The position numbers and the translations under genes are program-made. Below are positions 1-64,000 of a DNA stretch of 64,000 nt, in pieces; position 1 is the stretch's first letter, and each line of letters starts with the position of its first letter. The DNA is from an uncultured Lentisphaerota bacterium (lineage in GTDB: Bacteria; Verrucomicrobiota; Kiritimatiellia; CAIQIC01), in NCBI GenBank assembly GCA_903889245.1, contig CAISWQ010000046.1, forward strand, positions 1 through 64,000, in the 5' to 3' direction. The notes below the pieces were generated by a model. That model saw only the letters and a program-made list of their open reading frames with translations. It had not been told where the DNA came from and made no database searches.

Positions 1-38
1 CGTTCTTTTTCAGTCAACTGCGTGTACTCTCGCTTCAT
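1..38 (-). CDS. IS30-family transposase, N-terminal fragment cut by the window edge
   Basis: The minus strand starts an ATG at position 38 and reads MKREYTQLTEKER before the window ends. This matches the usual opening of IS30-family transposases (a K/R-rich start followed by YTQLT-x-x-ER, the beginning of the N-terminal helix-turn-helix). Thirteen residues are visible, so the assignment rests on motif recognition alone. A GGAG-type ribosome-binding site (GGAGACCC) precedes the ATG. The rest of the element would lie to the left of the window. Confidence 0.55.
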   Translation of the reverse strand, partial: MKREYTQLTEKE

Positions 39-129
39 GGACGGGTCTCCTTGCGGGGGTTGTTAGGTCCAACAACCGTTAGGTGTACCCGTCCGCTTTC
101 GGTGGTGCACTTATTATGTGCATGCGGGG
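39..129. mobile_element. Presumed terminal segment of the IS30-like element
   Basis: This non-coding stretch lies between the transposase start and a half palindrome of the host repeat family. It contains GTGCAC and TGTGCAT motifs, which is compatible with an insertion-sequence end. The other end is outside the window, so neither the terminal inverted repeat nor a target duplication can be confirmed. The right boundary near 129 is inferred from where the palindrome half begins. Confidence 0.35.
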
Positions 130-140
130 CCTTGGAAAAC
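130..140. repeat. Half of a TTCCAA-N3-TTGGAA palindrome, left arm missing
   Basis: The sequence reads C-CTTGGAAAAC: the centre and right arm of the palindrome found intact elsewhere in the window (for example TTTTCCAAGCCTTGGAAAA near 54371). The left arm is replaced by the presumed IS sequence. It lies 9 bp after the stop codon of the propeller gene, the same position intact arrays take. Confidence 0.6.
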
Positions 141-149
141 CGTTGCGCG

Positions 150-1580
150 TCATTTTGCGGTAGGCTTGGCGAAGGCGTAGAGGCGCTTCATGGTGGCGAC
201 GAAGACTGCGCCGTTGGCGGCGGTGGCGGTACCGTTGATCGCGCCTTCGAGTTTGGCGGAACACAGCAGCTTCTTCTCGCGGCCGGCGGCGAAGATCAGC
301 AGCTCGCCTTTGCGCGTGCCGACGTAAACCTTGCCATCGGCGACCAGCGGCGAGGCCCAGACCTCGGCCCCGGTGTCGTGCTTCCACACAGCCTGCCCGG
401 TCGCGGCATCCACGCAATGCACGAAGTGGCCGATGTCGGTGATGTACACCAGGCCATCGGCGACCGCGGGGGTGGCGCAGGTGTGGCGTTCGAGCGCGTA
501 GCTCCAGCGCGGCGCGGTCTGGGTGACATCGCCGTGGCCGGTGACGTCGAGGCACTTGAGCCACGCCTCGCGCTTGCCCCACCACATGTCGCCGCCGCCG
601 GCCACCAAGAGGCGGCCATCGTGGAAGACCGGCATGCCGTACATGTTGGACGGGCTTTCCTTGCGGTTGCGCAGGAAGCTGTGGATGTCCTGCTTGGGCG
701 CGGCGGGATCGAAGTCGCACCACCAGACTTTTTTCAGCGTGACGGGCTCCGGGCCGGCGGCGGTCACGGTCTCGAAGGCATAGACGATGCCGTTGCCGCC
801 GCAGAAAAAGAGCAGCGGCTTGCCGTTGACCTCGCCGCAGGCGGGCGAGGACCACGTGCTGTGGAAGATGTCGGGGCCGATGCGCTCGGCGTCGCGTGCG
901 GCGAGTCGTCCGGTGGCGAGGTCGAGGCCGATCAGGCTGGGCGCGTCGGGCGCGGCGATGCCCTTGTGCGTATCGTCCACGCCATTGGAGGTGTTGAGAT
1001 AAAGAATCTCGCCGACGACCAGCGGCGCGGCGTGCGCGCTATCGTGCTGGCGGACGCCGCACTGCTGGATGTAGTCGAAGCGCCAGCGCGCGTCGCTCGC
1101 GCGCACGGAGAGCGCGCCGCCGGCCGGGCCGGCGGGATCGAGGCTCCATACCTCCCCGCGGTTGCTGACGATGTGGACGCGGCCGCCGGCGACCGTCGCG
1201 GGCGAGCAAAGGCCGACGCCGGTCCAGTCCCAGTAGACACTGTTGGTCAGCTTGGGGCAGGCGAGCTGCCAGCGGAATGCGCCGGTCTGCTCATCGAAGC
1301 ACATCAGCACGCCGCGGTCGCCGACGATCGCGGGGTCGCGCGGCGCGGCGTTGTTCGCGCCGATGAAAACGCGGCCGGCGGCGATGACCGGTGTGGCAAA
1401 GCACTGGTTGCCGAGGTCGGCGATCCACCGGACGTTGACGCGGTTGGTCGGATCCACCGTGTCCGGGAGGTTGGTCTCGGCGGAGACCAGGTTGCGCGAG
1501 AGCGGCGCGCCCCACTGCGGCTGGTCGCCCGCCTGCGCGGCCACCGTCAACACCAACGCCATCAGCCTGTTGCTTTTCAT
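150..1580 (-). CDS. Secreted PQQ-like beta-propeller repeat protein
   Basis: The 476-residue product starts MKSNRLMALVLTVAAQAG, a short signal peptide, then PQWGAP and repeated blades of the PQQ/quinoprotein type (GRVFIG, GRVHIVS, GLVYITD, GKVYVG, each followed by a D-x-x-TG-x-x-W-like turn). Such proteins form 7- or 8-bladed propellers in the periplasm. Many are scaffolds rather than PQQ dehydrogenases, and no dehydrogenase residues are evident here. A longer upstream reading frame exists, but the chosen ATG has an AGGTG ribosome-binding site and opens the signal peptide. It is divergent from the small membrane protein gene. The substrate is unknown. Confidence 0.85.
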   Translation of the reverse strand: MKSNRLMALVLTVAAQAGDQPQWGAPLSRNLVSAETNLPDTVDPTNRVNVRWIADLGNQCFATPVIAAGRVFIGANNAAPRDPAIVGDRGVLMCFDEQTGAFRWQLACPKLTNSVYWDWTGVGLCSPATVAGGRVHIVSNRGEVWSLDPAGPAGGALSVRASDARWRFDYIQQCGVRQHDSAHAAPLVVGEILYLNTSNGVDDTHKGIAAPDAPSLIGLDLATGRLAARDAERIGPDIFHSTWSSPACGEVNGKPLLFFCGGNGIVYAFETVTAAGPEPVTLKKVWWCDFDPAAPKQDIHSFLRNRKESPSNMYGMPVFHDGRLLVAGGGDMWWGKREAWLKCLDVTGHGDVTQTAPRWSYALERHTCATPAVADGLVYITDIGHFVHCVDAATGQAVWKHDTGAEVWASPLVADGKVYVGTRKGELLIFAAGREKKLLCSAKLEGAINGTATAANGAVFVATMKRLYAFAKPTAK

Positions 1581-1692
1581 GTTCACACCTGCGCTTCCCT
1601 TTACCGGCGAACGGGTGGCATCATCCTTGGTCCTGCGGTCCTTGGCAAGGCCATGGATGGTCCGGTTCATGCTTTTAAGCCGCCTTGGAACC

Positions 1693-1965
1693 ATGAATGA
1701 GTTTTTCCAGTTGCTGGCTGCCAGTACCGTGGCCATCCCCGCACACGAGGTGCTGGTCGTATTGACACTACAAAGCCTGTGCTACCTCTTCCGCGTACCG
1801 CGCCTGGGACTGTTGGTTTCCTGTGCCTTTGTCTACCGGGTGGGCTGGTGTTTTCTGCACACCCAGGCCAGCGCCATGACTTGGGCCTGGGTCAGCGCCT
1901 ATGCCGGGCTGGGCTTTTTCCTGTTCGGTCTGGCCATTTATGGAATGGTCCACGACAGCGAATAG
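1693..1965 (+). CDS. Small membrane protein of unknown function
   Basis: The 90-residue product starts MNEFFQLLAASTV and has about three hydrophobic segments (roughly residues 5-30, 33-55 and 63-85) with a charged tail VHDSE, so it should sit in the inner membrane. No family was recognised. A longer in-frame extension to 1243 overlaps the propeller gene on the other strand and is not credible. It precedes the permease gene by 66 bp in the same direction and may be cotranscribed with it. No strong ribosome-binding site is visible, which lowers confidence. Confidence 0.6.
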   Translation: MNEFFQLLAASTVAIPAHEVLVVLTLQSLCYLFRVPRLGLLVSCAFVYRVGWCFLHTQASAMTWAWVSAYAGLGFFLFGLAIYGMVHDSE

Positions 1966-2031
1966 GGTGGGGGCTGTTCAATCAGGGCTTTATGCTCCGC
2001 GGGCTTTGGCCTATAGTCGCCGCGCTTTCCC

Positions 2032-4011
2032 ATGAACCTGCTGCGTGGCTATGAACGGGTGAAGACAGTTCTGCTGGGGCGCGAGCGCAACCCGCTCGAC
2101 CAGCGCGTCTATCACCAGCTTTCCCTCGTTGCCTTCCTCGCGTGGGTTGGGCTGGGCGCGGATGGGCTCTCCTCCATTTGCTATGGCCCGGAAGAGGCGT
2201 TTAAGGCGCTCGGCCAGCACGGCTACCTCGGCGTGCTGGTGGGCCTAGCCACGGCGCTGACGGTGTTCATCATCGGCATCAGCTACGTCAAGCTGATCGA
2301 GGTCTTCCCGATGGGCGGCGGCGGCTACATGGTCGCCAACAAGCTGCTTTCGCCGACGATGGGTATGGTTTCCGGCAGCGCGCTGCTGATTGACTATGTG
2401 CTGACCATCGCCATTTCCATCGCGAGCGGCGCGGACGCGCTTTACAGTTTCCTGCCGGCGAGCTGGTATCCCTCGCGCTTCGCCGCGATTGTGTTCTGCG
2501 TGGCCGTGTTGACCGTGCTCAACCTGCGCGGCGTCCGCGAGAGCGTGCGGCCGATGGTCCCGATCTTCCTGCTGTTCGTCCTGACGCATGTGCTCGCCGT
2601 TGGCTGGGCCCTCTTCGCCAACGTCGGCCAGGCGGGCGCGCTGGCGCAGCAGGCGACGCAACAGGTGAGCGCGCTGCACGGCGAGGTTGGCCTGCTCGGC
2701 CTGCTCGCACTGCTCGTGCGGGCCTACGGCATGGGCGCCGGCACCTACACCGGCATTGAGGCCGTCAGCGATGCGCTGCCGATCCTGCGCGAACCGCGCG
2801 TGCAGACGGCGCGCACCACCATGCGCTACATGATGATCTCGCTCGCGTTCATGGCGCTCGGCCTGCTCACCGCCTACTGGCTGTGCGGCGTCCACCACGT
2901 CCCCGGCAAAACGCTCAACGCCGTGCTGCTGGAAAAACTGACCGCCGGCTGGCCGGCGGGCCTGGGCCAGACCTTCCTGTTCGTTACGCTGGCCTCGGAG
3001 ACGGTCATCCTGCTGATCGCGGCGCAGACGGGCTTCCTCGGCGGTCCGCGCGTGCTGGCCTTCATGGCGCTGGACCGCTGCGCCCCCTCCTTCTTCGCCA
3101 CGCTCTCCGATCATCTCGTCACGCGCAACGGCGTGCTGCTGATGAGCGGCGCGGCGCTGCTCGTGCTCGTGGGCACCGGCGGCTCGGTGACGATGCTGGT
3201 GGTGCTCTACAGCATCAACGTCTTCATCACCTTCGTCCTCTCGCAACTGGGCATGGTGCGCCACTGGTGGCAGGTCCGCGCCACGGAGCCGCGCTGGCGG
3301 GGCAAGCTGGCCATCAACGGGCTCGGCCTGCTCGTGACCACCGCCATCCTGCTGCTGATGACCATCACCAAGTTCCACGACGGCGGCTGGATCACGCTGG
3401 CGATCACCGGCCTGCTCGTCGGCGTCGCCCTCTTCATCCGGCGCTATTACCACGCCACCAGCCAACACCTTGCCCGGCTGAACGAACTGGTCTCCGTCGC
3501 CAACGACGCGCTGAAACAGCCCGCGCCACCGCCGCCGCCCTGCGACGCCAACGCCAAGACCGCCGTCATCCTCGTCAGCGGCTTCAACGGCCTTGGCCTG
3601 CACACGTTCTTCACCGTGGTGCGCATCTTCGGCGGCGTCTTCCGCCGCTTCGTCTTTGTACAGGTGGGCATCATTGATGTCGGCAACTTCAAGAGCGTCA
3701 ACGAGGCCGAGCAGTTGCGCCAGGGCGTGCATGACGAACTCGACCGTTACGTCCGCTTCGCCCACAGCCAGGGCCTCGCCGCCGAGGCCCATGGCGCGGT
3801 CAGCCAGGACGTGGCCGACGAGGTCGAGCGCCTGGCCCCGACCATCGCCAAGCGTTATCCCGGTGCGGTGTTCTTCGGCGGCCAGCTTGTCTTCCCGGAG
3901 GAGAACCTGCTCGCGCGCTGGTTCTATAACTTCATCGTCTTCTCCATCCAGCGCCGCCTGCACCACCTCGGCATCCCGTTCCTCGTGCTGCCCATCCGCA
4001 TCGAAAAATGA
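2032..4011 (+). CDS. APC-superfamily permease with C-terminal soluble domain
   Basis: The 659-residue protein has about twelve transmembrane helices over residues 30-480. The first carries the conserved GLGADGLSS...YGPEEAF stretch typical of bacterial APC-type amino-acid permeases. A soluble C-terminal part (about 490-659) begins after a proline-rich linker APPPPPCDA and contains AVILVSGFNGLG. It probably imports amino acids or similar organic cations by ion symport; the substrate cannot be deduced. The length agrees with the extended permeases of this group. The long antisense reading frame over this gene is a shadow caused by high GC. Confidence 0.85.
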   Translation: MNLLRGYERVKTVLLGRERNPLDQRVYHQLSLVAFLAWVGLGADGLSSICYGPEEAFKALGQHGYLGVLVGLATALTVFIIGISYVKLIEVFPMGGGGYMVANKLLSPTMGMVSGSALLIDYVLTIAISIASGADALYSFLPASWYPSRFAAIVFCVAVLTVLNLRGVRESVRPMVPIFLLFVLTHVLAVGWALFANVGQAGALAQQATQQVSALHGEVGLLGLLALLVRAYGMGAGTYTGIEAVSDALPILREPRVQTARTTMRYMMISLAFMALGLLTAYWLCGVHHVPGKTLNAVLLEKLTAGWPAGLGQTFLFVTLASETVILLIAAQTGFLGGPRVLAFMALDRCAPSFFATLSDHLVTRNGVLLMSGAALLVLVGTGGSVTMLVVLYSINVFITFVLSQLGMVRHWWQVRATEPRWRGKLAINGLGLLVTTAILLLMTITKFHDGGWITLAITGLLVGVALFIRRYYHATSQHLARLNELVSVANDALKQPAPPPPPCDANAKTAVILVSGFNGLGLHTFFTVVRIFGGVFRRFVFVQVGIIDVGNFKSVNEAEQLRQGVHDELDRYVRFAHSQGLAAEAHGAVSQDVADEVERLAPTIAKRYPGAVFFGGQLVFPEENLLARWFYNFIVFSIQRRLHHLGIPFLVLPIRIEK

Positions 4012-4085
4012 AGCTGCCGGAAACCCGTTGTCAGCGCCGCGGTGATGCGCTACGATGCGCCCGCTTTTCAAGCAAAGGAATCGCC

Positions 4086-4697
4086 ATGAAAATCTCTGTC
4101 AAGTTGCTGCTCGTCATCGTGGGTCTCGCGCTCGCCGGCGCGCCGGCTGCGCCCGCCGCCGAGATCAACCACGATATTTCCCTCGGTGGCCTCGTCTTCC
4201 TGCCGCAGGACGGCCTGTTCAGCACCGGCTTGGGCGGCGAACTGGTCTACCGCTATTGGCTCTCCCCCTTCTGGGGACTGACCGCCACCTTCGGGGCCAC
4301 GCACATCGGCGTCAAACACGACCGCCTGCAGGTCGCCCCTGGCACCAGCGGGTCCTTCGACCTGTTCCCGCTGGGCGGTGATCTTAGCTGCAACATCATT
4401 GACCTCGATCCGGTGCGCCTCAACGTGAACCTAGGGCTCGGCTACGCCCTTGTCAGCTCCAGCGCCACCTGCCTGAACATCGTCAATGAGCGCGTGGACA
4501 TGAAGCTGGATGACATCTATTACGGCACGGTCGGACTCGACGGCGATTGGGCGCTGACCAAGCACTGGGGTCTCTTCGCCGCGGCGCAATACCGGCACGA
4601 CTTCAGCAAGAACAAGATTCAGACCGTGGATGGTCCGCTGCGCGCGACGGAGTTCAGCGGTTTCAGCCTCCAGCTCGGCCTGCGCTGTAATTTTTAA
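4086..4697 (+). CDS. Outer-membrane beta-barrel protein
   Basis: The 203-residue product starts MKISVKLLLVIVGLALAG and has a signal peptide ending near the AAPAAE site. Alternating hydrophobic strands follow (SLGGLVF, GGELVYRYW, WGLTATFG, HWGLFAAAQYRH), and the protein ends in GLRCNF. A terminal aromatic residue is typical of barrels inserted by the BAM machinery. The size fits an eight-stranded barrel. The start is fixed by AAAGGAA 6 bp upstream, so the frame extending to 4008 is not used. No specific family such as OmpW or OmpA is identified. Confidence 0.75.
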   Translation: MKISVKLLLVIVGLALAGAPAAPAAEINHDISLGGLVFLPQDGLFSTGLGGELVYRYWLSPFWGLTATFGATHIGVKHDRLQVAPGTSGSFDLFPLGGDLSCNIIDLDPVRLNVNLGLGYALVSSSATCLNIVNERVDMKLDDIYYGTVGLDGDWALTKHWGLFAAAQYRHDFSKNKIQTVDGPLRATEFSGFSLQLGLRCNF

Positions 4698-4970
4698 CGC
4701 AGCCTGTGCCGTCAGCGGCACCGGCTTGGGCAGCGGTGGAGGCAGCGTCAACGCACCCGGCGCGGAGGCTGCGCCCAGCAACACACCCAACAACACCGCG
4801 CGCCCGCCGGCGATCGGACCGGAAGCCTCGAAACGGATACCCGTTATCTCCGCCGCGTATAATCCCTCGTATCTCAGCGTCGCTCCGCACCCGCTCAAGC
4901 GCCAATCCCGCGCGCCAGACAAAAATCGCACACTTGTACAAGTGTGCGATTGAGTGGGCCGGGGTTTTCC
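4698..4970. other. Intergenic region between convergent genes
   Basis: No supportable gene was found here. Short open frames on the minus strand (one would encode IAHLYKCAI through the palindrome) run antisense into the barrel gene and lack a ribosome-binding site. The only structured element is the TTGTACAA palindrome described separately. A TATAAT-like hexamer at 4859-4864 has no convincing partner or downstream gene. Confidence 0.6.
4924..4951 (-). terminator. 28-bp perfect palindrome with TTGTACAA core, probable terminator
   Basis: The two arms pair without mismatch over 14 bp (AATCGCACACTTGT and its complement). On the minus strand the stem is followed by a T-rich stretch (TTTTTGT), the form of an intrinsic terminator for the cupin gene. 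The core and the flanking ATYGCA...TGCRAT layout match the three TTGTACAA palindromes near 30 kb, so it is also a member of that repeat family. Confidence 0.55.
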
Positions 4971-5435
4971 TCACGGTTGGTCGGCGGCGACGGGTACCAT
5001 CTGGCGCTGGCCGGTGTTATAGACGACCAGCGCGAGGCAGGGGCTCTCGCCGGTGCGCGCGTTGTGCTTGGCCTTGATCGGAATCCGCAGCGTGTCGCCC
5101 GCCTTCAGGTGGTCAAGCCGCTGGTTGAGCCGGTGGTCGCAGGCACCATCCAATATCAGGATGACCTCGTCGGAATTCGGATGGATGTGCAGGGTGTTGG
5201 TCTGGTTCGGCTCGATATAGACCAGGCCGACCGTCAGCACCGCCTGGGGATCAAGCTCGGCATTCATCACCCAGCGGATCCAGCCCCACGGGAATTTCAC
5301 CGCGGGAATTTTTTCGTAGGGCGCGAGGTCAAACGCCAGCTTGCCACCGGCGGCGCGGGCCGCGCCGGTGCCGGCCAGCAACGCGGCCAGCGCGCCGGTG
5401 GCGAGGAAACTGCGGCGGGAGGTCGGCTTGCTCAT
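4971..5435 (-). CDS. Tat-exported cupin-domain protein
   Basis: The 154-residue protein begins MSKPTSRRSFLATGAL, a twin-arginine signal (SRRSFLAT) with cleavage near ARAAG. The cupin motif LHIHPNSDE (His83, His85, Glu90) and a later KHNAR histidine form a metal site in a small beta barrel. Cupins of this size act on sugars or small phenolics, or simply bind ligands; the substrate is not evident. Its start overlaps the deacetylase stop by ATGA, so the two are translationally coupled. A GGAAA ribosome-binding site supports the start. Confidence 0.8.
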   Translation of the reverse strand: MSKPTSRRSFLATGALAALLAGTGAARAAGGKLAFDLAPYEKIPAVKFPWGWIRWVMNAELDPQAVLTVGLVYIEPNQTNTLHIHPNSDEVILILDGACDHRLNQRLDHLKAGDTLRIPIKAKHNARTGESPCLALVVYNTGQRQMVPVAADQP

Positions 5436-6202
5436 AGATTTCCTTTTCCTTTCGGGAGGCTGTTCAGGTATTCGCTCGGTGTCACGAAGGTGCAGTTTTG
5501 CGCGCGGAGAAACTCGATGATCTGGTAGAAGCCCTTCCAGCGCTCCTCGTTCCAGTTGGGCGGATGGCCCTGCAAAACAAGGAAGGGGTGTTTGGCGCCG
5601 TTGCGTTCGTAGAGCGCTTTGAACTTGGCGAAGTCCGGCACGAAGGTCGGGTTCTCCAGCGCCATCACGCGTTCGAGGCTCAAGCGGCTGAAATGTTTCG
5701 GCTGCTTCGGGCCGTAGAGCCAGATCTTGATCTCCGGGACGGCCTCCAGCGCGCGGTCGGTCGCCTCGGTGGTGCCGCTCCAGTGCGGACCGAACGCGGT
5801 CAGCGGGAAGCCGAGCTTTTCCTTGGCGAGCTGTTCGCATTTTCCGAGCACGGCTTTCTGTTCCTCGAAGGTGCCTTGCTCGTATTCGCAGGTTTTATCC
5901 GCGGTCGTCCGCTCGCGATAGCCGTGCAGCCAGAACTCGACGACGCCTTTCTGCTGCTGCGCCTTGATCCAGTCGAAGTAGGCGGGGTTATCCTGCTCCA
6001 GCGAGGAGCAGATGATGCCGAACGACGCCTTGAGCTGGTTGGTTTCCACGTGGGCCAGCACGCGCAGCCAACTGGGATGGACCACGCCGTTCTTCACCTG
6101 CCGCACATCATCGAGCTTGAGGATGACCACGGGGGCGGCCCACACCGTGGCCGCACAGCCCAGCGCGGCCAGGACGACACTCAACCCAAACCTGCTTTTC
6201 AT
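5432..6202 (-). CDS. Secreted polysaccharide deacetylase-like protein (NodB fold)
   Basis: The 256-residue product starts MKSRFGLSVVLAALGC with a signal peptide ending near VWAAP. ILKLDD early in the mature protein is the metal-binding/base aspartate motif of carbohydrate esterase family 4-like enzymes. FWLHGY supplies a possible histidine ligand and GPHWSG a later conserved turn. The full CE4 signature is not intact, so substrate and activity are uncertain. It is the first gene of a two-gene operon with the cupin. The longer frame to 6328 translates a palindrome array and is rejected. Confidence 0.7.
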   Translation of the reverse strand: MKSRFGLSVVLAALGCAATVWAAPVVILKLDDVRQVKNGVVHPSWLRVLAHVETNQLKASFGIICSSLEQDNPAYFDWIKAQQQKGVVEFWLHGYRERTTADKTCEYEQGTFEEQKAVLGKCEQLAKEKLGFPLTAFGPHWSGTTEATDRALEAVPEIKIWLYGPKQPKHFSRLSLERVMALENPTFVPDFAKFKALYERNGAKHPFLVLQGHPPNWNEERWKGFYQIIEFLRAQNCTFVTPSEYLNSLPKGKGNL

Positions 6203-6217
6203 GCGCGCCTTTCCGCC

Positions 6218-6268
6218 GCTTTTCCAAGGCTTGGAAAAGCGGACGCCGGAGTTTTCCAAACCTTGGAA
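6218..6268. repeat. Phased palindrome array 1 (2 copies)
   Basis: Copies are centred at 6229 (23-bp perfect palindrome) and 6261 (TTCCAAACCTTGGAA), 32 bp apart. The array ends 16 bp before the deacetylase start codon. It is separated from the preceding GH78 stop by a GC hairpin. Confidence 0.9.
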
Positions 6269-6342
6269 GCCGGCGCGAGTTTCTTTTCCAATATCCTCGC
6301 GCCGCACAACCGGAACGACTGACCCCAACGAGCTAAAATCAC

Positions 6343-6373
6343 CTGTGCGCCGGGTCTCTGACCCGGCGCACAG
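6343..6373 (-). terminator. GC-rich hairpin after the first GH78 gene
   Basis: A 14-bp perfect stem with a 3-nt loop (CTGTGCGCCGGGTC and its complement) starts 18 bp past the GH78 stop codon. No immediate U tract follows, only GATTTTAG a few bases later. The same GCCGGGTCTC-n-GACCCGGC core recurs after the second GH78 gene. It may act as a terminator or a 3' stabiliser. Confidence 0.5.
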
Positions 6374-6390
6374 TCACCACCTCGGCGGCA

Positions 6391-9015
6391 TCATGGCGAC
6401 TTCACCGGCATCGTGAAATCCACGCCGCCGGCGGGGAGGCGATAGCGTTTGAGGGCGGGGGCGGTGTCGGGCGCCAGCGGCGCGAAGGGCACAACAACGT
6501 CGGGCGGCAGCAGCAGCTCGGCTTCGCAAGCCATCGGCAGCTTGACGCTGATGCGATGGACCGCGCCCTCGCGACGCGCCTTAAAGAGGATCGGGCCGCG
6601 CGGGGTGTGGCTGACCGTTTCGAGATCGGGCAGGTCGCCGAGTTGCGGGCGCAGTTGCAGCTTGGCGAAGCCGGGCGCGAGCGGGCGCAGGCCGACGATG
6701 TCCTGGTGCAACACAAATGCTGGCGCGAGCGGGCAGTGACTCCACTGCGCGGCGGTATCGGGCTGGACGTGCCACATCTCCTGCAGCGTGTTGTTCTCGA
6801 TCACCGAGCGCATCGTGGCCCAGCGCGTGCGGAAATCCTTCAGCACCACGTCGGCGCGACCGAGCTTCGCGAGCGCCCAGTAGCGCCAGCCCGCGTTGCA
6901 CGGATAGGAGAGGCCCACATTCTTCGGCAACTCGACGAGAGCCTGCAGCGCGGCGGCGGTGTCGTTGCCGGGACATTGATCGAAGAGGATGGAGGTCGCC
7001 AGCGCGCGGTCGCTCATGCGAGGCGTTTTGTCCTCGCCGAGCCGCGGCAGATTATCCAGGAATACGCGCTCGTCCTTGCTCCAGAATTTCGCGATCGTCG
7101 CGCGTAGCAGCTCGGCGCCGCGCTCCCGAGCCTGCGTGGCGCGCGCGGCGTCGCCCATCGCGGTGGCGAGCGGCGCGAGCGCATGGGTGAACATGGCGGC
7201 GGTGTAAAGGTTGAACGCGCACTGGCGGTCGCGCTGGTTGCGGTAGGCTTGGTGATCGATCCAGACGTTCGGGATGCCGAGGTCCTCGACCGGCAGCAAC
7301 CCATCCGCGGCGCGCAGCGCCCAGAGGTAGTCGCCGAAGCGCAGCAGGCGCGGGAACGGCTCGCGTTCGGCATCGAGGTTGCCGGTTTCGAGGTAGTGGT
7401 TCCAGTTGTCGAAGACGAAGCCGACGCCGTGGTCGAGCAGCGGGCCCCAGTAGGCGGCGTCGAGCTCGCGTTGTGGCAGGCGCGCGAGGCGGTCGAACGC
7501 GGGATAGCAGTCGAGGAAGCAGCCGCTCTTGGTCAGGCCCTCGCTGAACGTGCGCAAATAGCGCGCGACGATGCGCTGCTCGCCGAACGCGTAGCGGATC
7601 GCGTGCATCTGGTGGCCGCCGTCGCCGCTGTATTGCTGCCGCTCGCGGCCCATGCCGTCCACGATGGAATCAATCGCGGAGTTGCGCAGCGTGTTGATAC
7701 TCGCGTCGAACAGCCGCTGCAATGGCGCCTCCGACGTGCGGAGCACCGGCTCGTGCGGCCAGTCATAGAGCCGCCGCCGGACGCCGACGCTGCTGATGAC
7801 CACCGGCCGCGTCGCGCCGTGGATGTGAAGCTGGACCCAACGCAGCGATTCGTAGTCGAACGTCTCGAACTCGTTCTCGCCCTCGCGGCAGACGAAGCGC
7901 GCCCAACTGAAATGCGTCGAGTCGAGCCAGCGCGTCTTCTGCGGGTCATGACTCTCCTGCGGCATCAGCTCGATGACCGTACCCGCCGGCGCGTTGATGC
8001 GGAAGCGCACGAAGCCGACGATCTGCTCCGCAAACTCAAAAGTGGCCTCGACGCCTTCATCGGATTTCGCCGTCGCCGGCAGCTCCCACGCGCCAGCGCC
8101 GCGCGCGCCCGCCACCGCCTGCGTATCCACCATGAGCGAACCCGGCATCCGCACATCGAACCAATCCGCCGGGTCGCGCCGCCAATGGACGCGACCGGAA
8201 TGTGCGAGGCCCTTCACGCCGACGAGCTCCTCGCGCGTCGGCGGAATCTGCCGCATGCGCAACGCCGAGACCTCCGGCCGAGTGTGATCCACGCTGTCGT
8301 TCGACCAGCCGCCGCCGGCGCACGCCACACCTTTATCCGGCGGGCACTTGATCTCCTGCGCCGCGATCCATTTCGCATCAGGTTGGAAAGCTGCGGTGTC
8401 CCAGCCCTGCGGAGAAAGACGCGCATCGAATTCCTCCTGTAGCGCGCGCAGGAACCAGCGCTTGTAGTGGCCCGGCTGGTGCGCGCGGTCGAGCAGGCAC
8501 AGCCAGCTCTTGTCGCTGACGATTTGCTGGCGTGCGCCCGCCGCCTCGACTTCGAGATTGAGCAGCAGGCCCGGCTTGCCGCCCGGCCACGTGCCATCGC
8601 CGACGCCGTAGAACAGAACTTCCACGCCGATCACGTTCTTGCCGACCTTCAAAAACGGTTTCAGGTCGAGCGGGTCGGCGTCGAGGTTGCGCGGGTCGCA
8701 CGGCGCGGGGCCCCACTGCACGCGCTGGCCGTTGAGGGTGACGCGGTAGCGGCTATCCGCCGCGATCCAGCCCGCCGCGCGCTCCGGTGCGGCGGCGAGT
8801 TCAATTTCTTTTCGGAACAACACGAACGTGTTCGGCAGTGTCCGCTGCGAGGGCAGCCAGATCCACTTCGCCGGCGCGAGCGAGAGCGCGCGCGGCTGCC
8901 ACGCCGCGTGCGCGTCGGCGCCCGCGCGCAGCGCCGTCGCCTCGCCCGTTGTCAGCGGCGCGGCCGCCGCGCCGGCCGCCGCCAGGCCCAGAAAAATGTT
9001 CCAGCCCATTTTCAT
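6391..9015 (-). CDS. Alpha-L-rhamnosidase, GH78
   Basis: The 874-residue secreted protein starts MKMGWNIFLGLAAAG with an alanine-rich signal peptide. N-terminal beta domains carry KWIWLPSQR and a rhamnose-binding-like fold. The (alpha/alpha)6 catalytic domain includes RERQQYSGDGG near residue 457, which corresponds to the D-x-x-R-x-E-x-x-GY-GD catalytic acid region, and LQEMWH near 743, the second glutamate region. It should release terminal rhamnose from oligosaccharides in the periplasm or outside the cell. GAGGTG precedes the ATG. The longer frame to 9105 reads through the palindrome array. The divergent acid motif suggests a distinct subgroup. Confidence 0.85.
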   Translation of the reverse strand: MKMGWNIFLGLAAAGAAAAPLTTGEATALRAGADAHAAWQPRALSLAPAKWIWLPSQRTLPNTFVLFRKEIELAAAPERAAGWIAADSRYRVTLNGQRVQWGPAPCDPRNLDADPLDLKPFLKVGKNVIGVEVLFYGVGDGTWPGGKPGLLLNLEVEAAGARQQIVSDKSWLCLLDRAHQPGHYKRWFLRALQEEFDARLSPQGWDTAAFQPDAKWIAAQEIKCPPDKGVACAGGGWSNDSVDHTRPEVSALRMRQIPPTREELVGVKGLAHSGRVHWRRDPADWFDVRMPGSLMVDTQAVAGARGAGAWELPATAKSDEGVEATFEFAEQIVGFVRFRINAPAGTVIELMPQESHDPQKTRWLDSTHFSWARFVCREGENEFETFDYESLRWVQLHIHGATRPVVISSVGVRRRLYDWPHEPVLRTSEAPLQRLFDASINTLRNSAIDSIVDGMGRERQQYSGDGGHQMHAIRYAFGEQRIVARYLRTFSEGLTKSGCFLDCYPAFDRLARLPQRELDAAYWGPLLDHGVGFVFDNWNHYLETGNLDAEREPFPRLLRFGDYLWALRAADGLLPVEDLGIPNVWIDHQAYRNQRDRQCAFNLYTAAMFTHALAPLATAMGDAARATQARERGAELLRATIAKFWSKDERVFLDNLPRLGEDKTPRMSDRALATSILFDQCPGNDTAAALQALVELPKNVGLSYPCNAGWRYWALAKLGRADVVLKDFRTRWATMRSVIENNTLQEMWHVQPDTAAQWSHCPLAPAFVLHQDIVGLRPLAPGFAKLQLRPQLGDLPDLETVSHTPRGPILFKARREGAVHRISVKLPMACEAELLLPPDVVVPFAPLAPDTAPALKRYRLPAGGVDFTMPVKSP

Positions 9016-9034
9016 CGCGCACCTCGTTTGGAAT

Positions 9035-9147
9035 TTTCCAAGCATTGGAAACGGGAACCCCCGAAAGTTCCAAGCATTGGAAAAGATGGGCGGAGTTTTT
9101 TCCAAGGCTTGGAAAAATACACGCCAAATTTTCCGAGCCTTGGAAAA
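9035..9147. repeat. Phased palindrome array 2 (4 copies)
   Basis: Centres lie at 9043, 9075, 9107 and 9138, giving spacings of 32, 32 and 31 bp. The core triplets vary (GCA, GCA, GGC, then one mismatch). The array starts 1 bp after the stop codon of the Asp-box gene and ends 20 bp before the GH78 start. Confidence 0.95.
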
Positions 9148-9148
9148 C

Positions 9149-11371
9149 TCACCGGTCGCGGCCGAGGAAGACGCTGTTGCCGCTGGTGCCGAGCAGCAGC
9201 AGCGCCGGATCGTGTGGGCTGATGGCGAGGCTCTTGGCGTTCAGCAACGTCAGGCCGGTGTTCTCGCGCCGCCACGTGCGGCCGCCATCGGCGCTCTTGA
9301 GCACGCCGACGCCGAGTGGGTCATCGTGATAGGGATCGTCCTTGGTCGTCGCATAGAGCACGTCGCCGCGGACCGCGACACCGGTGACGTAGCGGAACGC
9401 GAGCAGGCGTTCCCACGTGCGGCCGCCATCGCCGCTGCGGAACAGGCCGCCGGGATATGGGCGGCGCGCGGCGTGGTCATAGAATTCGCGGCGGGCGGCA
9501 TAGAGCGTACGGAAGTCGCGCGGGTCGGCGAGGAGCTGCTTGAGGTTGGGCAGGTCGTCGGCCAGCCGTTGCCAGGCGCGGCCGCCGTCGCGGGTCTCGA
9601 ACAGCGCGCGGTCCGCGGCCACGAGCAGGTGCGCGCCATCGGCCGGATCAAGCAGCAGGCCGAGCGGCTTCTTCGCGGCGGCGGCGGGCAGGTCGCCGTT
9701 GATGTTTTGCCAGCTTGCGCCGCCGTCGCGCGTCTCGAAAATTCCGTTGCCGTTGGAGAGCGCCACCAGCCGGCGCTGGCCCACCGGGCTGCGCGGGTCG
9801 AGCGCCATCTCCAGCACCTGGCCTTCGGGCAGACCGGACGCGGGCTGGCCGACGATGCGCCACGTCCGGCCGTCGTCATCGGAGCGGCAGAGATCGCCCG
9901 CGTTGCGGTTCCACCAGCCGGTCGCCGCCCACAGCGTGCCGGTCGCCTGTGGGTCCACGACCACGCCGAAGCAGTTGCCGCCGGTCTTCATGCCCGCGTA
10001 GCTGCGGCGACACGTCACGCCGAGGTCGTCGCTGATCAGCAGGCCGATGTCCATGTAGCAGAAGTACACACGCCGCGGCCGCACCGGATCGAACTGCACG
10101 CGCCACGCGCAGGTAACGGCGAGGCCGTTGCCGGCGATGAGGCCCTCCGGCGCGGGCGCGGCGTAGCGTTGCGCCCACGCGCCGCCCCGGTCGTCGGTCA
10201 GGTAGATCATGCCGCTCGTGCCGAACGCGACGCGGTCGGGCGCGGCGGGTGAAATGGCAAGACACTCGACATGCGGCCCCCACATGGTGAGCCAGCCAAG
10301 GTCCATGTTCGCCTCGCCGGCCTTGCGCCGCGTGACGAGCTGCCAGTGCGCGCCGCCATCGGTCGTGCGGTAAAGCCCCGCCGTCACCCAGTCGCGGTGG
10401 CCCACATACACCGTGTTCGCGTCGCGCGGGTCCACGGCCAGCTCCTTCGGGTTCGAGGCGAAGTGACGCGGCGCCTGGTCCTGTTTGCCGACCTTCTTCG
10501 GCAACCCCGCGCCGCTCGCGTTGCGCCACGTCCGCCCGGCGTCATCGCTGCGGAACACGCCGCCGTTCCACGGTTCGCTGCCCTTGGCCGTGCAGCGCAG
10601 CGTCACGTAAACCGTCTGTGGCGCCGAGGGCGCGAAGGCGAGCTCCTCCGTATAGCGGTGTGGCAGGCCCGCGCTCGAGAGCTGCCAGCTTGTCCCAGCA
10701 TCGTCGCTGCGGAAGACGCCCGCGCTCGTCGCCGCGAGAATCGTTGGTGAGCGGCCGGGCTGGATCGCGAGCGCGCTGATGATCGCGTTGGTGGGCAACT
10801 GCCCGCCATCCACGCGCCGCCACGAGACGCCGGTGTCGTCACTGCGATAGAGCGCACCCGCGCCCGACTTGTCCCAGCGCGGCCGGCCGATACCCGCGAA
10901 AACGATGTTGGGCTGCTGCGGATCGAAGCAGACCGCGCCGATGGGCGCGGTGAACTGATGGTTATGGGTCGGCGGAAAGCCGGCGCGCATCCACTCCCAC
11001 GTCAGTCCGCGGTCGGTCGTGCGGTGGATACCGCTCTCGGTGCCGAGGATGATGAGGCGGCTGTCCTGCGGATGGACCGCGAGGGCTTCGAGAAAATAAT
11101 CGCGCAGCCCGCGGTTGCGGCTCTCGAACGAGCGGCCCGCGTTGGTCGAGACGAAGAAGCCGCCGACATCGCAGCCCGCGTAGAGCACGTCCGCCTCGCG
11201 CGGATCGAACACCAGCGACTGGATCCAGCCGCCGCCGCTGGGCCCGGCCAGTTGCCACGCGATGTCGCGCCCTTCCGGCGCCTCCGTTGCGTCCGGCACT
11301 GTGGCCGGTTGCGCCAGCGCCGTCACGCCGATCAGCCCAACCGCGCGCAGCCATCTACCTGGATTTGTCAT
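9149..11371 (-). CDS. Secreted Asp-box (BNR/VPS10-like) beta-propeller protein
   Basis: The 740-residue product starts MTNPGRWLRAVGLIGV, a signal peptide. It carries about thirteen Asp-box turns of the S/T-x-D-x-G-x-x-W type, among them TTDRGLTWEW, SDDTGVSWRR, SDDAGRTWRN and SGDGGRTWER. The layout resembles sortilin/VPS10-type or xyloglucanase-like double propellers. No catalytic residues can be assigned, so it could be a GH74-like hydrolase or a binding protein. It overlaps the end of the FAD oxidoreductase gene by 17 bp, so the two share an operon. The frame extension to 11518 lies inside that upstream gene. Confidence 0.75.
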   Translation of the reverse strand: MTNPGRWLRAVGLIGVTALAQPATVPDATEAPEGRDIAWQLAGPSGGGWIQSLVFDPREADVLYAGCDVGGFFVSTNAGRSFESRNRGLRDYFLEALAVHPQDSRLIILGTESGIHRTTDRGLTWEWMRAGFPPTHNHQFTAPIGAVCFDPQQPNIVFAGIGRPRWDKSGAGALYRSDDTGVSWRRVDGGQLPTNAIISALAIQPGRSPTILAATSAGVFRSDDAGTSWQLSSAGLPHRYTEELAFAPSAPQTVYVTLRCTAKGSEPWNGGVFRSDDAGRTWRNASGAGLPKKVGKQDQAPRHFASNPKELAVDPRDANTVYVGHRDWVTAGLYRTTDGGAHWQLVTRRKAGEANMDLGWLTMWGPHVECLAISPAAPDRVAFGTSGMIYLTDDRGGAWAQRYAAPAPEGLIAGNGLAVTCAWRVQFDPVRPRRVYFCYMDIGLLISDDLGVTCRRSYAGMKTGGNCFGVVVDPQATGTLWAATGWWNRNAGDLCRSDDDGRTWRIVGQPASGLPEGQVLEMALDPRSPVGQRRLVALSNGNGIFETRDGGASWQNINGDLPAAAAKKPLGLLLDPADGAHLLVAADRALFETRDGGRAWQRLADDLPNLKQLLADPRDFRTLYAARREFYDHAARRPYPGGLFRSGDGGRTWERLLAFRYVTGVAVRGDVLYATTKDDPYHDDPLGVGVLKSADGGRTWRRENTGLTLLNAKSLAISPHDPALLLLGTSGNSVFLGRDR

Positions 11372-14336
11372 GAGTCTCCTGCAGCAGGTGCCGGGCATAG
11401 CGGGCGAAGTGGCCCTCGAGGCCGCGGCTGTATTGTTCGAGGATCGCGCGGCCGCGTTCCTGTTCGTCGCCGCAATGCAGCAGCATCCCGGCGGCGAGCA
11501 GTTCTTTGAACGCCGCATTCATGTTTGTATCCGGTTTGCCGTGCGCCATGTCGCGCTGCGCCAGCGCGCCGGTTTGCGGATCCAGAATTTCAGTCAGCGC
11601 GTGGCCGCAAAAACCCGGCGCGTCGAGCAGGCGCGCGAGCGCGGCGCGCGCCTCCACCGGCAGCGGATGACGTTGCAGCGCGAGCGCGACCGCGATGAAG
11701 TGCGAGAGTTCGTCCTCGGGTTGGAGCTGCCCAACCTTGGCCACGAGGGTAGCGCGGCCAGCCGGCGCGCCACTCATGCCGAGTGCGATCACCAGCCGGT
11801 CGAGTTCGCTGAAGGTGTTGTCGCTTTCGCGGTGCGAGGTGAGGCCATAGCCCTTGTCCCAGCCGTTGGCCTTCTCGATGGCCGCGCAAAGCGCCGGCGC
11901 GCCGGATGAGTCGCCGAGCACGCCGAGGATTTTGGCGTAGGTGATTTGCTCCGCGCCGCACGCGGCGGCGTGCGCCTGCTTGAGCAGCGGGAGCGCCCGC
12001 TCCGGCTGCGCCATCACAGCGGCGAGGCTGAAGATCGCGGGATCGGCCACGGTCCGGCCCTGGTTGATCTCCGACTTCAGCGCGCCGACCCCGGTGACGG
12101 CCTTGGCGAGCGCTGCGGCGCTGAACGGATAGGAATCCTGGTCGGTGAGCACACGTTCCGCGAGCGCGCCCTTGGCGACGAGCAGGCGCTGCAATTCCTT
12201 GACCGCCATCGCGCGGGTGTGGCCGCCGTTAGCCGCGGCCATCGCGGCCGCGACGCCGGCGGCATAGCCCTGGTTTTGCAGGTCAGATTGCATGCGCACG
12301 AGCGTCATCGCGTCGCGCTCCGCGCCTGCGCCGAGGCCGGTGACGAGCAGGCCGTCCACGTTCTTCGGCAAAAGGCTGCGGTAGGGCAGATCGGTTTCGT
12401 AGGCCGGCCCTTTCATATCCTTGACCAGCAGCATCGGCGAGGTCGGGAACGCCGCCGCATCGAAGTTGCTCTTGTGGTGGCAGATCGTGTCGGGAAACGT
12501 GCGGTGGTTCAGGATGTCCGGCGTCGTGAGCATGTAATCGGCGAGGATGCGGCGGCGCTCGCGCGAGTCCACGAGTTGCGCGGAGTCGTAGGGAGTGTAC
12601 CTGGCCTGCTGCGCGAGCGACCACTGCATCAGGTGCCACACGTCGAGCACGCTGGTGTCATCCACGAGCGCGAAGCAGGTGTTGTTGACGCTATCGCCGA
12701 GGTTGCGGTGCGGGAAGCCGGCAAGCTGGACCGCGAGCATGCCGCCGGGCGCAACGCCGAATTGCGTGACGGCGCCCGCGCAATCGGCGATGTCGGCGTT
12801 GCCGGTGGCGTCCACCACCGTCTTCGCGCGCACAAGGCCGCGGCCCTGCGGCGTCGCGACCACGACGCCGGCCACCTTGCCCTGTTCGAGCACCGCGCCG
12901 CAACCGAGGCAGCCGAACCAGACCTCGGCCCCGGCCTTCAGTAATTCGCGGCGCAGCCACTCGGCGCGCTGGACCACGTTGAAGCCCGATGGCTTCGCAG
13001 TCTTCCAGCGTTTCTCGCCGGTGATGGCGTCGTCCATTTCCTGGGTGAAGCCGCCGCGCATTCCGTACCAATAGATGCCGATCAGCCCGGCGGTGCCGAC
13101 GCCGCCGAGTTCGGCAAGATATTCGATGACCAGTGTCCGCGAGCCGGTCTTCGCCGCGGCGATGCCGGCGGGCGCGCCCGCCGTGCCGCCGCCGACCACG
13201 ACCACGTCGTAGTCGCCCAACACCGGCAACGCGCGCACGCCGGCGTTCACGGCGCCTTGCGTCGCCGGCGGGGCGGTCACGTTGCGCGGCTCGCCGATGG
13301 TGACTACTGGTGAAGCGGCGTTCTGCATTGGTACGAAGCGAACATCGCTGACGGGTGCAAGTGGCCTGGCCTCCCGCGCCGCGGCTGCGCCCACCAGGCC
13401 GCCCATGGTGAGGAAGGTCAGCGGCTGGAGCAGCTCCTCACTCACGTTGGCGTGGGCGCTCACGACATAGAGCCGGGGAATGTCCTGTGGCCGACAGGCG
13501 TTCACCTCGCCGGTGTTCTTCGCGACGATCAACGTGTCGGCCGGCGGGAACGTCGCGTACTCGGAGCACGCCAGCATGTTCTCGCCGCACACCCGGTTGC
13601 GCAATTCCTGCTCCGCGCGCATCAACGCCGCATAGCTGGCGTCGGCGAGCGGCAGCCTGGCGGTGTACTCGAACACCGGCTGCGGCGCGGCCTTCTTGCC
13701 GGGATTCTGGAAGGTGATATCCAACAGACGCCCGCTGATGCCGGGCGCGGACTGCAAGCCTCCGCCGACCACGACGAAGCGAAATTCCTTTTCGCCGGGT
13801 GCGAACGGGCGGAATCTGGCGCCGGCCTGTCGCGCGAGTACCGCGCCGCTCGTGGCATCAATCACCACCTTCGCCTTGAGCGCCTGGCTGCCGCTGCGGT
13901 TGATGAGCACACAACCGGCGGCGTGGCCGTGCGCGTCCACCAGCAGATCGGTGGCGAAGCAGCCGGTCAGATAGCGGACGCCGTGCTGGCGCAGCGCGGC
14001 ATCGAGCGCGCTCTTGATGGTGAACGGCGTCGTCACGCGGCCGGCGGGAAACAGGCTACGCGCGAGATCGGACTGCGGCGCTTCGCCCGGCTCCAGCCAC
14101 AGGCGCTGTCGGCCGCAAAGATCATCACCGAGATAGGGGCGCGGCGCGACGAGCATGACGCGTGCGCCCTGCTGCGCCGCGGCGCACGCGGCGGCGACCG
14201 CCGCGCTCGAACCGCCTGCGACCGCCACATCTATCTCCGCCAGCACCGGCACAGCGCGCAGCGGCGCGGCCACCTGCGCTGCCTGCACTGCGCCCGCCAC
14301 GCCGCAAACCACCAACGCCATGAAAATGTCTCCCAT
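11355..14336 (-). CDS. Secreted tandem FAD-dependent oxidoreductase
   Basis: The 993-residue protein starts MGDIFMALVVCGVAGAVQA (signal peptide). It contains two dinucleotide-binding Rossmann segments: a divergent one near residue 40 (VAVAGGSSAAVAAA) and a canonical one near residue 377 (VVVVGGGTAGAPAG). Both halves resemble FAD_oxidored (Pfam PF12831) proteins that are common in PVC polysaccharide clusters. A helical, HEAT-like region follows from about residue 780. The first half has lost glycines of the GxGxxG motif and may be non-catalytic. The substrate is unknown; sugar or glycan oxidation is an inference. GGGAGCAAGG precedes the ATG, and it heads a two-gene operon. Confidence 0.75.
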   Translation of the reverse strand: MGDIFMALVVCGVAGAVQAAQVAAPLRAVPVLAEIDVAVAGGSSAAVAAACAAAQQGARVMLVAPRPYLGDDLCGRQRLWLEPGEAPQSDLARSLFPAGRVTTPFTIKSALDAALRQHGVRYLTGCFATDLLVDAHGHAAGCVLINRSGSQALKAKVVIDATSGAVLARQAGARFRPFAPGEKEFRFVVVGGGLQSAPGISGRLLDITFQNPGKKAAPQPVFEYTARLPLADASYAALMRAEQELRNRVCGENMLACSEYATFPPADTLIVAKNTGEVNACRPQDIPRLYVVSAHANVSEELLQPLTFLTMGGLVGAAAAREARPLAPVSDVRFVPMQNAASPVVTIGEPRNVTAPPATQGAVNAGVRALPVLGDYDVVVVGGGTAGAPAGIAAAKTGSRTLVIEYLAELGGVGTAGLIGIYWYGMRGGFTQEMDDAITGEKRWKTAKPSGFNVVQRAEWLRRELLKAGAEVWFGCLGCGAVLEQGKVAGVVVATPQGRGLVRAKTVVDATGNADIADCAGAVTQFGVAPGGMLAVQLAGFPHRNLGDSVNNTCFALVDDTSVLDVWHLMQWSLAQQARYTPYDSAQLVDSRERRRILADYMLTTPDILNHRTFPDTICHHKSNFDAAAFPTSPMLLVKDMKGPAYETDLPYRSLLPKNVDGLLVTGLGAGAERDAMTLVRMQSDLQNQGYAAGVAAAMAAANGGHTRAMAVKELQRLLVAKGALAERVLTDQDSYPFSAAALAKAVTGVGALKSEINQGRTVADPAIFSLAAVMAQPERALPLLKQAHAAACGAEQITYAKILGVLGDSSGAPALCAAIEKANGWDKGYGLTSHRESDNTFSELDRLVIALGMSGAPAGRATLVAKVGQLQPEDELSHFIAVALALQRHPLPVEARAALARLLDAPGFCGHALTEILDPQTGALAQRDMAHGKPDTNMNAAFKELLAAGMLLHCGDEQERGRAILEQYSRGLEGHFARYARHLLQETHDKSR

Positions 14337-14367
14337 TGCCTTGCTCCCGCCGCGCTGCCCGCGCCGC

Positions 14368-14395
14368 AGTGTAGAACCACAGCGACCAATGACAA
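14368..14395 (-). promoter_or_regulatory. Candidate sigma-70-type promoter for the FAD oxidoreductase operon
   Basis: On the minus strand TTGTCA (14395-14390) is followed after 16 bp by TACACT (14373-14368). Both hexamers resemble the -35 and -10 consensus, and the expected start would leave a short leader of about 25 nt before the ATG at 14336. This operon has no palindrome array in front of it. The call is from pattern matching only. Confidence 0.4.
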
Positions 14396-14502
14396 CCATC
14401 AAGTGATGGCCATTGGGGTGTTGGAGTGCGTTGGGCTGGATTTGCTTCCGCGATGTCCATAGCCCCACCGCGAAAGACACGCCGTTTTCTGAAAGCCGGG
14501 CA

Positions 14503-15606
14503 TCAGTAGAGCAGCGCGGCGAGCCAGCGGTTACCGGTATCCGTCAGCGCCCAGCCGCCGCGCGTCGGGGTGATGAGATGGCTGCCGTTGCGGCCGAGCA
14601 CGGCGGTGTTGACGCCGCCGATGGCGTACTTCGCGCGCAGCAGCGCGACGCGCTCGGCCTCGCTGGCGAGCCGGCCCTTGAGCACAAGTCCATTCGCGGC
14701 GCAGCTCAACACCACGACTGTGCCGGCAGGGAACGGCTCGCGTGGACGCTCGCCCTCCCATAAAGCGGGATAGCGCCGGAAGAAATCGAGCGCGCGCGGC
14801 GGCTTCACCGCGAGCGTGAACGCGGCGGGCTGTGTGGCGAGGAAATCGCGGAAGCTCCCCGCCGGGTGCGCCTGCTGCCAGCGCAGGAACGCGAGCGGGT
14901 CCACGCCGGCGAGATTCTGGCCGTGGAAGTTGCCGTGGTCGGGCTTGAGCTTCTGCGCGCGATACCAGGGCGCGAACCGCTCGTTGTGCAACAGGCCGAT
15001 TTCAAAATGCACATGGCCGCGCTCGCGCGGAATCGGCGAGGACGAGGTGCGCCCCATGATGCCCAGCGGCGTCCCGGCCTGCACCACCTGGCCGGGCTTG
15101 ACGGCAATCGAGGCGAGGTGTGCGTAGAGCGTATAGACCGCGCCGACCGGGTCGGTGTGCAGCACGATCACATACTTGCCGTAGTTGGAATTTCCCGCGA
15201 TGCCGCTGGTATAACCCACCACGCCCCCGGCGACGGAGCGGACCGCGTCGGCCGGCTCGCCGCGCCGGTCGCGCTGGAGCGGCGCGATGTCAATCCCCTC
15301 GTGGAAGCGCGCCTGCCCCTTCGTGCCGCTGCGCACCGACCCGAACAAGCCGGATTCAGGATGCTGCGGCAGTGTGGGCATGAAGACGCGCAAGTCGCCT
15401 TTGAGCAGGCCGGTCTGCGCGGTCGGGAAGACGAGGTCCTGCCACACCGGCGGCGGCGGACGCGGCGGCAAGTTGGTGGGCGCCACCACCGGTTCCGGCA
15501 GCGCGGTAATCGGCTGCGGCGGCGGCAACGGCCTTTCGTTTTGACAGCCGGCGAGCACTAGGGCGGCAACGGCAGGGGAAATTTTCCAAGGATTGGAAAG
15601 TGGCAT
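14503..15606 (-). CDS. M23 (LytM-type) peptidase-domain lipoprotein
   Basis: The 367-residue product starts MPLSNPWKISP. Its lipobox VLAGC places the lipidated cysteine at residue 21, followed by a proline-rich linker. The M23 zinc ligands are visible as HEGID (His102, Asp106) and HVH (His198, His200), with YAHL between them, so it is probably a cell-wall endopeptidase or amidase activator. A helical C-terminal third follows. The chosen ATG gains its ribosome-binding site (GGAAAA, 6-7 bp upstream) from the palindrome arm. An ATG two codons earlier at 15612 is possible. The peptide SNPWK is itself encoded by a palindrome copy. Confidence 0.85.
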   Translation of the reverse strand: MPLSNPWKISPAVAALVLAGCQNERPLPPPQPITALPEPVVAPTNLPPRPPPPVWQDLVFPTAQTGLLKGDLRVFMPTLPQHPESGLFGSVRSGTKGQARFHEGIDIAPLQRDRRGEPADAVRSVAGGVVGYTSGIAGNSNYGKYVIVLHTDPVGAVYTLYAHLASIAVKPGQVVQAGTPLGIMGRTSSSPIPRERGHVHFEIGLLHNERFAPWYRAQKLKPDHGNFHGQNLAGVDPLAFLRWQQAHPAGSFRDFLATQPAAFTLAVKPPRALDFFRRYPALWEGERPREPFPAGTVVVLSCAANGLVLKGRLASEAERVALLRAKYAIGGVNTAVLGRNGSHLITPTRGGWALTDTGNRWLAALLY

Positions 15607-15630
15607 CGTCATTTTTCCAAGGATTGGAAA
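15583..15630. repeat. Phased palindrome array 3 (2 copies), overlapping a gene start
   Basis: Centres lie at 15591 and 15622, 31 bp apart; both copies have GGA in the centre. One copy lies inside the lipoprotein coding sequence and one sits directly against the glnS stop codon. This is the only array that extends into a reading frame. Confidence 0.9.
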
Positions 15631-17364
15631 TTATTTTTTCGGCTTCTCGACCTTGGCCCAGGTGTCCTTGAGCGTGACGGTGCGGTTGAAGACGGGCGCG
15701 CCGGGTTGGCTGTCGAGGGCGTCGGCGACGAAGTAGGCGACGCGCTCGAACTGGAAGCCCTCGCCCGGCTGGGCCGCGGCCACGGCGGGCTCGACATAGG
15801 CGGTGAGTTGCTCGAGCGAGTGCGGGTTGAGGAAGGTTTTGAAGTCCTGCTCCTGCCCGTCGGGCTCCGGCACCGTGAAAAGGCGGTCATAGAGGCGCAC
15901 CGTCACCGGCTTGGCGTGCGGCGCGCTGACCCAGTGGATCGTGGCCTTCACCTTCAACTCGGTGGTCGGCGGCGACCATTTGCAGATGATGTTGCTGACC
16001 TTGCCGGCGGAGTCCTTCTCGACGCGCGTGCAGGTGAGGAAGCCCGCGCCGCGCAGGCGGACGGAACCGCCCGGCGTCAGCCGGAAATATTTTGGCGGCG
16101 GGACTTCCATGAAGTCCTCGGCCTCGATCAGCAGTTCGCGCGAGAACGGCACCTGCCGCGTACCGGCGGCGGGATCTTCGGGGTTGTTCTGCGCCTCGAT
16201 GGTCGCGGGCAGATTTTCCACGTTCTCGATCGTGACCTTGAGTGGCCGCAGCACCGCCATGCGGCGCAGCGCGCTCCTGTTGAGGTCCTCGCGGATGCAG
16301 TGCTCCAGCAGCGCGACCTCGGTCAGGCTGTTGAACTTGGTGACGCCGACCGTCTCGACGAAAGTGCGGATGGCGGCGGGCGTGTAGCCGCGGCGCCGCA
16401 GCCCACACAACGTCGGCATCCGCGGATCGTCCCAGCCACTGACGAGCCCGGCCTCGACGAGTTCGAGCAGCTTGCGCTTGCTCATCACCGTATAGGTCAG
16501 GTCGAGCCGCGCGAACTCGTTTTGCTGCGGGCCATCGTACTGCGGATGGTCGTGCACGAACCACCCGGCCACGGCGGGCTCGGCGGCGCGGATCGCCAGC
16601 AGGTTCTGGATGACCCAGTCGTAGAGCGGGCGGTGTACCTCGAACTCGATTGAGCACAGCGAGTGCGTGACGCCCTCGAACGCGTCCTCCAGCGGGTGCG
16701 CGAAGTCATACATCGGATAGACGCACCATTTGTTGCCGGTGTGCGGGTGTTCCGCGTGCAGGATGCGGTAGATCACCGGGTCGCGCAGGTGGATGTTCGG
16801 TGACGCCATATCTATCTTCGCGCGCAGGCACAGTTCGCCTTCTTTGAACTCGCCGGTCTTCATGCGGCGGAACAGGTCGAGGCTCTCCGTCGCCGGCCGG
16901 TTGCGCCACGGGCTCTCCTTGCCCGGCCGCGTCGGCACGCCGCGGTAATCCTTCCAGTCGTCCTGCGACACCGCGCAGACATAGGCCTGGCCGCGCTCGA
17001 TCAGCTTCTCGGCGAACGCATACATCGCGTCGAAATAGTCCGACGCGTGATAGAAATGGCGGCCCCAGTCGAAGCCCAGCCAGCGCACGTCCGTCTGGAT
17101 GGCGTTGATATACTCCATCTCCTCCTTGGCGGGATTCGTGTCGTCCATGCGCAGGTGGCAGCGGCCACCGTATTCCTGCGCCATGCCGAAATCAATGCAG
17201 ATCGCCTTCGCGTGGCCGATGTGGAGGTAGCCGTTCGGCTCCGGCGGGAAGCGCGTCACCACGCGGCCGCCGTTGCGGCCCGCCGCGAGGTCGCTCTCGA
17301 TGATCTGCCGCACAAAATGTTTGTTCACCGGCGCCGCCGCCGGCGTGCTGTTTTCCGTTGTCAT
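15631..17364 (-). CDS. glnS: Glutaminyl-tRNA synthetase
   Basis: The 577-residue cytoplasmic enzyme charges tRNA-Gln with glutamine. It shows the class I signatures HIGH (residues 48-51, in PEPNGYLHIGHAKA) and VMSKR (293-297, the KMSKS equivalent), together with LRMDDTNPAKE. The C-terminal anticodon-binding domain ends with FNRTVTLKDTW, characteristic of bacterial GlnRS. The length matches the family. AGGA lies 9 bp before the ATG at 17364; the frame to 17397 is an extension. It is the only clear housekeeping gene here. Confidence 0.97.
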   Translation of the reverse strand: MTTENSTPAAAPVNKHFVRQIIESDLAAGRNGGRVVTRFPPEPNGYLHIGHAKAICIDFGMAQEYGGRCHLRMDDTNPAKEEMEYINAIQTDVRWLGFDWGRHFYHASDYFDAMYAFAEKLIERGQAYVCAVSQDDWKDYRGVPTRPGKESPWRNRPATESLDLFRRMKTGEFKEGELCLRAKIDMASPNIHLRDPVIYRILHAEHPHTGNKWCVYPMYDFAHPLEDAFEGVTHSLCSIEFEVHRPLYDWVIQNLLAIRAAEPAVAGWFVHDHPQYDGPQQNEFARLDLTYTVMSKRKLLELVEAGLVSGWDDPRMPTLCGLRRRGYTPAAIRTFVETVGVTKFNSLTEVALLEHCIREDLNRSALRRMAVLRPLKVTIENVENLPATIEAQNNPEDPAAGTRQVPFSRELLIEAEDFMEVPPPKYFRLTPGGSVRLRGAGFLTCTRVEKDSAGKVSNIICKWSPPTTELKVKATIHWVSAPHAKPVTVRLYDRLFTVPEPDGQEQDFKTFLNPHSLEQLTAYVEPAVAAAQPGEGFQFERVAYFVADALDSQPGAPVFNRTVTLKDTWAKVEKPKK

Positions 17365-17585
17365 GCTGCATCCTGTCCGCCCCTTGGGGCGGCGCATTGT
17401 ATAGCGAATCCAGATGGAAAAAACAAAAAAGCAAGAGGTCGGCGCGGCGACGCCGGAATCCAGATACGGGATCGCAAATGCTCGGGCGCTGCTGGCGTGA
17501 GTGGGCCGTTCCAGATTGCGCTGGCGGGAGGGCGAGCGTACCCGCGAGCCGTCTTCTGTAGCGGCGACCTGTGGTCGCCGACGGC

Positions 17586-17612
17586 GGGCCGCACTCTCAC
17601 GAGTGCGGCTAC
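17586..17612. repeat. 27-bp hairpin repeat, copy 1
   Basis: The block starts GGGCCGCACTCTC and ends GAGTGCGGCTAC, with a 9-bp stem and a 4-nt loop. An identical copy occurs at 17862-17888. Confidence 0.85.
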
Positions 17613-17675
17613 GGAGAGCCTCAACATCGTGCGATCAAGGGCGCATGCTTGCGTAGCCGCGTACGACAGAACGCG

Positions 17676-17734
17676 GCCGCCCCGATACCTAGTACTTCTA
17701 GGTATCATCGCCTTTCTTGAACTATCCCGAACGG
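17676..17734. repeat. 59-bp direct repeat, copy 1
   Basis: The module begins GCCGCCCCGATACC, contains a hairpin GATACCTAG-TACTT-CTAGGTATC (17684-17706) and ends CTATCCCGAACGG. The second copy at 17956-18014 differs at two positions. Confidence 0.9.
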
Positions 17735-17861
17735 CGGGTGGACGCCCTGGCGCGCTGGTCTTTGGAGGGCGAGGCTGGCCCGCCGCTACAGCCAACGCTC
17801 CCAAGTGGCTTTGTGGGCGGGGCTTTCCAGCCCCGCGCGTTTCCGTAGGCTGTGATTGGGC

Positions 17862-17888
17862 GGGCCGCACTCTCACGAGTGCGGCTAC
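17862..17888. repeat. 27-bp hairpin repeat, copy 2
   Basis: Identical to the copy at 17586-17612 and in the same orientation, 276 bp away. It again precedes a GTAGCCGCGT-type hairpin and a 59-bp module, so a whole composite unit appears to have been duplicated. Confidence 0.85.
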
Positions 17889-17955
17889 AGAGCGCCTCGC
17901 ACATCATGGCGTAGCCGCGTTCGTCGGAACGCGGCCAACCTCGCTCCACTCCAGT

Positions 17956-18014
17956 GCCGCCCCGATACCTAGTACTTCTAGGTATCGTCGCCTTTCTTAA
18001 ACTATCCCGAACGG
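17956..18014. repeat. 59-bp direct repeat, copy 2
   Basis: Same module as copy 1, with GTCG instead of ATCG after the hairpin and CTTAAAC instead of CTTGAAC near the end. It lies 280 bp from copy 1. Confidence 0.9.
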
Positions 18015-18036
18015 ATGCCTAGGCTCGTTGGTCATT

Positions 18037-18060
18037 GGAGGGCGAGTACGCTCGCCCTCC
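18037..18060 (-). terminator. Hairpin downstream of the 18074 gene
   Basis: A 10-bp stem GGAGGGCGAG with the 4-nt loop TACG closes onto CTCGCCCTCC. It starts 13 bp after the stop codon on the minus strand. No U tract follows, so it may be a repeat that serves as a weak terminator. Confidence 0.4.
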
Positions 18061-18073
18061 CTCTCGTCGGTCG

Positions 18074-19027
18074 TCACGGCGCGCGCCGGACGAACTTGCG
18101 TACAAAATCGCGGACAGAGCGGGTGAAGGTGAACTCGGCGGTCTCCGGCACGCAGTTGCTCGGTGCGCCGATCCAGCTTTCAATCACGTACTGGTCGGGT
18201 CGGCCATCGATGAACGCGTAGTCGTAGCCCTGCTGCATGATCGCGGTGTACCACGTGGAATCGTCGGCCAGCCCCTTGTGTTGCAGGCCGGGCAGGCCGG
18301 CGGCCCAGTAGATCAGGCTGAACGGCAGTTTGCGCTGGCGGCAGAACTGCTCGAGCTGCCGCACCTGCTTCCACGAGCCGTTCGTCTGCGCCGTGTAGCA
18401 GATCCAGTTCACGTCGAGCCGGTAGAAATCCAGCCCGCGCACCTTCTTTTCCGCGAGCCGTTTCTCCAGCGCCTCGATCCACTGCATGTGGTCGGCGATG
18501 GAAATCGAAGGATAGGTCTCGATGTCGCCGATGCGGATGTTCGGGAAGTTCGTCCGGACACAGGTGATGTAGTTGGCGGTTTCCTCGATCGCGTACTCGT
18601 CGGGCTTCTTGAGGTGGAACCGGCAGCAGACCAGTGGCTCATCCAGCGCGATCGCGTAGATTTCGCCGCCGAGTTTCTGCACGCGGTCCCACAGCGGCTT
18701 CTCCTTGGCGAAACAGTCCGCGCCGGTCAGACCCCATGGCTTGATGGCGCCAACCTCCATGCCGAACTTCAGCTTCCACTCCTTCATCTGTGCGAAGATG
18801 CGGCGCAGCTCGTCATCGTCGGAGAAAATCTTCTTCGTGTGCAGATCGGTGCAGAACAACACGTCAATCAGCGACCGCGTCTCGGCCCACTGTTCCGGGT
18901 GGGCGAACAGTTCGCGGAAACTCTCGCCCTTATCGCGCATCGGCGGGCCCATCCACACCTCGGGCTGGCGCGTCTGCGCGGAGGCCAGCGTGGCCATGAC
19001 CGACAGCAAAATTGCCAGGATTTTCAT
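18074..19027 (-). CDS. Secreted TIM-barrel-like protein of unknown function
   Basis: The 317-residue product starts MKILAILLSVMATLASAQ, a clear signal peptide. The rest looks like a TIM barrel, with strands GMEVGAIKPWG, IYAIALDEP, IRIGDIETYPS and GLDFYRLDVNW. The acidic residues at DEP, ETYP and RLDVNW fall where catalytic acids often lie in glycosidase-like barrels. No family was recognised. It overlaps the upstream GH5-like stop by ATGA, so the two are translationally coupled and probably act on the same glycan. Confidence 0.65.
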   Translation of the reverse strand: MKILAILLSVMATLASAQTRQPEVWMGPPMRDKGESFRELFAHPEQWAETRSLIDVLFCTDLHTKKIFSDDDELRRIFAQMKEWKLKFGMEVGAIKPWGLTGADCFAKEKPLWDRVQKLGGEIYAIALDEPLVCCRFHLKKPDEYAIEETANYITCVRTNFPNIRIGDIETYPSISIADHMQWIEALEKRLAEKKVRGLDFYRLDVNWICYTAQTNGSWKQVRQLEQFCRQRKLPFSLIYWAAGLPGLQHKGLADDSTWYTAIMQQGYDYAFIDGRPDQYVIESWIGAPSNCVPETAEFTFTRSVRDFVRKFVRRAP

Positions 19028-20139
19028 TTTGCTCCCTGTTTCATATTCCAGTCGCGCAGCGCCTCCAGTTGGAAGGCGCGCGAACCGCTGGCGGTGATGG
19101 TGAATTCCGGCTGCGACTTCAGATCGAAAACCCACAGCGCCGCGAGCGGGATGCCGGCGGTGTCGATGGCCTTGAGCAGCCGGTGGAACTTGGCCACCTG
19201 CTCCGGCGTTGTCTTCTGCGCGCCGAACTCGCCGATGAAAATCGGCTTTTTCAACTCGCGCGCGACCTCCAGCGCCCACGCGAAGCGCTGGTCATCATCC
19301 TCGTAGGCGTGCAGCCCGATGCCGCTGACCGGGTCGGGATTGGCCTTGCGCAGCATTTCCTGAAACTGCGCCTTGTTGTCATGCGTCCACTTGCCCTCGT
19401 GCTCCTGGTGCCACGCGGAGAGCCGCGGGAAACTGTCGCCGGTGACGATCAGCCGGTGGGCGTCGTATGCGCGCACCGCCTTGGCAAACTCGGCGAAAAT
19501 CGTGCGCGTCATGTCAAACGTCAGGTCGTCGCGCTCCGTGCGGTTCGTCGCCGTGCCGAGCGCGGGATGGACCGGCGCGCGGTGGTCCTTTTTGTTCGGC
19601 AGACACGCGCCGAGGCTGTACTCGTTGCCGAACTCCCACGCCCAGATTGCCGGCGACTCGCGATAGCGCGTGACGACCTCGCGCACATACTCGCGCATCC
19701 ACGCGCTCGTCCGGCTCTGCGGGTTCGCCCACTCGCCCACCGGCTCGCCGACGAGGTCCGGCACACACGCCGTGTGCCAGAACAGCGAGGGGATCAACCC
19801 GACGCCGTGCCGCTCCGCCGACTTCACAACGCCATCGAGCCGCCGAAAATATTCCGCGCGGTCGGTCCGATAAAGCTTCATGTCGCGCGGCCAGTAGCCG
19901 GTGGCGCAGAAGCGCACGAACGGGATGTGATGGTCCGCGAGCACCTGGAAGCCCGCGTCGTAGCTGGTGTTCGTGCCGTTGGCCAGCACGCGCAGGAAGC
20001 AGTCGAAGTAGTTGAGGCCGATGCCGCGGTACGGCTTGTCAGCCTTCAGCAGCACGCCATCCTGCACCGTCAGCCCCAGCGGTGCGGCCACCGCCGCGCC
20101 CGCCAGCAGCACCATCGACAGAAAGAGAAAATTTTTCAT
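19024..20139 (-). CDS. Secreted glycoside hydrolase, GH5/GH-A clan
   Basis: The 371-residue product has signal peptide MKNFLFLSMVLLAGAAVA. It has the clan A arrangement of two glutamates: the acid/base in WEFGNE and the nucleophile in FIGEFG, with HAYEDDD between them. It is probably a retaining endo- or exo-glycosidase such as a mannanase- or cellulase-type enzyme; specificity cannot be read. It is first in an ATGA-coupled pair. Its ribosome-binding site (GGAAA, about 5 bp from the ATG) is supplied by the right arm of the adjacent palindrome. Confidence 0.8.
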   Translation of the reverse strand: MKNFLFLSMVLLAGAAVAAPLGLTVQDGVLLKADKPYRGIGLNYFDCFLRVLANGTNTSYDAGFQVLADHHIPFVRFCATGYWPRDMKLYRTDRAEYFRRLDGVVKSAERHGVGLIPSLFWHTACVPDLVGEPVGEWANPQSRTSAWMREYVREVVTRYRESPAIWAWEFGNEYSLGACLPNKKDHRAPVHPALGTATNRTERDDLTFDMTRTIFAEFAKAVRAYDAHRLIVTGDSFPRLSAWHQEHEGKWTHDNKAQFQEMLRKANPDPVSGIGLHAYEDDDQRFAWALEVARELKKPIFIGEFGAQKTTPEQVAKFHRLLKAIDTAGIPLAALWVFDLKSQPEFTITASGSRAFQLEALRDWNMKQGAK

Positions 20140-20143
20140 GCGG

Positions 20144-20224
20144 TTTCCAAGGTTTGGAAAAGATAACGGCGGAAGTTTCCAAACATTGGAAACTTTCGCG
20201 AGGTTTTTTCCAAGGCTTGGAAAA
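20144..20224. repeat. Phased palindrome array 4 (3 copies)
   Basis: Centres lie at 20152, 20184 and 20215, with spacings of 32 and 31 bp. The middle copy is a 21-bp perfect-arm palindrome with an ACA centre. The first copy starts only 5 bp from the GH5-like start codon. Confidence 0.95.
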
Positions 20225-20279
20225 CATCACGCCGAGTCAGAGACTAGGCCTACAGAAATTCTCCTGCCGAAAGATGTAG

Positions 20280-20298
20280 GCCGGGTCTCCGACCCGGC
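20280..20298 (-). terminator. GC-rich hairpin after the second GH78 gene
   Basis: GCCGGGTC-TCC-GACCCGGC lies 7 bp past the GH78 stop codon. It shares the core of the hairpin behind the first GH78 gene (6343-6373). A U tract is absent. Confidence 0.5.
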
Positions 20299-20305
20299 GA
20301 GGTCG

Positions 20306-22630
20306 TCACCATGTGTGGCGGCCGGCGGCGACCTCGGTCCAGCGTTGCGCGTTCGCCAGCCAGACTTTTGCGCGGATGCCCGGTGGCAACTCGAGCGCCA
20401 GTTTCATCTTGCCATCAACCAAGTTCCACTCGACGCGCACCGGTCCCTTGACCGAGCGGTAGGCGCCGCGCGCCCATGAGAGGCCCGCGACGGCCTGCGG
20501 GCGGATGGTGATGCGGTCGAAGCCGACGGCATCCTCAGCGGGCGCAATGCCGAGCACGTGCTTCATGAACCACTCCTCGAGGGAGCCGAACATCGGGTGG
20601 TTTTGGCTGAAGGTGTTGTCGGAGGGCTTCCATGTTTCCCAGAGCGTCGTCGCGTCGTTGTCGAGCATGTAACCCCAACCGGGAAATTCGCGGCGCGCGA
20701 CGATTTTTCCGGCGAGCTCCTCCATGCCTTCCGTGCTCAAAACTTCGAGCAGATACTTCGTGCCGAAGATGCCGGTGGTGAGCGCGCCGCCCTTCTCCTC
20801 GATGTTCCGCTTGAGCAGCGCCAGCGCCGCGGGACGATCCGCTGCGGGAATCAGCCGGTGATAGAGCCCGAAGAGCTGCTCGCCCTGCCGGCCCTGGCCG
20901 ACCTTCCCGGCGACGACGAAGCGCGCCTGGAACGCAGCGCGGATGGCGTCGGCGAGCCGCCCATATTTTTCCGCGTCGTCTTTTTTGCCGAGTGTCGTGG
21001 CGATGTCGGCGGTGAGCCGCGCCCACTGGTGAAAATGTGCCGTCGCGGTCAGCGTACCCGCCGCCTTCTCCAGCGCCTCGTGGTCGCCAATGCAATGCGG
21101 GATGATCAGGTCCGGGCACTTCGCCTGCACGAGGTCCACATAGCGCGTGCAGGCGGCGTAGTGGCGCGCGAGCAAGTCGCGGTCGCCGTAGTAGCGATGC
21201 AGGTCACGCAGCATGATCGGCACAGCCACGGTCCAGCCGAGCGGGCCCGACCGGCTGCTGAAGCCGCGGTCGGCGATGCCGACATAGGGTGCGGTCTCGG
21301 TGAACCAGCCATCGTCCGCGGCCTCGTCGGCAAAATCCTGCAGCGTTTTGGCGTAGAAGGCGTGCATGTCGAAGTTGAAGATGAACGCCTCGGTCGTGGC
21401 GGCGATGTCGCCGCCGTAGCCGAACCGCTCACGCGCGGGGCAGTCGGACTGGACGCCGAACACGTTGCTCAAAAACGTCGCGCGGCAGACGCGGTGCAAC
21501 TGGTTCAAGCGCGGATCGGAGCACTCGAACTCGCAGGCGTTGGGCAGCTCGGAAGCCAGCGCCACGGCCTGGACATCCGCCGGCTGCGGCGCGCGTTCGA
21601 GCCCTTCGATCTGGACGTACCGGAAACCATGCCACGTGAATTGCGACGCGAAAACTTCGTCGGCGCCGCCGCGCCGGATATACTCATCGCGCTGCTCGGC
21701 GACCGCGGGCGCGCCCGGGCCGCCCGCGCTGGCGCGCTTGATCTGTCCGCAGACCGCCGTCATGACGTTCACCGTGCCGTTGGTCTTCAGCAACTCGCCG
21801 TAGCGGAGCGAAATTTTCTGCCCGGCCTGCCCGGCGCCGAGCTTCACGCGCACCTGTCCGGCGAAGTTGCGGCCGAAATCCACGACGTACACGCCGGGCT
21901 CCGGCTCGGTGACCTTGACCGCAAGCCACGTATCGCGGATGCCGATACGCGGCGCAGTGCGCGGCTGCAACGCGCCGCCGGGTCCGGTCGCGCGCGCCGC
22001 CGCTTTCCAAGCGGCGTCGTTGAAGTCCGGCTGCTGCCAGCCGGCGCTTTCTTTCCGCGCGTCATAGACCTCGCCGAGGTAGAGGCTGTTCCGCAGCAGC
22101 GGGCCCCCGGCAACTTTCCACGAGGCATCGCTCGCCACGGTGGATTTCGTGCCATCGCCGAAGGTGATCTCCAGCTTGGCGCGCAGGCAGGGCCGGCCCA
22201 CGGTCAGCGCCTTGCGCGGATTGATCCGGCCCCACATCCGCAGTGGCAGCGGATTGAACCAGCCGTTGCCGAGCGTCACGGTCAGTGCGTTCGTGCCCGG
22301 CCGCAGCAGTTTGGTGACATCGAACGAGTCGTAGAGCACGCGCTTGCCGAACGGTGTCCAGAGCGGCGCGAGGGCGCAGTCGGCCAGCGGCTGGCCGTTG
22401 AGCTGCGCCGCGTAGAAGCCGAGCCCGACGAGGTGCAGTTGCGCCGACTGCGCGGTACGCGCGATGACGAACGACTTGCGGAACTGCGGCGCGGGATCGT
22501 CGGTGTAGAAATCCTCGTCGCGCGCGGGCAGCGGCCGGCCGTCGCCGATCCACTCCGTGCCCGACCAATCGCACACGGCTGCCGCCGGCAGCGCCAGCAG
22601 CAGCCACAGCAGCCCAAAATTTGTCTTCAT
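20306..22630 (-). CDS. Alpha-L-rhamnosidase, GH78
   Basis: The 774-residue secreted enzyme starts MKTNFGLLWLLLALPAAA. N-terminal beta-sandwich domains (FRKSFVIAR, LGNGWFNP) precede the (alpha/alpha)6 barrel. DCPARERFGYGGD near residue 397 is the canonical GH78 catalytic acid motif, and TTLWETW near 665 carries the general base glutamate. It inverts and releases alpha-linked L-rhamnose. Domain order and size are standard, and it is a closer match to the family than the gene at 6391. GGAGG precedes the ATG. The frame extension to 22774 translates the palindrome array. Confidence 0.93.
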   Translation of the reverse strand: MKTNFGLLWLLLALPAAAVCDWSGTEWIGDGRPLPARDEDFYTDDPAPQFRKSFVIARTAQSAQLHLVGLGFYAAQLNGQPLADCALAPLWTPFGKRVLYDSFDVTKLLRPGTNALTVTLGNGWFNPLPLRMWGRINPRKALTVGRPCLRAKLEITFGDGTKSTVASDASWKVAGGPLLRNSLYLGEVYDARKESAGWQQPDFNDAAWKAAARATGPGGALQPRTAPRIGIRDTWLAVKVTEPEPGVYVVDFGRNFAGQVRVKLGAGQAGQKISLRYGELLKTNGTVNVMTAVCGQIKRASAGGPGAPAVAEQRDEYIRRGGADEVFASQFTWHGFRYVQIEGLERAPQPADVQAVALASELPNACEFECSDPRLNQLHRVCRATFLSNVFGVQSDCPARERFGYGGDIAATTEAFIFNFDMHAFYAKTLQDFADEAADDGWFTETAPYVGIADRGFSSRSGPLGWTVAVPIMLRDLHRYYGDRDLLARHYAACTRYVDLVQAKCPDLIIPHCIGDHEALEKAAGTLTATAHFHQWARLTADIATTLGKKDDAEKYGRLADAIRAAFQARFVVAGKVGQGRQGEQLFGLYHRLIPAADRPAALALLKRNIEEKGGALTTGIFGTKYLLEVLSTEGMEELAGKIVARREFPGWGYMLDNDATTLWETWKPSDNTFSQNHPMFGSLEEWFMKHVLGIAPAEDAVGFDRITIRPQAVAGLSWARGAYRSVKGPVRVEWNLVDGKMKLALELPPGIRAKVWLANAQRWTEVAAGRHTW

Positions 22631-22639
22631 GCCGCCTCC

Positions 22640-22783
22640 ATTTTTCCAAGCCTTGGAAAAATCACCGCCGCACTTTCCAAGGCTTGGAAAAGTTTTGCCA
22701 GCTTTTTCCAAGTCTTGGAACTTTTTCTGCGAAATCTTCCAATGCTTGGGAAACGCACCGGTTTCACCTTCCAATCATTGGAA
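22640..22783. repeat. Phased palindrome array 5 (5 copies)
   Basis: Centres lie at 22651, 22682, 22713, 22744 and 22776, with spacings of 31, 31, 31 and 32 bp. This is the longest array and lies between the divergent GH78 and sulfatase genes. The first copy is a 23-bp perfect palindrome and the fourth has one extra G in the right arm. Confidence 0.95.
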
Positions 22784-22895
22784 ATCCATCGCGCGTTGCG
22801 CCGGGTGCGAAATGCGAATTCCATTTGTCCAGCGACGTGCTATTCTCCTCCCGAAATCAGCACGAACAGCCCTGCCAGATGGAGGCGAACAAATC

Positions 22896-24338
22896 GTGAA
22901 ACGTGATGATTGGAAACGCATCCTGCTCGGCGCCTTGGCCCTGCTCGGCCAGTTGGTGGCCGGCGCAGAGCCGGGCGAGAAGCCGAAGCCCAACGTCGTC
23001 TTCATGGTGGCCGACGACTTGGGCTGGCGCGATACGGGCTGCTATGGGCGCAAGGAATGGAATACCCCCAACATTGACAAGCTCGCGGCCAGCGGGTGCC
23101 GTTTCACGCAGGCCTACGCCATGCCGGTCTGCTCGCCGACGCGGACCATGATCGTGACCGGGCGGCATTGCGTCCGCCAGGGAGTCACCGACTGGTGGCC
23201 CGGCTATCCCGCGCCGCCGAACAGCAGGATTCAAACGCCGACGATGAAGCCGGTGATCCCCGACCTGGGGCTCGGCACACCGTTCGTGACGGGGGGGTAC
23301 GCCACCTGTCATATCGGCAAATGGCACACGATGGGCAGTCCGGCCAAGCTGGGGTTTCAGCAATCCCTGCTCACGGATGTATTCCACGGACCGACCGAGC
23401 AGAACAAGGCGGAGGCCGCGGTAAAATTCATCCGGGAAAACAAAGGCCAGCCTTTCTTCCTCTATCTGTGCTTCAGTTCCGTGCATCTGCCGCTGGGCGC
23501 GCTGCCGGAAAAAATCCAACAGCATGATGGCGCGCCGAATCCAGTCTACGCCGCCATGGCGGACCAGCTCGATGGCTACGTGGGGACGGTCATGCAGGCG
23601 CTGCACGAGCTGCAGCTGGAGCAGAACACGCTGGTGATTTTCTATTCGGACAACGGCGGCGTGCAGTTGTGCGATGGCGTATCCAGACCGGTGACCAGCA
23701 ACCTGCCGTTGCGGGGCAACAAGGGCTGCCTCTATGAAGGCGGAGTCCGCGTGCCCTTGATCATGTCCCATCCTCCCACGATCAAGGCCGGTTCGACGAG
23801 CGATGCAATGATCAGCCCCGCCGATTTCTTCCCGACGCTGCTCGAGTTTTGCAGGCTGCCGTCCTGTCCGAAAAATCACATCGATGGCATCAGCTTCGCT
23901 GGCGTGTTACGGGGTGAGCCGGGCAAGCGGCAGGAACTGCAATGGCACTATCCGCATTTCAGCCATCACGCGATGGGCTTCCCGGCCGGGGCGCTGCGCA
24001 AGGGCGAGTGGAAGCTGATCGAGTGGTTCGGTCAGCAGGATGAATACGGCCGCAACCGGATCGAACTTTTTCACCTGACGAAAGATCCCGGCGAGCAGAA
24101 CAACTGGGCGGATCGCTTTCCGCACATCCGGAATACCATGTTGAAGGAACTGGAAAAATGGCGGCGCGAAGTTGGCGCGCTGCTGCCGATGCCAGCGGTC
24201 GCCACCAACCAGCCCGCGGTGCGTCAGTCACAACAAACAGGCTGGGGCTCGCACGCTTGGCCCGCCGAACTGACCCTGTTATCTCGCACACCGGCGTGGG
24301 TGGCCCACTATGGCGCTTCCATGGGAGCGGAAGAATAG
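22896..24338 (+). CDS. Secreted sulfatase (S1 family)
   Basis: The 480-residue protein starts at a GTG placed by GGAGG 10 bp upstream, then a signal sequence (ILLGALALLGQLVAGAE). VADDLGW (Asp40, Asp41) binds calcium. CSPTR supplies Cys79, which must be converted to formylglycine. GKWH and FYSDNGG complete the active site. It hydrolyses sulfate esters of a sugar. It is the only sulfatase on the plus strand. The longer frame to 22557 runs back through the palindrome array. Confidence 0.93.
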   Translation: MKRDDWKRILLGALALLGQLVAGAEPGEKPKPNVVFMVADDLGWRDTGCYGRKEWNTPNIDKLAASGCRFTQAYAMPVCSPTRTMIVTGRHCVRQGVTDWWPGYPAPPNSRIQTPTMKPVIPDLGLGTPFVTGGYATCHIGKWHTMGSPAKLGFQQSLLTDVFHGPTEQNKAEAAVKFIRENKGQPFFLYLCFSSVHLPLGALPEKIQQHDGAPNPVYAAMADQLDGYVGTVMQALHELQLEQNTLVIFYSDNGGVQLCDGVSRPVTSNLPLRGNKGCLYEGGVRVPLIMSHPPTIKAGSTSDAMISPADFFPTLLEFCRLPSCPKNHIDGISFAGVLRGEPGKRQELQWHYPHFSHHAMGFPAGALRKGEWKLIEWFGQQDEYGRNRIELFHLTKDPGEQNNWADRFPHIRNTMLKELEKWRREVGALLPMPAVATNQPAVRQSQQTGWGSHAWPAELTLLSRTPAWVAHYGASMGAEE

Positions 24339-24384
24339 CTGCCGATGAGCCGCATGTCCCCTGACGAGCCACGCGACTCGCTGG

Positions 24385-25389
24385 TCATTTTTCGCGCACG
24401 CTCTGGTCGGCCGTGTAGTTGTTTTTCTTTTCCTTGGATCCGTTGATCTCGCTGCGGCTGATACCTTTTGAGTTGTCGAAGAACGCCTTCAGGGTGATGT
24501 CGGCATGTTTGACCGTCAGGTCGAGTTCCATGCCTTCTTCCTTCAGGCGGACCATGGCTGCATTGGCATTGGAGATGACCAGCCCGGTGATCTCGATCGT
24601 CTTGTGATAGCTCCCTTGATTGCCTTCGATCACCGCTGGCGTTCTTCCGCGGCCGCGCTCGCCAATGATGGTCACATTGCGGAAGACACCTCTGGCACCA
24701 TTCCCGTAGCTGCCCCAGCCGAGCTGAATCGGAACGCAGTTCTGGATCATCTTGATGGTGGTGTTCTCCACCAGCATATCGTTATACACCTTGATCGCAT
24801 CGTCGCCGCACTCGAGATAACAATCCCGGATGGTTGAACCCTTGGCCGCTTGAAGACCGTCGCTGTGGTTGTGCCAACCGCCCCGGTTATCAAGGCCGCG
24901 CACATGTTCTAGGTGGAAGCGAGCCCCGTCCGCGCCGGTCCACATGAAAGTGAGTGGATTAAGTACCGTCAGGTTGGTCACCGTCACAGCGATCTTGCCC
25001 CATCCCAGAATGGCCGAATAGGGCAGGCAGCGCCCGCCGCCATCCATGCCTTTGTCGTGCAGCAGGCCGGCGGTATCCGTCCCATAGAGGATGGAGGTTT
25101 TTTCGTCCGCGCCCGCGATGGTGCAACTATGCTTGAGAGTGAACTGGCCTGTGACGCGGGTGTTGACAGCGATGGTGATCCGCTTCACCTCTTCGGGTAC
25201 GTTCCAGATGCCCGACATCTCCTGATCCCGCTTGAAATCTATGCGACCCGATGAGAGAAACAAGAAATGCCCGGCCTGCGCCTCCCACACGCATTTACCG
25301 CTGAAGCTTTGCTGGAGCGTGGCAACCGACTGCGCCTGGACCACGGGGAGGAGCCCCGTGGTCAGCAGAAAGGGAAGCAATCTTCTCAT
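24385..25389 (-). CDS. Secreted right-handed beta-helix protein (GH28/GH49 or pectate-lyase-like)
   Basis: The 334-residue product starts MRRLLPFLLTTGLLPVVQAQ. It shows the coil periodicity of parallel beta-helix enzymes: TVTNLTVLNP, FHLEHVRGLD, TIRDCYLECG and VFRNVTIIG. CGDDAIKVY is the aspartate pair motif seen in GH28 polygalacturonases and GH49 dextranases, and NHSDGLQAAKGS precedes it. It therefore probably cleaves a polysaccharide, possibly a uronic acid polymer. The later GH28 G-H-G and R-I-K motifs were not found. GGAGAAA precedes the ATG. It lies 13 bp behind the next gene in the same operon. Confidence 0.75.
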   Translation of the reverse strand: MRRLLPFLLTTGLLPVVQAQSVATLQQSFSGKCVWEAQAGHFLFLSSGRIDFKRDQEMSGIWNVPEEVKRITIAVNTRVTGQFTLKHSCTIAGADEKTSILYGTDTAGLLHDKGMDGGGRCLPYSAILGWGKIAVTVTNLTVLNPLTFMWTGADGARFHLEHVRGLDNRGGWHNHSDGLQAAKGSTIRDCYLECGDDAIKVYNDMLVENTTIKMIQNCVPIQLGWGSYGNGARGVFRNVTIIGERGRGRTPAVIEGNQGSYHKTIEITGLVISNANAAMVRLKEEGMELDLTVKHADITLKAFFDNSKGISRSEINGSKEKKNNYTADQSVREK

Positions 25390-25402
25390 TAGATTTCTCC
25401 GG

Positions 25403-27247
25403 TTACGGCGCGGGTTTGGCGGCAACGTCGTCGAGGACGGCGAGGAGTGCGTGGTAATTCTCGACGAGCAGGCCCTCGTAGCCGTGGCCGCCGCCCTGCC
25501 AGTCGCGCCAGTCGCGCGACATGCCGCTGGCCTCAAAGCCCTGGAACTCGCCACGCGCGTAGCCGGCGAGCATCGGGTGGAAAATCTTCCGCGCGTCGGC
25601 GACGCGGCCGAGCTGGTAGAGCGCCTTGATCGTGTAGTAGGCCCAGCAGCCGGTCGCGCCGCCGTTCTCATAATACTGGAAGCCATCGCTGCCATCCTCC
25701 AGCCGCGGCACGCCGTGGATTTTCGGGTCGTTGTCGTGGAAAACATAGTCGCCCTTTTTCACCGGCACGAGGTTGCCGGGCAGGCCGAGGCTGAAGTTCG
25801 TGAAGCCGACCGCCTGCATCTTGGCGAGCAGCTTGTCCATCACGGCGTGCGCCGTCGCGTCGTCGAGCAGGCCCGCGGTGATGGCGACGCCCTGCACGAA
25901 GGTGAACCAGTAGTCGTGCAGTTGGCCGTCCTTGCTCTTCCAGCCGGCGAGCACGCCGGTCGCGGGATTGAGGAAGGTCGGCGCGTAGGCGGCGCGCAGC
26001 TTCGCAGCCTTGCCGGCGAACTCCTTGGCGTCGTCAGCGCGCTCCAGTTTGCGGGCGAGGTCGCTGAACAGGCGGCACGCGCGGTAGGCGAGCGCGTTGG
26101 CGTAGGCGTCCTCGTGCCCGAAGTTGATCGTGTCCCACCAGTTCGAGGGCCGCTTCTCGCGCAGCGGGCGGTCGCCGTAGTTGCCGGTGCCCTCATACTC
26201 GATCAGGCCGTTGCCATCGCGGTCGCGCGCCATCATTTCGCGGGCGAGGGTGAGCAGTTGCGCGTAGTGCGCGCGCGCCCACGGCAGGTCGGGCTGGCCC
26301 TCGGCGTAGAGGCACGCGGCGATCAGCAGCGAGGGGTGGACGTCGAGCGAATTCCACGGCGTACTCCAGCCGGCGATGTCCATGTGATCGGGGCCCGGAC
26401 CGTAGCCGATCTGGCCGTAGCCCTTCGCGCCGGAGAGGTAGCGGTCGAGCGTCATGCGCACGAGGTCTAGGCACGTCAGGTCGCCGACCAGCGGCGGCGC
26501 GGCGCGCGCGACCTCGGCGTAGGTGAAGACCGAGAAGGTCACCGGGTCGCTCGACGCGTTGTTCGCGAGCATGTGGCCGCGCGGGTTGATCTGGAAGATG
26601 TTCAGGAAGTCGCGGCGGAAGCCGTCGTAGAGCGGGTTGTTCGCGACGCCCGGCAGCGCGGGATGAATCGCGGCGGCTTCGAGCTGGTATTCGATGCGTT
26701 TCTGCGCCGCGGTCGCCGGCGGGAACTCGATGCGCACGAACGGGCCGGGCTGGAGGCGCCGCCGCGCCTCGTAGTCGAGCTTCGCGCCGGGCGCGCCACC
26801 GGTGATGCGCAGCGAGCCCATATCCGGCAAATGCAGCACGCACGGCAACGCCACGCGCCGCTCGCCGGGCTGGATCAGGCCGAGCAACGTCGCGTGGTTG
26901 GCCTTCTGGTTGAAGGTGAGGACCAGCGGCGGCGCGCCGCTGACGAAGTCGGAAACCAGCGTCAGGGTTTTCTCGCCGCACTGTACGCGCCAGAGTGGCT
27001 GGTCGTTCAGGGTGTAGGTGAACGCGTCGGTCTTCTTCAGTCCCGCCAGCGCGGCGTTGGTCGGCAGCAGCGCCGGGTTCTGCTGGACTTTCCCCTGACC
27101 GAGCGAATCCACGGAGAAGAAATTGAACGCCGGCTGGTTCGGCGCGAGCCCCACCGCCAGATGCTTCGACTCAAAATCCGGCGCGGCTGTACACATCAGG
27201 GCTACCGAGCAAAAGCCAACTACACTAATCCCGGCCGACGTCTTCAT
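25403..27247 (-). CDS. Secreted (alpha/alpha)6-barrel glycosidase-like protein
   Basis: The 614-residue protein starts MKTSAGISVVGFCSVALM. An N-terminal beta domain spans to about residue 215, and a helical six-hairpin domain follows with PSNWWDTINFGHEDAYANAL, DGNGLIEYEGTG and FQYYENGGATGCW. This arrangement resembles GH63/GH116-type or related glycosidases. Candidate acids lie in WWDT and YYENGG, but no family is certain. AAGGAAA fixes the start; the track to 27649 is a shadow of the DUF429 gene. It is cotranscribed with the beta-helix gene. Confidence 0.7.
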   Translation of the reverse strand: MKTSAGISVVGFCSVALMCTAAPDFESKHLAVGLAPNQPAFNFFSVDSLGQGKVQQNPALLPTNAALAGLKKTDAFTYTLNDQPLWRVQCGEKTLTLVSDFVSGAPPLVLTFNQKANHATLLGLIQPGERRVALPCVLHLPDMGSLRITGGAPGAKLDYEARRRLQPGPFVRIEFPPATAAQKRIEYQLEAAAIHPALPGVANNPLYDGFRRDFLNIFQINPRGHMLANNASSDPVTFSVFTYAEVARAAPPLVGDLTCLDLVRMTLDRYLSGAKGYGQIGYGPGPDHMDIAGWSTPWNSLDVHPSLLIAACLYAEGQPDLPWARAHYAQLLTLAREMMARDRDGNGLIEYEGTGNYGDRPLREKRPSNWWDTINFGHEDAYANALAYRACRLFSDLARKLERADDAKEFAGKAAKLRAAYAPTFLNPATGVLAGWKSKDGQLHDYWFTFVQGVAITAGLLDDATAHAVMDKLLAKMQAVGFTNFSLGLPGNLVPVKKGDYVFHDNDPKIHGVPRLEDGSDGFQYYENGGATGCWAYYTIKALYQLGRVADARKIFHPMLAGYARGEFQGFEASGMSRDWRDWQGGGHGYEGLLVENYHALLAVLDDVAAKPAP

Positions 27248-27266
27248 GGGTTTCCTTTCATTGAAG

Positions 27267-28136
27267 TCAGTGACGCCCCTTTGCGGGGTCTTGTCGCGCC
27301 AGCAGTATTTGTGGATCGACAATCCATCCCTCGAAAACATCGCAGTCACCGGGGATGCCGTGCGGAGGCTTCTTGCAGCGTGCCGACCAGGCCGCTTGCA
27401 CAACGCACAGCACAGCATCGAGCGCATCGCCTGTCGGGTCTGCTTCCGCCAAGGTTCGCGCTGCCTGGGAGAGCTGAAGCTGCAAGCCATAATCAAGGGT
27501 GATGCGTGTCTGTAGATTGTCCAGAATCCTGATCCGCGTAACTTTGTGCTCCGCCGTTTGTCGACGGCGTTCATCGGCCTTGTACTTTCCGCCAGCCGCG
27601 TACCGCTGTGCCACCAATTTGGGATAAGCCTCCACTGCCACACGGGCATCGGCTTGCGGATTCATTGGCAGGGCAGATACGCCCGCCTGAAGAAGTCGAG
27701 GAACGCCACCAAAAAACATTTTCGCCACGGGAACACCGTAAAGCATCATCGGACTGCACGATCTGGCGAGGCGATCGGTTTCCCGCATATGATGCCGGTC
27801 ACCATATGATCGCTGCGTTCGATACTTGGTCAGCCAAGCCGCAAATCCATGTGCGTCGAGCTGTGAAACCCAGCGTACGAAAGTCATCCAATCTTCATGC
27901 CCTCTGCCCTGTTCGGCCAGCAAGCGGCGCGGTTGCCCAAAAGGGAAATCAAACCCGGCCCACCATGGGCCGGGACGTTGCAGGAAGAGTTCAAAATCGG
28001 CAAATGAACAGAACCGCTCCACGTACTCCACATTCAAACAGACGCCATCGAGATAAGCTGATGCACAGGTGATGGGTTTGGCAACGCTGGGTGCGCTGGT
28101 GAAATCGAGCCCATAAACTTTAAGCACCATACTCAT
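27267..28136 (-). CDS. DUF429-domain protein (predicted RNase H-like fold)
   Basis: The 289-residue cytoplasmic protein opens with VYGLDFTSAPSVAKPITCA. The G-x-D-F-[ST]-S-A-P plus KPI pattern is typical of DUF429, which is predicted to be an RNase H-like nuclease. Further conserved stretches are GFDFPFG, EAYPKL and GDALDAVLC near the end. No signal peptide is present, unlike its neighbours. Its start overlaps the sulfatase stop by ATGA. The role in a sulfatase operon is unclear. Confidence 0.75.
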   Translation of the reverse strand: MSMVLKVYGLDFTSAPSVAKPITCASAYLDGVCLNVEYVERFCSFADFELFLQRPGPWWAGFDFPFGQPRRLLAEQGRGHEDWMTFVRWVSQLDAHGFAAWLTKYRTQRSYGDRHHMRETDRLARSCSPMMLYGVPVAKMFFGGVPRLLQAGVSALPMNPQADARVAVEAYPKLVAQRYAAGGKYKADERRRQTAEHKVTRIRILDNLQTRITLDYGLQLQLSQAARTLAEADPTGDALDAVLCVVQAAWSARCKKPPHGIPGDCDVFEGWIVDPQILLARQDPAKGRH

Positions 28137-29701
28137 TTTTGTTTCTTCAGCTTCAGCTCGTCCATCCGCGCTTGCATGCGCGCGGCGATATCGGGATGCT
28201 GCGCGATGACATTGGTGTGCTCCGGCAGGTCGTCCTTGAGGTTATAGAGCTGGGCGGTGGGCGCGTCAGGCTTCACCTTGCCATCGGCGGTGATGTCGCT
28301 GTTGACCAGGCCGAGCTGCACGTAGGGCGCGCCCCACTGCGGGCCGGTCGGCACCTGTACGGTCATGCCGGCGGAACCTTGCTTGGGGATATAGAGCCAG
28401 TCGCCCTGGCGCAGCGCATGGCCGCCGGTGCCGAGGAACGACGCCTCGGTGCGCTTCACCGGCGCGTGCGCCGGATCGATGAACGCCGCGAGCTCGCTCG
28501 CGCCATCGGGCGAGGCTCCGTCGGGCAGCTTCGCGCCCACGGCCTCGGCCAGCGTCGCCATGCAGTCCACCTGTGTGAACATAGGCTGGCGGATACTGCC
28601 CGCCGGGATGCGGCCGGGCCAGCGCGCGAGCAGCGGTACGCGATGCCCGCCTTCCCAAGCATCGGTCTTCTGCCCGAGCAGCACGCCGTTGGGCCGGTGG
28701 GCCGAGGTCAGCACGTCGTTGTTGAGTACGGCGCCGTTGTCGCTGGTGAAGATGACCAGTGTGTTCTGCGCGAGGCCCCGCTGCTCCAGCGCATCGAGTA
28801 CCGTGCCCAGGCAATGATCGAGCTGCTGGATGTAATCGCCGTAGAGCTTGACGCCGCTCTGGCCGCGGAATTCCGGCGCGGGATCGATCGGCACATGCGG
28901 CGCGGCAAACGCGAGATAGAGGAAGAACGGCGTGTCTTTCGTCTGCTGCGCGAAGAATTGTACCGCCTTCTCCGCGAGGATGAAGTCGATCCGGTCATCG
29001 GGCCGCGCCTGCTGCGCCGCCTTGCCACCGCTCATCACGCCGTGCGGGCCTTTCGATTTATCCACGCGGATCGGGTCGGTGGGGTCGAGGCCCACGACGC
29101 GGTGGTTCTCGACGAAGACCAGCGGTGGCTCGTTGTGCGTCCGCGGCGTGCCGAAGAAATAGTCGAAGCCGATCTCCAGCGGCCCCGGCTTCAGCTCCTG
29201 ATTCCAGTCCGGATCGCCGTTGCGCCCGAACCCGTTGTGCCACTTGCCGAGCGCGGCCGTGCGGTAGCCGGCGGATTTCAGCAGCGATGGCAGCGTGACC
29301 TGGCCCTCGTGAAAATAGAGTGAGTAGTCGTTCTTGCGCTTCGCGTGCTGGAGCAACGTGCCGGAGAGAATCGCGTAGCGCGAGGGATTGCAGACGCCGC
29401 ACGTCGAGTGCGCGTCGGTGAACCGCACGCCGTCGCGCGCGAGCTGGTCCATGCGCGGCGTCTTGATTTTCGTCGCGCCATAGCAGCCCACGTCTCCGGC
29501 GCCGAGATCATCGGCGATGATGAATAGGATGTTGGGTCGTGGGGTTGGCGGTGTGGCCGCTGTACACGCCAACGCCAAACCCAGCATCACCAGCCCTGCA
29601 ATCCGGCGACCGCCATGCGCTGGGCACAACCACCGCTGCGCGTGGACCACCCTTGTCGCCACCAGCGCTCCTCCCCTCCAACCGCTCTGCGTATTATTCA
29701 T
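28133..29701 (-). CDS. Secreted sulfatase (S1 family)
   Basis: The 522-residue product has an N-terminal extension of about 30 residues before a hydrophobic signal (IAGLVMLGLALACTA). IIADDLGAGD (Asp64, Asp65) and CNPSR (Cys104) mark the active site; GKWHNG and FTSDNGA follow. KLYNLKDDLPEHTN-like text near the C-terminus is the usual S1 ending. AAGGAA supports the ATG, but a start closer to the signal (Met39) is possible. It is coupled to the DUF429 gene. Confidence 0.92.
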   Translation of the reverse strand: MNNTQSGWRGGALVATRVVHAQRWLCPAHGGRRIAGLVMLGLALACTAATPPTPRPNILFIIADDLGAGDVGCYGATKIKTPRMDQLARDGVRFTDAHSTCGVCNPSRYAILSGTLLQHAKRKNDYSLYFHEGQVTLPSLLKSAGYRTAALGKWHNGFGRNGDPDWNQELKPGPLEIGFDYFFGTPRTHNEPPLVFVENHRVVGLDPTDPIRVDKSKGPHGVMSGGKAAQQARPDDRIDFILAEKAVQFFAQQTKDTPFFLYLAFAAPHVPIDPAPEFRGQSGVKLYGDYIQQLDHCLGTVLDALEQRGLAQNTLVIFTSDNGAVLNNDVLTSAHRPNGVLLGQKTDAWEGGHRVPLLARWPGRIPAGSIRQPMFTQVDCMATLAEAVGAKLPDGASPDGASELAAFIDPAHAPVKRTEASFLGTGGHALRQGDWLYIPKQGSAGMTVQVPTGPQWGAPYVQLGLVNSDITADGKVKPDAPTAQLYNLKDDLPEHTNVIAQHPDIAARMQARMDELKLKKQK

Positions 29702-29775
29702 ATTCCTTAACCTCGGGGTACGCGCAGCCTCCCCGGCCGCGGCCGGCTGCTCTGTTAATACAGCACCCATCTTCC

Positions 29776-29819
29776 GCGAGGATAATTGCAGAGTTGTACA
29801 ACTCTGCAATTATCCTCGC
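29776..29819. repeat. 44-bp perfect palindrome, TTGTACAA family copy A
   Basis: The centre is at 29797/29798 and all 22 base pairs match. The inner 26 bp are the family core (ATTGCAGAGTTGT and complement). The outer nine on each side (GCGAGGATA) are an inverted copy of flanking sequence. The stop codon of the winged-helix gene lies inside it (29810-29812). Confidence 0.95.
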
Positions 29820-30448
29820 CGCCATTCCTGGCGCACCAGCTCAAACAATTCATCATGCAGCGGTGTTCGCATGGTCTTGTTCAAACCGAACGCGATGGTT
29901 TTTTTCTTCCGGGTACGGCTCACGTAACCCCTGCGCGCCAGTTTGGCCATGTGCCGGCTGACGGCCGCCTCCGACATCCGCAAGGTGCCGGTCAGAACGT
30001 CAACACGCGCCTCCCGGCCTTTGCTCAAGTGCCGCAGCAACTGCAGACGCCGCACATTGGTAAAAGCCGTGGCCGCCTCGAAGATCAGGGCCTGCACCTT
30101 CGCGGCGGGGGAAGGATCATTGCAGAGTTGTACAACTCTGCAATGATGCAGGGCTTGGTCGGGATGCTTGAGCAGACCCAAGACCCAGGCCGAGACCCGC
30201 CCACTAAACGTTCGCTGGCCATAGGGTGAGCGCGGCTGGCAGTAGGCCCACACGCCCGAGCGCCGTTGCTGGATCAGGCCGGCTGACACCAAGCGCCGGA
30301 TCTGTGTTGATACGACATAGAGTGGCAACTGGAGTTCTGCCGCCAAGGCCGAGGGCGACAGCTCTTCGCCCCTGGCCAGGCATGACAGCAAAGCCAAGCG
30401 GGTCTGACACGCCAGCGCCCGCGCCACCTGCATGATGATTTCGTCCAT
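29810..30448 (-). CDS. Double winged-helix (ArsR/MarR-like) transcription regulator with a palindrome-encoded linker
   Basis: The 212-residue product holds two homologous HTH domains. The first (about residues 3-70) contains TRLALLSCLARGEELS and the second (about 112-185) VRRLQLLRHLSKGRE followed by AAVSRHMAKLARRGYVSR. Each has the helix-turn-helix plus wing of ArsR-type regulators. The linker includes HHCRVVQLCND, which is the translation of a TTGTACAA palindrome. The start is uncertain: an ATG at 30490 would add IAELYNSAI, again palindrome-encoded, and a TTG at 30580 is also in frame. No good ribosome-binding site marks any of them. Confidence 0.7.
   Translation of the reverse strand: MDEIIMQVARALACQTRLALLSCLARGEELSPSALAAELQLPLYVVSTQIRRLVSAGLIQQRRSGVWAYCQPRSPYGQRTFSGRVSAWVLGLLKHPDQALHHCRVVQLCNDPSPAAKVQALIFEAATAFTNVRRLQLLRHLSKGREARVDVLTGTLRMSEAAVSRHMAKLARRGYVSRTRKKKTIAFGLNKTMRTPLHDELFELVRQEWRRG
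30116..30147. repeat. 32-bp perfect palindrome, TTGTACAA family copy B, inside a coding sequence
   Basis: The centre is at 30131/30132. The same 26-bp core as copies A and C is present, flanked by ATC and GAT. It lies in frame between the two DNA-binding domains of the regulator. Confidence 0.95.
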
Positions 30449-30461
30449 AGCGGGCTGCATA

Positions 30462-30487
30462 ATTGCAGAGTTGTACAACTCTGCAAT
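30462..30487. repeat. 26-bp perfect palindrome, TTGTACAA family copy C
   Basis: The centre is at 30474/30475. It lies just before the most likely start of the regulator gene and remains open in that frame, encoding IAELYNSAI if translation starts at 30490. Confidence 0.95.
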
Positions 30488-30590
30488 CATTATTTCTGCT
30501 GGGCGATCACGATGCGCCCCGTGGCGAAAGGCAAACAACCGGAGCGTTCCGGTGCCAGAAGCACACGTGTGCGCTGACAAGGTTCTTCGT

Positions 30591-30601
30591 GGGGGGGGGG
30601 G
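30591..30601. repeat. Run of eleven G
   Basis: A homopolymer between the regulator and the next sulfatase stop. It could be a length-variable tract or an assembly error, and no reading frame crosses it. Confidence 0.6.
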
Positions 30602-30617
30602 CTATCGGGTCTGATCG

Positions 30618-32096
30618 TCAGCGGATTTTCTGGTCGGGCAGTTCGGGTTTGATGCCCTGGTCGAGCGGCATGGTGTCCTTGTCCGGCGTCAGCCCCGCGG
30701 TGGCCATCAGCGCGGCGAGCTGCGCCTCCAGCCTGGCGCGGGTGGCCGCGTGCTGCGGCACGGCGGCAAGGTTGTGCAGTTCACCAGGATCGGCGGTCAG
30801 TTGATAGAACTCCGGCTGATGCCGGTCGGGTTTGCCATCGCCATGCGGGTAGCGGATGAATTTCCACTCGTCGGTGCGCAGCCCGCGCACGTTCGGCGTG
30901 TAGGGGAACTGTTTCTCGTAGTTATATTCGTAGAACCACGCGGTCCGCCACGCGCTGTCGCCCGCGTTCGCCAGCTTGACCCACGACCGGCCCTGAATGT
31001 TCGCGAACGCCGGCACACCGCACAGCTCCAGCACGCTCGGCGCGATATCCAGCGTGAGCGCCTGCTGCGCGATGACCTTGCCCGCCGGCAGGCCGGGGCC
31101 GCGCGCGATCAGCGGAATGCGGATGCTCGGCTCGTGCATAGTGCGCTTATCCACCATGCCGTGCTCGCCCTCGAGCAGGCCGTTGTCGCCCATGAAAACA
31201 ATCAGCGTGCGCTCAAGCTGGCCGCTCGCGCGCAGAAACTCCACGAGCCGGCCGACGCTGTCATCCACGCTCAAGATCGTGCCCCAGTAAGCGTGGACCA
31301 TGTTCTCGAAATCCTTGACCGCCTCCGGCCGGCTGTCGGGAAATTTTTTGCGCCAGTCGAACAGCGGCCCGTAGATGCCGTGCCACGTCGTCAACCGCTG
31401 GCGGATCCACTCCGGCTTGTCGTCTAGCATGAATGCGCTCGCCGGGTACGGCACGCGGACGGCGTCGAACGCGTGCGCGTATTTCGGCTCCGGAAAATAG
31501 AACGAGTGCGGCGCCTTGTGGCCGAGGCACAGCGCCCACGGCTGGCCCGCCGCGCGCTGCTTGAGCCAGTCGAGCGCGTAGTCGGTGACGACCGTGGTGT
31601 AGTAGCCCGGCGGCGTCTCGCGCCGCTGGCCGTTCACGCACCACTCGGTGTCGAAATATTTGCCCTGCCCCTTGTGCGTGATGAACCAGTCGAAGCCCGG
31701 TCGCGGCGCGTCGTTGTTCTCGCCCATGTGCCACTTGCCGATGTAGGCCGTCGCGTAGCCCTGCTCGTGCAGCCGGCCCGGCCAGTGCGGCAGCGCGCCG
31801 GGCAGCTCGGTGAAGTTGTCGCGCACGCCGTGCCGGTGCGCATAGAGGCCGGTCAGGATGCTCGCGCGGCTCGGCGAGCACAGCGACGTCGTGCAGAACG
31901 TGTTCGCAAAGCGGACGCCGCCAGCGGCGAGCGCGTCAATGTTGGGCGTCCGCACGTGCGGCGAGCCGTAGCAGCCGAGCGCTGCCGGCCGCAGATCGTC
32001 GCAGAGGATGAACAGCACATTCGGCGGCGCGCCCCGACAGCTCAACGCGGAAGCGCCCAGCAGACCGAGGGCGCAGAGGAGGGTTTTCATGTTCAT
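30618..32096 (-). CDS. Secreted sulfatase (S1 family)
   Basis: The 492-residue product starts [24 protein letters not shown] carries the metal aspartates (33, 34), and CSPSR places the formylglycine cysteine at residue 73. [20 protein letters not shown] and [13 protein letters not shown] follow; the last is shared with iduronate- and mucin-type sulfatases. It acts on a sulfated sugar outside the cytoplasm. The upstream gap contains array 6. The ATG two codons later is an alternative start. Confidence 0.93.
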
Positions 32097-32130
32097 GTTA
32101 CCGTTCCCAACGTGGCAGCGCGCCGGATAT

Positions 32131-32209
32131 TTTCCAAGCCCTGGAAATTTTCACGCAAATTTTTCCAAGCCTTGGAAAAAGCCGCGCGAAATTTTCCAAG
32201 GCTTGGAAA
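32131..32209. repeat. Phased palindrome array 6 (3 copies)
   Basis: Centres lie at 32139, 32170 and 32201, spaced 31 and 31 bp. The copy nearest the sulfatase has one arm mismatch. The array starts 8 bp after the URO-D gene stop. Confidence 0.95.
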
Positions 32210-32217
32210 CCGAGGCG

Positions 32218-33243
32218 TCACGGGTTGCGCACGCTACCGAGCATGGCGTCGAGATTCGCGTGGGGCGTTTCCATCGCGAGCGTGCAGCCGGAACTCAAGA
32301 CGAACCGCGGGTGTTCCGCCGCCTGCACGGTAGCCACCGCCTCCCGACACGCGGTCGCCACGGCGGCCGGCGTGCCCTGCGCCAGCAGTCCCACGGGATC
32401 GAGGTTGCCCCAGATCGCCTTCGCCGGACCGAGCAGACGGCAGGCCTCGGCCAGGCTGACGAGGTGATCCAACTCTACGACGTCAGCACCGGACGCCGCC
32501 ATCTGCGGGAGCAGCTTGGTTGCGTTGCCGCAGATGTGTAGCGAGACCGGCACGTCGGTGGTCTGTTTGATCCGGGCGATGAGTTTCTGTTCGGCCGGCA
32601 GCGCCAGTTCGCCGTAGGCCGCCGGGCCCAGCAGGCCGGCGGGCGAATCGCCGCCGCTCAACATATCGGCGCCCGCCGCGGCGAGCGCGCCGGCGTAGGC
32701 AGCGGCATAGTCGGCGCAGCGTTCCATCAGGGCGGTGACAAATGGCGGATCGTCCACGGCCTTGAGCATCACGTTGCCAAGACCCATGAGCGCGCCCGCC
32801 AGGGAAAAAGGATACTGATCGAAACAGGCGACGATAAAAACATCCCGGCCCAGCGCCGCGTTGACGCGGGCGAGCGCCTCCAGCATGAGCGGGTAGCGGC
32901 CCTGGGTGGCCACGTCCGGCGCGGACAGGCGGTCAATGTCGCGTGCCGACTGGATGAGCGGCTCGCCAATGCCGCCGAAGGGTTGCTGGTCGGAAGCGGC
33001 GCCCACGCGCGCGCCCAGCGCCTCCGCGCTGACCCAGGTATCCGCCGAAAGCCAGACCGCGTCGGGCCGGAAGCGTTCGTAATAGCGGAGCACCGACTCG
33101 GCAAGGCGGGCCGCGTGCGTCGTGTAGTCGCGCAGCGAATAGCCCGCCACGCCCGCGCAGAAGTGCACCGCGAGCGGACCGGTGGGGACGCGCGGCACGC
33201 TTTCGCCGCGCAAGGCGGACTGCACGATGGCCTTGGAGTTCAT
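32218..33243 (-). CDS. Uroporphyrinogen decarboxylase-family protein (possible methyltransferase)
   Basis: The 341-residue cytoplasmic protein starts MNSKAIVQSALRGESVPRVP. It follows the URO-D fold sequence pattern seen in MtaA/CmuA corrinoid methyltransferases and in many uncharacterised PVC proteins: GGIGEPLI, VFIVACFDQYPF, ADMLSGGDSPAGLLGP, VSLHICGN and IWGNLDP. The HxCGN motif is a zinc-binding signature of the methyltransferase branch, so true heme synthesis is unlikely. It is the last gene of the DUF6807 operon and overlaps its neighbour by ATGA. Confidence 0.8.
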   Translation of the reverse strand: MNSKAIVQSALRGESVPRVPTGPLAVHFCAGVAGYSLRDYTTHAARLAESVLRYYERFRPDAVWLSADTWVSAEALGARVGAASDQQPFGGIGEPLIQSARDIDRLSAPDVATQGRYPLMLEALARVNAALGRDVFIVACFDQYPFSLAGALMGLGNVMLKAVDDPPFVTALMERCADYAAAYAGALAAAGADMLSGGDSPAGLLGPAAYGELALPAEQKLIARIKQTTDVPVSLHICGNATKLLPQMAASGADVVELDHLVSLAEACRLLGPAKAIWGNLDPVGLLAQGTPAAVATACREAVATVQAAEHPRFVLSSGCTLAMETPHANLDAMLGSVRNP

Positions 33244-34343
33244 GGGGACTTGAGCAGCGGCAGGCGCACCGGCCGCCGGGTGCGGTAACAGCGCTGGGCG
33301 GCGAACACAACCTCGTGCGTGCGGATCGCGTCCTCCAGGTTGCAATGCGATTCAACACCGCGCTGCAGGCACTTGACGAAGTGGTCCATCTGCGCCTGAA
33401 ACGGGTGATGCGAGACGTCGCTGGAGTCGGGCTGGATCGCCTTCAACTCGATCCACTTTTTCTGCGACGGGAAAGCGTGCGACCAGACGCGGTTATCGAA
33501 CACGCTGCCGCGGTCGCCGAAGATGCGGAGCGGGAAGCGATAGGGCATGACGCAGTCGAAGTTCACCGAAACCTTGCCGAGCACGCCGTTATCAAACTTC
33601 ACCAGCGCCAGTTCCAGACCATCGAACTCCATCGGCGGCGCGTGCCGCGTCCACGTGTTGGTGATGGGATTATATTCGCGCCGCCGCCCTTTCCGGTAGC
33701 CGCCGGCGACGGCAAAAACCTCGACGGGCTGCGCGGCCTCGAACTCGCCCGGCGCGGCGAACCAGCGCAGCGCGTCCACGGCGTGGCAGCCGGCGATGAG
33801 CATCGCGCTCACGCCGTGCTCGACAGTGTGGGTGTCCTTCCAGCCGCCCCACCAACTGCCGCAGTGGCTCAAGTAGTCGGCCTCCACGGAATAGATTTTC
33901 CCGAACGCGCCGCCGGCGCTCATGGCCTTGAGTTGCTGGAACAGTGGATTCCAGCGGAGTACAAAGCTCACGATGGTCTTCACGCCGGCGCGCCGCACGG
34001 CGTCGCGCATCGCCCGCATTTCGGCAAGCGAGATGGCGATGGGTTTTTCGATGACCAGATGCTTGCCCGCCCGCGCTGCCGCGAGCACGCCGGCGCAATG
34101 CACATGCTGCGGCGTGCAGATGGAGACGATATCCACGCCCGGATGGCGCAGGGCGGCGGCGAAATCGGTGTAGCACGCGGTGGCGGGCAGTCCCGCCTCC
34201 GCGCCGCGCCGGCGCGCGCCAGCCAGCGTCCGGCTGCAGACCGCCACGACCTGCGTCGCCGGATTGTGCTGGAAGGCCGCGAGATGCTGCCCCGCCACCC
34301 AGCCCGCGCCGTGAATCAAAACGCCATAGGTTTTCCTGCCCAT
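33240..34343 (-). CDS. Gfo/Idh/MocA-family oxidoreductase
   Basis: The 367-residue protein starts MGRKTYGVLIHGAGWVAGQH, a Rossmann NAD(P) motif (GxGxxG-like, GAGWVAG). CTPQHVHC and EKPIAIS (the EKP lysine motif of the family) follow, and the C-terminal alpha/beta domain has GCHAVDALRWF. It should oxidise or epimerise a sugar or inositol using NAD(P). There is no signal peptide, so unlike the next gene it acts in the cytoplasm. GAGGTG precedes the ATG. Confidence 0.9.
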   Translation of the reverse strand: MGRKTYGVLIHGAGWVAGQHLAAFQHNPATQVVAVCSRTLAGARRRGAEAGLPATACYTDFAAALRHPGVDIVSICTPQHVHCAGVLAAARAGKHLVIEKPIAISLAEMRAMRDAVRRAGVKTIVSFVLRWNPLFQQLKAMSAGGAFGKIYSVEADYLSHCGSWWGGWKDTHTVEHGVSAMLIAGCHAVDALRWFAAPGEFEAAQPVEVFAVAGGYRKGRRREYNPITNTWTRHAPPMEFDGLELALVKFDNGVLGKVSVNFDCVMPYRFPLRIFGDRGSVFDNRVWSHAFPSQKKWIELKAIQPDSSDVSHHPFQAQMDHFVKCLQRGVESHCNLEDAIRTHEVVFAAQRCYRTRRPVRLPLLKSP

Positions 34344-34351
34344 GCTGCACC

Positions 34352-35776
34352 TCACACGTAGTGCGACGGGAACTTCCACGGCTTGCGATAGGTCGGCATC
34401 GCCAGCTTCGCTGCCTCGGAATCGCCGACGATCTTCTCGCGCTCCGGGTCGAACTTGATGCTGCGGCCCAGCTTGAGCGAGAGCAGGCTCAACACAATCG
34501 GCACATCCACATAGGTGTGATAGAACACGCTGCAACTCGGCTGCTGGCGCGACTTGATGCACTCCACCCACTCGTGCTCGTGGCCGGGCGATTCCGGGAT
34601 CTTCTCGGCCACCGGCAGCAGTTCCTTGAAGTTATAGAGCGCCCGCGCCGTGTAGTCCTTCGCCTGTTTGCGGGCCGCGATCTCCGGCAGGATGATGGCG
34701 TTCATGGCCTTGCCCTCGGGCACGATGCGGTGCTGGTGATAGTTGGACCACATCGTTCCATTGACGCCGTGGAAATAGATGCCGAGCCGCCGCGTTGGCT
34801 TGGGATCCTCTTCGAGATCGAAGCCATAGCTGTTGGTCAGCGACGACATCCACGTCACGGTCGTGTTCGGATAACGCCACAGGACCTCGTGGTGGTCATA
34901 GGCGTCGCCATCGTCCTGGACGACGTAGCGGCCGCCGACGGAGCTGACCAAAGTGGGATATTTCAACTCCAGCGCCCAGGTCGGCAGATCAATGATGTGC
35001 GGCGCCATGCCGGGCGTCCAGCCGCCGCTGTAGGCCATCCATGAGCCGTGGTTATAGGAACCGGAAAAGAGAATCGAGTTGAACGGGATCAGCGGCGCCG
35101 GCCCGCACCACAAATCCCAGTCGAGCCCGTCCGGTGGTTTGGTGTCGGGCGGCTGGCGGCCCACGCCCTTCTCGCCCTGGTTCATCACGTTGAACGTGCG
35201 GACCGCGCCGATCTTGCCGAGGTAGCCCGCCCGCACCATCTCCACCACGCGCCGGTAATTTTCCGAGGCGTGGATCTGCGTGCCGACCTGGCAGATGATG
35301 TTGTGCTTCTTCACGGCATTGCGCACCGCGAAGCTCTCGCCCAGGTGCAGCGTCATCGGCTTTTGCAGGTAGATGTCCTTCCCGGCCTCGCACGCCAGGA
35401 TGGCGACGAGCGCGTGCCAGTGCGGCGGCGTGGCGATGATGATCGCATCCACCTCCGGCGCGGCGAGCACCTCGCGGAAATCGGCGTAGGTCTTGCAGGT
35501 TGGCGCATACTTCGCCGCCACGTCGTCGCGCCGCTTCTTATAAACATCGCACGCGCCGATGACGACCACGTCGGGATGCTTGGCCACATTATCCAGATTG
35601 TGCCGGCCCATGCCGTTGCAACCGATCAGCGCCACATTGATTTTGCCGTTGGCTCCCGGCCGGCCCGCCTTACCCCAGGCCGATGCTGGCATGATCAACG
35701 GCACCGCCACCGCAGTTGCCGCCGTGGTCCGCAGGAATTCACGCCGCGTGGTCAGGTTCTGCTGTTCATTATTCAT
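34352..35776 (-). CDS. Tat-exported Gfo/Idh/MocA-family oxidoreductase
   Basis: The 474-residue product has a twin-arginine signal, TTRREFLRTTAATAVAV, with cleavage near ASAWG. NVALIGCNGMGRHN is the NAD(P) site, ATPPHWHA and LQKPMTLHLGE follow the family pattern (QKP in place of EKP). The second domain contains GGWTPGMAPHIIDLP. Exported members with bound cofactor are common in PVC bacteria. A strong AAGGAG precedes the ATG. Its end is 8 bp from the cytoplasmic paralogue. Confidence 0.92.
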   Translation of the reverse strand: MNNEQQNLTTRREFLRTTAATAVAVPLIMPASAWGKAGRPGANGKINVALIGCNGMGRHNLDNVAKHPDVVVIGACDVYKKRRDDVAAKYAPTCKTYADFREVLAAPEVDAIIIATPPHWHALVAILACEAGKDIYLQKPMTLHLGESFAVRNAVKKHNIICQVGTQIHASENYRRVVEMVRAGYLGKIGAVRTFNVMNQGEKGVGRQPPDTKPPDGLDWDLWCGPAPLIPFNSILFSGSYNHGSWMAYSGGWTPGMAPHIIDLPTWALELKYPTLVSSVGGRYVVQDDGDAYDHHEVLWRYPNTTVTWMSSLTNSYGFDLEEDPKPTRRLGIYFHGVNGTMWSNYHQHRIVPEGKAMNAIILPEIAARKQAKDYTARALYNFKELLPVAEKIPESPGHEHEWVECIKSRQQPSCSVFYHTYVDVPIVLSLLSLKLGRSIKFDPEREKIVGDSEAAKLAMPTYRKPWKFPSHYV

Positions 35777-36752
35777 GTTGTACTCCTTGGGTTGCCGCCG
35801 TTTGAAAATTGCTCCAGATTCCGGCCATGGCTGCCTCTTCCGGCTGACCACCCGCGTGTATCCAGATGCGGTAGCGCAGCACCAGTGGCTGTTTTGTCGG
35901 AAGGGCAAAGCGCGTGCCGCTGGTCGGGAACGTCGGCTGACACCACGCCAGCGCCGGAGCCTGATAGTACTCGCCGGGATATTCGGGATTGCGTGGATCC
36001 TGCAGCACGGTCACGCCCGTCGGCGCGCGACCGCCGGGAAATACGCCGCTGACATCCGACCACGCCCGGCGCGGCGCGGCATTCGTAGGATCGATGTGCA
36101 TCGCGATGGCCTGCCCGGTCACCTGCGCCAGCCGGATGTTCAGCCCGCCGTAGTGCGACGTCCCGCGCCGTGCGAGGGTGACGCCCTCCTTCAGCGCCGT
36201 GAAGCGCAGCGTGAGATCGAGCGCCCGCCCCTGCTCCGTCGCGCGATAGGCGCGGATGGTGGCCACCTCGTTCACAATCGGCTCGCGGTCCGCCCACAGC
36301 CACTGATTTTCGGCCTCGATCTGCGCGTACTCCACGCCGCTTGCCAACTGCACCTTCCCGGTCGGCCGCGCAAAAACCTTTTGTAACGCGTGCAGGTCGC
36401 CGAGCTCCTTGCCAACCATCACCTCCGGCCACGCCCAGTAAATCCCGCGATGATGCGGATGATCCACCGCCCAATCCCGCGTCAGCTCCTCCCCGTTCAA
36501 GCCGTAGAGCGGATGAATATAATCGCTGCGCGCCACGGCGTACTTGCGGTTGTTGGCGGAGACCTTTGCCAGAAGTTCGCCGGGCTCGACCGTGCGGTAG
36601 TTGTAGCGCAGCACCGGCCGGCCCGCCTCGGAGATTTCGATCTGACCGGTGACCGCATTGGAAACCGCCTGCATCACCGGCGCCTCCGCCGCGCAGGCCG
36701 CGACGCCCACCACGCAACCAGAAAGCACCCGCTGCCAACCCATCGTCGTCAT
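35769..36752 (-). CDS. DUF6807 (PmoA-like) secreted protein
   Basis: The 327-residue product starts MTTMGWQRVLSGCVVGVAAC with a signal peptide. YIHPLYGLNGEELTRDW and DHPHHRGIYWAW are hallmark stretches of the family named PmoA in databases, and SHYGGLNIR follows. Despite the name it is not a methane monooxygenase subunit; the family is found in sugar-catabolic clusters and its function is unknown. It is the first gene of a four-gene operon and overlaps the next by 8 bp. Longer frames run into the palindromes. Confidence 0.88.
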   Translation of the reverse strand: MTTMGWQRVLSGCVVGVAACAAEAPVMQAVSNAVTGQIEISEAGRPVLRYNYRTVEPGELLAKVSANNRKYAVARSDYIHPLYGLNGEELTRDWAVDHPHHRGIYWAWPEVMVGKELGDLHALQKVFARPTGKVQLASGVEYAQIEAENQWLWADREPIVNEVATIRAYRATEQGRALDLTLRFTALKEGVTLARRGTSHYGGLNIRLAQVTGQAIAMHIDPTNAAPRRAWSDVSGVFPGGRAPTGVTVLQDPRNPEYPGEYYQAPALAWCQPTFPTSGTRFALPTKQPLVLRYRIWIHAGGQPEEAAMAGIWSNFQTAATQGVQHE

Positions 36753-36779
36753 CGTTCGTCTCCGCGCATCCGGTGGACC

Positions 36780-36863
36780 TTTCCAAACATTGGAAAAGAC
36801 ATGGCCACATTTTTCCAAGGATTGGAAAAAATGAACAGCCCATTTTCCAAACCTTGGAAAATG
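36780..36863. repeat. Phased palindrome array 7 (3 copies)
   Basis: Centres lie at 36788, 36820 and 36852, both spacings 32 bp. The last copy (23-bp perfect arms around an odd centre) touches the sulfatase stop codon with no gap. Confidence 0.95.
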
Positions 36864-38246
36864 TCACGGCGCCGGCTTTTTGAACCAACGCGCGGCGACG
36901 TCGTCGAACCACGCCTCGTACTGCTTTTTCATCTGCGCGACCACGTCGGGATGCGCGGCGGCGAGGTCCTTGGTCTCGCCGGGGTCGGCGGCGATGTCAT
37001 AGAGCTCGTGGCGCGGCGCGCCCAGGAGGCTGCGCTCGCCGCGGCCTTGCAGGCGGCAGAGCTCGGCGTAGCGGTCGCGGATGTGCTGCTGGGCGGGCGC
37101 GTCCATGCCGCAGGGTTGGACGAGTTTCCATTTTTCGGTGAGTACGGCGTAGGCGCTTCCACGGCGCGGCGTCTGGCCGCTGTCCCACTGGAAGAACAGC
37201 GTGCGGTCGGGCCACGTTGCCGCCGGGTTACGCAGCAGCGGCAGCAGGCTCGCGCCATCGAGCTGCGCCGCGCCGGTGGCGATGCCGCACGCCTCGAGCA
37301 CGGTCGGCAGCACATCGATGTGCGCCGCGAGCCGCTTGACCTGGGCCGGGGCCTTGAAGCCGGCGGGCCAGCGCATGAAGCACGGGACGCGGATGCCGTT
37401 CTCGTAGGGCGTGCCCTTCAGGCCGTGCAGGCCGGCCATGTGGCGGTCGAGCGGCTTGGAGCCGGAGCACGGGCCGTTGTCGGAGGCAAAGATCAGCAGC
37501 GTGTTGTCCTCGAGTCCCAGTTCCTTCAGCGTCGCGCGCACACGCCCAAAGTTGTCGTCCACGCTGCGGATCATGCCATAGACCTTCCGCGTGGTGTCGC
37601 CGAGGCCGAGCGCGGCGAACTGCGCGGCGAACTCCGGCGCGACGAGCAGCGGCGTGTGGATCAGGTTGGCGGGCAGGTAGACGAAGAACGGCTCCGCCTT
37701 GTGCTGGCGGATGAAGCGGAGCGCCGCGTCGGCGAAGAGGTCCATGCAGTAGCCGGTCGTCTGTTCCTCCTTGCCGTTGTGCAGCAGCGTGGGGTTGAAG
37801 TACTGCTTCATGGCCGCGCCGCGGAACGAGAGCGACTCGTCGAAGCCTTGCGCGTTGGGCGCGTGCTCGCCGGCGTCGCCGAGGTGCCACTTGCCGAAGA
37901 GGCCGGTCGCGTAGCCGGCGGCCTTCAGCCGCTCGGCGAGCGTGACCTCCGCGGGATCCATCACCGTGGCCATGCCGAAGACATCGGCGACGCCGGTGCG
38001 GAAGTTATAGCGGCCGGTCAGCAGCGAGGCGCGCGTCGGCGAGCAGACAGGGCTGACGTGGAAGTTGGTGAACTCGACCGCCTCGCGCGCGAACGCATCG
38101 AGCTGCGGCGCCTTCACGTGGCGGTTGCCGTGGCAGGCGAGGTCGCCATAGCCGAGGTCATCGGCGAGGAAGATGACGACGTTGGGTTTGCCGGCGGCGC
38201 CGCACCAGAGACCCAGCGACGCGAGAAGGATCAGCCCTGTTTTCAT
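36864..38246 (-). CDS. Secreted sulfatase (S1 family)
   Basis: The 460-residue product starts MKTGLILLASLGLWCG. FLADDLGYGD holds Asp29 and Asp30; CSPTR sets Cys68. GKWHLGD, SFRG and FASDNGPCSG follow. The C-terminal part is short, with the standard ELYDIAADPGETKD stretch. It is probably an exo-acting sugar sulfatase. It lies 3 bp after the next sulfatase gene's stop, so the two form one operon. Confidence 0.93.
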   Translation of the reverse strand: MKTGLILLASLGLWCGAAGKPNVVIFLADDLGYGDLACHGNRHVKAPQLDAFAREAVEFTNFHVSPVCSPTRASLLTGRYNFRTGVADVFGMATVMDPAEVTLAERLKAAGYATGLFGKWHLGDAGEHAPNAQGFDESLSFRGAAMKQYFNPTLLHNGKEEQTTGYCMDLFADAALRFIRQHKAEPFFVYLPANLIHTPLLVAPEFAAQFAALGLGDTTRKVYGMIRSVDDNFGRVRATLKELGLEDNTLLIFASDNGPCSGSKPLDRHMAGLHGLKGTPYENGIRVPCFMRWPAGFKAPAQVKRLAAHIDVLPTVLEACGIATGAAQLDGASLLPLLRNPAATWPDRTLFFQWDSGQTPRRGSAYAVLTEKWKLVQPCGMDAPAQQHIRDRYAELCRLQGRGERSLLGAPRHELYDIAADPGETKDLAAAHPDVVAQMKKQYEAWFDDVAARWFKKPAP

Positions 38247-38249
38247 GGT

Positions 38250-40079
38250 TCACTGCGCCTTCTTGAACTGCCACACCTGCGGCGGGCCAGCGGCCGGACG
38301 CAGTTCAATGGATTGGATTTCCAGGCCGCTCGCGTTTTTGGCGGGCGTGATGCGCATGTGCAACAGACGGCCCTTCACCGGCAGCTCCGCCTTGACCTCG
38401 CACCATTCGGCGGAGGCGGGCCAGTCGGCCGTGACGCCATTGGCGGGCAGAAACTCGGGTTGCTGCTTCGTCCGCCACGAGAAAGCGCACGGTCCACCCT
38501 GCCTGGCACGGACGCGCAGGGTCACCGTGACCGGGCCGGCCAGGTCGAGCTTGCTGTTGGCGATGAACGGCCGCGCGTTCGTCGCGGCTTTCTCGTCAGG
38601 CGTGATGACCAGCGCGCCATCCTTCAGTGTCAGCGTACCGTTCCGGCAGAGCCAGCCCTGGATGGTGCCCTCGGGCGCGGCGGCGGCCGGGGCCTCGGCC
38701 AGTTTTCCGATGAGGTCGTGCTCGGCGAACAGGCCCTCGTGGTGCGCGTCTAATTTATCGTTGAAGCCGGGCGGCTGGAGCGTGGCGCACCACGCGGTCA
38801 GCTTGGCTTGCAGCCGCGCGGCGAGCTCCGGCTGCTCCTTGATCAGGTTGCGCTGGATGTTCTCACCCTCCGGCGTGGTGATGTTGAACAGCAGCCGCTC
38901 GCGGTCGCCAAGCTGGATGAGCTTCCACGGAAATTCCTGGATCGCCGCCTGCGAGGACCAGCGCCAGTAGAGCGTCTCGTGCGGCGCGCCCTTGTTCTGC
39001 CCGGTCAGGAACGGCATCAGGTTCACGCCATCGAGGTTGCCGTGCGGCTGGCCCGCGAGCGCGACCGCCGTCGCCGCCACGTCGAGGCTGATTACCGGAT
39101 GCTCGAAGACCTGACCGCCGGGAATCCGGCCGGGCCATGCGGCGACGAACGGCGTACGGATGCCGCCCTCGCTCACCATGCCCTTCTGCCCGCGCAGCGG
39201 CAGGTTGAGTGAGCCATCCCATGCCCGGCCGAGCGGCGCGCCGTTATCGCCGATGAAAAAGATCAGTGTGTTCTGCTCGGCGCCCAGCGCCTTGAGCTTC
39301 GCGCGGATGCGGCCGAGGCCATCATCCATCGCGGCGATCATCGCGAGCGCCTGCCGCCGTTGCAGCGGCAGGTTCGCGGGTGTCTTGGAGAACCACGGCT
39401 CCGGCGCTTCCAGCGGCACGTGCGGCGCGAACCACGCGAGGTAGAGGAACCACGGCTGCCCCGGCTGCTGCGCGCGCCGGTCGAGAAACGCCAGCGCGGC
39501 CTCGGTCTGCACCACGACGCGGAACCGGTCGTCGCTGACCAGATGCGGCGCGTCGGGGAACGGGCGCCCTTGCAGAGTGTGCGAGGCGTAGAACTGGCGC
39601 AGCTCGCCGCGCCAGTATTCGTCGAAGCCCTGTGCGTGCGGCATGTGTTCCTTGATGACGCGCATCGCTTTCGGTTGGCCCTTTTCGCCGCCGATATCGA
39701 GGTGCCACTTGCCCGACATGCCGGTGACGTAGCCCGCCGGCTTCAGCCGCTCCGCGATGGTCAGCTCCGCGAGCGGCAGCGGCCCCTTGCCGTTGTCCTC
39801 GACGCCGAACTTCTGCTGGTAGCGCCCGGTCAGGACGCCCGCGCGCGAAGGCACGCACTGTGGCGCGGTCACGTAGCCGCGCTTGAAGATCACGCCGTCG
39901 CGCGCGAGCTGGTCGAGGTTCGGTGTGCGGATGTCCTTGTCCGCCCCCTGCGCGCCGAGATCGGCCCAGCCGTGGTCGTCGGAATAGATCAGCAGGATGT
40001 TCGGCTTCGGCGCCTCGGCCACCACCGCAGCCGAAAACTCCAGCAACAGCATCAAGACCAACCACAAAATATTTTTCAT
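38250..40079 (-). CDS. Secreted sulfatase with C-terminal beta-sandwich module
   Basis: The 609-residue product has signal peptide MKNILWLVLMLLLEFSAAVVA. YSDDHGWADLG carries the metal aspartates; CVPSR places the formylglycine cysteine at residue 75. SGKWH and FIGDNGAPLG follow. After about residue 474 there is an extra domain rich in beta strands (LTLKDGALVI, VTVTLRVRARQGG, KGRLLHMRI). It matches the C-terminal domain of the sulfatase at 54390-56372 and may bind carbohydrate. GGGAG precedes the ATG. Confidence 0.93.
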   Translation of the reverse strand: MKNILWLVLMLLLEFSAAVVAEAPKPNILLIYSDDHGWADLGAQGADKDIRTPNLDQLARDGVIFKRGYVTAPQCVPSRAGVLTGRYQQKFGVEDNGKGPLPLAELTIAERLKPAGYVTGMSGKWHLDIGGEKGQPKAMRVIKEHMPHAQGFDEYWRGELRQFYASHTLQGRPFPDAPHLVSDDRFRVVVQTEAALAFLDRRAQQPGQPWFLYLAWFAPHVPLEAPEPWFSKTPANLPLQRRQALAMIAAMDDGLGRIRAKLKALGAEQNTLIFFIGDNGAPLGRAWDGSLNLPLRGQKGMVSEGGIRTPFVAAWPGRIPGGQVFEHPVISLDVAATAVALAGQPHGNLDGVNLMPFLTGQNKGAPHETLYWRWSSQAAIQEFPWKLIQLGDRERLLFNITTPEGENIQRNLIKEQPELAARLQAKLTAWCATLQPPGFNDKLDAHHEGLFAEHDLIGKLAEAPAAAAPEGTIQGWLCRNGTLTLKDGALVITPDEKAATNARPFIANSKLDLAGPVTVTLRVRARQGGPCAFSWRTKQQPEFLPANGVTADWPASAEWCEVKAELPVKGRLLHMRITPAKNASGLEIQSIELRPAAGPPQVWQFKKAQ

Positions 40080-40117
40080 AGTTACTCCCGGCGTTCAACG
40101 TTTCTGGGCCGGCGATA

Positions 40118-40197
40118 TTTTCCAAGGCTTGGAAAAATAGCGCGTCCGTTTTCCAAGGCTTGGAAAAAACGCCCAAACTTTTTCCGAGCCCTGGAAA
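40118..40197. repeat. Phased palindrome array 8 (3 copies)
   Basis: Centres lie at 40127, 40158 and 40189, both spacings 31 bp. The third copy has two arm mismatches. The array begins 4 bp after the preceding stop codon. Confidence 0.95.
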
Positions 40198-40201
40198 CCG
40201 G

Positions 40202-41317
40202 TCACGGCGCGCGGCCGGTGACGCGCTTGATGTAGGCGGGCTCGGCCGGGTCGAAGGGCGAGCCATCGGCGCGCAGGATATCGTGGAACCACAGCTTGGG
40301 CTCCGGCGCGGGCTCCGGCTTCTGCCACGTGTCCCACGCGAAGCGCGTGTTCGATTTGCCGGTGACAAAACCCCAGTTGTAGGCGGCGACGTTCTGTTCC
40401 CTGAAGTAGCCAAGGATCGGATCGAACCGGCTCTCGCCGCGCTTCATGTACTCCGAGCAGAGGATCGGCCGGCCCTGCGGGCGCAGGTAGGCGACCCATT
40501 TTTTCACGGCGTCCAGCCCGTCATAATTGTGGAAGCTCATCACATCGGATTGCTCCAGTTGCACGCGCTCGATGGCGTGGAGCTTGGCGGGATCGGGCTT
40601 GGGGCCGAGCCACGGCGCGGAGGTCAGCGGCTGCGAGGGCTGCGCGGCGCGCGCCCACGCGAACGCCTGCGGCAGCAGCGCGGCCACCAGGGCCTGTTTG
40701 TTGCGCGGCTCCTGCGCGCCATAGCTGGAGTTGTTCGTGTTGTCCGGCTCGTTCCACACATCCCACAGATGCACGCGGCGGTCATCCTTGAAGCGGCCGA
40801 CGACGCCCTTGACGTAGGCTGCGAGCAGCTTCTGGCGCGCCGGGTCCTGCAGGTCGGCCGCGCCCGGCGACTGCACCCAGCCGGAGTTGTGGACGCCCGG
40901 CCGCGGCGCGTGCTGGCGGCCGAGTTTCGGGAACGGATCCCAGCAGCTATCGAACAGGACGAACATCGCGCCGATCTTGTGGCGGTCGGCGATGGCGAGG
41001 AACCGATCCATCCGCCGGAGGAAACCTTCCGGGTCCTGTTCCCAGAGCAGGTGATGGAGGAAGACGCGCATGGAGTTGAAGCCAAGCTGTTCGGCCCAGG
41101 CGAACTCCTTCTCGATCTGCGCCGGGTCGAACGAGTCGGCCTGCCACATCTCGAGCTGATTGATGGCGTTCGCCGGAAGATAATTGCAGCCCGCGAGCCA
41201 GCCGACCTTTGTCTGCCACGCCTGCGCGCGCTCCACCGGCCAGCGTTCGGCGGCCGGCGTCATGCCGCCGAGCAACAACAAGGCGCACAGGGCTTGCATC
41301 AGCATTCGGTCTTTCAT
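40202..41317 (-). CDS. Secreted GH-A clan glycosidase-like protein, tandem copy 1
   Basis: The 371-residue product starts MKDRMLMQALCALLLLGG. TIM-barrel strands include GFNSMRVFLHHLLW, AMFVLFDSCWDPFP and LWDVWNEPDN, where the N-E pair is the clan A acid/base. CSEYMKRG supplies the likely nucleophile. It belongs to a GH5-related group; the substrate is unknown. It is homologous over its full length to the next gene, 10 bp away, so they are tandem duplicates. AGGAG precedes the ATG. Confidence 0.82.
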   Translation of the reverse strand: MKDRMLMQALCALLLLGGMTPAAERWPVERAQAWQTKVGWLAGCNYLPANAINQLEMWQADSFDPAQIEKEFAWAEQLGFNSMRVFLHHLLWEQDPEGFLRRMDRFLAIADRHKIGAMFVLFDSCWDPFPKLGRQHAPRPGVHNSGWVQSPGAADLQDPARQKLLAAYVKGVVGRFKDDRRVHLWDVWNEPDNTNNSSYGAQEPRNKQALVAALLPQAFAWARAAQPSQPLTSAPWLGPKPDPAKLHAIERVQLEQSDVMSFHNYDGLDAVKKWVAYLRPQGRPILCSEYMKRGESRFDPILGYFREQNVAAYNWGFVTGKSNTRFAWDTWQKPEPAPEPKLWFHDILRADGSPFDPAEPAYIKRVTGRAP

Positions 41318-41327
41318 GTCGGGTCTC

Positions 41328-42464
41328 CTATTTGTTCAGCATGACCCGGCGGATATACGCAGTCTCCGCCGGATCAAAGGGCGTGCCGTCGGCGCGGAGG
41401 ATACAGTTATTCCAGACCGGCGGCGCGCCGGAAAATTTCCGCCGCCACGAGCTGACCGGGTAGATCGTCTGCGTGCGGCCGTTGACCAGGTCCCAGCAGT
41501 AGGCGGCGACCTTCTGCTCGCGTAGGAAGCCGAGCAGCGGATCGAATCGGCCGCCGCCCAGCCGCGCCATGTATTCCGTGCAGAGCAGCGGCCGGCCGAG
41601 GCGCTGGAGCGACTGCACCACTCGCTCGAACTCGGTGGTCCGGCTGTAGCAGTGAAACGAGAGCACATCGCTGTTCGCGAGTTGGACCTGCTTGGTGGCA
41701 TCGAGCACATCGAGCCGGCCGCTCTCGCGCCACACGGCGGAAGTCAGTGGTTGCGATGGATTGATTTCGCGCGCCCAGGCGAAGGTGGACTTGAGCAGCG
41801 GCAGCACCAGCTCCGGTTTGTGGCGCGGCTCCGGCGGCGTGGCGCGCACGCCGCCATCGAAATTATCCGGCTCATTCCACACATCCCACGCCAGCACGCG
41901 CCGATCGTTGGCGAAGCGCTTGAGCACGCCCTGCACGTAGGGTTTGAGGTGCGCCTGCTGCGCGTCAGCGAGCAGCACCGGCACGCCCGGCGACTGCACC
42001 CAGAGCGCGTTGTGCGTGTGCGGACGCGGCGCGGGCTGCGACCCCCAGCGTGGATACGGGTCCCAGCACGAGTCGAAGAAAACGAACATGGTCTTGAGGT
42101 CGCACCGGTCGGCGATAGCCAGAAACTGGTCCATGCGTTGGAGCAGGCCGACGCTGTCGTGTTTCCACAGCAGGTCGTGCAGGAAGACGCGCGCCGAGTT
42201 GAAGCCTAGTGCCTGCGCGTAGCCGAGTTCGCGTGCGATGGTCGCGGGATCGAAAGTTTCCGCGCGCCATATTTCCAGTTGATTACCGGCGGTGCTCGGC
42301 GAAAAATTTGCGCCGGCGAGGAACGGCTGCTGCGCGTACCAGGCCGCCGCCCGCTCCTTGCTCCAGCGTCCCGGCGCATCGGCCGGCGGCACGAACTCGC
42401 CCGCCGTCGCCGCCCCGGCGGCGCACAGGAGACAGAGCCCGGCATGGATGCAACGCTTGATCAT
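41328..42464 (-). CDS. Secreted GH-A clan glycosidase-like protein, tandem copy 2
   Basis: The 378-residue product starts MIKRCIHAGLCLLCAAGAA. It matches its neighbour in order and spacing of motifs: GFNSARVFLHDLLW, FFDSCWDPYP, AWDVWNEPDN and CTEYMARLGG. Both glutamates are retained, so it should be active. The two differ mainly in loops and signal peptide. Its start overlaps the stop of the upstream sulfatase by ATGA, which means desulfation and glycosidic cleavage are produced together. Confidence 0.82.
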   Translation of the reverse strand: MIKRCIHAGLCLLCAAGAATAGEFVPPADAPGRWSKERAAAWYAQQPFLAGANFSPSTAGNQLEIWRAETFDPATIARELGYAQALGFNSARVFLHDLLWKHDSVGLLQRMDQFLAIADRCDLKTMFVFFDSCWDPYPRWGSQPAPRPHTHNALWVQSPGVPVLLADAQQAHLKPYVQGVLKRFANDRRVLAWDVWNEPDNFDGGVRATPPEPRHKPELVLPLLKSTFAWAREINPSQPLTSAVWRESGRLDVLDATKQVQLANSDVLSFHCYSRTTEFERVVQSLQRLGRPLLCTEYMARLGGGRFDPLLGFLREQKVAAYCWDLVNGRTQTIYPVSSWRRKFSGAPPVWNNCILRADGTPFDPAETAYIRRVMLNK

Positions 42465-43831
42465 GGTTTCGGCGCGGGCTTCATCGTCTTGTAGCGGCCG
42501 TAGAGGGGATGATCGTCCGGGATGACCTGCGGTTTCATCTGCGCGCGCCACTCGTCGAAAACTTTTTTCAGGTGCGCCACGCGCTCCGGCTGCTGCGCCG
42601 CGAGGTCGCGCGCCTCGCCGGGATCGCGCGGGAGGTCAAAGAGCGCCGGCGCGTTCGTGCCTTCCATGACGAGCTTGAAGTCGCCCTCGCGGACCGCGCG
42701 CAGCGGCCGGGCGAGGTTGGTATCGCGGCCGGGGATGCGCCACTCCTTGTGATCGTTGTAGAGCCAGAACAACCGCTCGTGCGGCGCGCCCCTGCCTTCG
42801 CCGCGGATGAAGGGCAACAGGTTCACGCCGTCCACGTTTTCCGGTTGCGCGACACCGGCGGCGGCGAGCGCCGTGCTAAACACATCCACCGCGTGGACCA
42901 GCGGCGCGAAGCGCGTGGCCGCCGGCACGACGCCGGGCCAGCGCAGCGCGAACGGCACGCGGATACCGCCCTCGAACACGTCGAACTTTTGTCCGCGATA
43001 CGGGCCGTTCAACGTGCCGAGCACGCCGGGCTCGCCGCCGTTATCGCTCAACAAAAAGACCAGCGTCTGCCCGTCGAGCCCGGTCTCCTTCAGCGTCTGC
43101 CACAGCCGGCCCAGATTTTCATCCAGGTTGCTGATAATCGCGGCGGCCATCCGGCGCTTGCCCTCCAGGTGCGCGAACTTTGCGAGGTCGGCCGGCTTCG
43201 CCGCCTGCTTGTGATGCGCGGCCATATAGGCGAGGTGCAGGAAGAACGGCCCGCCCGCGTGTTCGCGCACGTAGCGGCATGCCTCGTCGGTCAGGAGGTC
43301 GGTGTTATAACCCTGATGGACTTTCTCCACGCCGTTGCGCGAGAACGTGGGATTGAGGTACTGCCCCGCCGCGCCGAAGTAGCCGAAGAAGCCCTCGAAG
43401 CCGCGGTTGCGCGGCGCGAACTGCCAGCGGTCGCCCTGGCCCAGATGCCACTTGCCGATGAGCTGCGTGTGGTAGCCCGCCGCGCGCAGCAGTTGCGGCA
43501 GCAGCACCGCGCGCACATCCAGGCCGTCGCGCGGCCCATCGAGCGGGCGGTTGTCCTCGATGCCGTACCGCTGCGGGTAGCGCCCGGTCAGCAGCGCTGC
43601 GCGCGTCGGCGAGCAGGAGGGCTGCACGTAGCCCTGCGCGAACACCACGCCCTCGCGCACGAGCCGGTCGGCGTGGGGCGTCGGGATATCCGTGCCGCCG
43701 CTGAAGCCGAAGTCGCTGACGCCGAGATCATCCACCAGAACCAGGACGATGTTCGGCTTCGGCGGCGGCGGCGCGGCGGCGGCGCCCGCGAGCAGGCTGC
43801 CACACAGGGCGATGGTCAGGAGCGCCTTCAC
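42461..43831 (-). CDS. Secreted sulfatase (S1 family)
   Basis: The 456-residue product starts MKALLTIALCGSLLAGAAAA. VLVDDLGVSD (Asp34, Asp35), CSPTR (Cys73), GKWHLGQG and LLSDNGGEPG define the active site. The FFGYFGAAGQYLNP stretch resembles the galactosamine/glucosamine-type S1 enzymes, but substrate cannot be fixed. It is overlapped by ATGA on both sides, in the middle of a coupled run with the next sulfatase and the tandem glycosidases. Confidence 0.93.
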   Translation of the reverse strand: MKALLTIALCGSLLAGAAAAPPPPKPNIVLVLVDDLGVSDFGFSGGTDIPTPHADRLVREGVVFAQGYVQPSCSPTRAALLTGRYPQRYGIEDNRPLDGPRDGLDVRAVLLPQLLRAAGYHTQLIGKWHLGQGDRWQFAPRNRGFEGFFGYFGAAGQYLNPTFSRNGVEKVHQGYNTDLLTDEACRYVREHAGGPFFLHLAYMAAHHKQAAKPADLAKFAHLEGKRRMAAAIISNLDENLGRLWQTLKETGLDGQTLVFLLSDNGGEPGVLGTLNGPYRGQKFDVFEGGIRVPFALRWPGVVPAATRFAPLVHAVDVFSTALAAAGVAQPENVDGVNLLPFIRGEGRGAPHERLFWLYNDHKEWRIPGRDTNLARPLRAVREGDFKLVMEGTNAPALFDLPRDPGEARDLAAQQPERVAHLKKVFDEWRAQMKPQVIPDDHPLYGRYKTMKPAPKP

Positions 43832-45480
43832 TTTTTCTGCTTGGCCTTGCCCTTCGCCTTGCCCGCGCCGGCGGGCCGGTTTTCCTCGCCCCAGTCGTTG
43901 CGCGCCGCGCCGACCCAGTCATCCACGAAGCTGGTCGCGGCCCAGTCCTCCCACTGGCGGATCAGGTGCTGGCTTAGCGCGGGAAATTTTGCGATCACGT
44001 TGTTCTGCTCCGTGCGGTCTTCTTCGAGGTTATAAAGCTCCCACGGCCCCTTGAACTTCATCGCCAGCTTCCACGGCCCGGCGCGTACGGCGCGGTTGCC
44101 CTCGTGCTCCCAGAAGATCGGCTTCACGCGGTGCAGCGGTTCGCCCTTGAAAGCGGGCAGCAGGCTGAGGCCCTCGCGCGGCAGGATGCGCTGGCCCTTG
44201 AACTCCGCCGGGTAGAGGGCGCCGGTCACGTCGCACGCGGTCGCCATGATATCCACGAGATGGCCGGGCTGGTGTTCCAGCTTGCCGTTGCGCTCGGCGG
44301 GGATGCCCGCGGGCCAGTGCGCGATCAGCGGCGTGCTGATGCCGCCCTCGTGCGTGAAGTGCTTGTAGCGGCGCAGCGGCGTGTTCGCGAGCGTCGCCCA
44401 GCTCATGCCGAGGAAGACGCGGCTATCCGGGCTGCCGGGCACCTCGCCCTCGGTGATGCCGCGCGGCCCGCCCTCGCCGTTGCCGCCGTTATCGCTCATG
44501 AACAGGATCAACGTGTTCTCCAGCAGCCCGCGCTCCTTGAGCCCGGCGACCATCCGGCCGACGCTCTGGTCAATGCAATCGAGCATTGCGGCATAGACGG
44601 CCATGATGTTATCGAAGCGATCCTGATCGGCGGCGGTCAGGCTGTCCCACGCGGGCACATCCGGCGGCCGCGGCGCGAGCGGCCACTTGCTCTCCATGAT
44701 GCCCAGCTCAAGCTGCTTCTTGTGCCGCTGCTCGCGCAGCGCGTCCCAGCCGGCCTTGTACTTGCCACGATATTTCGCGATCACATCCGCCGGCGCCTTG
44801 AGCGGGAAGTGCGGCGCACCATGCGCGAAGTAGAGGAAGAACGGCTTCTTCTGCGCCTGCGCATCGTCCACGAACTTCAGCGCCCAGTCGGTGAACATGC
44901 TCGTCGCGTACCACTCGCCGCTGCCGACCTCCGGCGAACCCGACGGCACCTTGCGACCGTCGAGATAGACATACTTCGTCGCCTCCGGGCTGCGCTCCTT
45001 CGGGAAATACAGCTCGCCGAACTGCGTCGAGGCCGTGCGCTGGAAGCCGCGCTCCCACGGCGGCGTGCCGTTCTGCTGGCCGAGGTGCCACTTGCCGACG
45101 ACCGATGTGTGATAGCCCGCCGCGCCCAGCACCTCCGCCAGCGTCACGCAGCGGTCGTGCAACCGCGCGTGCGTGCCCTGCGACTCCGGCTTGCGCAGCC
45201 CATCGAGGTAGCCCATGCCCGCCTGGTGCGGATAGAGCCCCGTCAGCAGCGCCGCCCGCGAGGTGCTGCAGCGCGCCGTGTTATAGAACTGCGTGAAGCG
45301 CACGCCGCCGGCCGCCAGCTTATCGAGGTGGGGCGTCGGGATTTCCGAGCCGTAGCAGCCGAGGTCGGAGAACCCCATGTCGTCCACGAGGATCAGCAGG
45401 ATGTTCGGCCGCGCGGCGTTGACCGCCAAGCCCGCGCCGCACAGCAGCACCGCCAACGCGCACAGCAGTCTGGTCTTCAT
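43828..45480 (-). CDS. Secreted arylsulfatase-type S1 sulfatase
   Basis: The 550-residue product starts MKTRLLCALAVLLCGAG. VDDMGFSDLGCYG and RCSTSRAALLTG (Cys71) match the long AtsA-like arylsulfatase branch, in which the proline of C-x-P-x-R is replaced by T. GKWHLGQQNG, FAHGAPHFPLKAP and FMSDNGGNGEGG follow. The tail is lysine-rich (AGKAKGKAKQKK). It is larger than its neighbours, as expected for this branch. It heads the coupled run with the 43831 sulfatase. Confidence 0.94.
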   Translation of the reverse strand: MKTRLLCALAVLLCGAGLAVNAARPNILLILVDDMGFSDLGCYGSEIPTPHLDKLAAGGVRFTQFYNTARCSTSRAALLTGLYPHQAGMGYLDGLRKPESQGTHARLHDRCVTLAEVLGAAGYHTSVVGKWHLGQQNGTPPWERGFQRTASTQFGELYFPKERSPEATKYVYLDGRKVPSGSPEVGSGEWYATSMFTDWALKFVDDAQAQKKPFFLYFAHGAPHFPLKAPADVIAKYRGKYKAGWDALREQRHKKQLELGIMESKWPLAPRPPDVPAWDSLTAADQDRFDNIMAVYAAMLDCIDQSVGRMVAGLKERGLLENTLILFMSDNGGNGEGGPRGITEGEVPGSPDSRVFLGMSWATLANTPLRRYKHFTHEGGISTPLIAHWPAGIPAERNGKLEHQPGHLVDIMATACDVTGALYPAEFKGQRILPREGLSLLPAFKGEPLHRVKPIFWEHEGNRAVRAGPWKLAMKFKGPWELYNLEEDRTEQNNVIAKFPALSQHLIRQWEDWAATSFVDDWVGAARNDWGEENRPAGAGKAKGKAKQKK

Positions 45481-45492
45481 GGCATCACCATT

Positions 45493-46089
45493 TCAGAGTT
45501 GCGTGATCTTCAGTTTACGGAATTCCAGTGCGCCGGCTCTCTCGCCGGTCGGTCCGCCGGAATCACCGCCGAGACCGAAGGAAACTTTTGGCTCCGCGAT
45601 GCACGCGTTTTTGGCGGCGAGCTTTTGCCCGGCGATTGTCGCGGTCAGGTGCTCGCCGGCAAATTCAATTTTCACGCGATGCCAGACGCCGGTGGCAAGC
45701 TGCGCCGGCTGTTTGACCAACTCGAGCGTCTGGCCTTTTCCCGGATGCGCAAGCAGGCGGAGTTGGTCTTTGCCCGCGACCACGTGGAAGAGATGACCGC
45801 GCTCCTGCGAGCCATTGAAGATTACGCCCGCGAACGCCGCCTTCCCTTCCAGCCGGAACTCGCACTCCACCACGGCGTTCGTGAGCGCGCACTTGCGCAT
45901 CTTCACGGGTCCGTGCCGCCGGGCACCGGACTCGAAGCCGCGCAGCACGCCATCCTTCGCTGTCCACGTGCCCAGCCCCCAGAACCAGTCCTTGGCCAGC
46001 GGGCCATCGAACGTGTCCTCGACCACCAGTGGCGCGGCCCAGGCCATGACAGCGAGCGCACAACACAAGCAGACGAGGCAGCGTTTCAT
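45493..46089 (-). CDS. Secreted LamG/DUF1080-like beta-jellyroll protein
   Basis: The 198-residue product starts MKRCLVCLCCALAVMAWA. DTFDGPLAKDWFWGLGTW, then AGVIFNGSQE and WHRVKIEFAGEHL, are typical of concanavalin-A-like jellyrolls such as DUF1080 (3-keto-disaccharide hydrolase). The mature part is one domain. It may bind or cleave sugars. It lies 12 bp upstream of the arylsulfatase gene and is likely cotranscribed. The ribosome-binding site is weak. Confidence 0.7.
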   Translation of the reverse strand: MKRCLVCLCCALAVMAWAAPLVVEDTFDGPLAKDWFWGLGTWTAKDGVLRGFESGARRHGPVKMRKCALTNAVVECEFRLEGKAAFAGVIFNGSQERGHLFHVVAGKDQLRLLAHPGKGQTLELVKQPAQLATGVWHRVKIEFAGEHLTATIAGQKLAAKNACIAEPKVSFGLGGDSGGPTGERAGALEFRKLKITQL

Positions 46090-46221
46090 GGTGCTCTTCT
46101 GCCTTAACGCTGGAAGCGCGTCAATCTTTTCCACGGATGGAGAACCGTTGATTGTCCGTCCCGCTTCGCTCGTCTGAAAACTGTGGCTCTTGATGCCCCC
46201 AAGCCGCGGGCGACCCGGCGA

Positions 46222-48546
46222 TCACCATTCCTCCAACGCGGCCAGAAGTTCCAGCCGCACGGCATCAGCCACGCCGCGGTCCTTGGGCGCGGTCCACGAA
46301 AGTTTATCGGCGCCGGTCGCTGACAGTACGCGATCGGCGGCGGTGGCGAGTAGCCGACGCGCATGTGCGACCGCTGGGGTTTTCTGCCCGGCCTTGTCGG
46401 CGGCCGCGATGCGGTCGCGCAGCAGCACGAGATATTCAAAATCCTCGACGCTCTCGCGGATCGCCTCCATGTGCTTGCCGGCGGTGACGCCGCCCACATC
46501 GAGGAACAGCGGCGTATAGACGGCCGAGCCCCGGAGGCCGTATTCGTTCCACGACGAGCCGCCGCCGGAATCGCTGAAGGCCCAGAAGAAGCTCGACCAC
46601 GCTCCCTGCTGCCAGCAGGTCCACGCTTGTAGCCGGTGATAGGCGTAGGGATCAAGCGCGCGCACCGGCCCGCTGCACGAGTAGAACGCCAGTTCCGTGC
46701 CGGCGGCGCGGCGCGCCGCAAAGTAGTCGCGGAACGCGGGCCCGCCGGTCAGGAACATCGGGCGATTCGGGCAGAGAATGTCGCAGGCCGCGATCATGGC
46801 TGGATTTGCATCAGCCGGTTGGCGGTAGGTCGGGTCCTCGAAGATGCGTACCCCGGTGTTGGCGACGCGCACGGCCTGCGCCCACGCCAGGATCACCTCG
46901 TCCTGCTTTGCCTCGTGCGGCTCGTCCACCAGCAGGATCACAAGCTGTCCCGGTTGCAGGCCGCGCTTGACCATCTGCCCCGCCCAGAGTTTCGCCCAGT
47001 CCCCGACGCGCTGCGCGAACTCCGGCGTACCCATGGCCGCGCCGCCAAATTTTGGGCCGACCGAGGCGAACACGCAGTACTGCCGCGCCCCCGGCCAGCG
47101 CGCGAGCCAGCGGTCGAACTTTTCCGTGTTGCCATCGGCCGGCAGGACGCCGGCGGTGGCCCAGGGAGAATCCACGAAATGTTCGCGCAGGTGCGCGATC
47201 AGCGGCTCGCAGTTCCGCGGCGTGAGGTCGCGCGTGATGGCATCGGTATAATCCCAGCCGCCCACGTGCAACGTCGGCTGCGCCGGGAAAGGCAGCGCCG
47301 AGACCCTGACCTCCAGCGACAACTGCTGCGTGCCGGCCGTGCTGTTCAGCACGACGCTGCCGCGATGCACGCCGGCTTTCACCGCTGTCGGATGCAACGT
47401 CAGCCAGACCTGACGCGCGAGGCCGGCTGGCACGCTGATGCTGTAGTCGGCGCCCTCACGTCTGGCCTCCGGCAACGCGGCGGCGGCCGGTTTGCCGCTC
47501 TTCGTATCGGTCCACGCCACCTCATGCACCGTAATCCACGCGGGATTTTCGCCGCCGGGCAGACCGGTGATGCGCAACCGCAGCGTTAGGTCATGCGCGC
47601 CGGCGTTGGCGAGATTGAAGGCGGCGGCGCGGTATTCCTTCTGCATCAGCGCAACTTGGAGCGCGTTGGTGGTGGCGCCACGCGGCGGCGCGGCGAGATG
47701 GTCGAGCGGGTCCCACGGTTGCGCGGCCCAGACCGTCAACGGCGCGCAACCCTGCGCGCGCCAGAGCGCGGCCTGCGCCTGGAAGAGGCGCGCGTGCAGT
47801 TCGTTCAGCGGCAGGACGGCACGGAAGTCCGGTCCGTGCGCCCGCGGCAGTTGCGGCAACGCGCGCTCGATAGCGTCCAGCTCTGCGGTCAGCTTGCGGT
47901 CGGCGTCTGCGGCGCGGAGGGCCCGCAGATCGTCGCGCAGCCGGCGCTCGACGGCCAGATGCGTGCGGTAAGCCGCCGCATCGGTGATCGCGTCGCCGCT
48001 GAACGGCAGCCGCAGCCATGCCGGCTCGCCCTGATAGACCTCAATCTCATCCACGAACGTGAACGGCCCGGCGGGCGCGACGAGGAACATGACGTAGCGG
48101 CCGTGCGTCTTCAATGCGTCGGTCCAGAAGCGATGGACCGCGTAACCGGCGGCGGGCGGCGCGCCATGTTTGGCTGCGAGGCCGACGAGCTCGCCGGCCG
48201 GATAAAATTTCTTCCCGTCGTCGCTCGTCAGCACGGTGATGCCGAGCGGCCACTCGACACCCGCGACGCCGGCCGCGGTGTTGAATGCGACGCCGCGGAT
48301 CGGCTGCACCGCACCCAGGTCGAGCGTGAGGCTGACGCTGCTCGCGTGGTTCCAGCCAACCGTGGACTGCTGCGTCCAGAAATGGCCCTTGGTGTACTGC
48401 CCATCGGTAAGCTGGGTTTTGTCGGCGGGATCGGTGCAGTGGGAATAGTTCGGGCGCGGATCGAGCTTGTAGCCCTTACCGAGCGCGAGATTCTCGGCGG
48501 CGTGGCACGCGCCGAGTGCGAACACCACCAGCAGCAGGCGTTTCAT
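46222..48546 (-). CDS. Secreted DUF4091 glycosidase-like protein with F5/8C-like N-terminus
   Basis: The 774-residue product starts MKRLLLVVFALGACHAAEN. Residues 18-155 look like a discoidin (F5/8 type C) carbohydrate-binding module: NLALGKGYKL, QLTDGQY, LDLGAVQPIRGV and FVDEIEVYQGE. A beta-rich middle follows. The C-terminal half resembles GH123/DUF4091 enzymes, with ILLVDEPHEAKQDEV bearing the probable catalytic acids and WNEYGLRGSAVY and ESVEDFEYLVLL near the end. GGAG precedes the ATG. The frame to 48945 is read-through of the palindromes. Confidence 0.82.
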   Translation of the reverse strand: MKRLLLVVFALGACHAAENLALGKGYKLDPRPNYSHCTDPADKTQLTDGQYTKGHFWTQQSTVGWNHASSVSLTLDLGAVQPIRGVAFNTAAGVAGVEWPLGITVLTSDDGKKFYPAGELVGLAAKHGAPPAAGYAVHRFWTDALKTHGRYVMFLVAPAGPFTFVDEIEVYQGEPAWLRLPFSGDAITDAAAYRTHLAVERRLRDDLRALRAADADRKLTAELDAIERALPQLPRAHGPDFRAVLPLNELHARLFQAQAALWRAQGCAPLTVWAAQPWDPLDHLAAPPRGATTNALQVALMQKEYRAAAFNLANAGAHDLTLRLRITGLPGGENPAWITVHEVAWTDTKSGKPAAAALPEARREGADYSISVPAGLARQVWLTLHPTAVKAGVHRGSVVLNSTAGTQQLSLEVRVSALPFPAQPTLHVGGWDYTDAITRDLTPRNCEPLIAHLREHFVDSPWATAGVLPADGNTEKFDRWLARWPGARQYCVFASVGPKFGGAAMGTPEFAQRVGDWAKLWAGQMVKRGLQPGQLVILLVDEPHEAKQDEVILAWAQAVRVANTGVRIFEDPTYRQPADANPAMIAACDILCPNRPMFLTGGPAFRDYFAARRAAGTELAFYSCSGPVRALDPYAYHRLQAWTCWQQGAWSSFFWAFSDSGGGSSWNEYGLRGSAVYTPLFLDVGGVTAGKHMEAIRESVEDFEYLVLLRDRIAAADKAGQKTPAVAHARRLLATAADRVLSATGADKLSWTAPKDRGVADAVRLELLAALEEW

Positions 48547-48573
48547 CGCGGACTCCGTGGTTGCACGCGCCGA

Positions 48574-48653
48574 GTTTCCAAGGCTTGGAAACGGAACACA
48601 AGTGTTTTCCGGGACTTGGAAAAGCTCATAAAAGTTTTTCCAAGGCTTGGAAA
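48574..48653. repeat. Phased palindrome array 9 (3 copies)
   Basis: Centres lie at 48583, 48614 and 48645, both spacings 31 bp. The middle copy has a degenerate core (CCGGGACTTGG). The array starts 6 bp after the GH106 stop codon. Confidence 0.93.
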
Positions 48654-48659
48654 TTTTCA

Positions 48660-51600
48660 TCACGGCGCGGTCTGTACGCTCACCTTCACCGGGCCGAGCA
48701 GGCCGGAGGGCAGCAGCGGCGTGTCCTTCCGGTAATGACGGCACGTGGTGAACGTGTAGCGGCCGGACGGCCGCGGCGTGCCGCTGGTGAACCACGCCGG
48801 CCAAGCGAGCAGCGTCTCGAAATCCTTCCACTCGGCATCCACCGGCAACTGCTCGTCGCCAATCAACCGGTTGACCCACAGATTGACGACAGATATTTCC
48901 AGCTCGTTCTGCCCCGCGCGCACCGCGCCGGTGATGTCCACGCAATAAGGCGGCTTCCAGACGATCCCACAGTCCTGGCCGTTGACCTTCACCCGCGCCA
49001 GCACCTCCACCGAGCCGAGGTCGAGGAAGACCCGGGGCGAGAGGTCAGAGGTCAGAGGTCGGAGGTCAGCTTCGGAGCCCACCCTCTTCCTGACCGCTGA
49101 CTTCTGATCTCTGATCTCTGGTGGAAGAATAAACGCGGCGCGGTAGAGGGCAGTTCCAGAGAAATACTTGATGCCATCCTCCGGGCGCTGGCTCCAGTCG
49201 GTGAGTTGGTCGAACGTCACCGGCGCCTTTGGGCCGCCCCAGCGCGGATCAAAAGTCACCTGCCACGGCCCGGCGATGGTTTGCGGCGCCGGCAACGCGA
49301 CGGTCACCTGCCGCGCCTGGCCGGCGGCGGTCTTGATGACGTAGTCGCCGGACTCGCGGATCAGTCCGTTCATGAAGTCGAAGCCGCGCGGCGTCTCCGC
49401 CACGTTGCCGGCGGGACGCGCCTTGGCCAACTCGGCAAGCTCGGTTTCCGTCAGCGCGCGGCCGAAGGACTGCAGGCCGGCGAGTTCGCCGTTGAAGCGC
49501 GCGGTCTTCCGCTCGTGCGTCACGCCCACGCCAGGATGCACTTCCCGCGGACTCTTCAGGCCGGTGCGGACCTGTTTGCCGTTGAGGAAAAGAGTCGGCG
49601 TGCCGTCGCGATAGACCACCGCCACATGCGTCCAGTCGGTCACCGGCGTGGCACAGGCCAGCGAGGTGGAGAAGTAGTTGGCGCCATGCTCATGGACGCA
49701 GACGCCGTTGCGGCCGACGGCAAAACCCGCGCCGGCGTGGTTCGCGCCCCAGACCGCGTGGCCCGGCGGCGGGTAGAGCGCATCGTTGCGCGCGAGCCGG
49801 GCGACCGTGCCGCTGACAGCCTCGCGCGGCAGCGCGGTGTCTATCGCTGGCTTGACCCACGCGACCATGGTGAACGTGTTCACGTTCGTGGCGCTGGAAA
49901 TTTTTTCCGCTGCTGCCGTCGCCTTGAAGCACAGCGTTTCCTTGCCGTTCTGCTGCACGGATACCAGCCGCGCCGACTCCGCGCCGGGGCGGAATACGAC
50001 GAAGAGCGAGCCACACGGCCCGAGTGCCAGCGGGATACGCGTCAGGCCGCCGGCCTCCTCGAACGCGGTGACCGGCGTGACCCGACCCGTCTCCGGCTGC
50101 CAGAACTCCGGCCGCTTGCCGCTGACGCGGAAAGTACAAAGCCGCTCAACGCCCTCGGCCGCGCCGTTGGCGACGAAGTAGATCTCGGCCTCGCCCGCCC
50201 GCCGGTGAATGTAGGACAGCCCCTGCCCTGCGAAGTCCGGCGCAAGCTGGTCCTGCGCGAAAATTTCCGCGGGCGTTTTCCCGGTCGTGATTTTCTTGCC
50301 GTCCCAGAGTTCCGCCGCGAGGGCGGCGATCTCGGCATCGCAGCGCGGGAAGTCCGTCAGGCTGGGCGAGCCCTTGGGCCGCGGGCCGCCGATGATGCGC
50401 GCGCCGGCCGCGGCCAGCTCGCGGATTTTCCGCGCGACGGGGACCGTCAGGCGGTCGGCGTCCGGCAGCACCAGGTAGCGATAGCTCGCACCGGAGGGCA
50501 GCACGAGCCGGCCCTCGCGCACGGCGAGCTGGAGCACCAGCTCCGCCGAGCACTGGTCATAGTCGTAGCCCGCGGGCAGCTCCAGCTTCAGATCGTCCAC
50601 CGGCAGCGGCGCGCCCTCGCCGGGGAAGTAGCAGACATCGGCGACGAAGCCGCCCTGCTGGAGCAGGTACTGGCAGCGCGTCAGGTAGGCGATCCACGGC
50701 GTCATGTAGGGGAACCAGGTGTTGAAGCGATCAAGGTGCTGGCCCCACTTGCGGTGCGTCAGGCCGGGGATCATGTTGGCGTAGGCCTGATGCGCGGAGA
50801 GGTGGAAGATCATCCGGTTGAGCCCCTCGCAATATTTCTTGTCGCCCTGCGCCTTGAGCGTGAACGGGTGATCGCGCCAGCCGCGGTCGGAGGTGAACGA
50901 CTCCGCGCCGATCACCGGCCGCCCATAGGTGTGCGCGGCGGACGCCATCGCCTTGGTGGAAACCTCGTAGCCGTGCCCGGTCTGCACATCCGGGAACACG
51001 CCGCTGCCGCGCGACCAGAATTCGCTGATCGGATAGTCGCACGCGCCGGCGTAGGCGAGGTTATCTATGCACAGGTGGCCGTAGGCCTCGGTGGAAAACT
51101 GGATGCCGAACGGCCGCGAGAGCTCGCGCAGGCGGCGCGAGTAGTTGTCGTGGATCAGCTCGCTGACGGTCCGGCGCATGTCCCACAGGAAGCGCTCGGA
51201 AAGTTCCGCGCTGCCGACGACGCGGCCCGCGAGTACCGGCAGCCACGGGCGCACGTCGTAGCCGCGGCGCGCGCGGAATTCCGCCGGGAACGTCGCGGTC
51301 CAGTTCTGCCCGCCCGCCTCCCAGCTATCCACGTGGACGTGCGTCAGCGCCTTGCCCGCCAACGGCCCGGCGTCGGTGTAGATTTTTTTCAGGAAGCCAT
51401 CGAAATGCGCGTCGATGCCGGCCGCGGCGAGGCGGTCGCACTCGAGGCCCACCGCCACCTGCGGACACGGCCGCGTCATCTTGAGGTTGGAGCCGTGCCC
51501 GCAGCGCAGAATCAGCCACTGACCCGGCGGCGCGTCCCAGGAGAGATGACCATCGGGCTTCATCAACGCGGTCAGATCCACGACACGGTCGAGCGGCGTC

Positions 51601-52292
51601 ACGGCTTCCGGCGGCAGGGGCGCGGCGGTGCCCTTCGGGACACGCCAGCCTGTACCGTCCTTGAGGTTCAGCTCCGGGATGCGGTAGTCGCGCGCCGCCT
51701 TGGAGGCGGGCGCAGGGATCGCGAGCACGGCGATGTCGCGGTAGGAATCCGTCTTCTCGATCTGCTCGACCACCTTGGGATTGATGCTCGCGCCGGGCCG
51801 CAACCACGCCGAGAGATTCTTCCGCGAGATTTCCGGCCGAGGCAGTACCGGCTCGACTTTCCTGCCGCCGGCAAGCTCCGTCTCGCTCCAGTAGAGCTTC
51901 TGCATCGAGCGCTCCGGCGCGATGTGCGGGCCGCCGCTGCCGTAGCCGAAATCCACCGAGAGATCGAACTGCATGCCGAGCCGCGCGCATTCCCGGAACG
52001 CCCACTGCACGCACTCGTGCCACTTGGCGCTGCCGCCGGGCACCGGCCCATCCGGCGCCCACGCCATGCCGCTGACCTCCATCCAGATCAGCCCACCAAC
52101 ACCCGCGTTGTGCAGCGCCTCGAGGTCGGCGGTGATGCCCTCCTTGCTGATGTTGCCGTTGATCCAGAACCAGAACACCCACGGCTTCGCCGCCTGCGGC
52201 GGTTGCGCGAACCCGCGCTCCAGCTCATCGGCCGCACCGTTTCCCAGCAGCATGGCTAACCCCAGCACTCCGGACCAGAATAACTTATTCAT
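48660..52292 (-). CDS. Alpha-L-rhamnosidase, GH106, with inserted LamG-like domain
   Basis: The 1210-residue secreted enzyme starts MNKLFWSGVLGLAMLLGNG. GH106 landmarks are PWVFWFWINGNISKEGITAD, FDLSVDFGYGSGGPHI, HVDSWEAGGQNW, STEAYGHLCIDN and GAESFTSDRGWRDHP. A LamG-like insert (about 810-960) carries WTHVAVVYRDGTPTLFLNG. The final beta domain has GQDCGIVWKPPYCVDITG. Within this last part lies SAVRKRVGSEADLRPLTSD, translated from a repeat element. AGGAG supports the ATG. It releases rhamnose from complex glycans. The long plus-strand frame opposite is a shadow. Confidence 0.92.
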   Translation of the reverse strand: MNKLFWSGVLGLAMLLGNGAADELERGFAQPPQAAKPWVFWFWINGNISKEGITADLEALHNAGVGGLIWMEVSGMAWAPDGPVPGGSAKWHECVQWAFRECARLGMQFDLSVDFGYGSGGPHIAPERSMQKLYWSETELAGGRKVEPVLPRPEISRKNLSAWLRPGASINPKVVEQIEKTDSYRDIAVLAIPAPASKAARDYRIPELNLKDGTGWRVPKGTAAPLPPEAVTPLDRVVDLTALMKPDGHLSWDAPPGQWLILRCGHGSNLKMTRPCPQVAVGLECDRLAAAGIDAHFDGFLKKIYTDAGPLAGKALTHVHVDSWEAGGQNWTATFPAEFRARRGYDVRPWLPVLAGRVVGSAELSERFLWDMRRTVSELIHDNYSRRLRELSRPFGIQFSTEAYGHLCIDNLAYAGACDYPISEFWSRGSGVFPDVQTGHGYEVSTKAMASAAHTYGRPVIGAESFTSDRGWRDHPFTLKAQGDKKYCEGLNRMIFHLSAHQAYANMIPGLTHRKWGQHLDRFNTWFPYMTPWIAYLTRCQYLLQQGGFVADVCYFPGEGAPLPVDDLKLELPAGYDYDQCSAELVLQLAVREGRLVLPSGASYRYLVLPDADRLTVPVARKIRELAAAGARIIGGPRPKGSPSLTDFPRCDAEIAALAAELWDGKKITTGKTPAEIFAQDQLAPDFAGQGLSYIHRRAGEAEIYFVANGAAEGVERLCTFRVSGKRPEFWQPETGRVTPVTAFEEAGGLTRIPLALGPCGSLFVVFRPGAESARLVSVQQNGKETLCFKATAAAEKISSATNVNTFTMVAWVKPAIDTALPREAVSGTVARLARNDALYPPPGHAVWGANHAGAGFAVGRNGVCVHEHGANYFSTSLACATPVTDWTHVAVVYRDGTPTLFLNGKQVRTGLKSPREVHPGVGVTHERKTARFNGELAGLQSFGRALTETELAELAKARPAGNVAETPRGFDFMNGLIRESGDYVIKTAAGQARQVTVALPAPQTIAGPWQVTFDPRWGGPKAPVTFDQLTDWSQRPEDGIKYFSGTALYRAAFILPPEIRDQKSAVRKRVGSEADLRPLTSDLSPRVFLDLGSVEVLARVKVNGQDCGIVWKPPYCVDITGAVRAGQNELEISVVNLWVNRLIGDEQLPVDAEWKDFETLLAWPAWFTSGTPRPSGRYTFTTCRHYRKDTPLLPSGLLGPVKVSVQTAP
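49040..49119. repeat. Heptad inverted-repeat element inserted in frame in the GH106 gene
   Basis: Two 30-bp arms (49040-49069 and 49090-49119) are imperfect complements built from 7-bp units of the AGAGGTC/AGAGATC type. They are separated by a 20-bp loop. The element is in frame and adds about 27 residues (RDQKSAVRK...LTSDLS) to the C-terminal domain. Similar peptide strings occur in unrelated proteins of PVC bacteria, as expected for a mobile repeat. Confidence 0.85.
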
Positions 52293-52356
52293 CAGCAACT
52301 CCTATGTTCGTCTCCGAAAATTGGCCTGCAAATGCGCGGCGTCCATAATCCAAAAT

Positions 52357-54327
52357 TCAGGGCGCGGCTGTCTTCGTGAAGTCCAGTATCAACTCGCGCT
52401 GGTCTTTGCGGATGGTAACGAGGCCGGCCCCAAAATCGCCCTGGATGAAGGGGCTGTCATACGCTTTGCGCGCACTATAATTCACCGGGACGCCATTGAC
52501 CTGTGGGCTTTCGGAGTAGTCGGCAAACAACGTCAGCGCTGTCTTATAGAAGCTGCTCTGGTAGGTAAGTTTTTTATTCCGCCAGCTCAATGGATTCGCC
52601 TGGATTGTGCTCTGAAACGCTTCGAAATCCGGGTAGTCGCTCTTCCGCGCAACCTCCAGAATCACTGGCGTGAACTGCGCCTGACAATTGAGCCACTGCC
52701 CCGGACCCGTCTTCTCTTTCTTGCTCATCGGCTTGTCTGGCTGCCAATCGGTCTGCCCCTCCACGGCCCGGACGGCGGCATACGCGCGGGGTGCTTCGGC
52801 GAAAACCCAGCCGCCTGCTTCGTGGCGTTTGAGCGCGTTATCGAACCAGACCCGCTGGCCCTTGCAATCTTCGCTGGTGGTCAGACGCTGGATAATCATC
52901 ACGCCCTTGTCCTGCACGGACCAGTTCCCGTTGTAGAAACTTTTCCTCGTGATCGGCTGGATGAAAATTCGCGCGGTCTCGTGGCCGCCAAAGATGACGC
53001 CCTCCCAGCGATTCTGGCTGCTGATGCGTGTCCAGTCGTCGAGCGGGAGCGCCGGCACCATGCTCGTGCCCATGACGAAGTCGGGTGTACACCAAGTATA
53101 ACGCAGCAGCTTGCCGCCGGCCGGGTTCAAAATATGGCCGCCGGCTTCGCCGAGAAAATCCTCGTCCTTCGCGAAACCGATGCCGCCATCATTCTTGTTC
53201 GTGCTCCTGCCCAGGCCCGGCCGGCGCGACACATAGGCATAGGTGCCGCGCCCTTTCACGTCGAGCACCAGATCGGTCACCACCGGCGCCGGCCGGTAGA
53301 ACGTGGTGCCGGCGCAGACCAGCGCCGGGTTGGCCACCGCGGGCCGGCCGATGCCAAACAGATACCAGCTGGGCCCATCGCCGCCATCACTGCCCTCGGT
53401 GGAGCCCAGGCCGGGATAACAACGATGGCGGCTGCCGCCGCGCACGGCCTCGATCTGCTCGCTCGCCCAATCCGCCCAATACAAATCCAAAAACATCTTC
53501 ATCCGCCGGCGCGTTTCGGGGTCGCGCGAAAAGTCGGCGATGTTATACCAGCTGTTGAGCGTCCACTTGTTGTACCCGGAAGCGCATTCGATGAGCAGGC
53601 CCTTGCCGGCACGCTCCCGCGTGAAACGTTTATAATAATCGTTGAACGCCTGCGCCATCTCCGGCACCGCGGTGCCATCGGCGTATCGCTTGCCCTGATA
53701 GTCGGGATGATCCGCGATGATCTGGGTGGCGCCCCAGAGGCTCGACCAGGTGATGGCGCCGATATTTTCCGTGCCCCACTGCCACCAGTCGCGTTCCGGC
53801 GCCAGCGCGTCCTTGCGACAGGCGGTGGACGCCCACTGCCAGAGCATGTCGATGACGGCTCGTTCGGCGGCGGGGCTCATCCGGCCGGGGAAATATTCGC
53901 TTCGGCTGTTGAACAGGAAATAGACACGTTCGAGCAGATAGAGCTGCTTGTAGTAACTGTGCTTGCTGGTCGGTGCATCTTCAATACCGCGCCAGCGGAC
54001 CGCGTCACGCTGGCAGGCGGTAATCATGGCCTGATCGGCGGCCGGCACCTGCTGCTTGAGCCAGTACGCAGCCAGCGCGAAATCGGTGTAGTGGAACATC
54101 ACGTTCCGTTGTGCGGAGGGCGGACTGGCGAGCAGTTTCTTCAGCAGAACTTCGCGGCGTGTGTCAATCGCGTCCGTCACCTTCTTCAGTTCGGCATCCT
54201 CGAGCGCACGCACCTGGCTGCCGCAAACCAGAAAGGCCATCATCGTGAGAGCCCTGAACAAAACTTCCCTGCGCGAAGAACGGCCCCTGCTCACCGGCCG
54301 GTATTCAGTTTGAGGGATGGATGTCAC
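52357..54327 (-). CDS. Exported protein of unknown function (possible alpha-helical toroid enzyme)
   Basis: The 656-residue product starts at a GTG with AGGAA 7 bp upstream. SSRREVLFRALTMMAFLV is a Tat-like signal. The first half is helix-rich with aromatic stretches (HYTDFALAAYWLKQ, DWWQWGTENIGAITW, SWYNIADFSRDPETR). The second half is beta-rich (GTYAYVSRRPG, GRWEGVIFGGHETARIF-like text, GVMIIQRLTTSED). Helical toroid plus beta sandwich is the plan of several polysaccharide lyases, but no family was recognised. Base composition by eye is less GC-rich than its neighbours, which may mean recent acquisition. Confidence 0.6.
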   Translation of the reverse strand: MTSIPQTEYRPVSRGRSSRREVLFRALTMMAFLVCGSQVRALEDAELKKVTDAIDTRREVLLKKLLASPPSAQRNVMFHYTDFALAAYWLKQQVPAADQAMITACQRDAVRWRGIEDAPTSKHSYYKQLYLLERVYFLFNSRSEYFPGRMSPAAERAVIDMLWQWASTACRKDALAPERDWWQWGTENIGAITWSSLWGATQIIADHPDYQGKRYADGTAVPEMAQAFNDYYKRFTRERAGKGLLIECASGYNKWTLNSWYNIADFSRDPETRRRMKMFLDLYWADWASEQIEAVRGGSRHRCYPGLGSTEGSDGGDGPSWYLFGIGRPAVANPALVCAGTTFYRPAPVVTDLVLDVKGRGTYAYVSRRPGLGRSTNKNDGGIGFAKDEDFLGEAGGHILNPAGGKLLRYTWCTPDFVMGTSMVPALPLDDWTRISSQNRWEGVIFGGHETARIFIQPITRKSFYNGNWSVQDKGVMIIQRLTTSEDCKGQRVWFDNALKRHEAGGWVFAEAPRAYAAVRAVEGQTDWQPDKPMSKKEKTGPGQWLNCQAQFTPVILEVARKSDYPDFEAFQSTIQANPLSWRNKKLTYQSSFYKTALTLFADYSESPQVNGVPVNYSARKAYDSPFIQGDFGAGLVTIRKDQRELILDFTKTAAP

Positions 54328-54356
54328 TCTTTATTCCTAACTGGTAATGTGCGTGC

Positions 54357-54385
54357 CGTCGTTTTCCAAGCCTTGGAAAACGACG
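54357..54385. repeat. Single 29-bp perfect palindrome of the TTCCAA-N3-TTGGAA family
   Basis: The centre is at 54371; arms extend to CGTCGTTTTCCAAG, the longest in the family. It is 4 bp after the sulfatase stop and 29 bp before the GTG of the next gene. It is the only gap of this kind with one copy. Confidence 0.95.
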
Positions 54386-54389
54386 CGCG

Positions 54390-56372
54390 TCATTTGCGCT
54401 GGGCTGCTCGAAAATGCCAGGCGCGGACCACCTGCGCGGCGTCCGCCGCGAGATACTGGATGGACTCGACCTCGACCGGTGCCTGGCCGGCGGGTAGGTA
54501 GAGGCGGACGATCTGCGGTGTGCCCTTGATGGGCAGCGCCACGGTCACGTCCTGCCAGTCGGCGCCGGCCTCCAGCTTGAACGTCACGGTCTGTCCGTCT
54601 TTTGGGAAATCCGTCTGATCGGTGGTCTTCCACTGCACCCGGCCTGCGCCGCCGGCGGTCGTGCGTGCGCGCAGCTTGAGCGTGAGCGGGCCGGCGGCCT
54701 TCACCTGCGCGGTGCCGAGGAACGGCGTACGGCCATCGGCCTCGACGCGCAGCGCGCCATCGGCGACCGCGAGCTTGCAGAACTTGGGCACGAGACCGGC
54801 CGCCGGGTCGGCCTTCGCCGGCGCGGCGTCCGCGGCCGCCGCGGGGCGCGGCTTGTAGGCGGGATTCGGCAGCGGATAGGTCGCACCGGTATCGGCGAGG
54901 AAGCCATCAATCAACGCGTCGAGTTCCTTCACGCGCGCGGGCTGCGCGGCGGCGAGGTCCTTGGTTTCGCCGAGGTCGTCGCGCAAATTATAAAGCTCGA
55001 ACGTCGCCGGCGTGCCGAACCAGCGGAACAGTTTCCAGTCGCCGCTGCGGACCCAGACGCCGCCGGCGCGGTTGACGCTGCGACCGTGCGGGAAGTAGTT
55101 GAAGAACGCCTGGCGCTCGAGCGGGCCGGTCTGTTTCAGCACGCAGGCATAGCTTACGCCGTCGAGCTTCTGCTGCGCGGGACGCGGCAGGCCGAGCAAG
55201 TCGAGGACGGTCGGGTAGAGATCGATGTGGCCGACGACCGCGTCGCTCGTGGTGCCGGGCTTGATGTGGCCGGCCCACGCCCACATCAGCGGGACGCGCG
55301 TGCCGCCCTCGAAGAGCGTGCCCTTGCCATCGCGCAGCGGCGCGTTGACCGTCGGCGGCTGATGGCCCGCCCACTTGCGCCAGTTGAGGAGGAAGGGATC
55401 ATCGGCCTTGCGCTTCTCGAGCTTGCCATCCTCACCGGTGTTGCTGTGGCTGTTGCCGCCGTTATCGGAGTTGAAGATGATGATCGTGTTCTCCGCGAGG
55501 CCGAGCCGGTCGAGCGTATCGAGGATGCGGCCGAAGCACTCGTCGACGCTCTTGAGCATCGACGCCATGATCGGGTTGCCCTGTACGCCGCGCGGGTCCT
55601 TCTTGCCGGCGAACTGCTTCGTGTATTCCTCCTTGTGCCCCCACGGCCCGTGCACGCCGTAGTTCCAGAGGTTGAGGAAGAACGGCCGGTCCTTGTTCTC
55701 CTTGATGAACTTCTCCGCCTCGGCGGCGAGGCGGTCCACGATGTACTCGCCCTTCGGCCCATCGGTGATCGTACCGACACGCGTCTTGCCGCGCGGCTCG
55801 CCCTCCGGCAGCACGCCGTAGGGCGAGAAGTATTCGCCCGGCGGCCCGGGATCGGGATGGCAGTGGAACGCAACGTCGAAGCCCTGCCGCTCCGGCCAGA
55901 ACGGCGGCATCAGCCCCAGGTGCCACTTGCCGATGTGCGCCGTGCGGTAGCCCGCAGCGTGCAGCGCCTCGGCCAGCGTGTATTGCGCCGGCTCCATGTA
56001 GTTCTTGCTCTCCGGCACGCGCATCTGCGCGTTCGGCGGCGCCTCGTCCGGCAGGAATTTGTGCCCGGGCGCCTGCGGCGGCTGGTGGCCCGTCGCGCTC
56101 GTGATGCCGTGCCGCGCGGAATATTGACCGGTGAGCAACGAGCAGCGCGACGGCGAGCACAGCGGCTGCGCGTAGGCATCGGTGAACCGCATCGCCTGCT
56201 GCGCGAAGCGGTCCATGCGCGGCGTCTCATAGTATTTCGAGCCGTAGGCGCCGCAGTCCATCCAACCCATGTCGTCCACGAGGAAGAGGATCACATTCGG
56301 CTTGCGCGGCTCCGCCGCCCACGCTCCGGCGGCGAACAACAGGCTGACCAACAACAGGAATGACTTCTTCAT
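54390..56372 (-). CDS. Secreted sulfatase with C-terminal beta-sandwich module
   Basis: The 660-residue product starts MKKSFLLLVSLLFAAGAWAA. LVDDMGWMDCGAYG (Asp33, Asp34), CSPSR (Cys72), GKWHLG and FNSDNGGNSHSN form the catalytic domain. After about residue 530 there is an extra module (LAVADGALRVEAD, PLTLKLRARTT, KGTPQIVRLYLP) homologous to that of the 38250-40079 sulfatase. AAAGGAAAA precedes the ATG. The frame extension to 56462 translates palindromes. Confidence 0.93.
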   Translation of the reverse strand: MKKSFLLLVSLLFAAGAWAAEPRKPNVILFLVDDMGWMDCGAYGSKYYETPRMDRFAQQAMRFTDAYAQPLCSPSRCSLLTGQYSARHGITSATGHQPPQAPGHKFLPDEAPPNAQMRVPESKNYMEPAQYTLAEALHAAGYRTAHIGKWHLGLMPPFWPERQGFDVAFHCHPDPGPPGEYFSPYGVLPEGEPRGKTRVGTITDGPKGEYIVDRLAAEAEKFIKENKDRPFFLNLWNYGVHGPWGHKEEYTKQFAGKKDPRGVQGNPIMASMLKSVDECFGRILDTLDRLGLAENTIIIFNSDNGGNSHSNTGEDGKLEKRKADDPFLLNWRKWAGHQPPTVNAPLRDGKGTLFEGGTRVPLMWAWAGHIKPGTTSDAVVGHIDLYPTVLDLLGLPRPAQQKLDGVSYACVLKQTGPLERQAFFNYFPHGRSVNRAGGVWVRSGDWKLFRWFGTPATFELYNLRDDLGETKDLAAAQPARVKELDALIDGFLADTGATYPLPNPAYKPRPAAAADAAPAKADPAAGLVPKFCKLAVADGALRVEADGRTPFLGTAQVKAAGPLTLKLRARTTAGGAGRVQWKTTDQTDFPKDGQTVTFKLEAGADWQDVTVALPIKGTPQIVRLYLPAGQAPVEVESIQYLAADAAQVVRAWHFRAAQRK

Positions 56373-56408
56373 GCATTTTCCTTTCGACGGGGCGGCCAGA
56401 TGGCGGGA

Positions 56409-56488
56409 TTTCCAAGGCTTGGAAAAAATTCCGTGAAATTTCCCAAGCCTTGGAAAAAACACACCGCGCGCTTTCCAATGTCTGGAAA
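56409..56488. repeat. Phased palindrome array 10 (3 copies)
   Basis: Centres lie at 56417, 56448 and 56480, spacings 31 and 32 bp. The second copy has an additional C in its left arm and the third an imperfect centre. The array starts 5 bp after the sulfatase stop codon. Confidence 0.93.
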
Positions 56489-56493
56489 ATATT

Positions 56494-58023
56494 TCATTTG
56501 TCGTCGTAGCCCTTGCGTTTGCGCTCCTGGACGAAGGCGCGGGTCTGCTCGAAGATCTTCATCTCGCCGGTGAGACGCGGGTCGCGCGTGCGGCGCTGGA
56601 CCTCCTCAAGCTGCGCCTTGAGCTTCGCCTTGATTGCGGCGTGCTCCGGCGAGTCGGCGAGGTTCTTCAGCTCCCACGGGTCGTCCCGCAAATCATAGAG
56701 CTCCTCGCGCGGCCGCGGGTTGACCAGCAGCGGCAGGAAGCGCTGGAGCGAGGGATGGCCGGCATGCCTGCTGAACAGGGTGGAAACGCTGTCGTTCTGG
56801 AAGGAAGTCTCGAACGCCTCGGCCGGCTGGCGGGCCTCCGGCGATAACACCATCCGGGGACCGGTGCCGTAGTTCACGATGTACTGGTAGCGCTCGTCGA
56901 GGATGGTGCGCCCGGCCAGGTTGATCGGCTCTTGCTCGCCATGCCATTCGAGACCGCACACCGTGAACGAGCGCTCCGGCTCGATGCGCCCGCTGGCGGG
57001 CGAGCGCAGCAGCTTCAGCAGGCTCCGCCCGCTCATCTCCGCCGGCACCGGCGCGCCCGCAGCCTCGAGGATGGTCGGTGCGATGTCGGCGAAGTTCACA
57101 AAGTCATCCACGCGGCGGCCGGACGGGATGACGCCCGGCCACATCATCGCCAGCGGCTCATGGACGCCCCAGTCATAGATGTTCGCCTTCGCGCGCAGAA
57201 TGCCGGTGCCGTTGTCGCCGGTGACGATCACGAGCGTGTTGGTCAACACGCCGCGCTGTTCGAGCACCTTCAGCACGCGCCCAAGGTCTTCATCGGCGCG
57301 ACAGACTTCGTAGAGCATGTTGGCGCGGTTGCGGCGCACGCCGGGCGTGTCCGGCAGGAAGCCGGGCACCTTGACCGCGTCGAGGCCAACGCCATATTTG
57401 GACTCCAGCTTCTTGTAGTTGTCGCGGGCACAGGGCGCGTGCGGCTCCGTGCTGCCGACCCAGAACCAGAACGGCTGACCCGGTTTGCGCGTGTCGAGGA
57501 ACTTCGCGAAGTTCGCGGGATAGTCGATGTCGTTGATGCCGGACTCGCGCTCCTGCTGCGGCCGCTTGAGCGCATTGAAAACCTGCCCGGCCGGGTTGAG
57601 CGTACGGCCGGAGCCGGTCATCACGCCCGGCCCCCACCCCTTGCCGCTGTAGCCCGTCACGTAGCCGGCCTTGTCCAGCAGTTCCGGCAGCGTCGGGAAC
57701 TTGGCCGGCAGCCACGCCTGGATGAAGGCGCCCTGCTCCAATTCCCAAAAGTTGTGGCCGGTCAGCAGCGACGCGCGCGAAGGCGCGCACGACGGCGCCG
57801 AGGTATAGCCGCGCGTGAAGTACACGCCCTCGCGCGCCACGCGGTCGAGGTTCGGCGTCGGGAGCTTCTGCCAGCCGTAGAGGCTGCGCTCCTGCCAGCT
57901 CTCGTCATCGGTCAGGAAAATGACCACGTTGGGCCGCGCCGCGCCGGCGGTGTCCGCCGCGCGCATCGGCAGGCACGCCAGCATTGCGCACATGATACTG
58001 AGAGTTGGAGTGGATATCTTCAC
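56494..58023 (-). CDS. Secreted sulfatase (S1 family), GTG start
   Basis: The 509-residue product starts at a GTG that overlaps the upstream stop as GTGA; AAAGGATC lies 9 bp before it. The signal is MKISTPTLSIMCAMLACLP. FLTDDESWQERS gives the metal aspartates, CAPSR the formylglycine cysteine (79). GKGWGPGV replaces the usual GKWH, as in the heparan/N-sulfatase-like branch. VTGDNGTGILRAK follows. The C-terminus is charged (ERKRKGYDDK). The frame to 58584 is a shadow of the next gene. Confidence 0.92.
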   Translation of the reverse strand: MKISTPTLSIMCAMLACLPMRAADTAGAARPNVVIFLTDDESWQERSLYGWQKLPTPNLDRVAREGVYFTRGYTSAPSCAPSRASLLTGHNFWELEQGAFIQAWLPAKFPTLPELLDKAGYVTGYSGKGWGPGVMTGSGRTLNPAGQVFNALKRPQQERESGINDIDYPANFAKFLDTRKPGQPFWFWVGSTEPHAPCARDNYKKLESKYGVGLDAVKVPGFLPDTPGVRRNRANMLYEVCRADEDLGRVLKVLEQRGVLTNTLVIVTGDNGTGILRAKANIYDWGVHEPLAMMWPGVIPSGRRVDDFVNFADIAPTILEAAGAPVPAEMSGRSLLKLLRSPASGRIEPERSFTVCGLEWHGEQEPINLAGRTILDERYQYIVNYGTGPRMVLSPEARQPAEAFETSFQNDSVSTLFSRHAGHPSLQRFLPLLVNPRPREELYDLRDDPWELKNLADSPEHAAIKAKLKAQLEEVQRRTRDPRLTGEMKIFEQTRAFVQERKRKGYDDK

Positions 58024-59618
58024 GGTGTCTTGATCCTTTGGGCTGTCTTGTTGAGCAAACGCGCGACGTTCGCGCCGCCGCACTGCTCGCCCTCGCGGGC
58101 GTGCTGCTTCCAGTAGGACTGGCTGTTGAGGATGCCCTCCTGCTGCAAAACGGCGAGCGCCTCGCTGCCGGTCGCGGCGGGTTTGAAATGGCGCGCGATG
58201 GCGAGCATCAGCTCCGCCACGCGCGCGCCCTCCAGTTGGGCGCTGGCGACCGCGTTGGTGCGCCAATAACCAGCAGCCGCTTCCACGATCAGCTTGTGCT
58301 CCACAAGCACCTGCACATCGGCGGCGAGATCCGGCGCAGCATCGGCACGCAGCGGGGTGTGGCCCGCCTGTGCCGGGGCCGGAGAATCCGCCACCGCTTG
58401 GCCCCGCAACTGCGTGAGCGCTGTCCGCAGGCGTTGCTGCGCCGCAGCGCCCGCGGCATCGTCGGTGGCCACGGGCTTCTCGGCGACGGGCGAGTCGCCG
58501 ATATCCACAAAGCGGCCATCCCCGTAGAGCTTGTAGCGCTGGTCGGCGATGAAATATTTTTTGCCGACCTGCGCGTAGACCCACTCGCGCGGCTGGCCCG
58601 GCCGGCCAAGAATCTGCGGCGCGATGCTGCGGCCATCGAGCCGGAGATCGGGCGGCGGCGTGATGCCGGCGAGTTCGAGCACGGTCGGGAAGATATCGGT
58701 GAAGTCCGTCAGGTCGCGGCAGACGCGCCCGCCGGGCACGCGCGCCGGGCAGTTGATGATCAGCGGCTCGCGCACGCCGCCCTCGGTAACCTCGCCCTTG
58801 CCGCCGACCAGCGGCGCACCGCGGATCGTGCCCAGCGGATTCCCCTGCGGGCCGTTGTCGGAGGTGAACAGGAGAAGCGTGTTCTCGCGCAGCCCGAGCC
58901 GCTCGAGGTCGGCGACGAGCCGGCCCATCTGCTTGTCGAGGTAGGCGACCATGTCCTCGACCGGATGCTTGTCATCGCGGCTGTCCGGCGTGCGCGTGAA
59001 CGGGAAATGCGTGAGCACGGCGGAGTAGTAGACGAAGCACGGCCGGTCGCGGTGCCGCTGCAAAAAATCCACAAGGAAATCGTGCGTGAGGTCCGGGCCA
59101 TACTGGTCCGGCCGGCCCTGCGCCACCGCGCCGTTGCGGATATAGCGCGGGTGCCAGTAGCGGTCCGGCGTGCCGCGGCCCATCCACAGCATCGACTCAT
59201 CGAACGCGAGCCGCGCCGGCGCGCCCGCCTCGCCTTCGCCGGCGATCTGGCCGAGTTTGCCGAGTGTGCAGGTTGCGTAGCCCGCCGCGCGCATGACCGC
59301 CGGCAGCGTACGGTGCCGCGCCGGGTCGAGGACCGCCGTGTTGTTATCCACCGCGCCCGTGCGGAATGGATAGAGGCCGGTCAGCAGCGCCGCGCGCGAG
59401 GGCCCGCACAGCGGCATCGAGTAGCAGCGCTCGAAGCGCAGTCCCGTCGCCGCCAGCCGGTCGAGGTGCGGCGTCTGGAACGGCGCGCCGCCGTAGCAGC
59501 CGATGCGCGAGAGGCCGACGTCGTCGGAAAGCACGACGATGATGTTGGGCCGCGACGGCGCGACGCCCGCCGCAGCCGCGGCGAACAGGCAACCCAGGAG
59601 TGCACCCGCCAGTTTCAT
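58020..59618 (-). CDS. Secreted sulfatase with unusual active-site loop and C-terminal repeats
   Basis: The 532-residue product starts MKLAGALLGCLFAAAAAG. SDDVGLSRIGCYG and CGPSR (Cys71) are intact. The GKWH loop reads GKLGQ near residue 121, so the histidine of that motif is missing. FTSDNGPQGN is present. The last 110 residues hold two related segments with a conserved YW (AAAGYWRTN and NSQSYWKQH) followed by a helix. They resemble each other but no other part of the sulfatases here. GAGGA precedes the ATG. It is coupled to the following sulfatase. Confidence 0.9.
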   Translation of the reverse strand: MKLAGALLGCLFAAAAAGVAPSRPNIIVVLSDDVGLSRIGCYGGAPFQTPHLDRLAATGLRFERCYSMPLCGPSRAALLTGLYPFRTGAVDNNTAVLDPARHRTLPAVMRAAGYATCTLGKLGQIAGEGEAGAPARLAFDESMLWMGRGTPDRYWHPRYIRNGAVAQGRPDQYGPDLTHDFLVDFLQRHRDRPCFVYYSAVLTHFPFTRTPDSRDDKHPVEDMVAYLDKQMGRLVADLERLGLRENTLLLFTSDNGPQGNPLGTIRGAPLVGGKGEVTEGGVREPLIINCPARVPGGRVCRDLTDFTDIFPTVLELAGITPPPDLRLDGRSIAPQILGRPGQPREWVYAQVGKKYFIADQRYKLYGDGRFVDIGDSPVAEKPVATDDAAGAAAQQRLRTALTQLRGQAVADSPAPAQAGHTPLRADAAPDLAADVQVLVEHKLIVEAAAGYWRTNAVASAQLEGARVAELMLAIARHFKPAATGSEALAVLQQEGILNSQSYWKQHAREGEQCGGANVARLLNKTAQRIKTP

Positions 59619-59657
59619 CGTGTCCTCGCTACCACAACGCGCCGGCCGCGGCGATTA

Positions 59658-59711
59658 TTTTCCAAGCCTTGGTCCCGACCGCGCAGCGCGTCGGGATTCC
59701 AAGCCTTGGAA
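59658..59711. repeat. Irregular palindrome pair (array 11)
   Basis: Centres lie at 59667 and 59704, 37 bp apart, the only interval that is not 31-32. The first copy has lost the end of its right arm (TTGGTCC). The gap between them holds an inverted repeat TCCCGAC...GTCGGGA (59673-59696). The pair starts 11 bp after the next stop codon. Confidence 0.85.
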
Positions 59712-59722
59712 ACCGCCGCGGC

Positions 59723-61528
59723 TCATTTGACCGGCATCTGCTTGGTCTCGATGTGCAGCGGCGTCTTGGCGAAGGTCTCGCCGACAAACGCGGCGAACTT
59801 GACCTGCTTGCCCGAGAACTCCGCCGGGACGGCGAACGTCGTATCTACTTCGCCGCTGCCCCGGGCCTTGAGCACCTTGCGCTCGATCCGCTTGTGCTCG
59901 GCGGTGAGCAGCGTGACGGTGATCGCCTGCTCGCCAGCCTGCTCCGCAAAATGGTGTTTGATGAACACGGTGACCGGCTCCGTGGCGACGATGGCCTGCG
60001 GCAGCTTGAAGGCGATGAGCGGCTGCGCGCCGGCCTTCGCCACAGGTGCGGCAGCGACTTCCTTGGCGGCGGCTTTCTTGCCCTTGCCCTTTTTCGGCGG
60101 GCGCTCGTATTCCTCCGCGAGCTTCTGCAGGGCGGCGGTGAAGACTTCCCGCTTGGCGCGCTGCGCGAACGCCTCTGCCAGCGGGTCGCCGGTCCGCCGC
60201 AGCAGCGCGAGCAGTTCCGCGCGCAGCGTGTTGATCTCCGACTGGCGCGCAGGATCATGGATCAGGTTCTGCCGCTCGCAGCGGTCGTTGGTCAGGTCAT
60301 AGAATTCCTCCGGCACGCGATGCAGGTAGAAAGCGGTGCGCGCCTTGAGCGCGGCGTTGGTCTTGGCGGCGGCGAGCAGCGCCGGCCACGTGAGGCCGCC
60401 CATGTTCTCGGCGCGATAGGCCGTCTGGCCGTCGCTCCATCCGTTCCAGATATAGGAGCGATCCTTGGTGCGGATGCAGCGCATCGGGAACCACTGGCGG
60501 CCGGAGGTCTGGTTATAGAAGGTGAAGACGCGGTCCCAGCCGGGCAGCCTGGCGCCCTTGAGCACCGGCGCGAACGAGCGGCCGTCAAGGTTGGGGAGCG
60601 CCGGGAGGCCCGCGGCCTCGAGCAGCGTCGGCGTGAAGTCGAGCGTCGAGACGAGGTGGTCGCGGTCCACGCCGCCGGGCGCGATGACGCCGGGCCAACG
60701 CAGGATCAGCGCGCCGCGCGAGCTGTTCTCGTAGTCGTTCGATTTCGCGAACGGGAACGCCATGCCGTGATCGCCGCCATAGAACAGCACGAGCGTGCGC
60801 TCCACGACGCCCGCCTCCTTCAGCGCCTGCAACACCGCGCCCACGCAATCATCGAGCCGGCGGACGCTGGTGTAATACTGCGCGACCTCGCGGCGCACGT
60901 CGGGCAGTTCCTCGAGGAAGCCGGGCAGGTGCGCGATTTCCTCCGGCCTGATCCAGCGGCTCGGCGGCTCGCCGCCGGCGAGGTCGGTGGGCCCGTCGGA
61001 ACCGATGAAGCGGCGGTGCGGGTCGGTGCAATTGACGTGGTGGAAGAACGGGCGCTTCTCCGCCAAGGCGCGCGCGACGAACGTGCGCGTCGCCGCCGCG
61101 AGCTGCGAAGGATGACGGCTGATTTTCGTCTCCTCGAAATCCACGCAGAATTTTTCCGCCGGCTGGTAATGCGGATTCTTGCCGATCATCGAGATCAGGT
61201 AGCCGGCGTCGTGCAGTTGCTGGTTCAGCGTGCGGACCTCCGGCTTGAGCGGAAAGAAACCCATCGCGCCGTTGCGGTGCGGATAGAGGCCGGAGTGCAT
61301 GATCTCGCGCACCGGCTGGCAGACCGCGACGGTTGAGTAGGCGTAGTGGAAGCGCATCCCGTCGCCCGCCAGCCGATCCAGGTTCGGCGTCAAGTCCTTG
61401 ACCGGGCAGCCGTAGCAGCCGGCCGAGTCGTGGTTCATGTCGTCGGCGGTGATCAGCACGAGGTTGAGCGGCGCGGCCCCGGCCAGCGGCGCAAGCAGCA
61501 GGGTGGCGAGCATGAGGATGATTTTCAT
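59723..61528 (-). CDS. Secreted sulfatase (heparan N-sulfatase-like S1 branch)
   Basis: The 601-residue product starts MKIILMLATLLLAPLAGAA. TADDMNHDSAGCYGCPV and CQPVR (Cys70) match the branch that includes N-sulfoglucosamine sulfohydrolases; GKNPHYQP replaces GKWH and FYGGDHGMAFPFAK replaces SDNG. A lysine-rich linker (PPKKGKGKKAAAKE) leads to a C-terminal beta sandwich of about 110 residues. Sulfamidase activity is an inference from motif type. It overlaps the upstream Asp-box gene by ATGA. Confidence 0.9.
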   Translation of the reverse strand: MKIILMLATLLLAPLAGAAPLNLVLITADDMNHDSAGCYGCPVKDLTPNLDRLAGDGMRFHYAYSTVAVCQPVREIMHSGLYPHRNGAMGFFPLKPEVRTLNQQLHDAGYLISMIGKNPHYQPAEKFCVDFEETKISRHPSQLAAATRTFVARALAEKRPFFHHVNCTDPHRRFIGSDGPTDLAGGEPPSRWIRPEEIAHLPGFLEELPDVRREVAQYYTSVRRLDDCVGAVLQALKEAGVVERTLVLFYGGDHGMAFPFAKSNDYENSSRGALILRWPGVIAPGGVDRDHLVSTLDFTPTLLEAAGLPALPNLDGRSFAPVLKGARLPGWDRVFTFYNQTSGRQWFPMRCIRTKDRSYIWNGWSDGQTAYRAENMGGLTWPALLAAAKTNAALKARTAFYLHRVPEEFYDLTNDRCERQNLIHDPARQSEINTLRAELLALLRRTGDPLAEAFAQRAKREVFTAALQKLAEEYERPPKKGKGKKAAAKEVAAAPVAKAGAQPLIAFKLPQAIVATEPVTVFIKHHFAEQAGEQAITVTLLTAEHKRIERKVLKARGSGEVDTTFAVPAEFSGKQVKFAAFVGETFAKTPLHIETKQMPVK

Positions 61529-62643
61529 GGAGCGGGTGCCTCCCAGAGGGTGGCGGCGATGCAGGCTTCGGGCGCGTCGGGTTGCGACCAGTAATAGAGC
61601 GTGACGAGGCGGCCATCGGGACGCTGGAACTGGCGCGGATAGCCGAAGTCGGCGTCGCCGAATTTATCGGCGCGATAGCGGTCGCGGATTACAATCGGCG
61701 CGCCCCACGTTGCGCCGCCATCGGCGCTGATGCTGGCGAGCATCTGCTGGGTGCTGCGGTTGCCGAAGGCGCAGCAGAGCCGGCCATCGGCCAGACGGGT
61801 GAGCGCGGGCGGATTGCCGTTGCCGCCGCCGGTTTCGCCGATGCGCGCGAGAAATTTCCACGTCGCACCGTTATCGCCGGAGCCATAGGCATCCACCCAG
61901 CACGGCACATTGCCCGTGTCGCGCCGGCGCAGCGCACTGACCAACTGCGTCGGTGAGAGCCGCACGCTGCTAGGCATCACCGCGCGGAACGGATCGCCCT
62001 TGCCGACGACCCAACCGCCGAACTCGAAATGCCGGCCGCCGTCCTTCGTGCGCGCCCAGAACGTCCGGTCGGTCCCGCCCTTGCCGGCCGGGCGCGCCGA
62101 CATCAGGAGGAAGGCCGCATCAGGGCCATGCACGAGATAATCCGTGCGACAGGTCACGTCCCAGCCTTTCAGCTCCGCGCAGCGCTCGAGGCCGGCAAAC
62201 CGGAACGGCCCCTGCCACGACCCGCCGCGATCGTAGGAAAAAAGGAAACCACCGCGCGCGTCCTCGGCGCCATGATAGCCCGTGGCCGTGCAGCGCAGCG
62301 CGAAGTTGGGGTCCGCAAAATTCACGGCGTCTTTCAGGATGCCGAACGGCATGCCCGGCTGGGTGAAGTTTTGTGGGCGCTCCAGCTTCCACGTCAAACC
62401 GCCATCGAGCGAACGCGCGACGACGTTGGTGTGTTGCTTGCCGATGTTGTGCCCTTTCTGTTCCTCGAAAGCGCCGGCGATGAACGCCACTACCGCCTCG
62501 CGCCCGCCGTCCCACGTCCACAGCCCGCCGTTCGCCGGCCAGCCCATGAACGTCCCGGCCTCCCGCGCCACCACCACGTGCTGCAGCTCCGCCCCTTGCG
62601 CTGCCGCAGCCAGCGCGGCCATGATCACCGGCAGATATTTCAT
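61525..62643 (-). CDS. Secreted sialidase-like Asp-box protein
   Basis: The 372-residue product starts MKYLPVIMAALAAAAQGAE. Five Asp boxes are visible (SLDGGLTW, SYDRGGSW, TKDGGRHF, SGDNGATW, SADGGATW), which fits a six-bladed propeller of the exo-alpha-sialidase type. GYPRQFQRPDGRLVTLYYW near the end includes an arginine and tyrosine in the places used by sialidases, but the full arginine triad was not confirmed. It could act on another sugar acid. It is coupled by ATGA on both sides. Confidence 0.78.
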   Translation of the reverse strand: MKYLPVIMAALAAAAQGAELQHVVVAREAGTFMGWPANGGLWTWDGGREAVVAFIAGAFEEQKGHNIGKQHTNVVARSLDGGLTWKLERPQNFTQPGMPFGILKDAVNFADPNFALRCTATGYHGAEDARGGFLFSYDRGGSWQGPFRFAGLERCAELKGWDVTCRTDYLVHGPDAAFLLMSARPAGKGGTDRTFWARTKDGGRHFEFGGWVVGKGDPFRAVMPSSVRLSPTQLVSALRRRDTGNVPCWVDAYGSGDNGATWKFLARIGETGGGNGNPPALTRLADGRLCCAFGNRSTQQMLASISADGGATWGAPIVIRDRYRADKFGDADFGYPRQFQRPDGRLVTLYYWSQPDAPEACIAATLWEAPAP

Positions 62644-63980
62644 GGTTTCCCTTGCCTGCTTTCTGTTGCCCGCGCCGCCTCACGCAAACGGTCCGGGCCC
62701 CAGTCGGGGGCGGGGCCTTCGTAGCCGGGCGAGACATAGTGGTCGCCGCACTCGCCCTTCGCCGGATCTGCGAAGCCGCCCGAGGGCGGCCATTGATCTT
62801 GCAGCAACCAGTCGGGCGCCGAGTGCGGATGGCCAAGATAGGCCCAGCCCGGACCGGAGGCGATACCCTTCTTGAAGTCGCGCGTGCCTTCGCGCCACGT
62901 GTAACACGGCTGGCGGCGGTCGCCGCGCCAAAGCCAGTTCGTCAATTCGTTCTTCGTGTTCGCCGGGTAATCGTCCTCGCGCAGGATCGGCCACGCGGGG
63001 CCGAGCCGCGTCACGGGCGCGAGGTAGCCGCCGAAGAACACGTTGCGGAAGTGCCAGTCGTAGAGCGCCGCGAGCGGCACAGGCTTGGCGGTCTCGCGCG
63101 GCTGCGCCATCAGGCACTGGCCGTTGCCGCGCGTTCGCAGGTCCACACGGTCCAGGATCAGGCGCGCCGGCCCGTTGAAGGCCTGCAGCGCGTCGGGATG
63201 ATGATGATCGTAGTGATAGCGGTTGAAGGAGGGCTCGATCCGGCACGACTGGATCACATGCTGCGACTGGGCGAACGGCGCCATGATGTCGAGCCCCTCC
63301 GCCAGCCCGGGGCCGGTGAGGTGGAGGCCCTCGATGAAAACCGTGCCGCGGAAATTCTTGCACATCAGACCTAGCCGTCCCGGATACTGCGTCGTCCGCG
63401 TCCACTGCGGCTGGCCCTGCAGGCCGGTGAGGTCCGCCGTGATGCGGCCGAGGGTCGGATCGTTCCGCGTCAGCTCCACCATCCAAGGCCCGCCGGCGGC
63501 GCCGGTCACCGCGGCGATATGGCCGGGCCCGCCGACCAGCGCCTCGAGCGCCTGCTTGATCTGCTCCGCTGTGGCGTTGAACGGCAGCGGCGGACTGAAC
63601 GCGGCCTGCTTGTCCTTCTCGAACGCCTTGAGCCGGAACGTGCCGCCCGTCGCCGCGCCGAAGCCGAACTTCATCGTCAGCGGCTCGCCGGGTTCCGGCG
63701 CCTCGATGGTGCCACCGATCAGCACCACGTGTCGGGCTTTGCTGCGTCCGTCCAGCATGAGCGACGTGACGCGGCCTTTGCCCGGCGGCGGAAATTTCAC
63801 CAGGTAATCGCGGCCCGGCTCGTCCTTCTGCAGATCAATGTGATTTTCGCCGGGCACAAGCTGGATGATGACGGGCTGCTCCAGTTCTGGCGGCGCGACC
63901 CACAGCGGCGGCCGCGCGCTGGCGAGGCCGGCTACGGCGAGTCCGGCGATGAGCCAACGCTTCAGGGGAAAACGGATCAC
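62640..63980 (-). CDS. Secreted protein of unknown function, possible beta-helix
   Basis: The 446-residue product starts at a GTG with GAGGA 6 bp upstream, then MIRFPLKRWLIAGLAVAGLAS. The middle has strands typical of parallel beta helices (TVFIEGLHLTG, HVIQSCRIEPS, RLILDRVDLRTRG) and HYDHHHPDALQAF, a histidine- and aspartate-rich turn. The last 60 residues are proline- and glycine-rich. No family was recognised. It leads the three-gene coupled operon with the sialidase-like and sulfatase genes. Confidence 0.65.
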   Translation of the reverse strand: MIRFPLKRWLIAGLAVAGLASARPPLWVAPPELEQPVIIQLVPGENHIDLQKDEPGRDYLVKFPPPGKGRVTSLMLDGRSKARHVVLIGGTIEAPEPGEPLTMKFGFGAATGGTFRLKAFEKDKQAAFSPPLPFNATAEQIKQALEALVGGPGHIAAVTGAAGGPWMVELTRNDPTLGRITADLTGLQGQPQWTRTTQYPGRLGLMCKNFRGTVFIEGLHLTGPGLAEGLDIMAPFAQSQHVIQSCRIEPSFNRYHYDHHHPDALQAFNGPARLILDRVDLRTRGNGQCLMAQPRETAKPVPLAALYDWHFRNVFFGGYLAPVTRLGPAWPILREDDYPANTKNELTNWLWRGDRRQPCYTWREGTRDFKKGIASGPGWAYLGHPHSAPDWLLQDQWPPSGGFADPAKGECGDHYVSPGYEGPAPDWGPDRLREAARATESRQGKP

Positions 63981-64000
63981 AGGTCCTCGCTCTTTCTGGC

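Follow-up and report, generated by a model that had tools for sequence, protein, structure and literature searches.

Palindromes in and around a tandem-ArsR gene as putative private operators that co-diverge with their regulators

Operators of ArsR-family repressors are 12-2-12 repeats placed near or within their target genes, and the site of AzuR is placed 36 nt before the start (PMC8790569). Rickettsia palindromic elements are about 150 bp long and are found in many unrelated genes (PMC10969869). In repressor-stoperator systems, one repressor is served by many dispersed sites, which lie chiefly in short intergenic regions and are asymmetric, with one orientation to transcription. REP sequences are dispersed extragenic palindromes tied to genes of RAYT (Y1) transposases, which are flanked by the same palindromes. 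The locus described here resembles each of these systems in part.

The window, that is, the whole stretch of DNA analysed, comprised 64,000 nucleotides. The 26-bp perfect palindrome ATTGCAGAGTTGTACAACTCTGCAAT occurred in it exactly three times, within about 700 bp, as claimed in an earlier note (coordinates in Table 1). Shuffles of the window gave an expectation of 0 matches, even with 3 mismatches allowed, and the three palindromes at the regulator are confirmed as real, far above chance. The same note had placed one copy over the stop codon and one between the two helix-turn-helix domains, and both placements were borne out: the winged-helix gene had its TAA overlapped by copy 1, while copy 2 was read in frame in the linker as HHCRVVQLCND. 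It had also placed one copy at the start and stated that the frame stays open through every copy with the addition of a peptide. The open frame stood for the linker copy. At the start, the open frame was an annotation artefact and the peptide IAELYNSAI the product of a mechanical upstream TTG start. In the homologue alignment all close relatives begin at Met 30448; since homologues align from this residue onward, copy 3 is upstream, non-coding DNA. A search around copy 3 gave no sigma-70-like promoter, and by inspection no single helical phase was seen for the three sites at their spacings of 334-360.

Table 1. Positions in the window of the regulator gene and of the palindromes
Feature	Position	Strand	Basis or remark
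Regulator gene (212 aa), two ArsR/SmtB-type winged-helix domains in tandem	29810..30448	minus	Met 30448; TAA at 29812-29810
Palindrome copy 1, perfect over 44 bp, across TAA stop codon	29776..29819 (core 29785-29810)	none	Symmetry extension
Palindrome copy 2, 32 bp perfect, linker between winged-helix domains	30116..30147 (core 30119-30144)	none	Symmetry extension
Palindrome copy 3, perfect over 26 bp, 14-39 bases ahead of start codon, centre -26	30462..30487	none	Symmetry and start alignment
Dispersed palindrome AATCGCACACTTGTACAAGTGTGCGATT, sub-type of paralogue C33b	4924..4951	none	Convergent gap between predicted genes
Arrays of the second palindrome set	6221-6301, 9035-9146, 15583-15630, 20144-20223, 22643-22711, 32131-32209, 36780-36860, 40119-40166, 48575-48653, 54363-54379, 56409-56478		

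Two ArsR/SmtB winged-helix domains are fused in the encoded protein (Pfam HTH_5/MarR_2 and NCBIfam HTH_metalloreg, in two stretches). NF033788 scored above its cut-off in two stretches, and PDB ArsR chains were matched by both sequence and fold. The AlphaFold model had a pLDDT of 94.6 and a pTM of 0.89, with residues 101-110, the linker that carries the palindrome-coded peptide, as its sole low-confidence block. In Foldseek searches single domains retrieved ArsR chains and the double arrangement retrieved SarS, weakly. SarS-type proteins (PDB 1p4x) likewise have two winged-helix domains per chain, but the likeness was confined to the fold (Foldseek E 2.2e-03, TM about 0.3) and the Sar family was not otherwise indicated. 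PADLOC and PHROGs gave generic winged-helix matches, which were rejected. With the SmtB and AzuR repressors (PMC8790569) the protein shares the fold and NCBIfam model, a 26-bp inverted repeat and the distance of the site, some 30-40 nt, from the start codon that follows it. It differs from them in its two fused domains, in the three sites in and around its own gene, in the many near-perfect dispersed sites and in the parallel paralogues with private sites.

Sulfatase genes (Pfam PF00884) flank the regulator on both sides (window 28133-32096), in a long run of predicted genes mostly on one strand. No tRNA genes were found in the window. A second palindrome set, TTTCCAAGGCTTGGAAA and variants, was arranged in short tandem arrays with a spacing of about 31-32 bp. 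Of its 59 motif hits 55 were intergenic, and it has the look of a further system of operators or repeats.

A profile search returned 13 full-length members in three genomes of one genus (the present genome, G002 and G003) and four in the Planctomycetota MAG G057. Among 388 sampled genomes of the phylum, full-length members were confined to the present genus; the same-genus genome G001 contained neither a full-length regulator nor sites of the CACACYTNNNNARGTGTG or C91 pattern. Plasmid homologues of paralogue C91 were sought and gave no match. Counted from Met1, 13/13 of the relatives had palindromes near -33, in the linker at +302..317 (about +310) and at the stop at +648..668 (about +652); 34 of the 39 slots were filled. 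The upstream palindrome was of 26 bp and centred at about -33 in 11/13 members; the linker site, absent from three of the 13, was centred at 302, 308 or 317, in one codon phase throughout. Upstream and stop-side sites were kept in three of the four G057 members and the linker site in none; one of these four, L104, had no palindrome at any slot.

Two smaller arrangements were also noted. L075 (G002:C189) matched profile positions 1-111 only, with palindromes at -37 and +299 followed by a stop, and could be a member whose second domain was lost between two sites. In G057, L108 and L109 are single winged-helix genes of about 97-99 aa ringed by repeated near-perfect palindromes with half-sites TCAATCATTCTA and GTTCTGACGTTCTT; given these, the gene-plus-palindrome arrangement may extend beyond tandem proteins.

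Palindromes were nearly identical within one gene (0.83 differences per 12 bp) and unlike between genes (4.06). Site distance tracked protein distance (Mantel r 0.73, p 0.0002), and did so too when clade II was taken by itself (r 0.60, p 0.0006). In the tree, C91, C165 and C180, which carry ATCCCGGACTT, clustered with the present gene, and C33a was grouped with C42, both with TCGCACACCT. The half-site of paralogue C33b was AATCGCACACTTGT and the site of paralogue C91 was ATCCCGGACTTTT. G002:C35 and G003:C177 are syntenic orthologues with flanks about 82-83% identical and proteins 51.7% identical; their palindromes differ, being ATTTCACACCTGT and ATTCCACACCTTG, respectively.

A genome search for the 26-mer, suggested in the earlier note, established that it was not unique to the locus: six exact copies of ATTGCAGAGTTGTACAACTCTGCAAT were found in total, three of them outside the regulator locus. 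Altered versions were present at C108 (two symmetrical changes) and at C18 and C1 (TG-centred). Dispersed copies existed for each sub-type. With the regulators' own sites included, CACACYTNNNNARGTGTG was counted 58 times in the present genome, 22 in G003, 10 in G002 and 0 in G001 (reversed-pattern controls 0), and the C91 type 10, 11, 6 and 0 times in the same order (controls 0). The CATACTTG type occurred 14 times in G057 (controls 0). The 1.084 Mb of own DNA sampled held 13 palindromes that were perfect over 26 bp, and all 13 fell into these families (mirror control 0). Genes behind the dispersed-site counts were called with a home-made hexamer finder that misses some regulators, so the following counts carry a degree of error: 42 of 45 dispersed own sites were intergenic, in DNA that was 87% coding; convergent gaps held 13 of these 42 against 14% expected (p 0.006); and a gene 3' end was nearest for 69% of dispersed sites against 48% expected (p 0.008). 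Dispersed sites shared up to 33-34 bp.

Sequence comparison demonstrates conservation of position for a few dispersed sites, not for most. An intragenic palindrome in a GH13-like gene occupied the same ungapped codon in the present genome and G003, with different arms. The gap between an HPPK-like gene and a phosphoribosyltransferase gene held sites in the present genome and G003, and G002 had one at the matching place. Four of the eight CACACYT-type non-regulator sites of G002 shared an orthologous gap with a G003 site, although one of these four pairs lay in nearly identical DNA and for two the alignment did not demonstrate a common position. For other sites of G002 and G003, the orthologous neighbours in the present genome had no site. 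The genes beside position-conserved sites showed no common theme, their functions being unrelated. Three candidates were rejected: L153/L144 as strong site conservation (the whole gap is 98.8% identical and hence uninformative), the 188-bp spacing shared by L112 and L114 as a larger element (the interior is not homologous), and GAGTTGTGCAACTC matches in G003 and G046 (no palindromic arms, chance).

Taken on this evidence, the palindromes are probably private 12-2-12-type operators of autoregulating tandem-ArsR proteins, which co-diverge with their sites. The evidence agrees best with the second idea in the earlier note, binding of the regulator to its own gene by way of these sites, and binding is inferred. 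The sites are fully symmetric and each chain has two unlike heads, which argues for a homodimer reading both halves; such a dimer would bring four DNA-reading heads to the 12-2-12-type palindrome and read both of its half-sites, each of 12-13 bp. With the site immediately ahead of the start occupied, transcription of the regulator itself would be repressed. The linker and stop-codon copies would serve as extra sites, through cooperative binding, looping or blocking of the elongating polymerase. Paralogues of one genome carry different palindromes in the corresponding places, so proteins and sites diverge together. The dispersed copies, most of which closely follow a gene, would add to the sites of these proteins.

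Several results count against private operators: copy 3 gave no nearby sigma-70-like promoter, dispersed sites favour gene 3' ends over promoters, the neighbours of position-conserved sites have no theme in common, and the linker site is missing from three members and from those of Planctomycetota. The odd codon usage of the regulators and the absence of one from a syntenic gap are not needed by simple autoregulation. Simple autoregulation likewise does not explain the bias to gene ends, the lack of a target theme, palindromes of more than 50 bp or the cores found in other MAGs. At L114 (about 4122), L072 (about 1465) and L117 (about 4028), perfect symmetry extended over 44-52 bp, beyond the need of a dimer footprint, with outer arms private to the locus. 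Identical or near-identical palindrome cores were seen in Candidatus Brocadiia and Planctomycetota MAGs at L045 (571-616), L046 (3445-3488) and L041 (1-46), with outer arms that differ and are symmetrical; the search of the Brocadiia MAG gave no tandem-ArsR gene. These unexplained features keep two further readings alive.

The first, possible but doubtful, is a set of chromosomal, parallel and mutually insulated repressor-site networks, in which each tandem-ArsR protein, evolving fast, would control its own gene by three embedded sites and also mark gene ends with stoperator-like roadblocks. Protein and sites would shift specificity together, and the unit may spread between loci and phyla. As in repressor-stoperator systems, many dispersed sites, chiefly intergenic, match the site at the regulator. 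Here, in contrast, the sites are palindromic rather than asymmetric and in one orientation, the system is chromosomal, the regulators are several and parallel, and the fold is tandem ArsR.

The second, which we consider unlikely, is a self-spreading cassette. The tandem-ArsR gene would move or be copied as one unit with its palindromes, much as RAYT genes and REP sequences do in function, and the dispersed palindromes would be offspring with no regulatory role. The placement of dispersed sites between genes and near 3' ends, the up to 33-34 bp that they share and the cores in Brocadiia and Planctomycetota MAGs are consistent with this. The regulators have a rare and patchy distribution, the codon score of each of the seven full-length own ones was at or below the 1st percentile, and the G003:C5 regulator was missing from the syntenic gap in the present genome. 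However, syntenic orthology between G002 and G003 holds for two regulators, some sites hold their position across species while the sequence changes, and the linker site is not an insertion. Membership of the RAYT/REP class was rejected: the dispersed palindromes are linked to a gene with the same palindromes at its flanks, but that gene encodes a winged-helix protein, no transposase lies beside the regulators and the genome gave only two weak Y1 matches, both elsewhere.

RNA hairpins, acting as transcription terminators or mRNA 3' structures, are very improbable. The stems are perfect and often stand shortly after genes, and a T-rich tail follows copy 3 on the plus strand, but that tail is opposite to the strand of the gene. 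Intrinsic terminators were rejected as T content after sites was hardly raised (25% against a background of 21%). Rfam gave no match, and within a sub-type it is the sequence, not pairing alone, that stays constant, and this sequence follows the protein.

The mobile, in-frame insertion proposed in the earlier note, of the kind seen in Rickettsia palindromic elements or MITEs, is scarcely credible, for although copies of the 26-mer are dispersed, three intragenic palindromes occur elsewhere and the frame is open through the linker copy, the stretch between the invariant residues G65 and T127 measured 58-65 residues with and without a linker palindrome alike. Palindrome-free linkers are not shorter, so nothing was inserted there; this answers the homologue alignment proposed in that note, which took absence of the peptide from relatives as support. 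Different, gene-specific palindromes occupy the same place and codon phase in homologues, the unrelated GH13-like gene repeats this pattern in two species, GH32 homologues of known structure have no gap at the C1 palindrome, and dispersed own sites are nearly all intergenic. The likeness to Rickettsia palindromic elements is palindromic DNA read in frame within a gene; the present palindromes are of 26-44 bp, not about 150 bp, and are mostly intergenic rather than spread through many unrelated genes.

As private operators, the palindromes and their regulators would offer a natural experiment on changes of specificity that a regulator makes in step with its entire set of sites. The material comprises several paralogues per genome, three sites in and around each gene as a built-in readout of specificity, dispersed sites, and syntenic orthologue pairs with shifted sites. 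The gene appears to list its own operator, and the specificities of many winged-helix proteins could therefore be read from sequence and tested.
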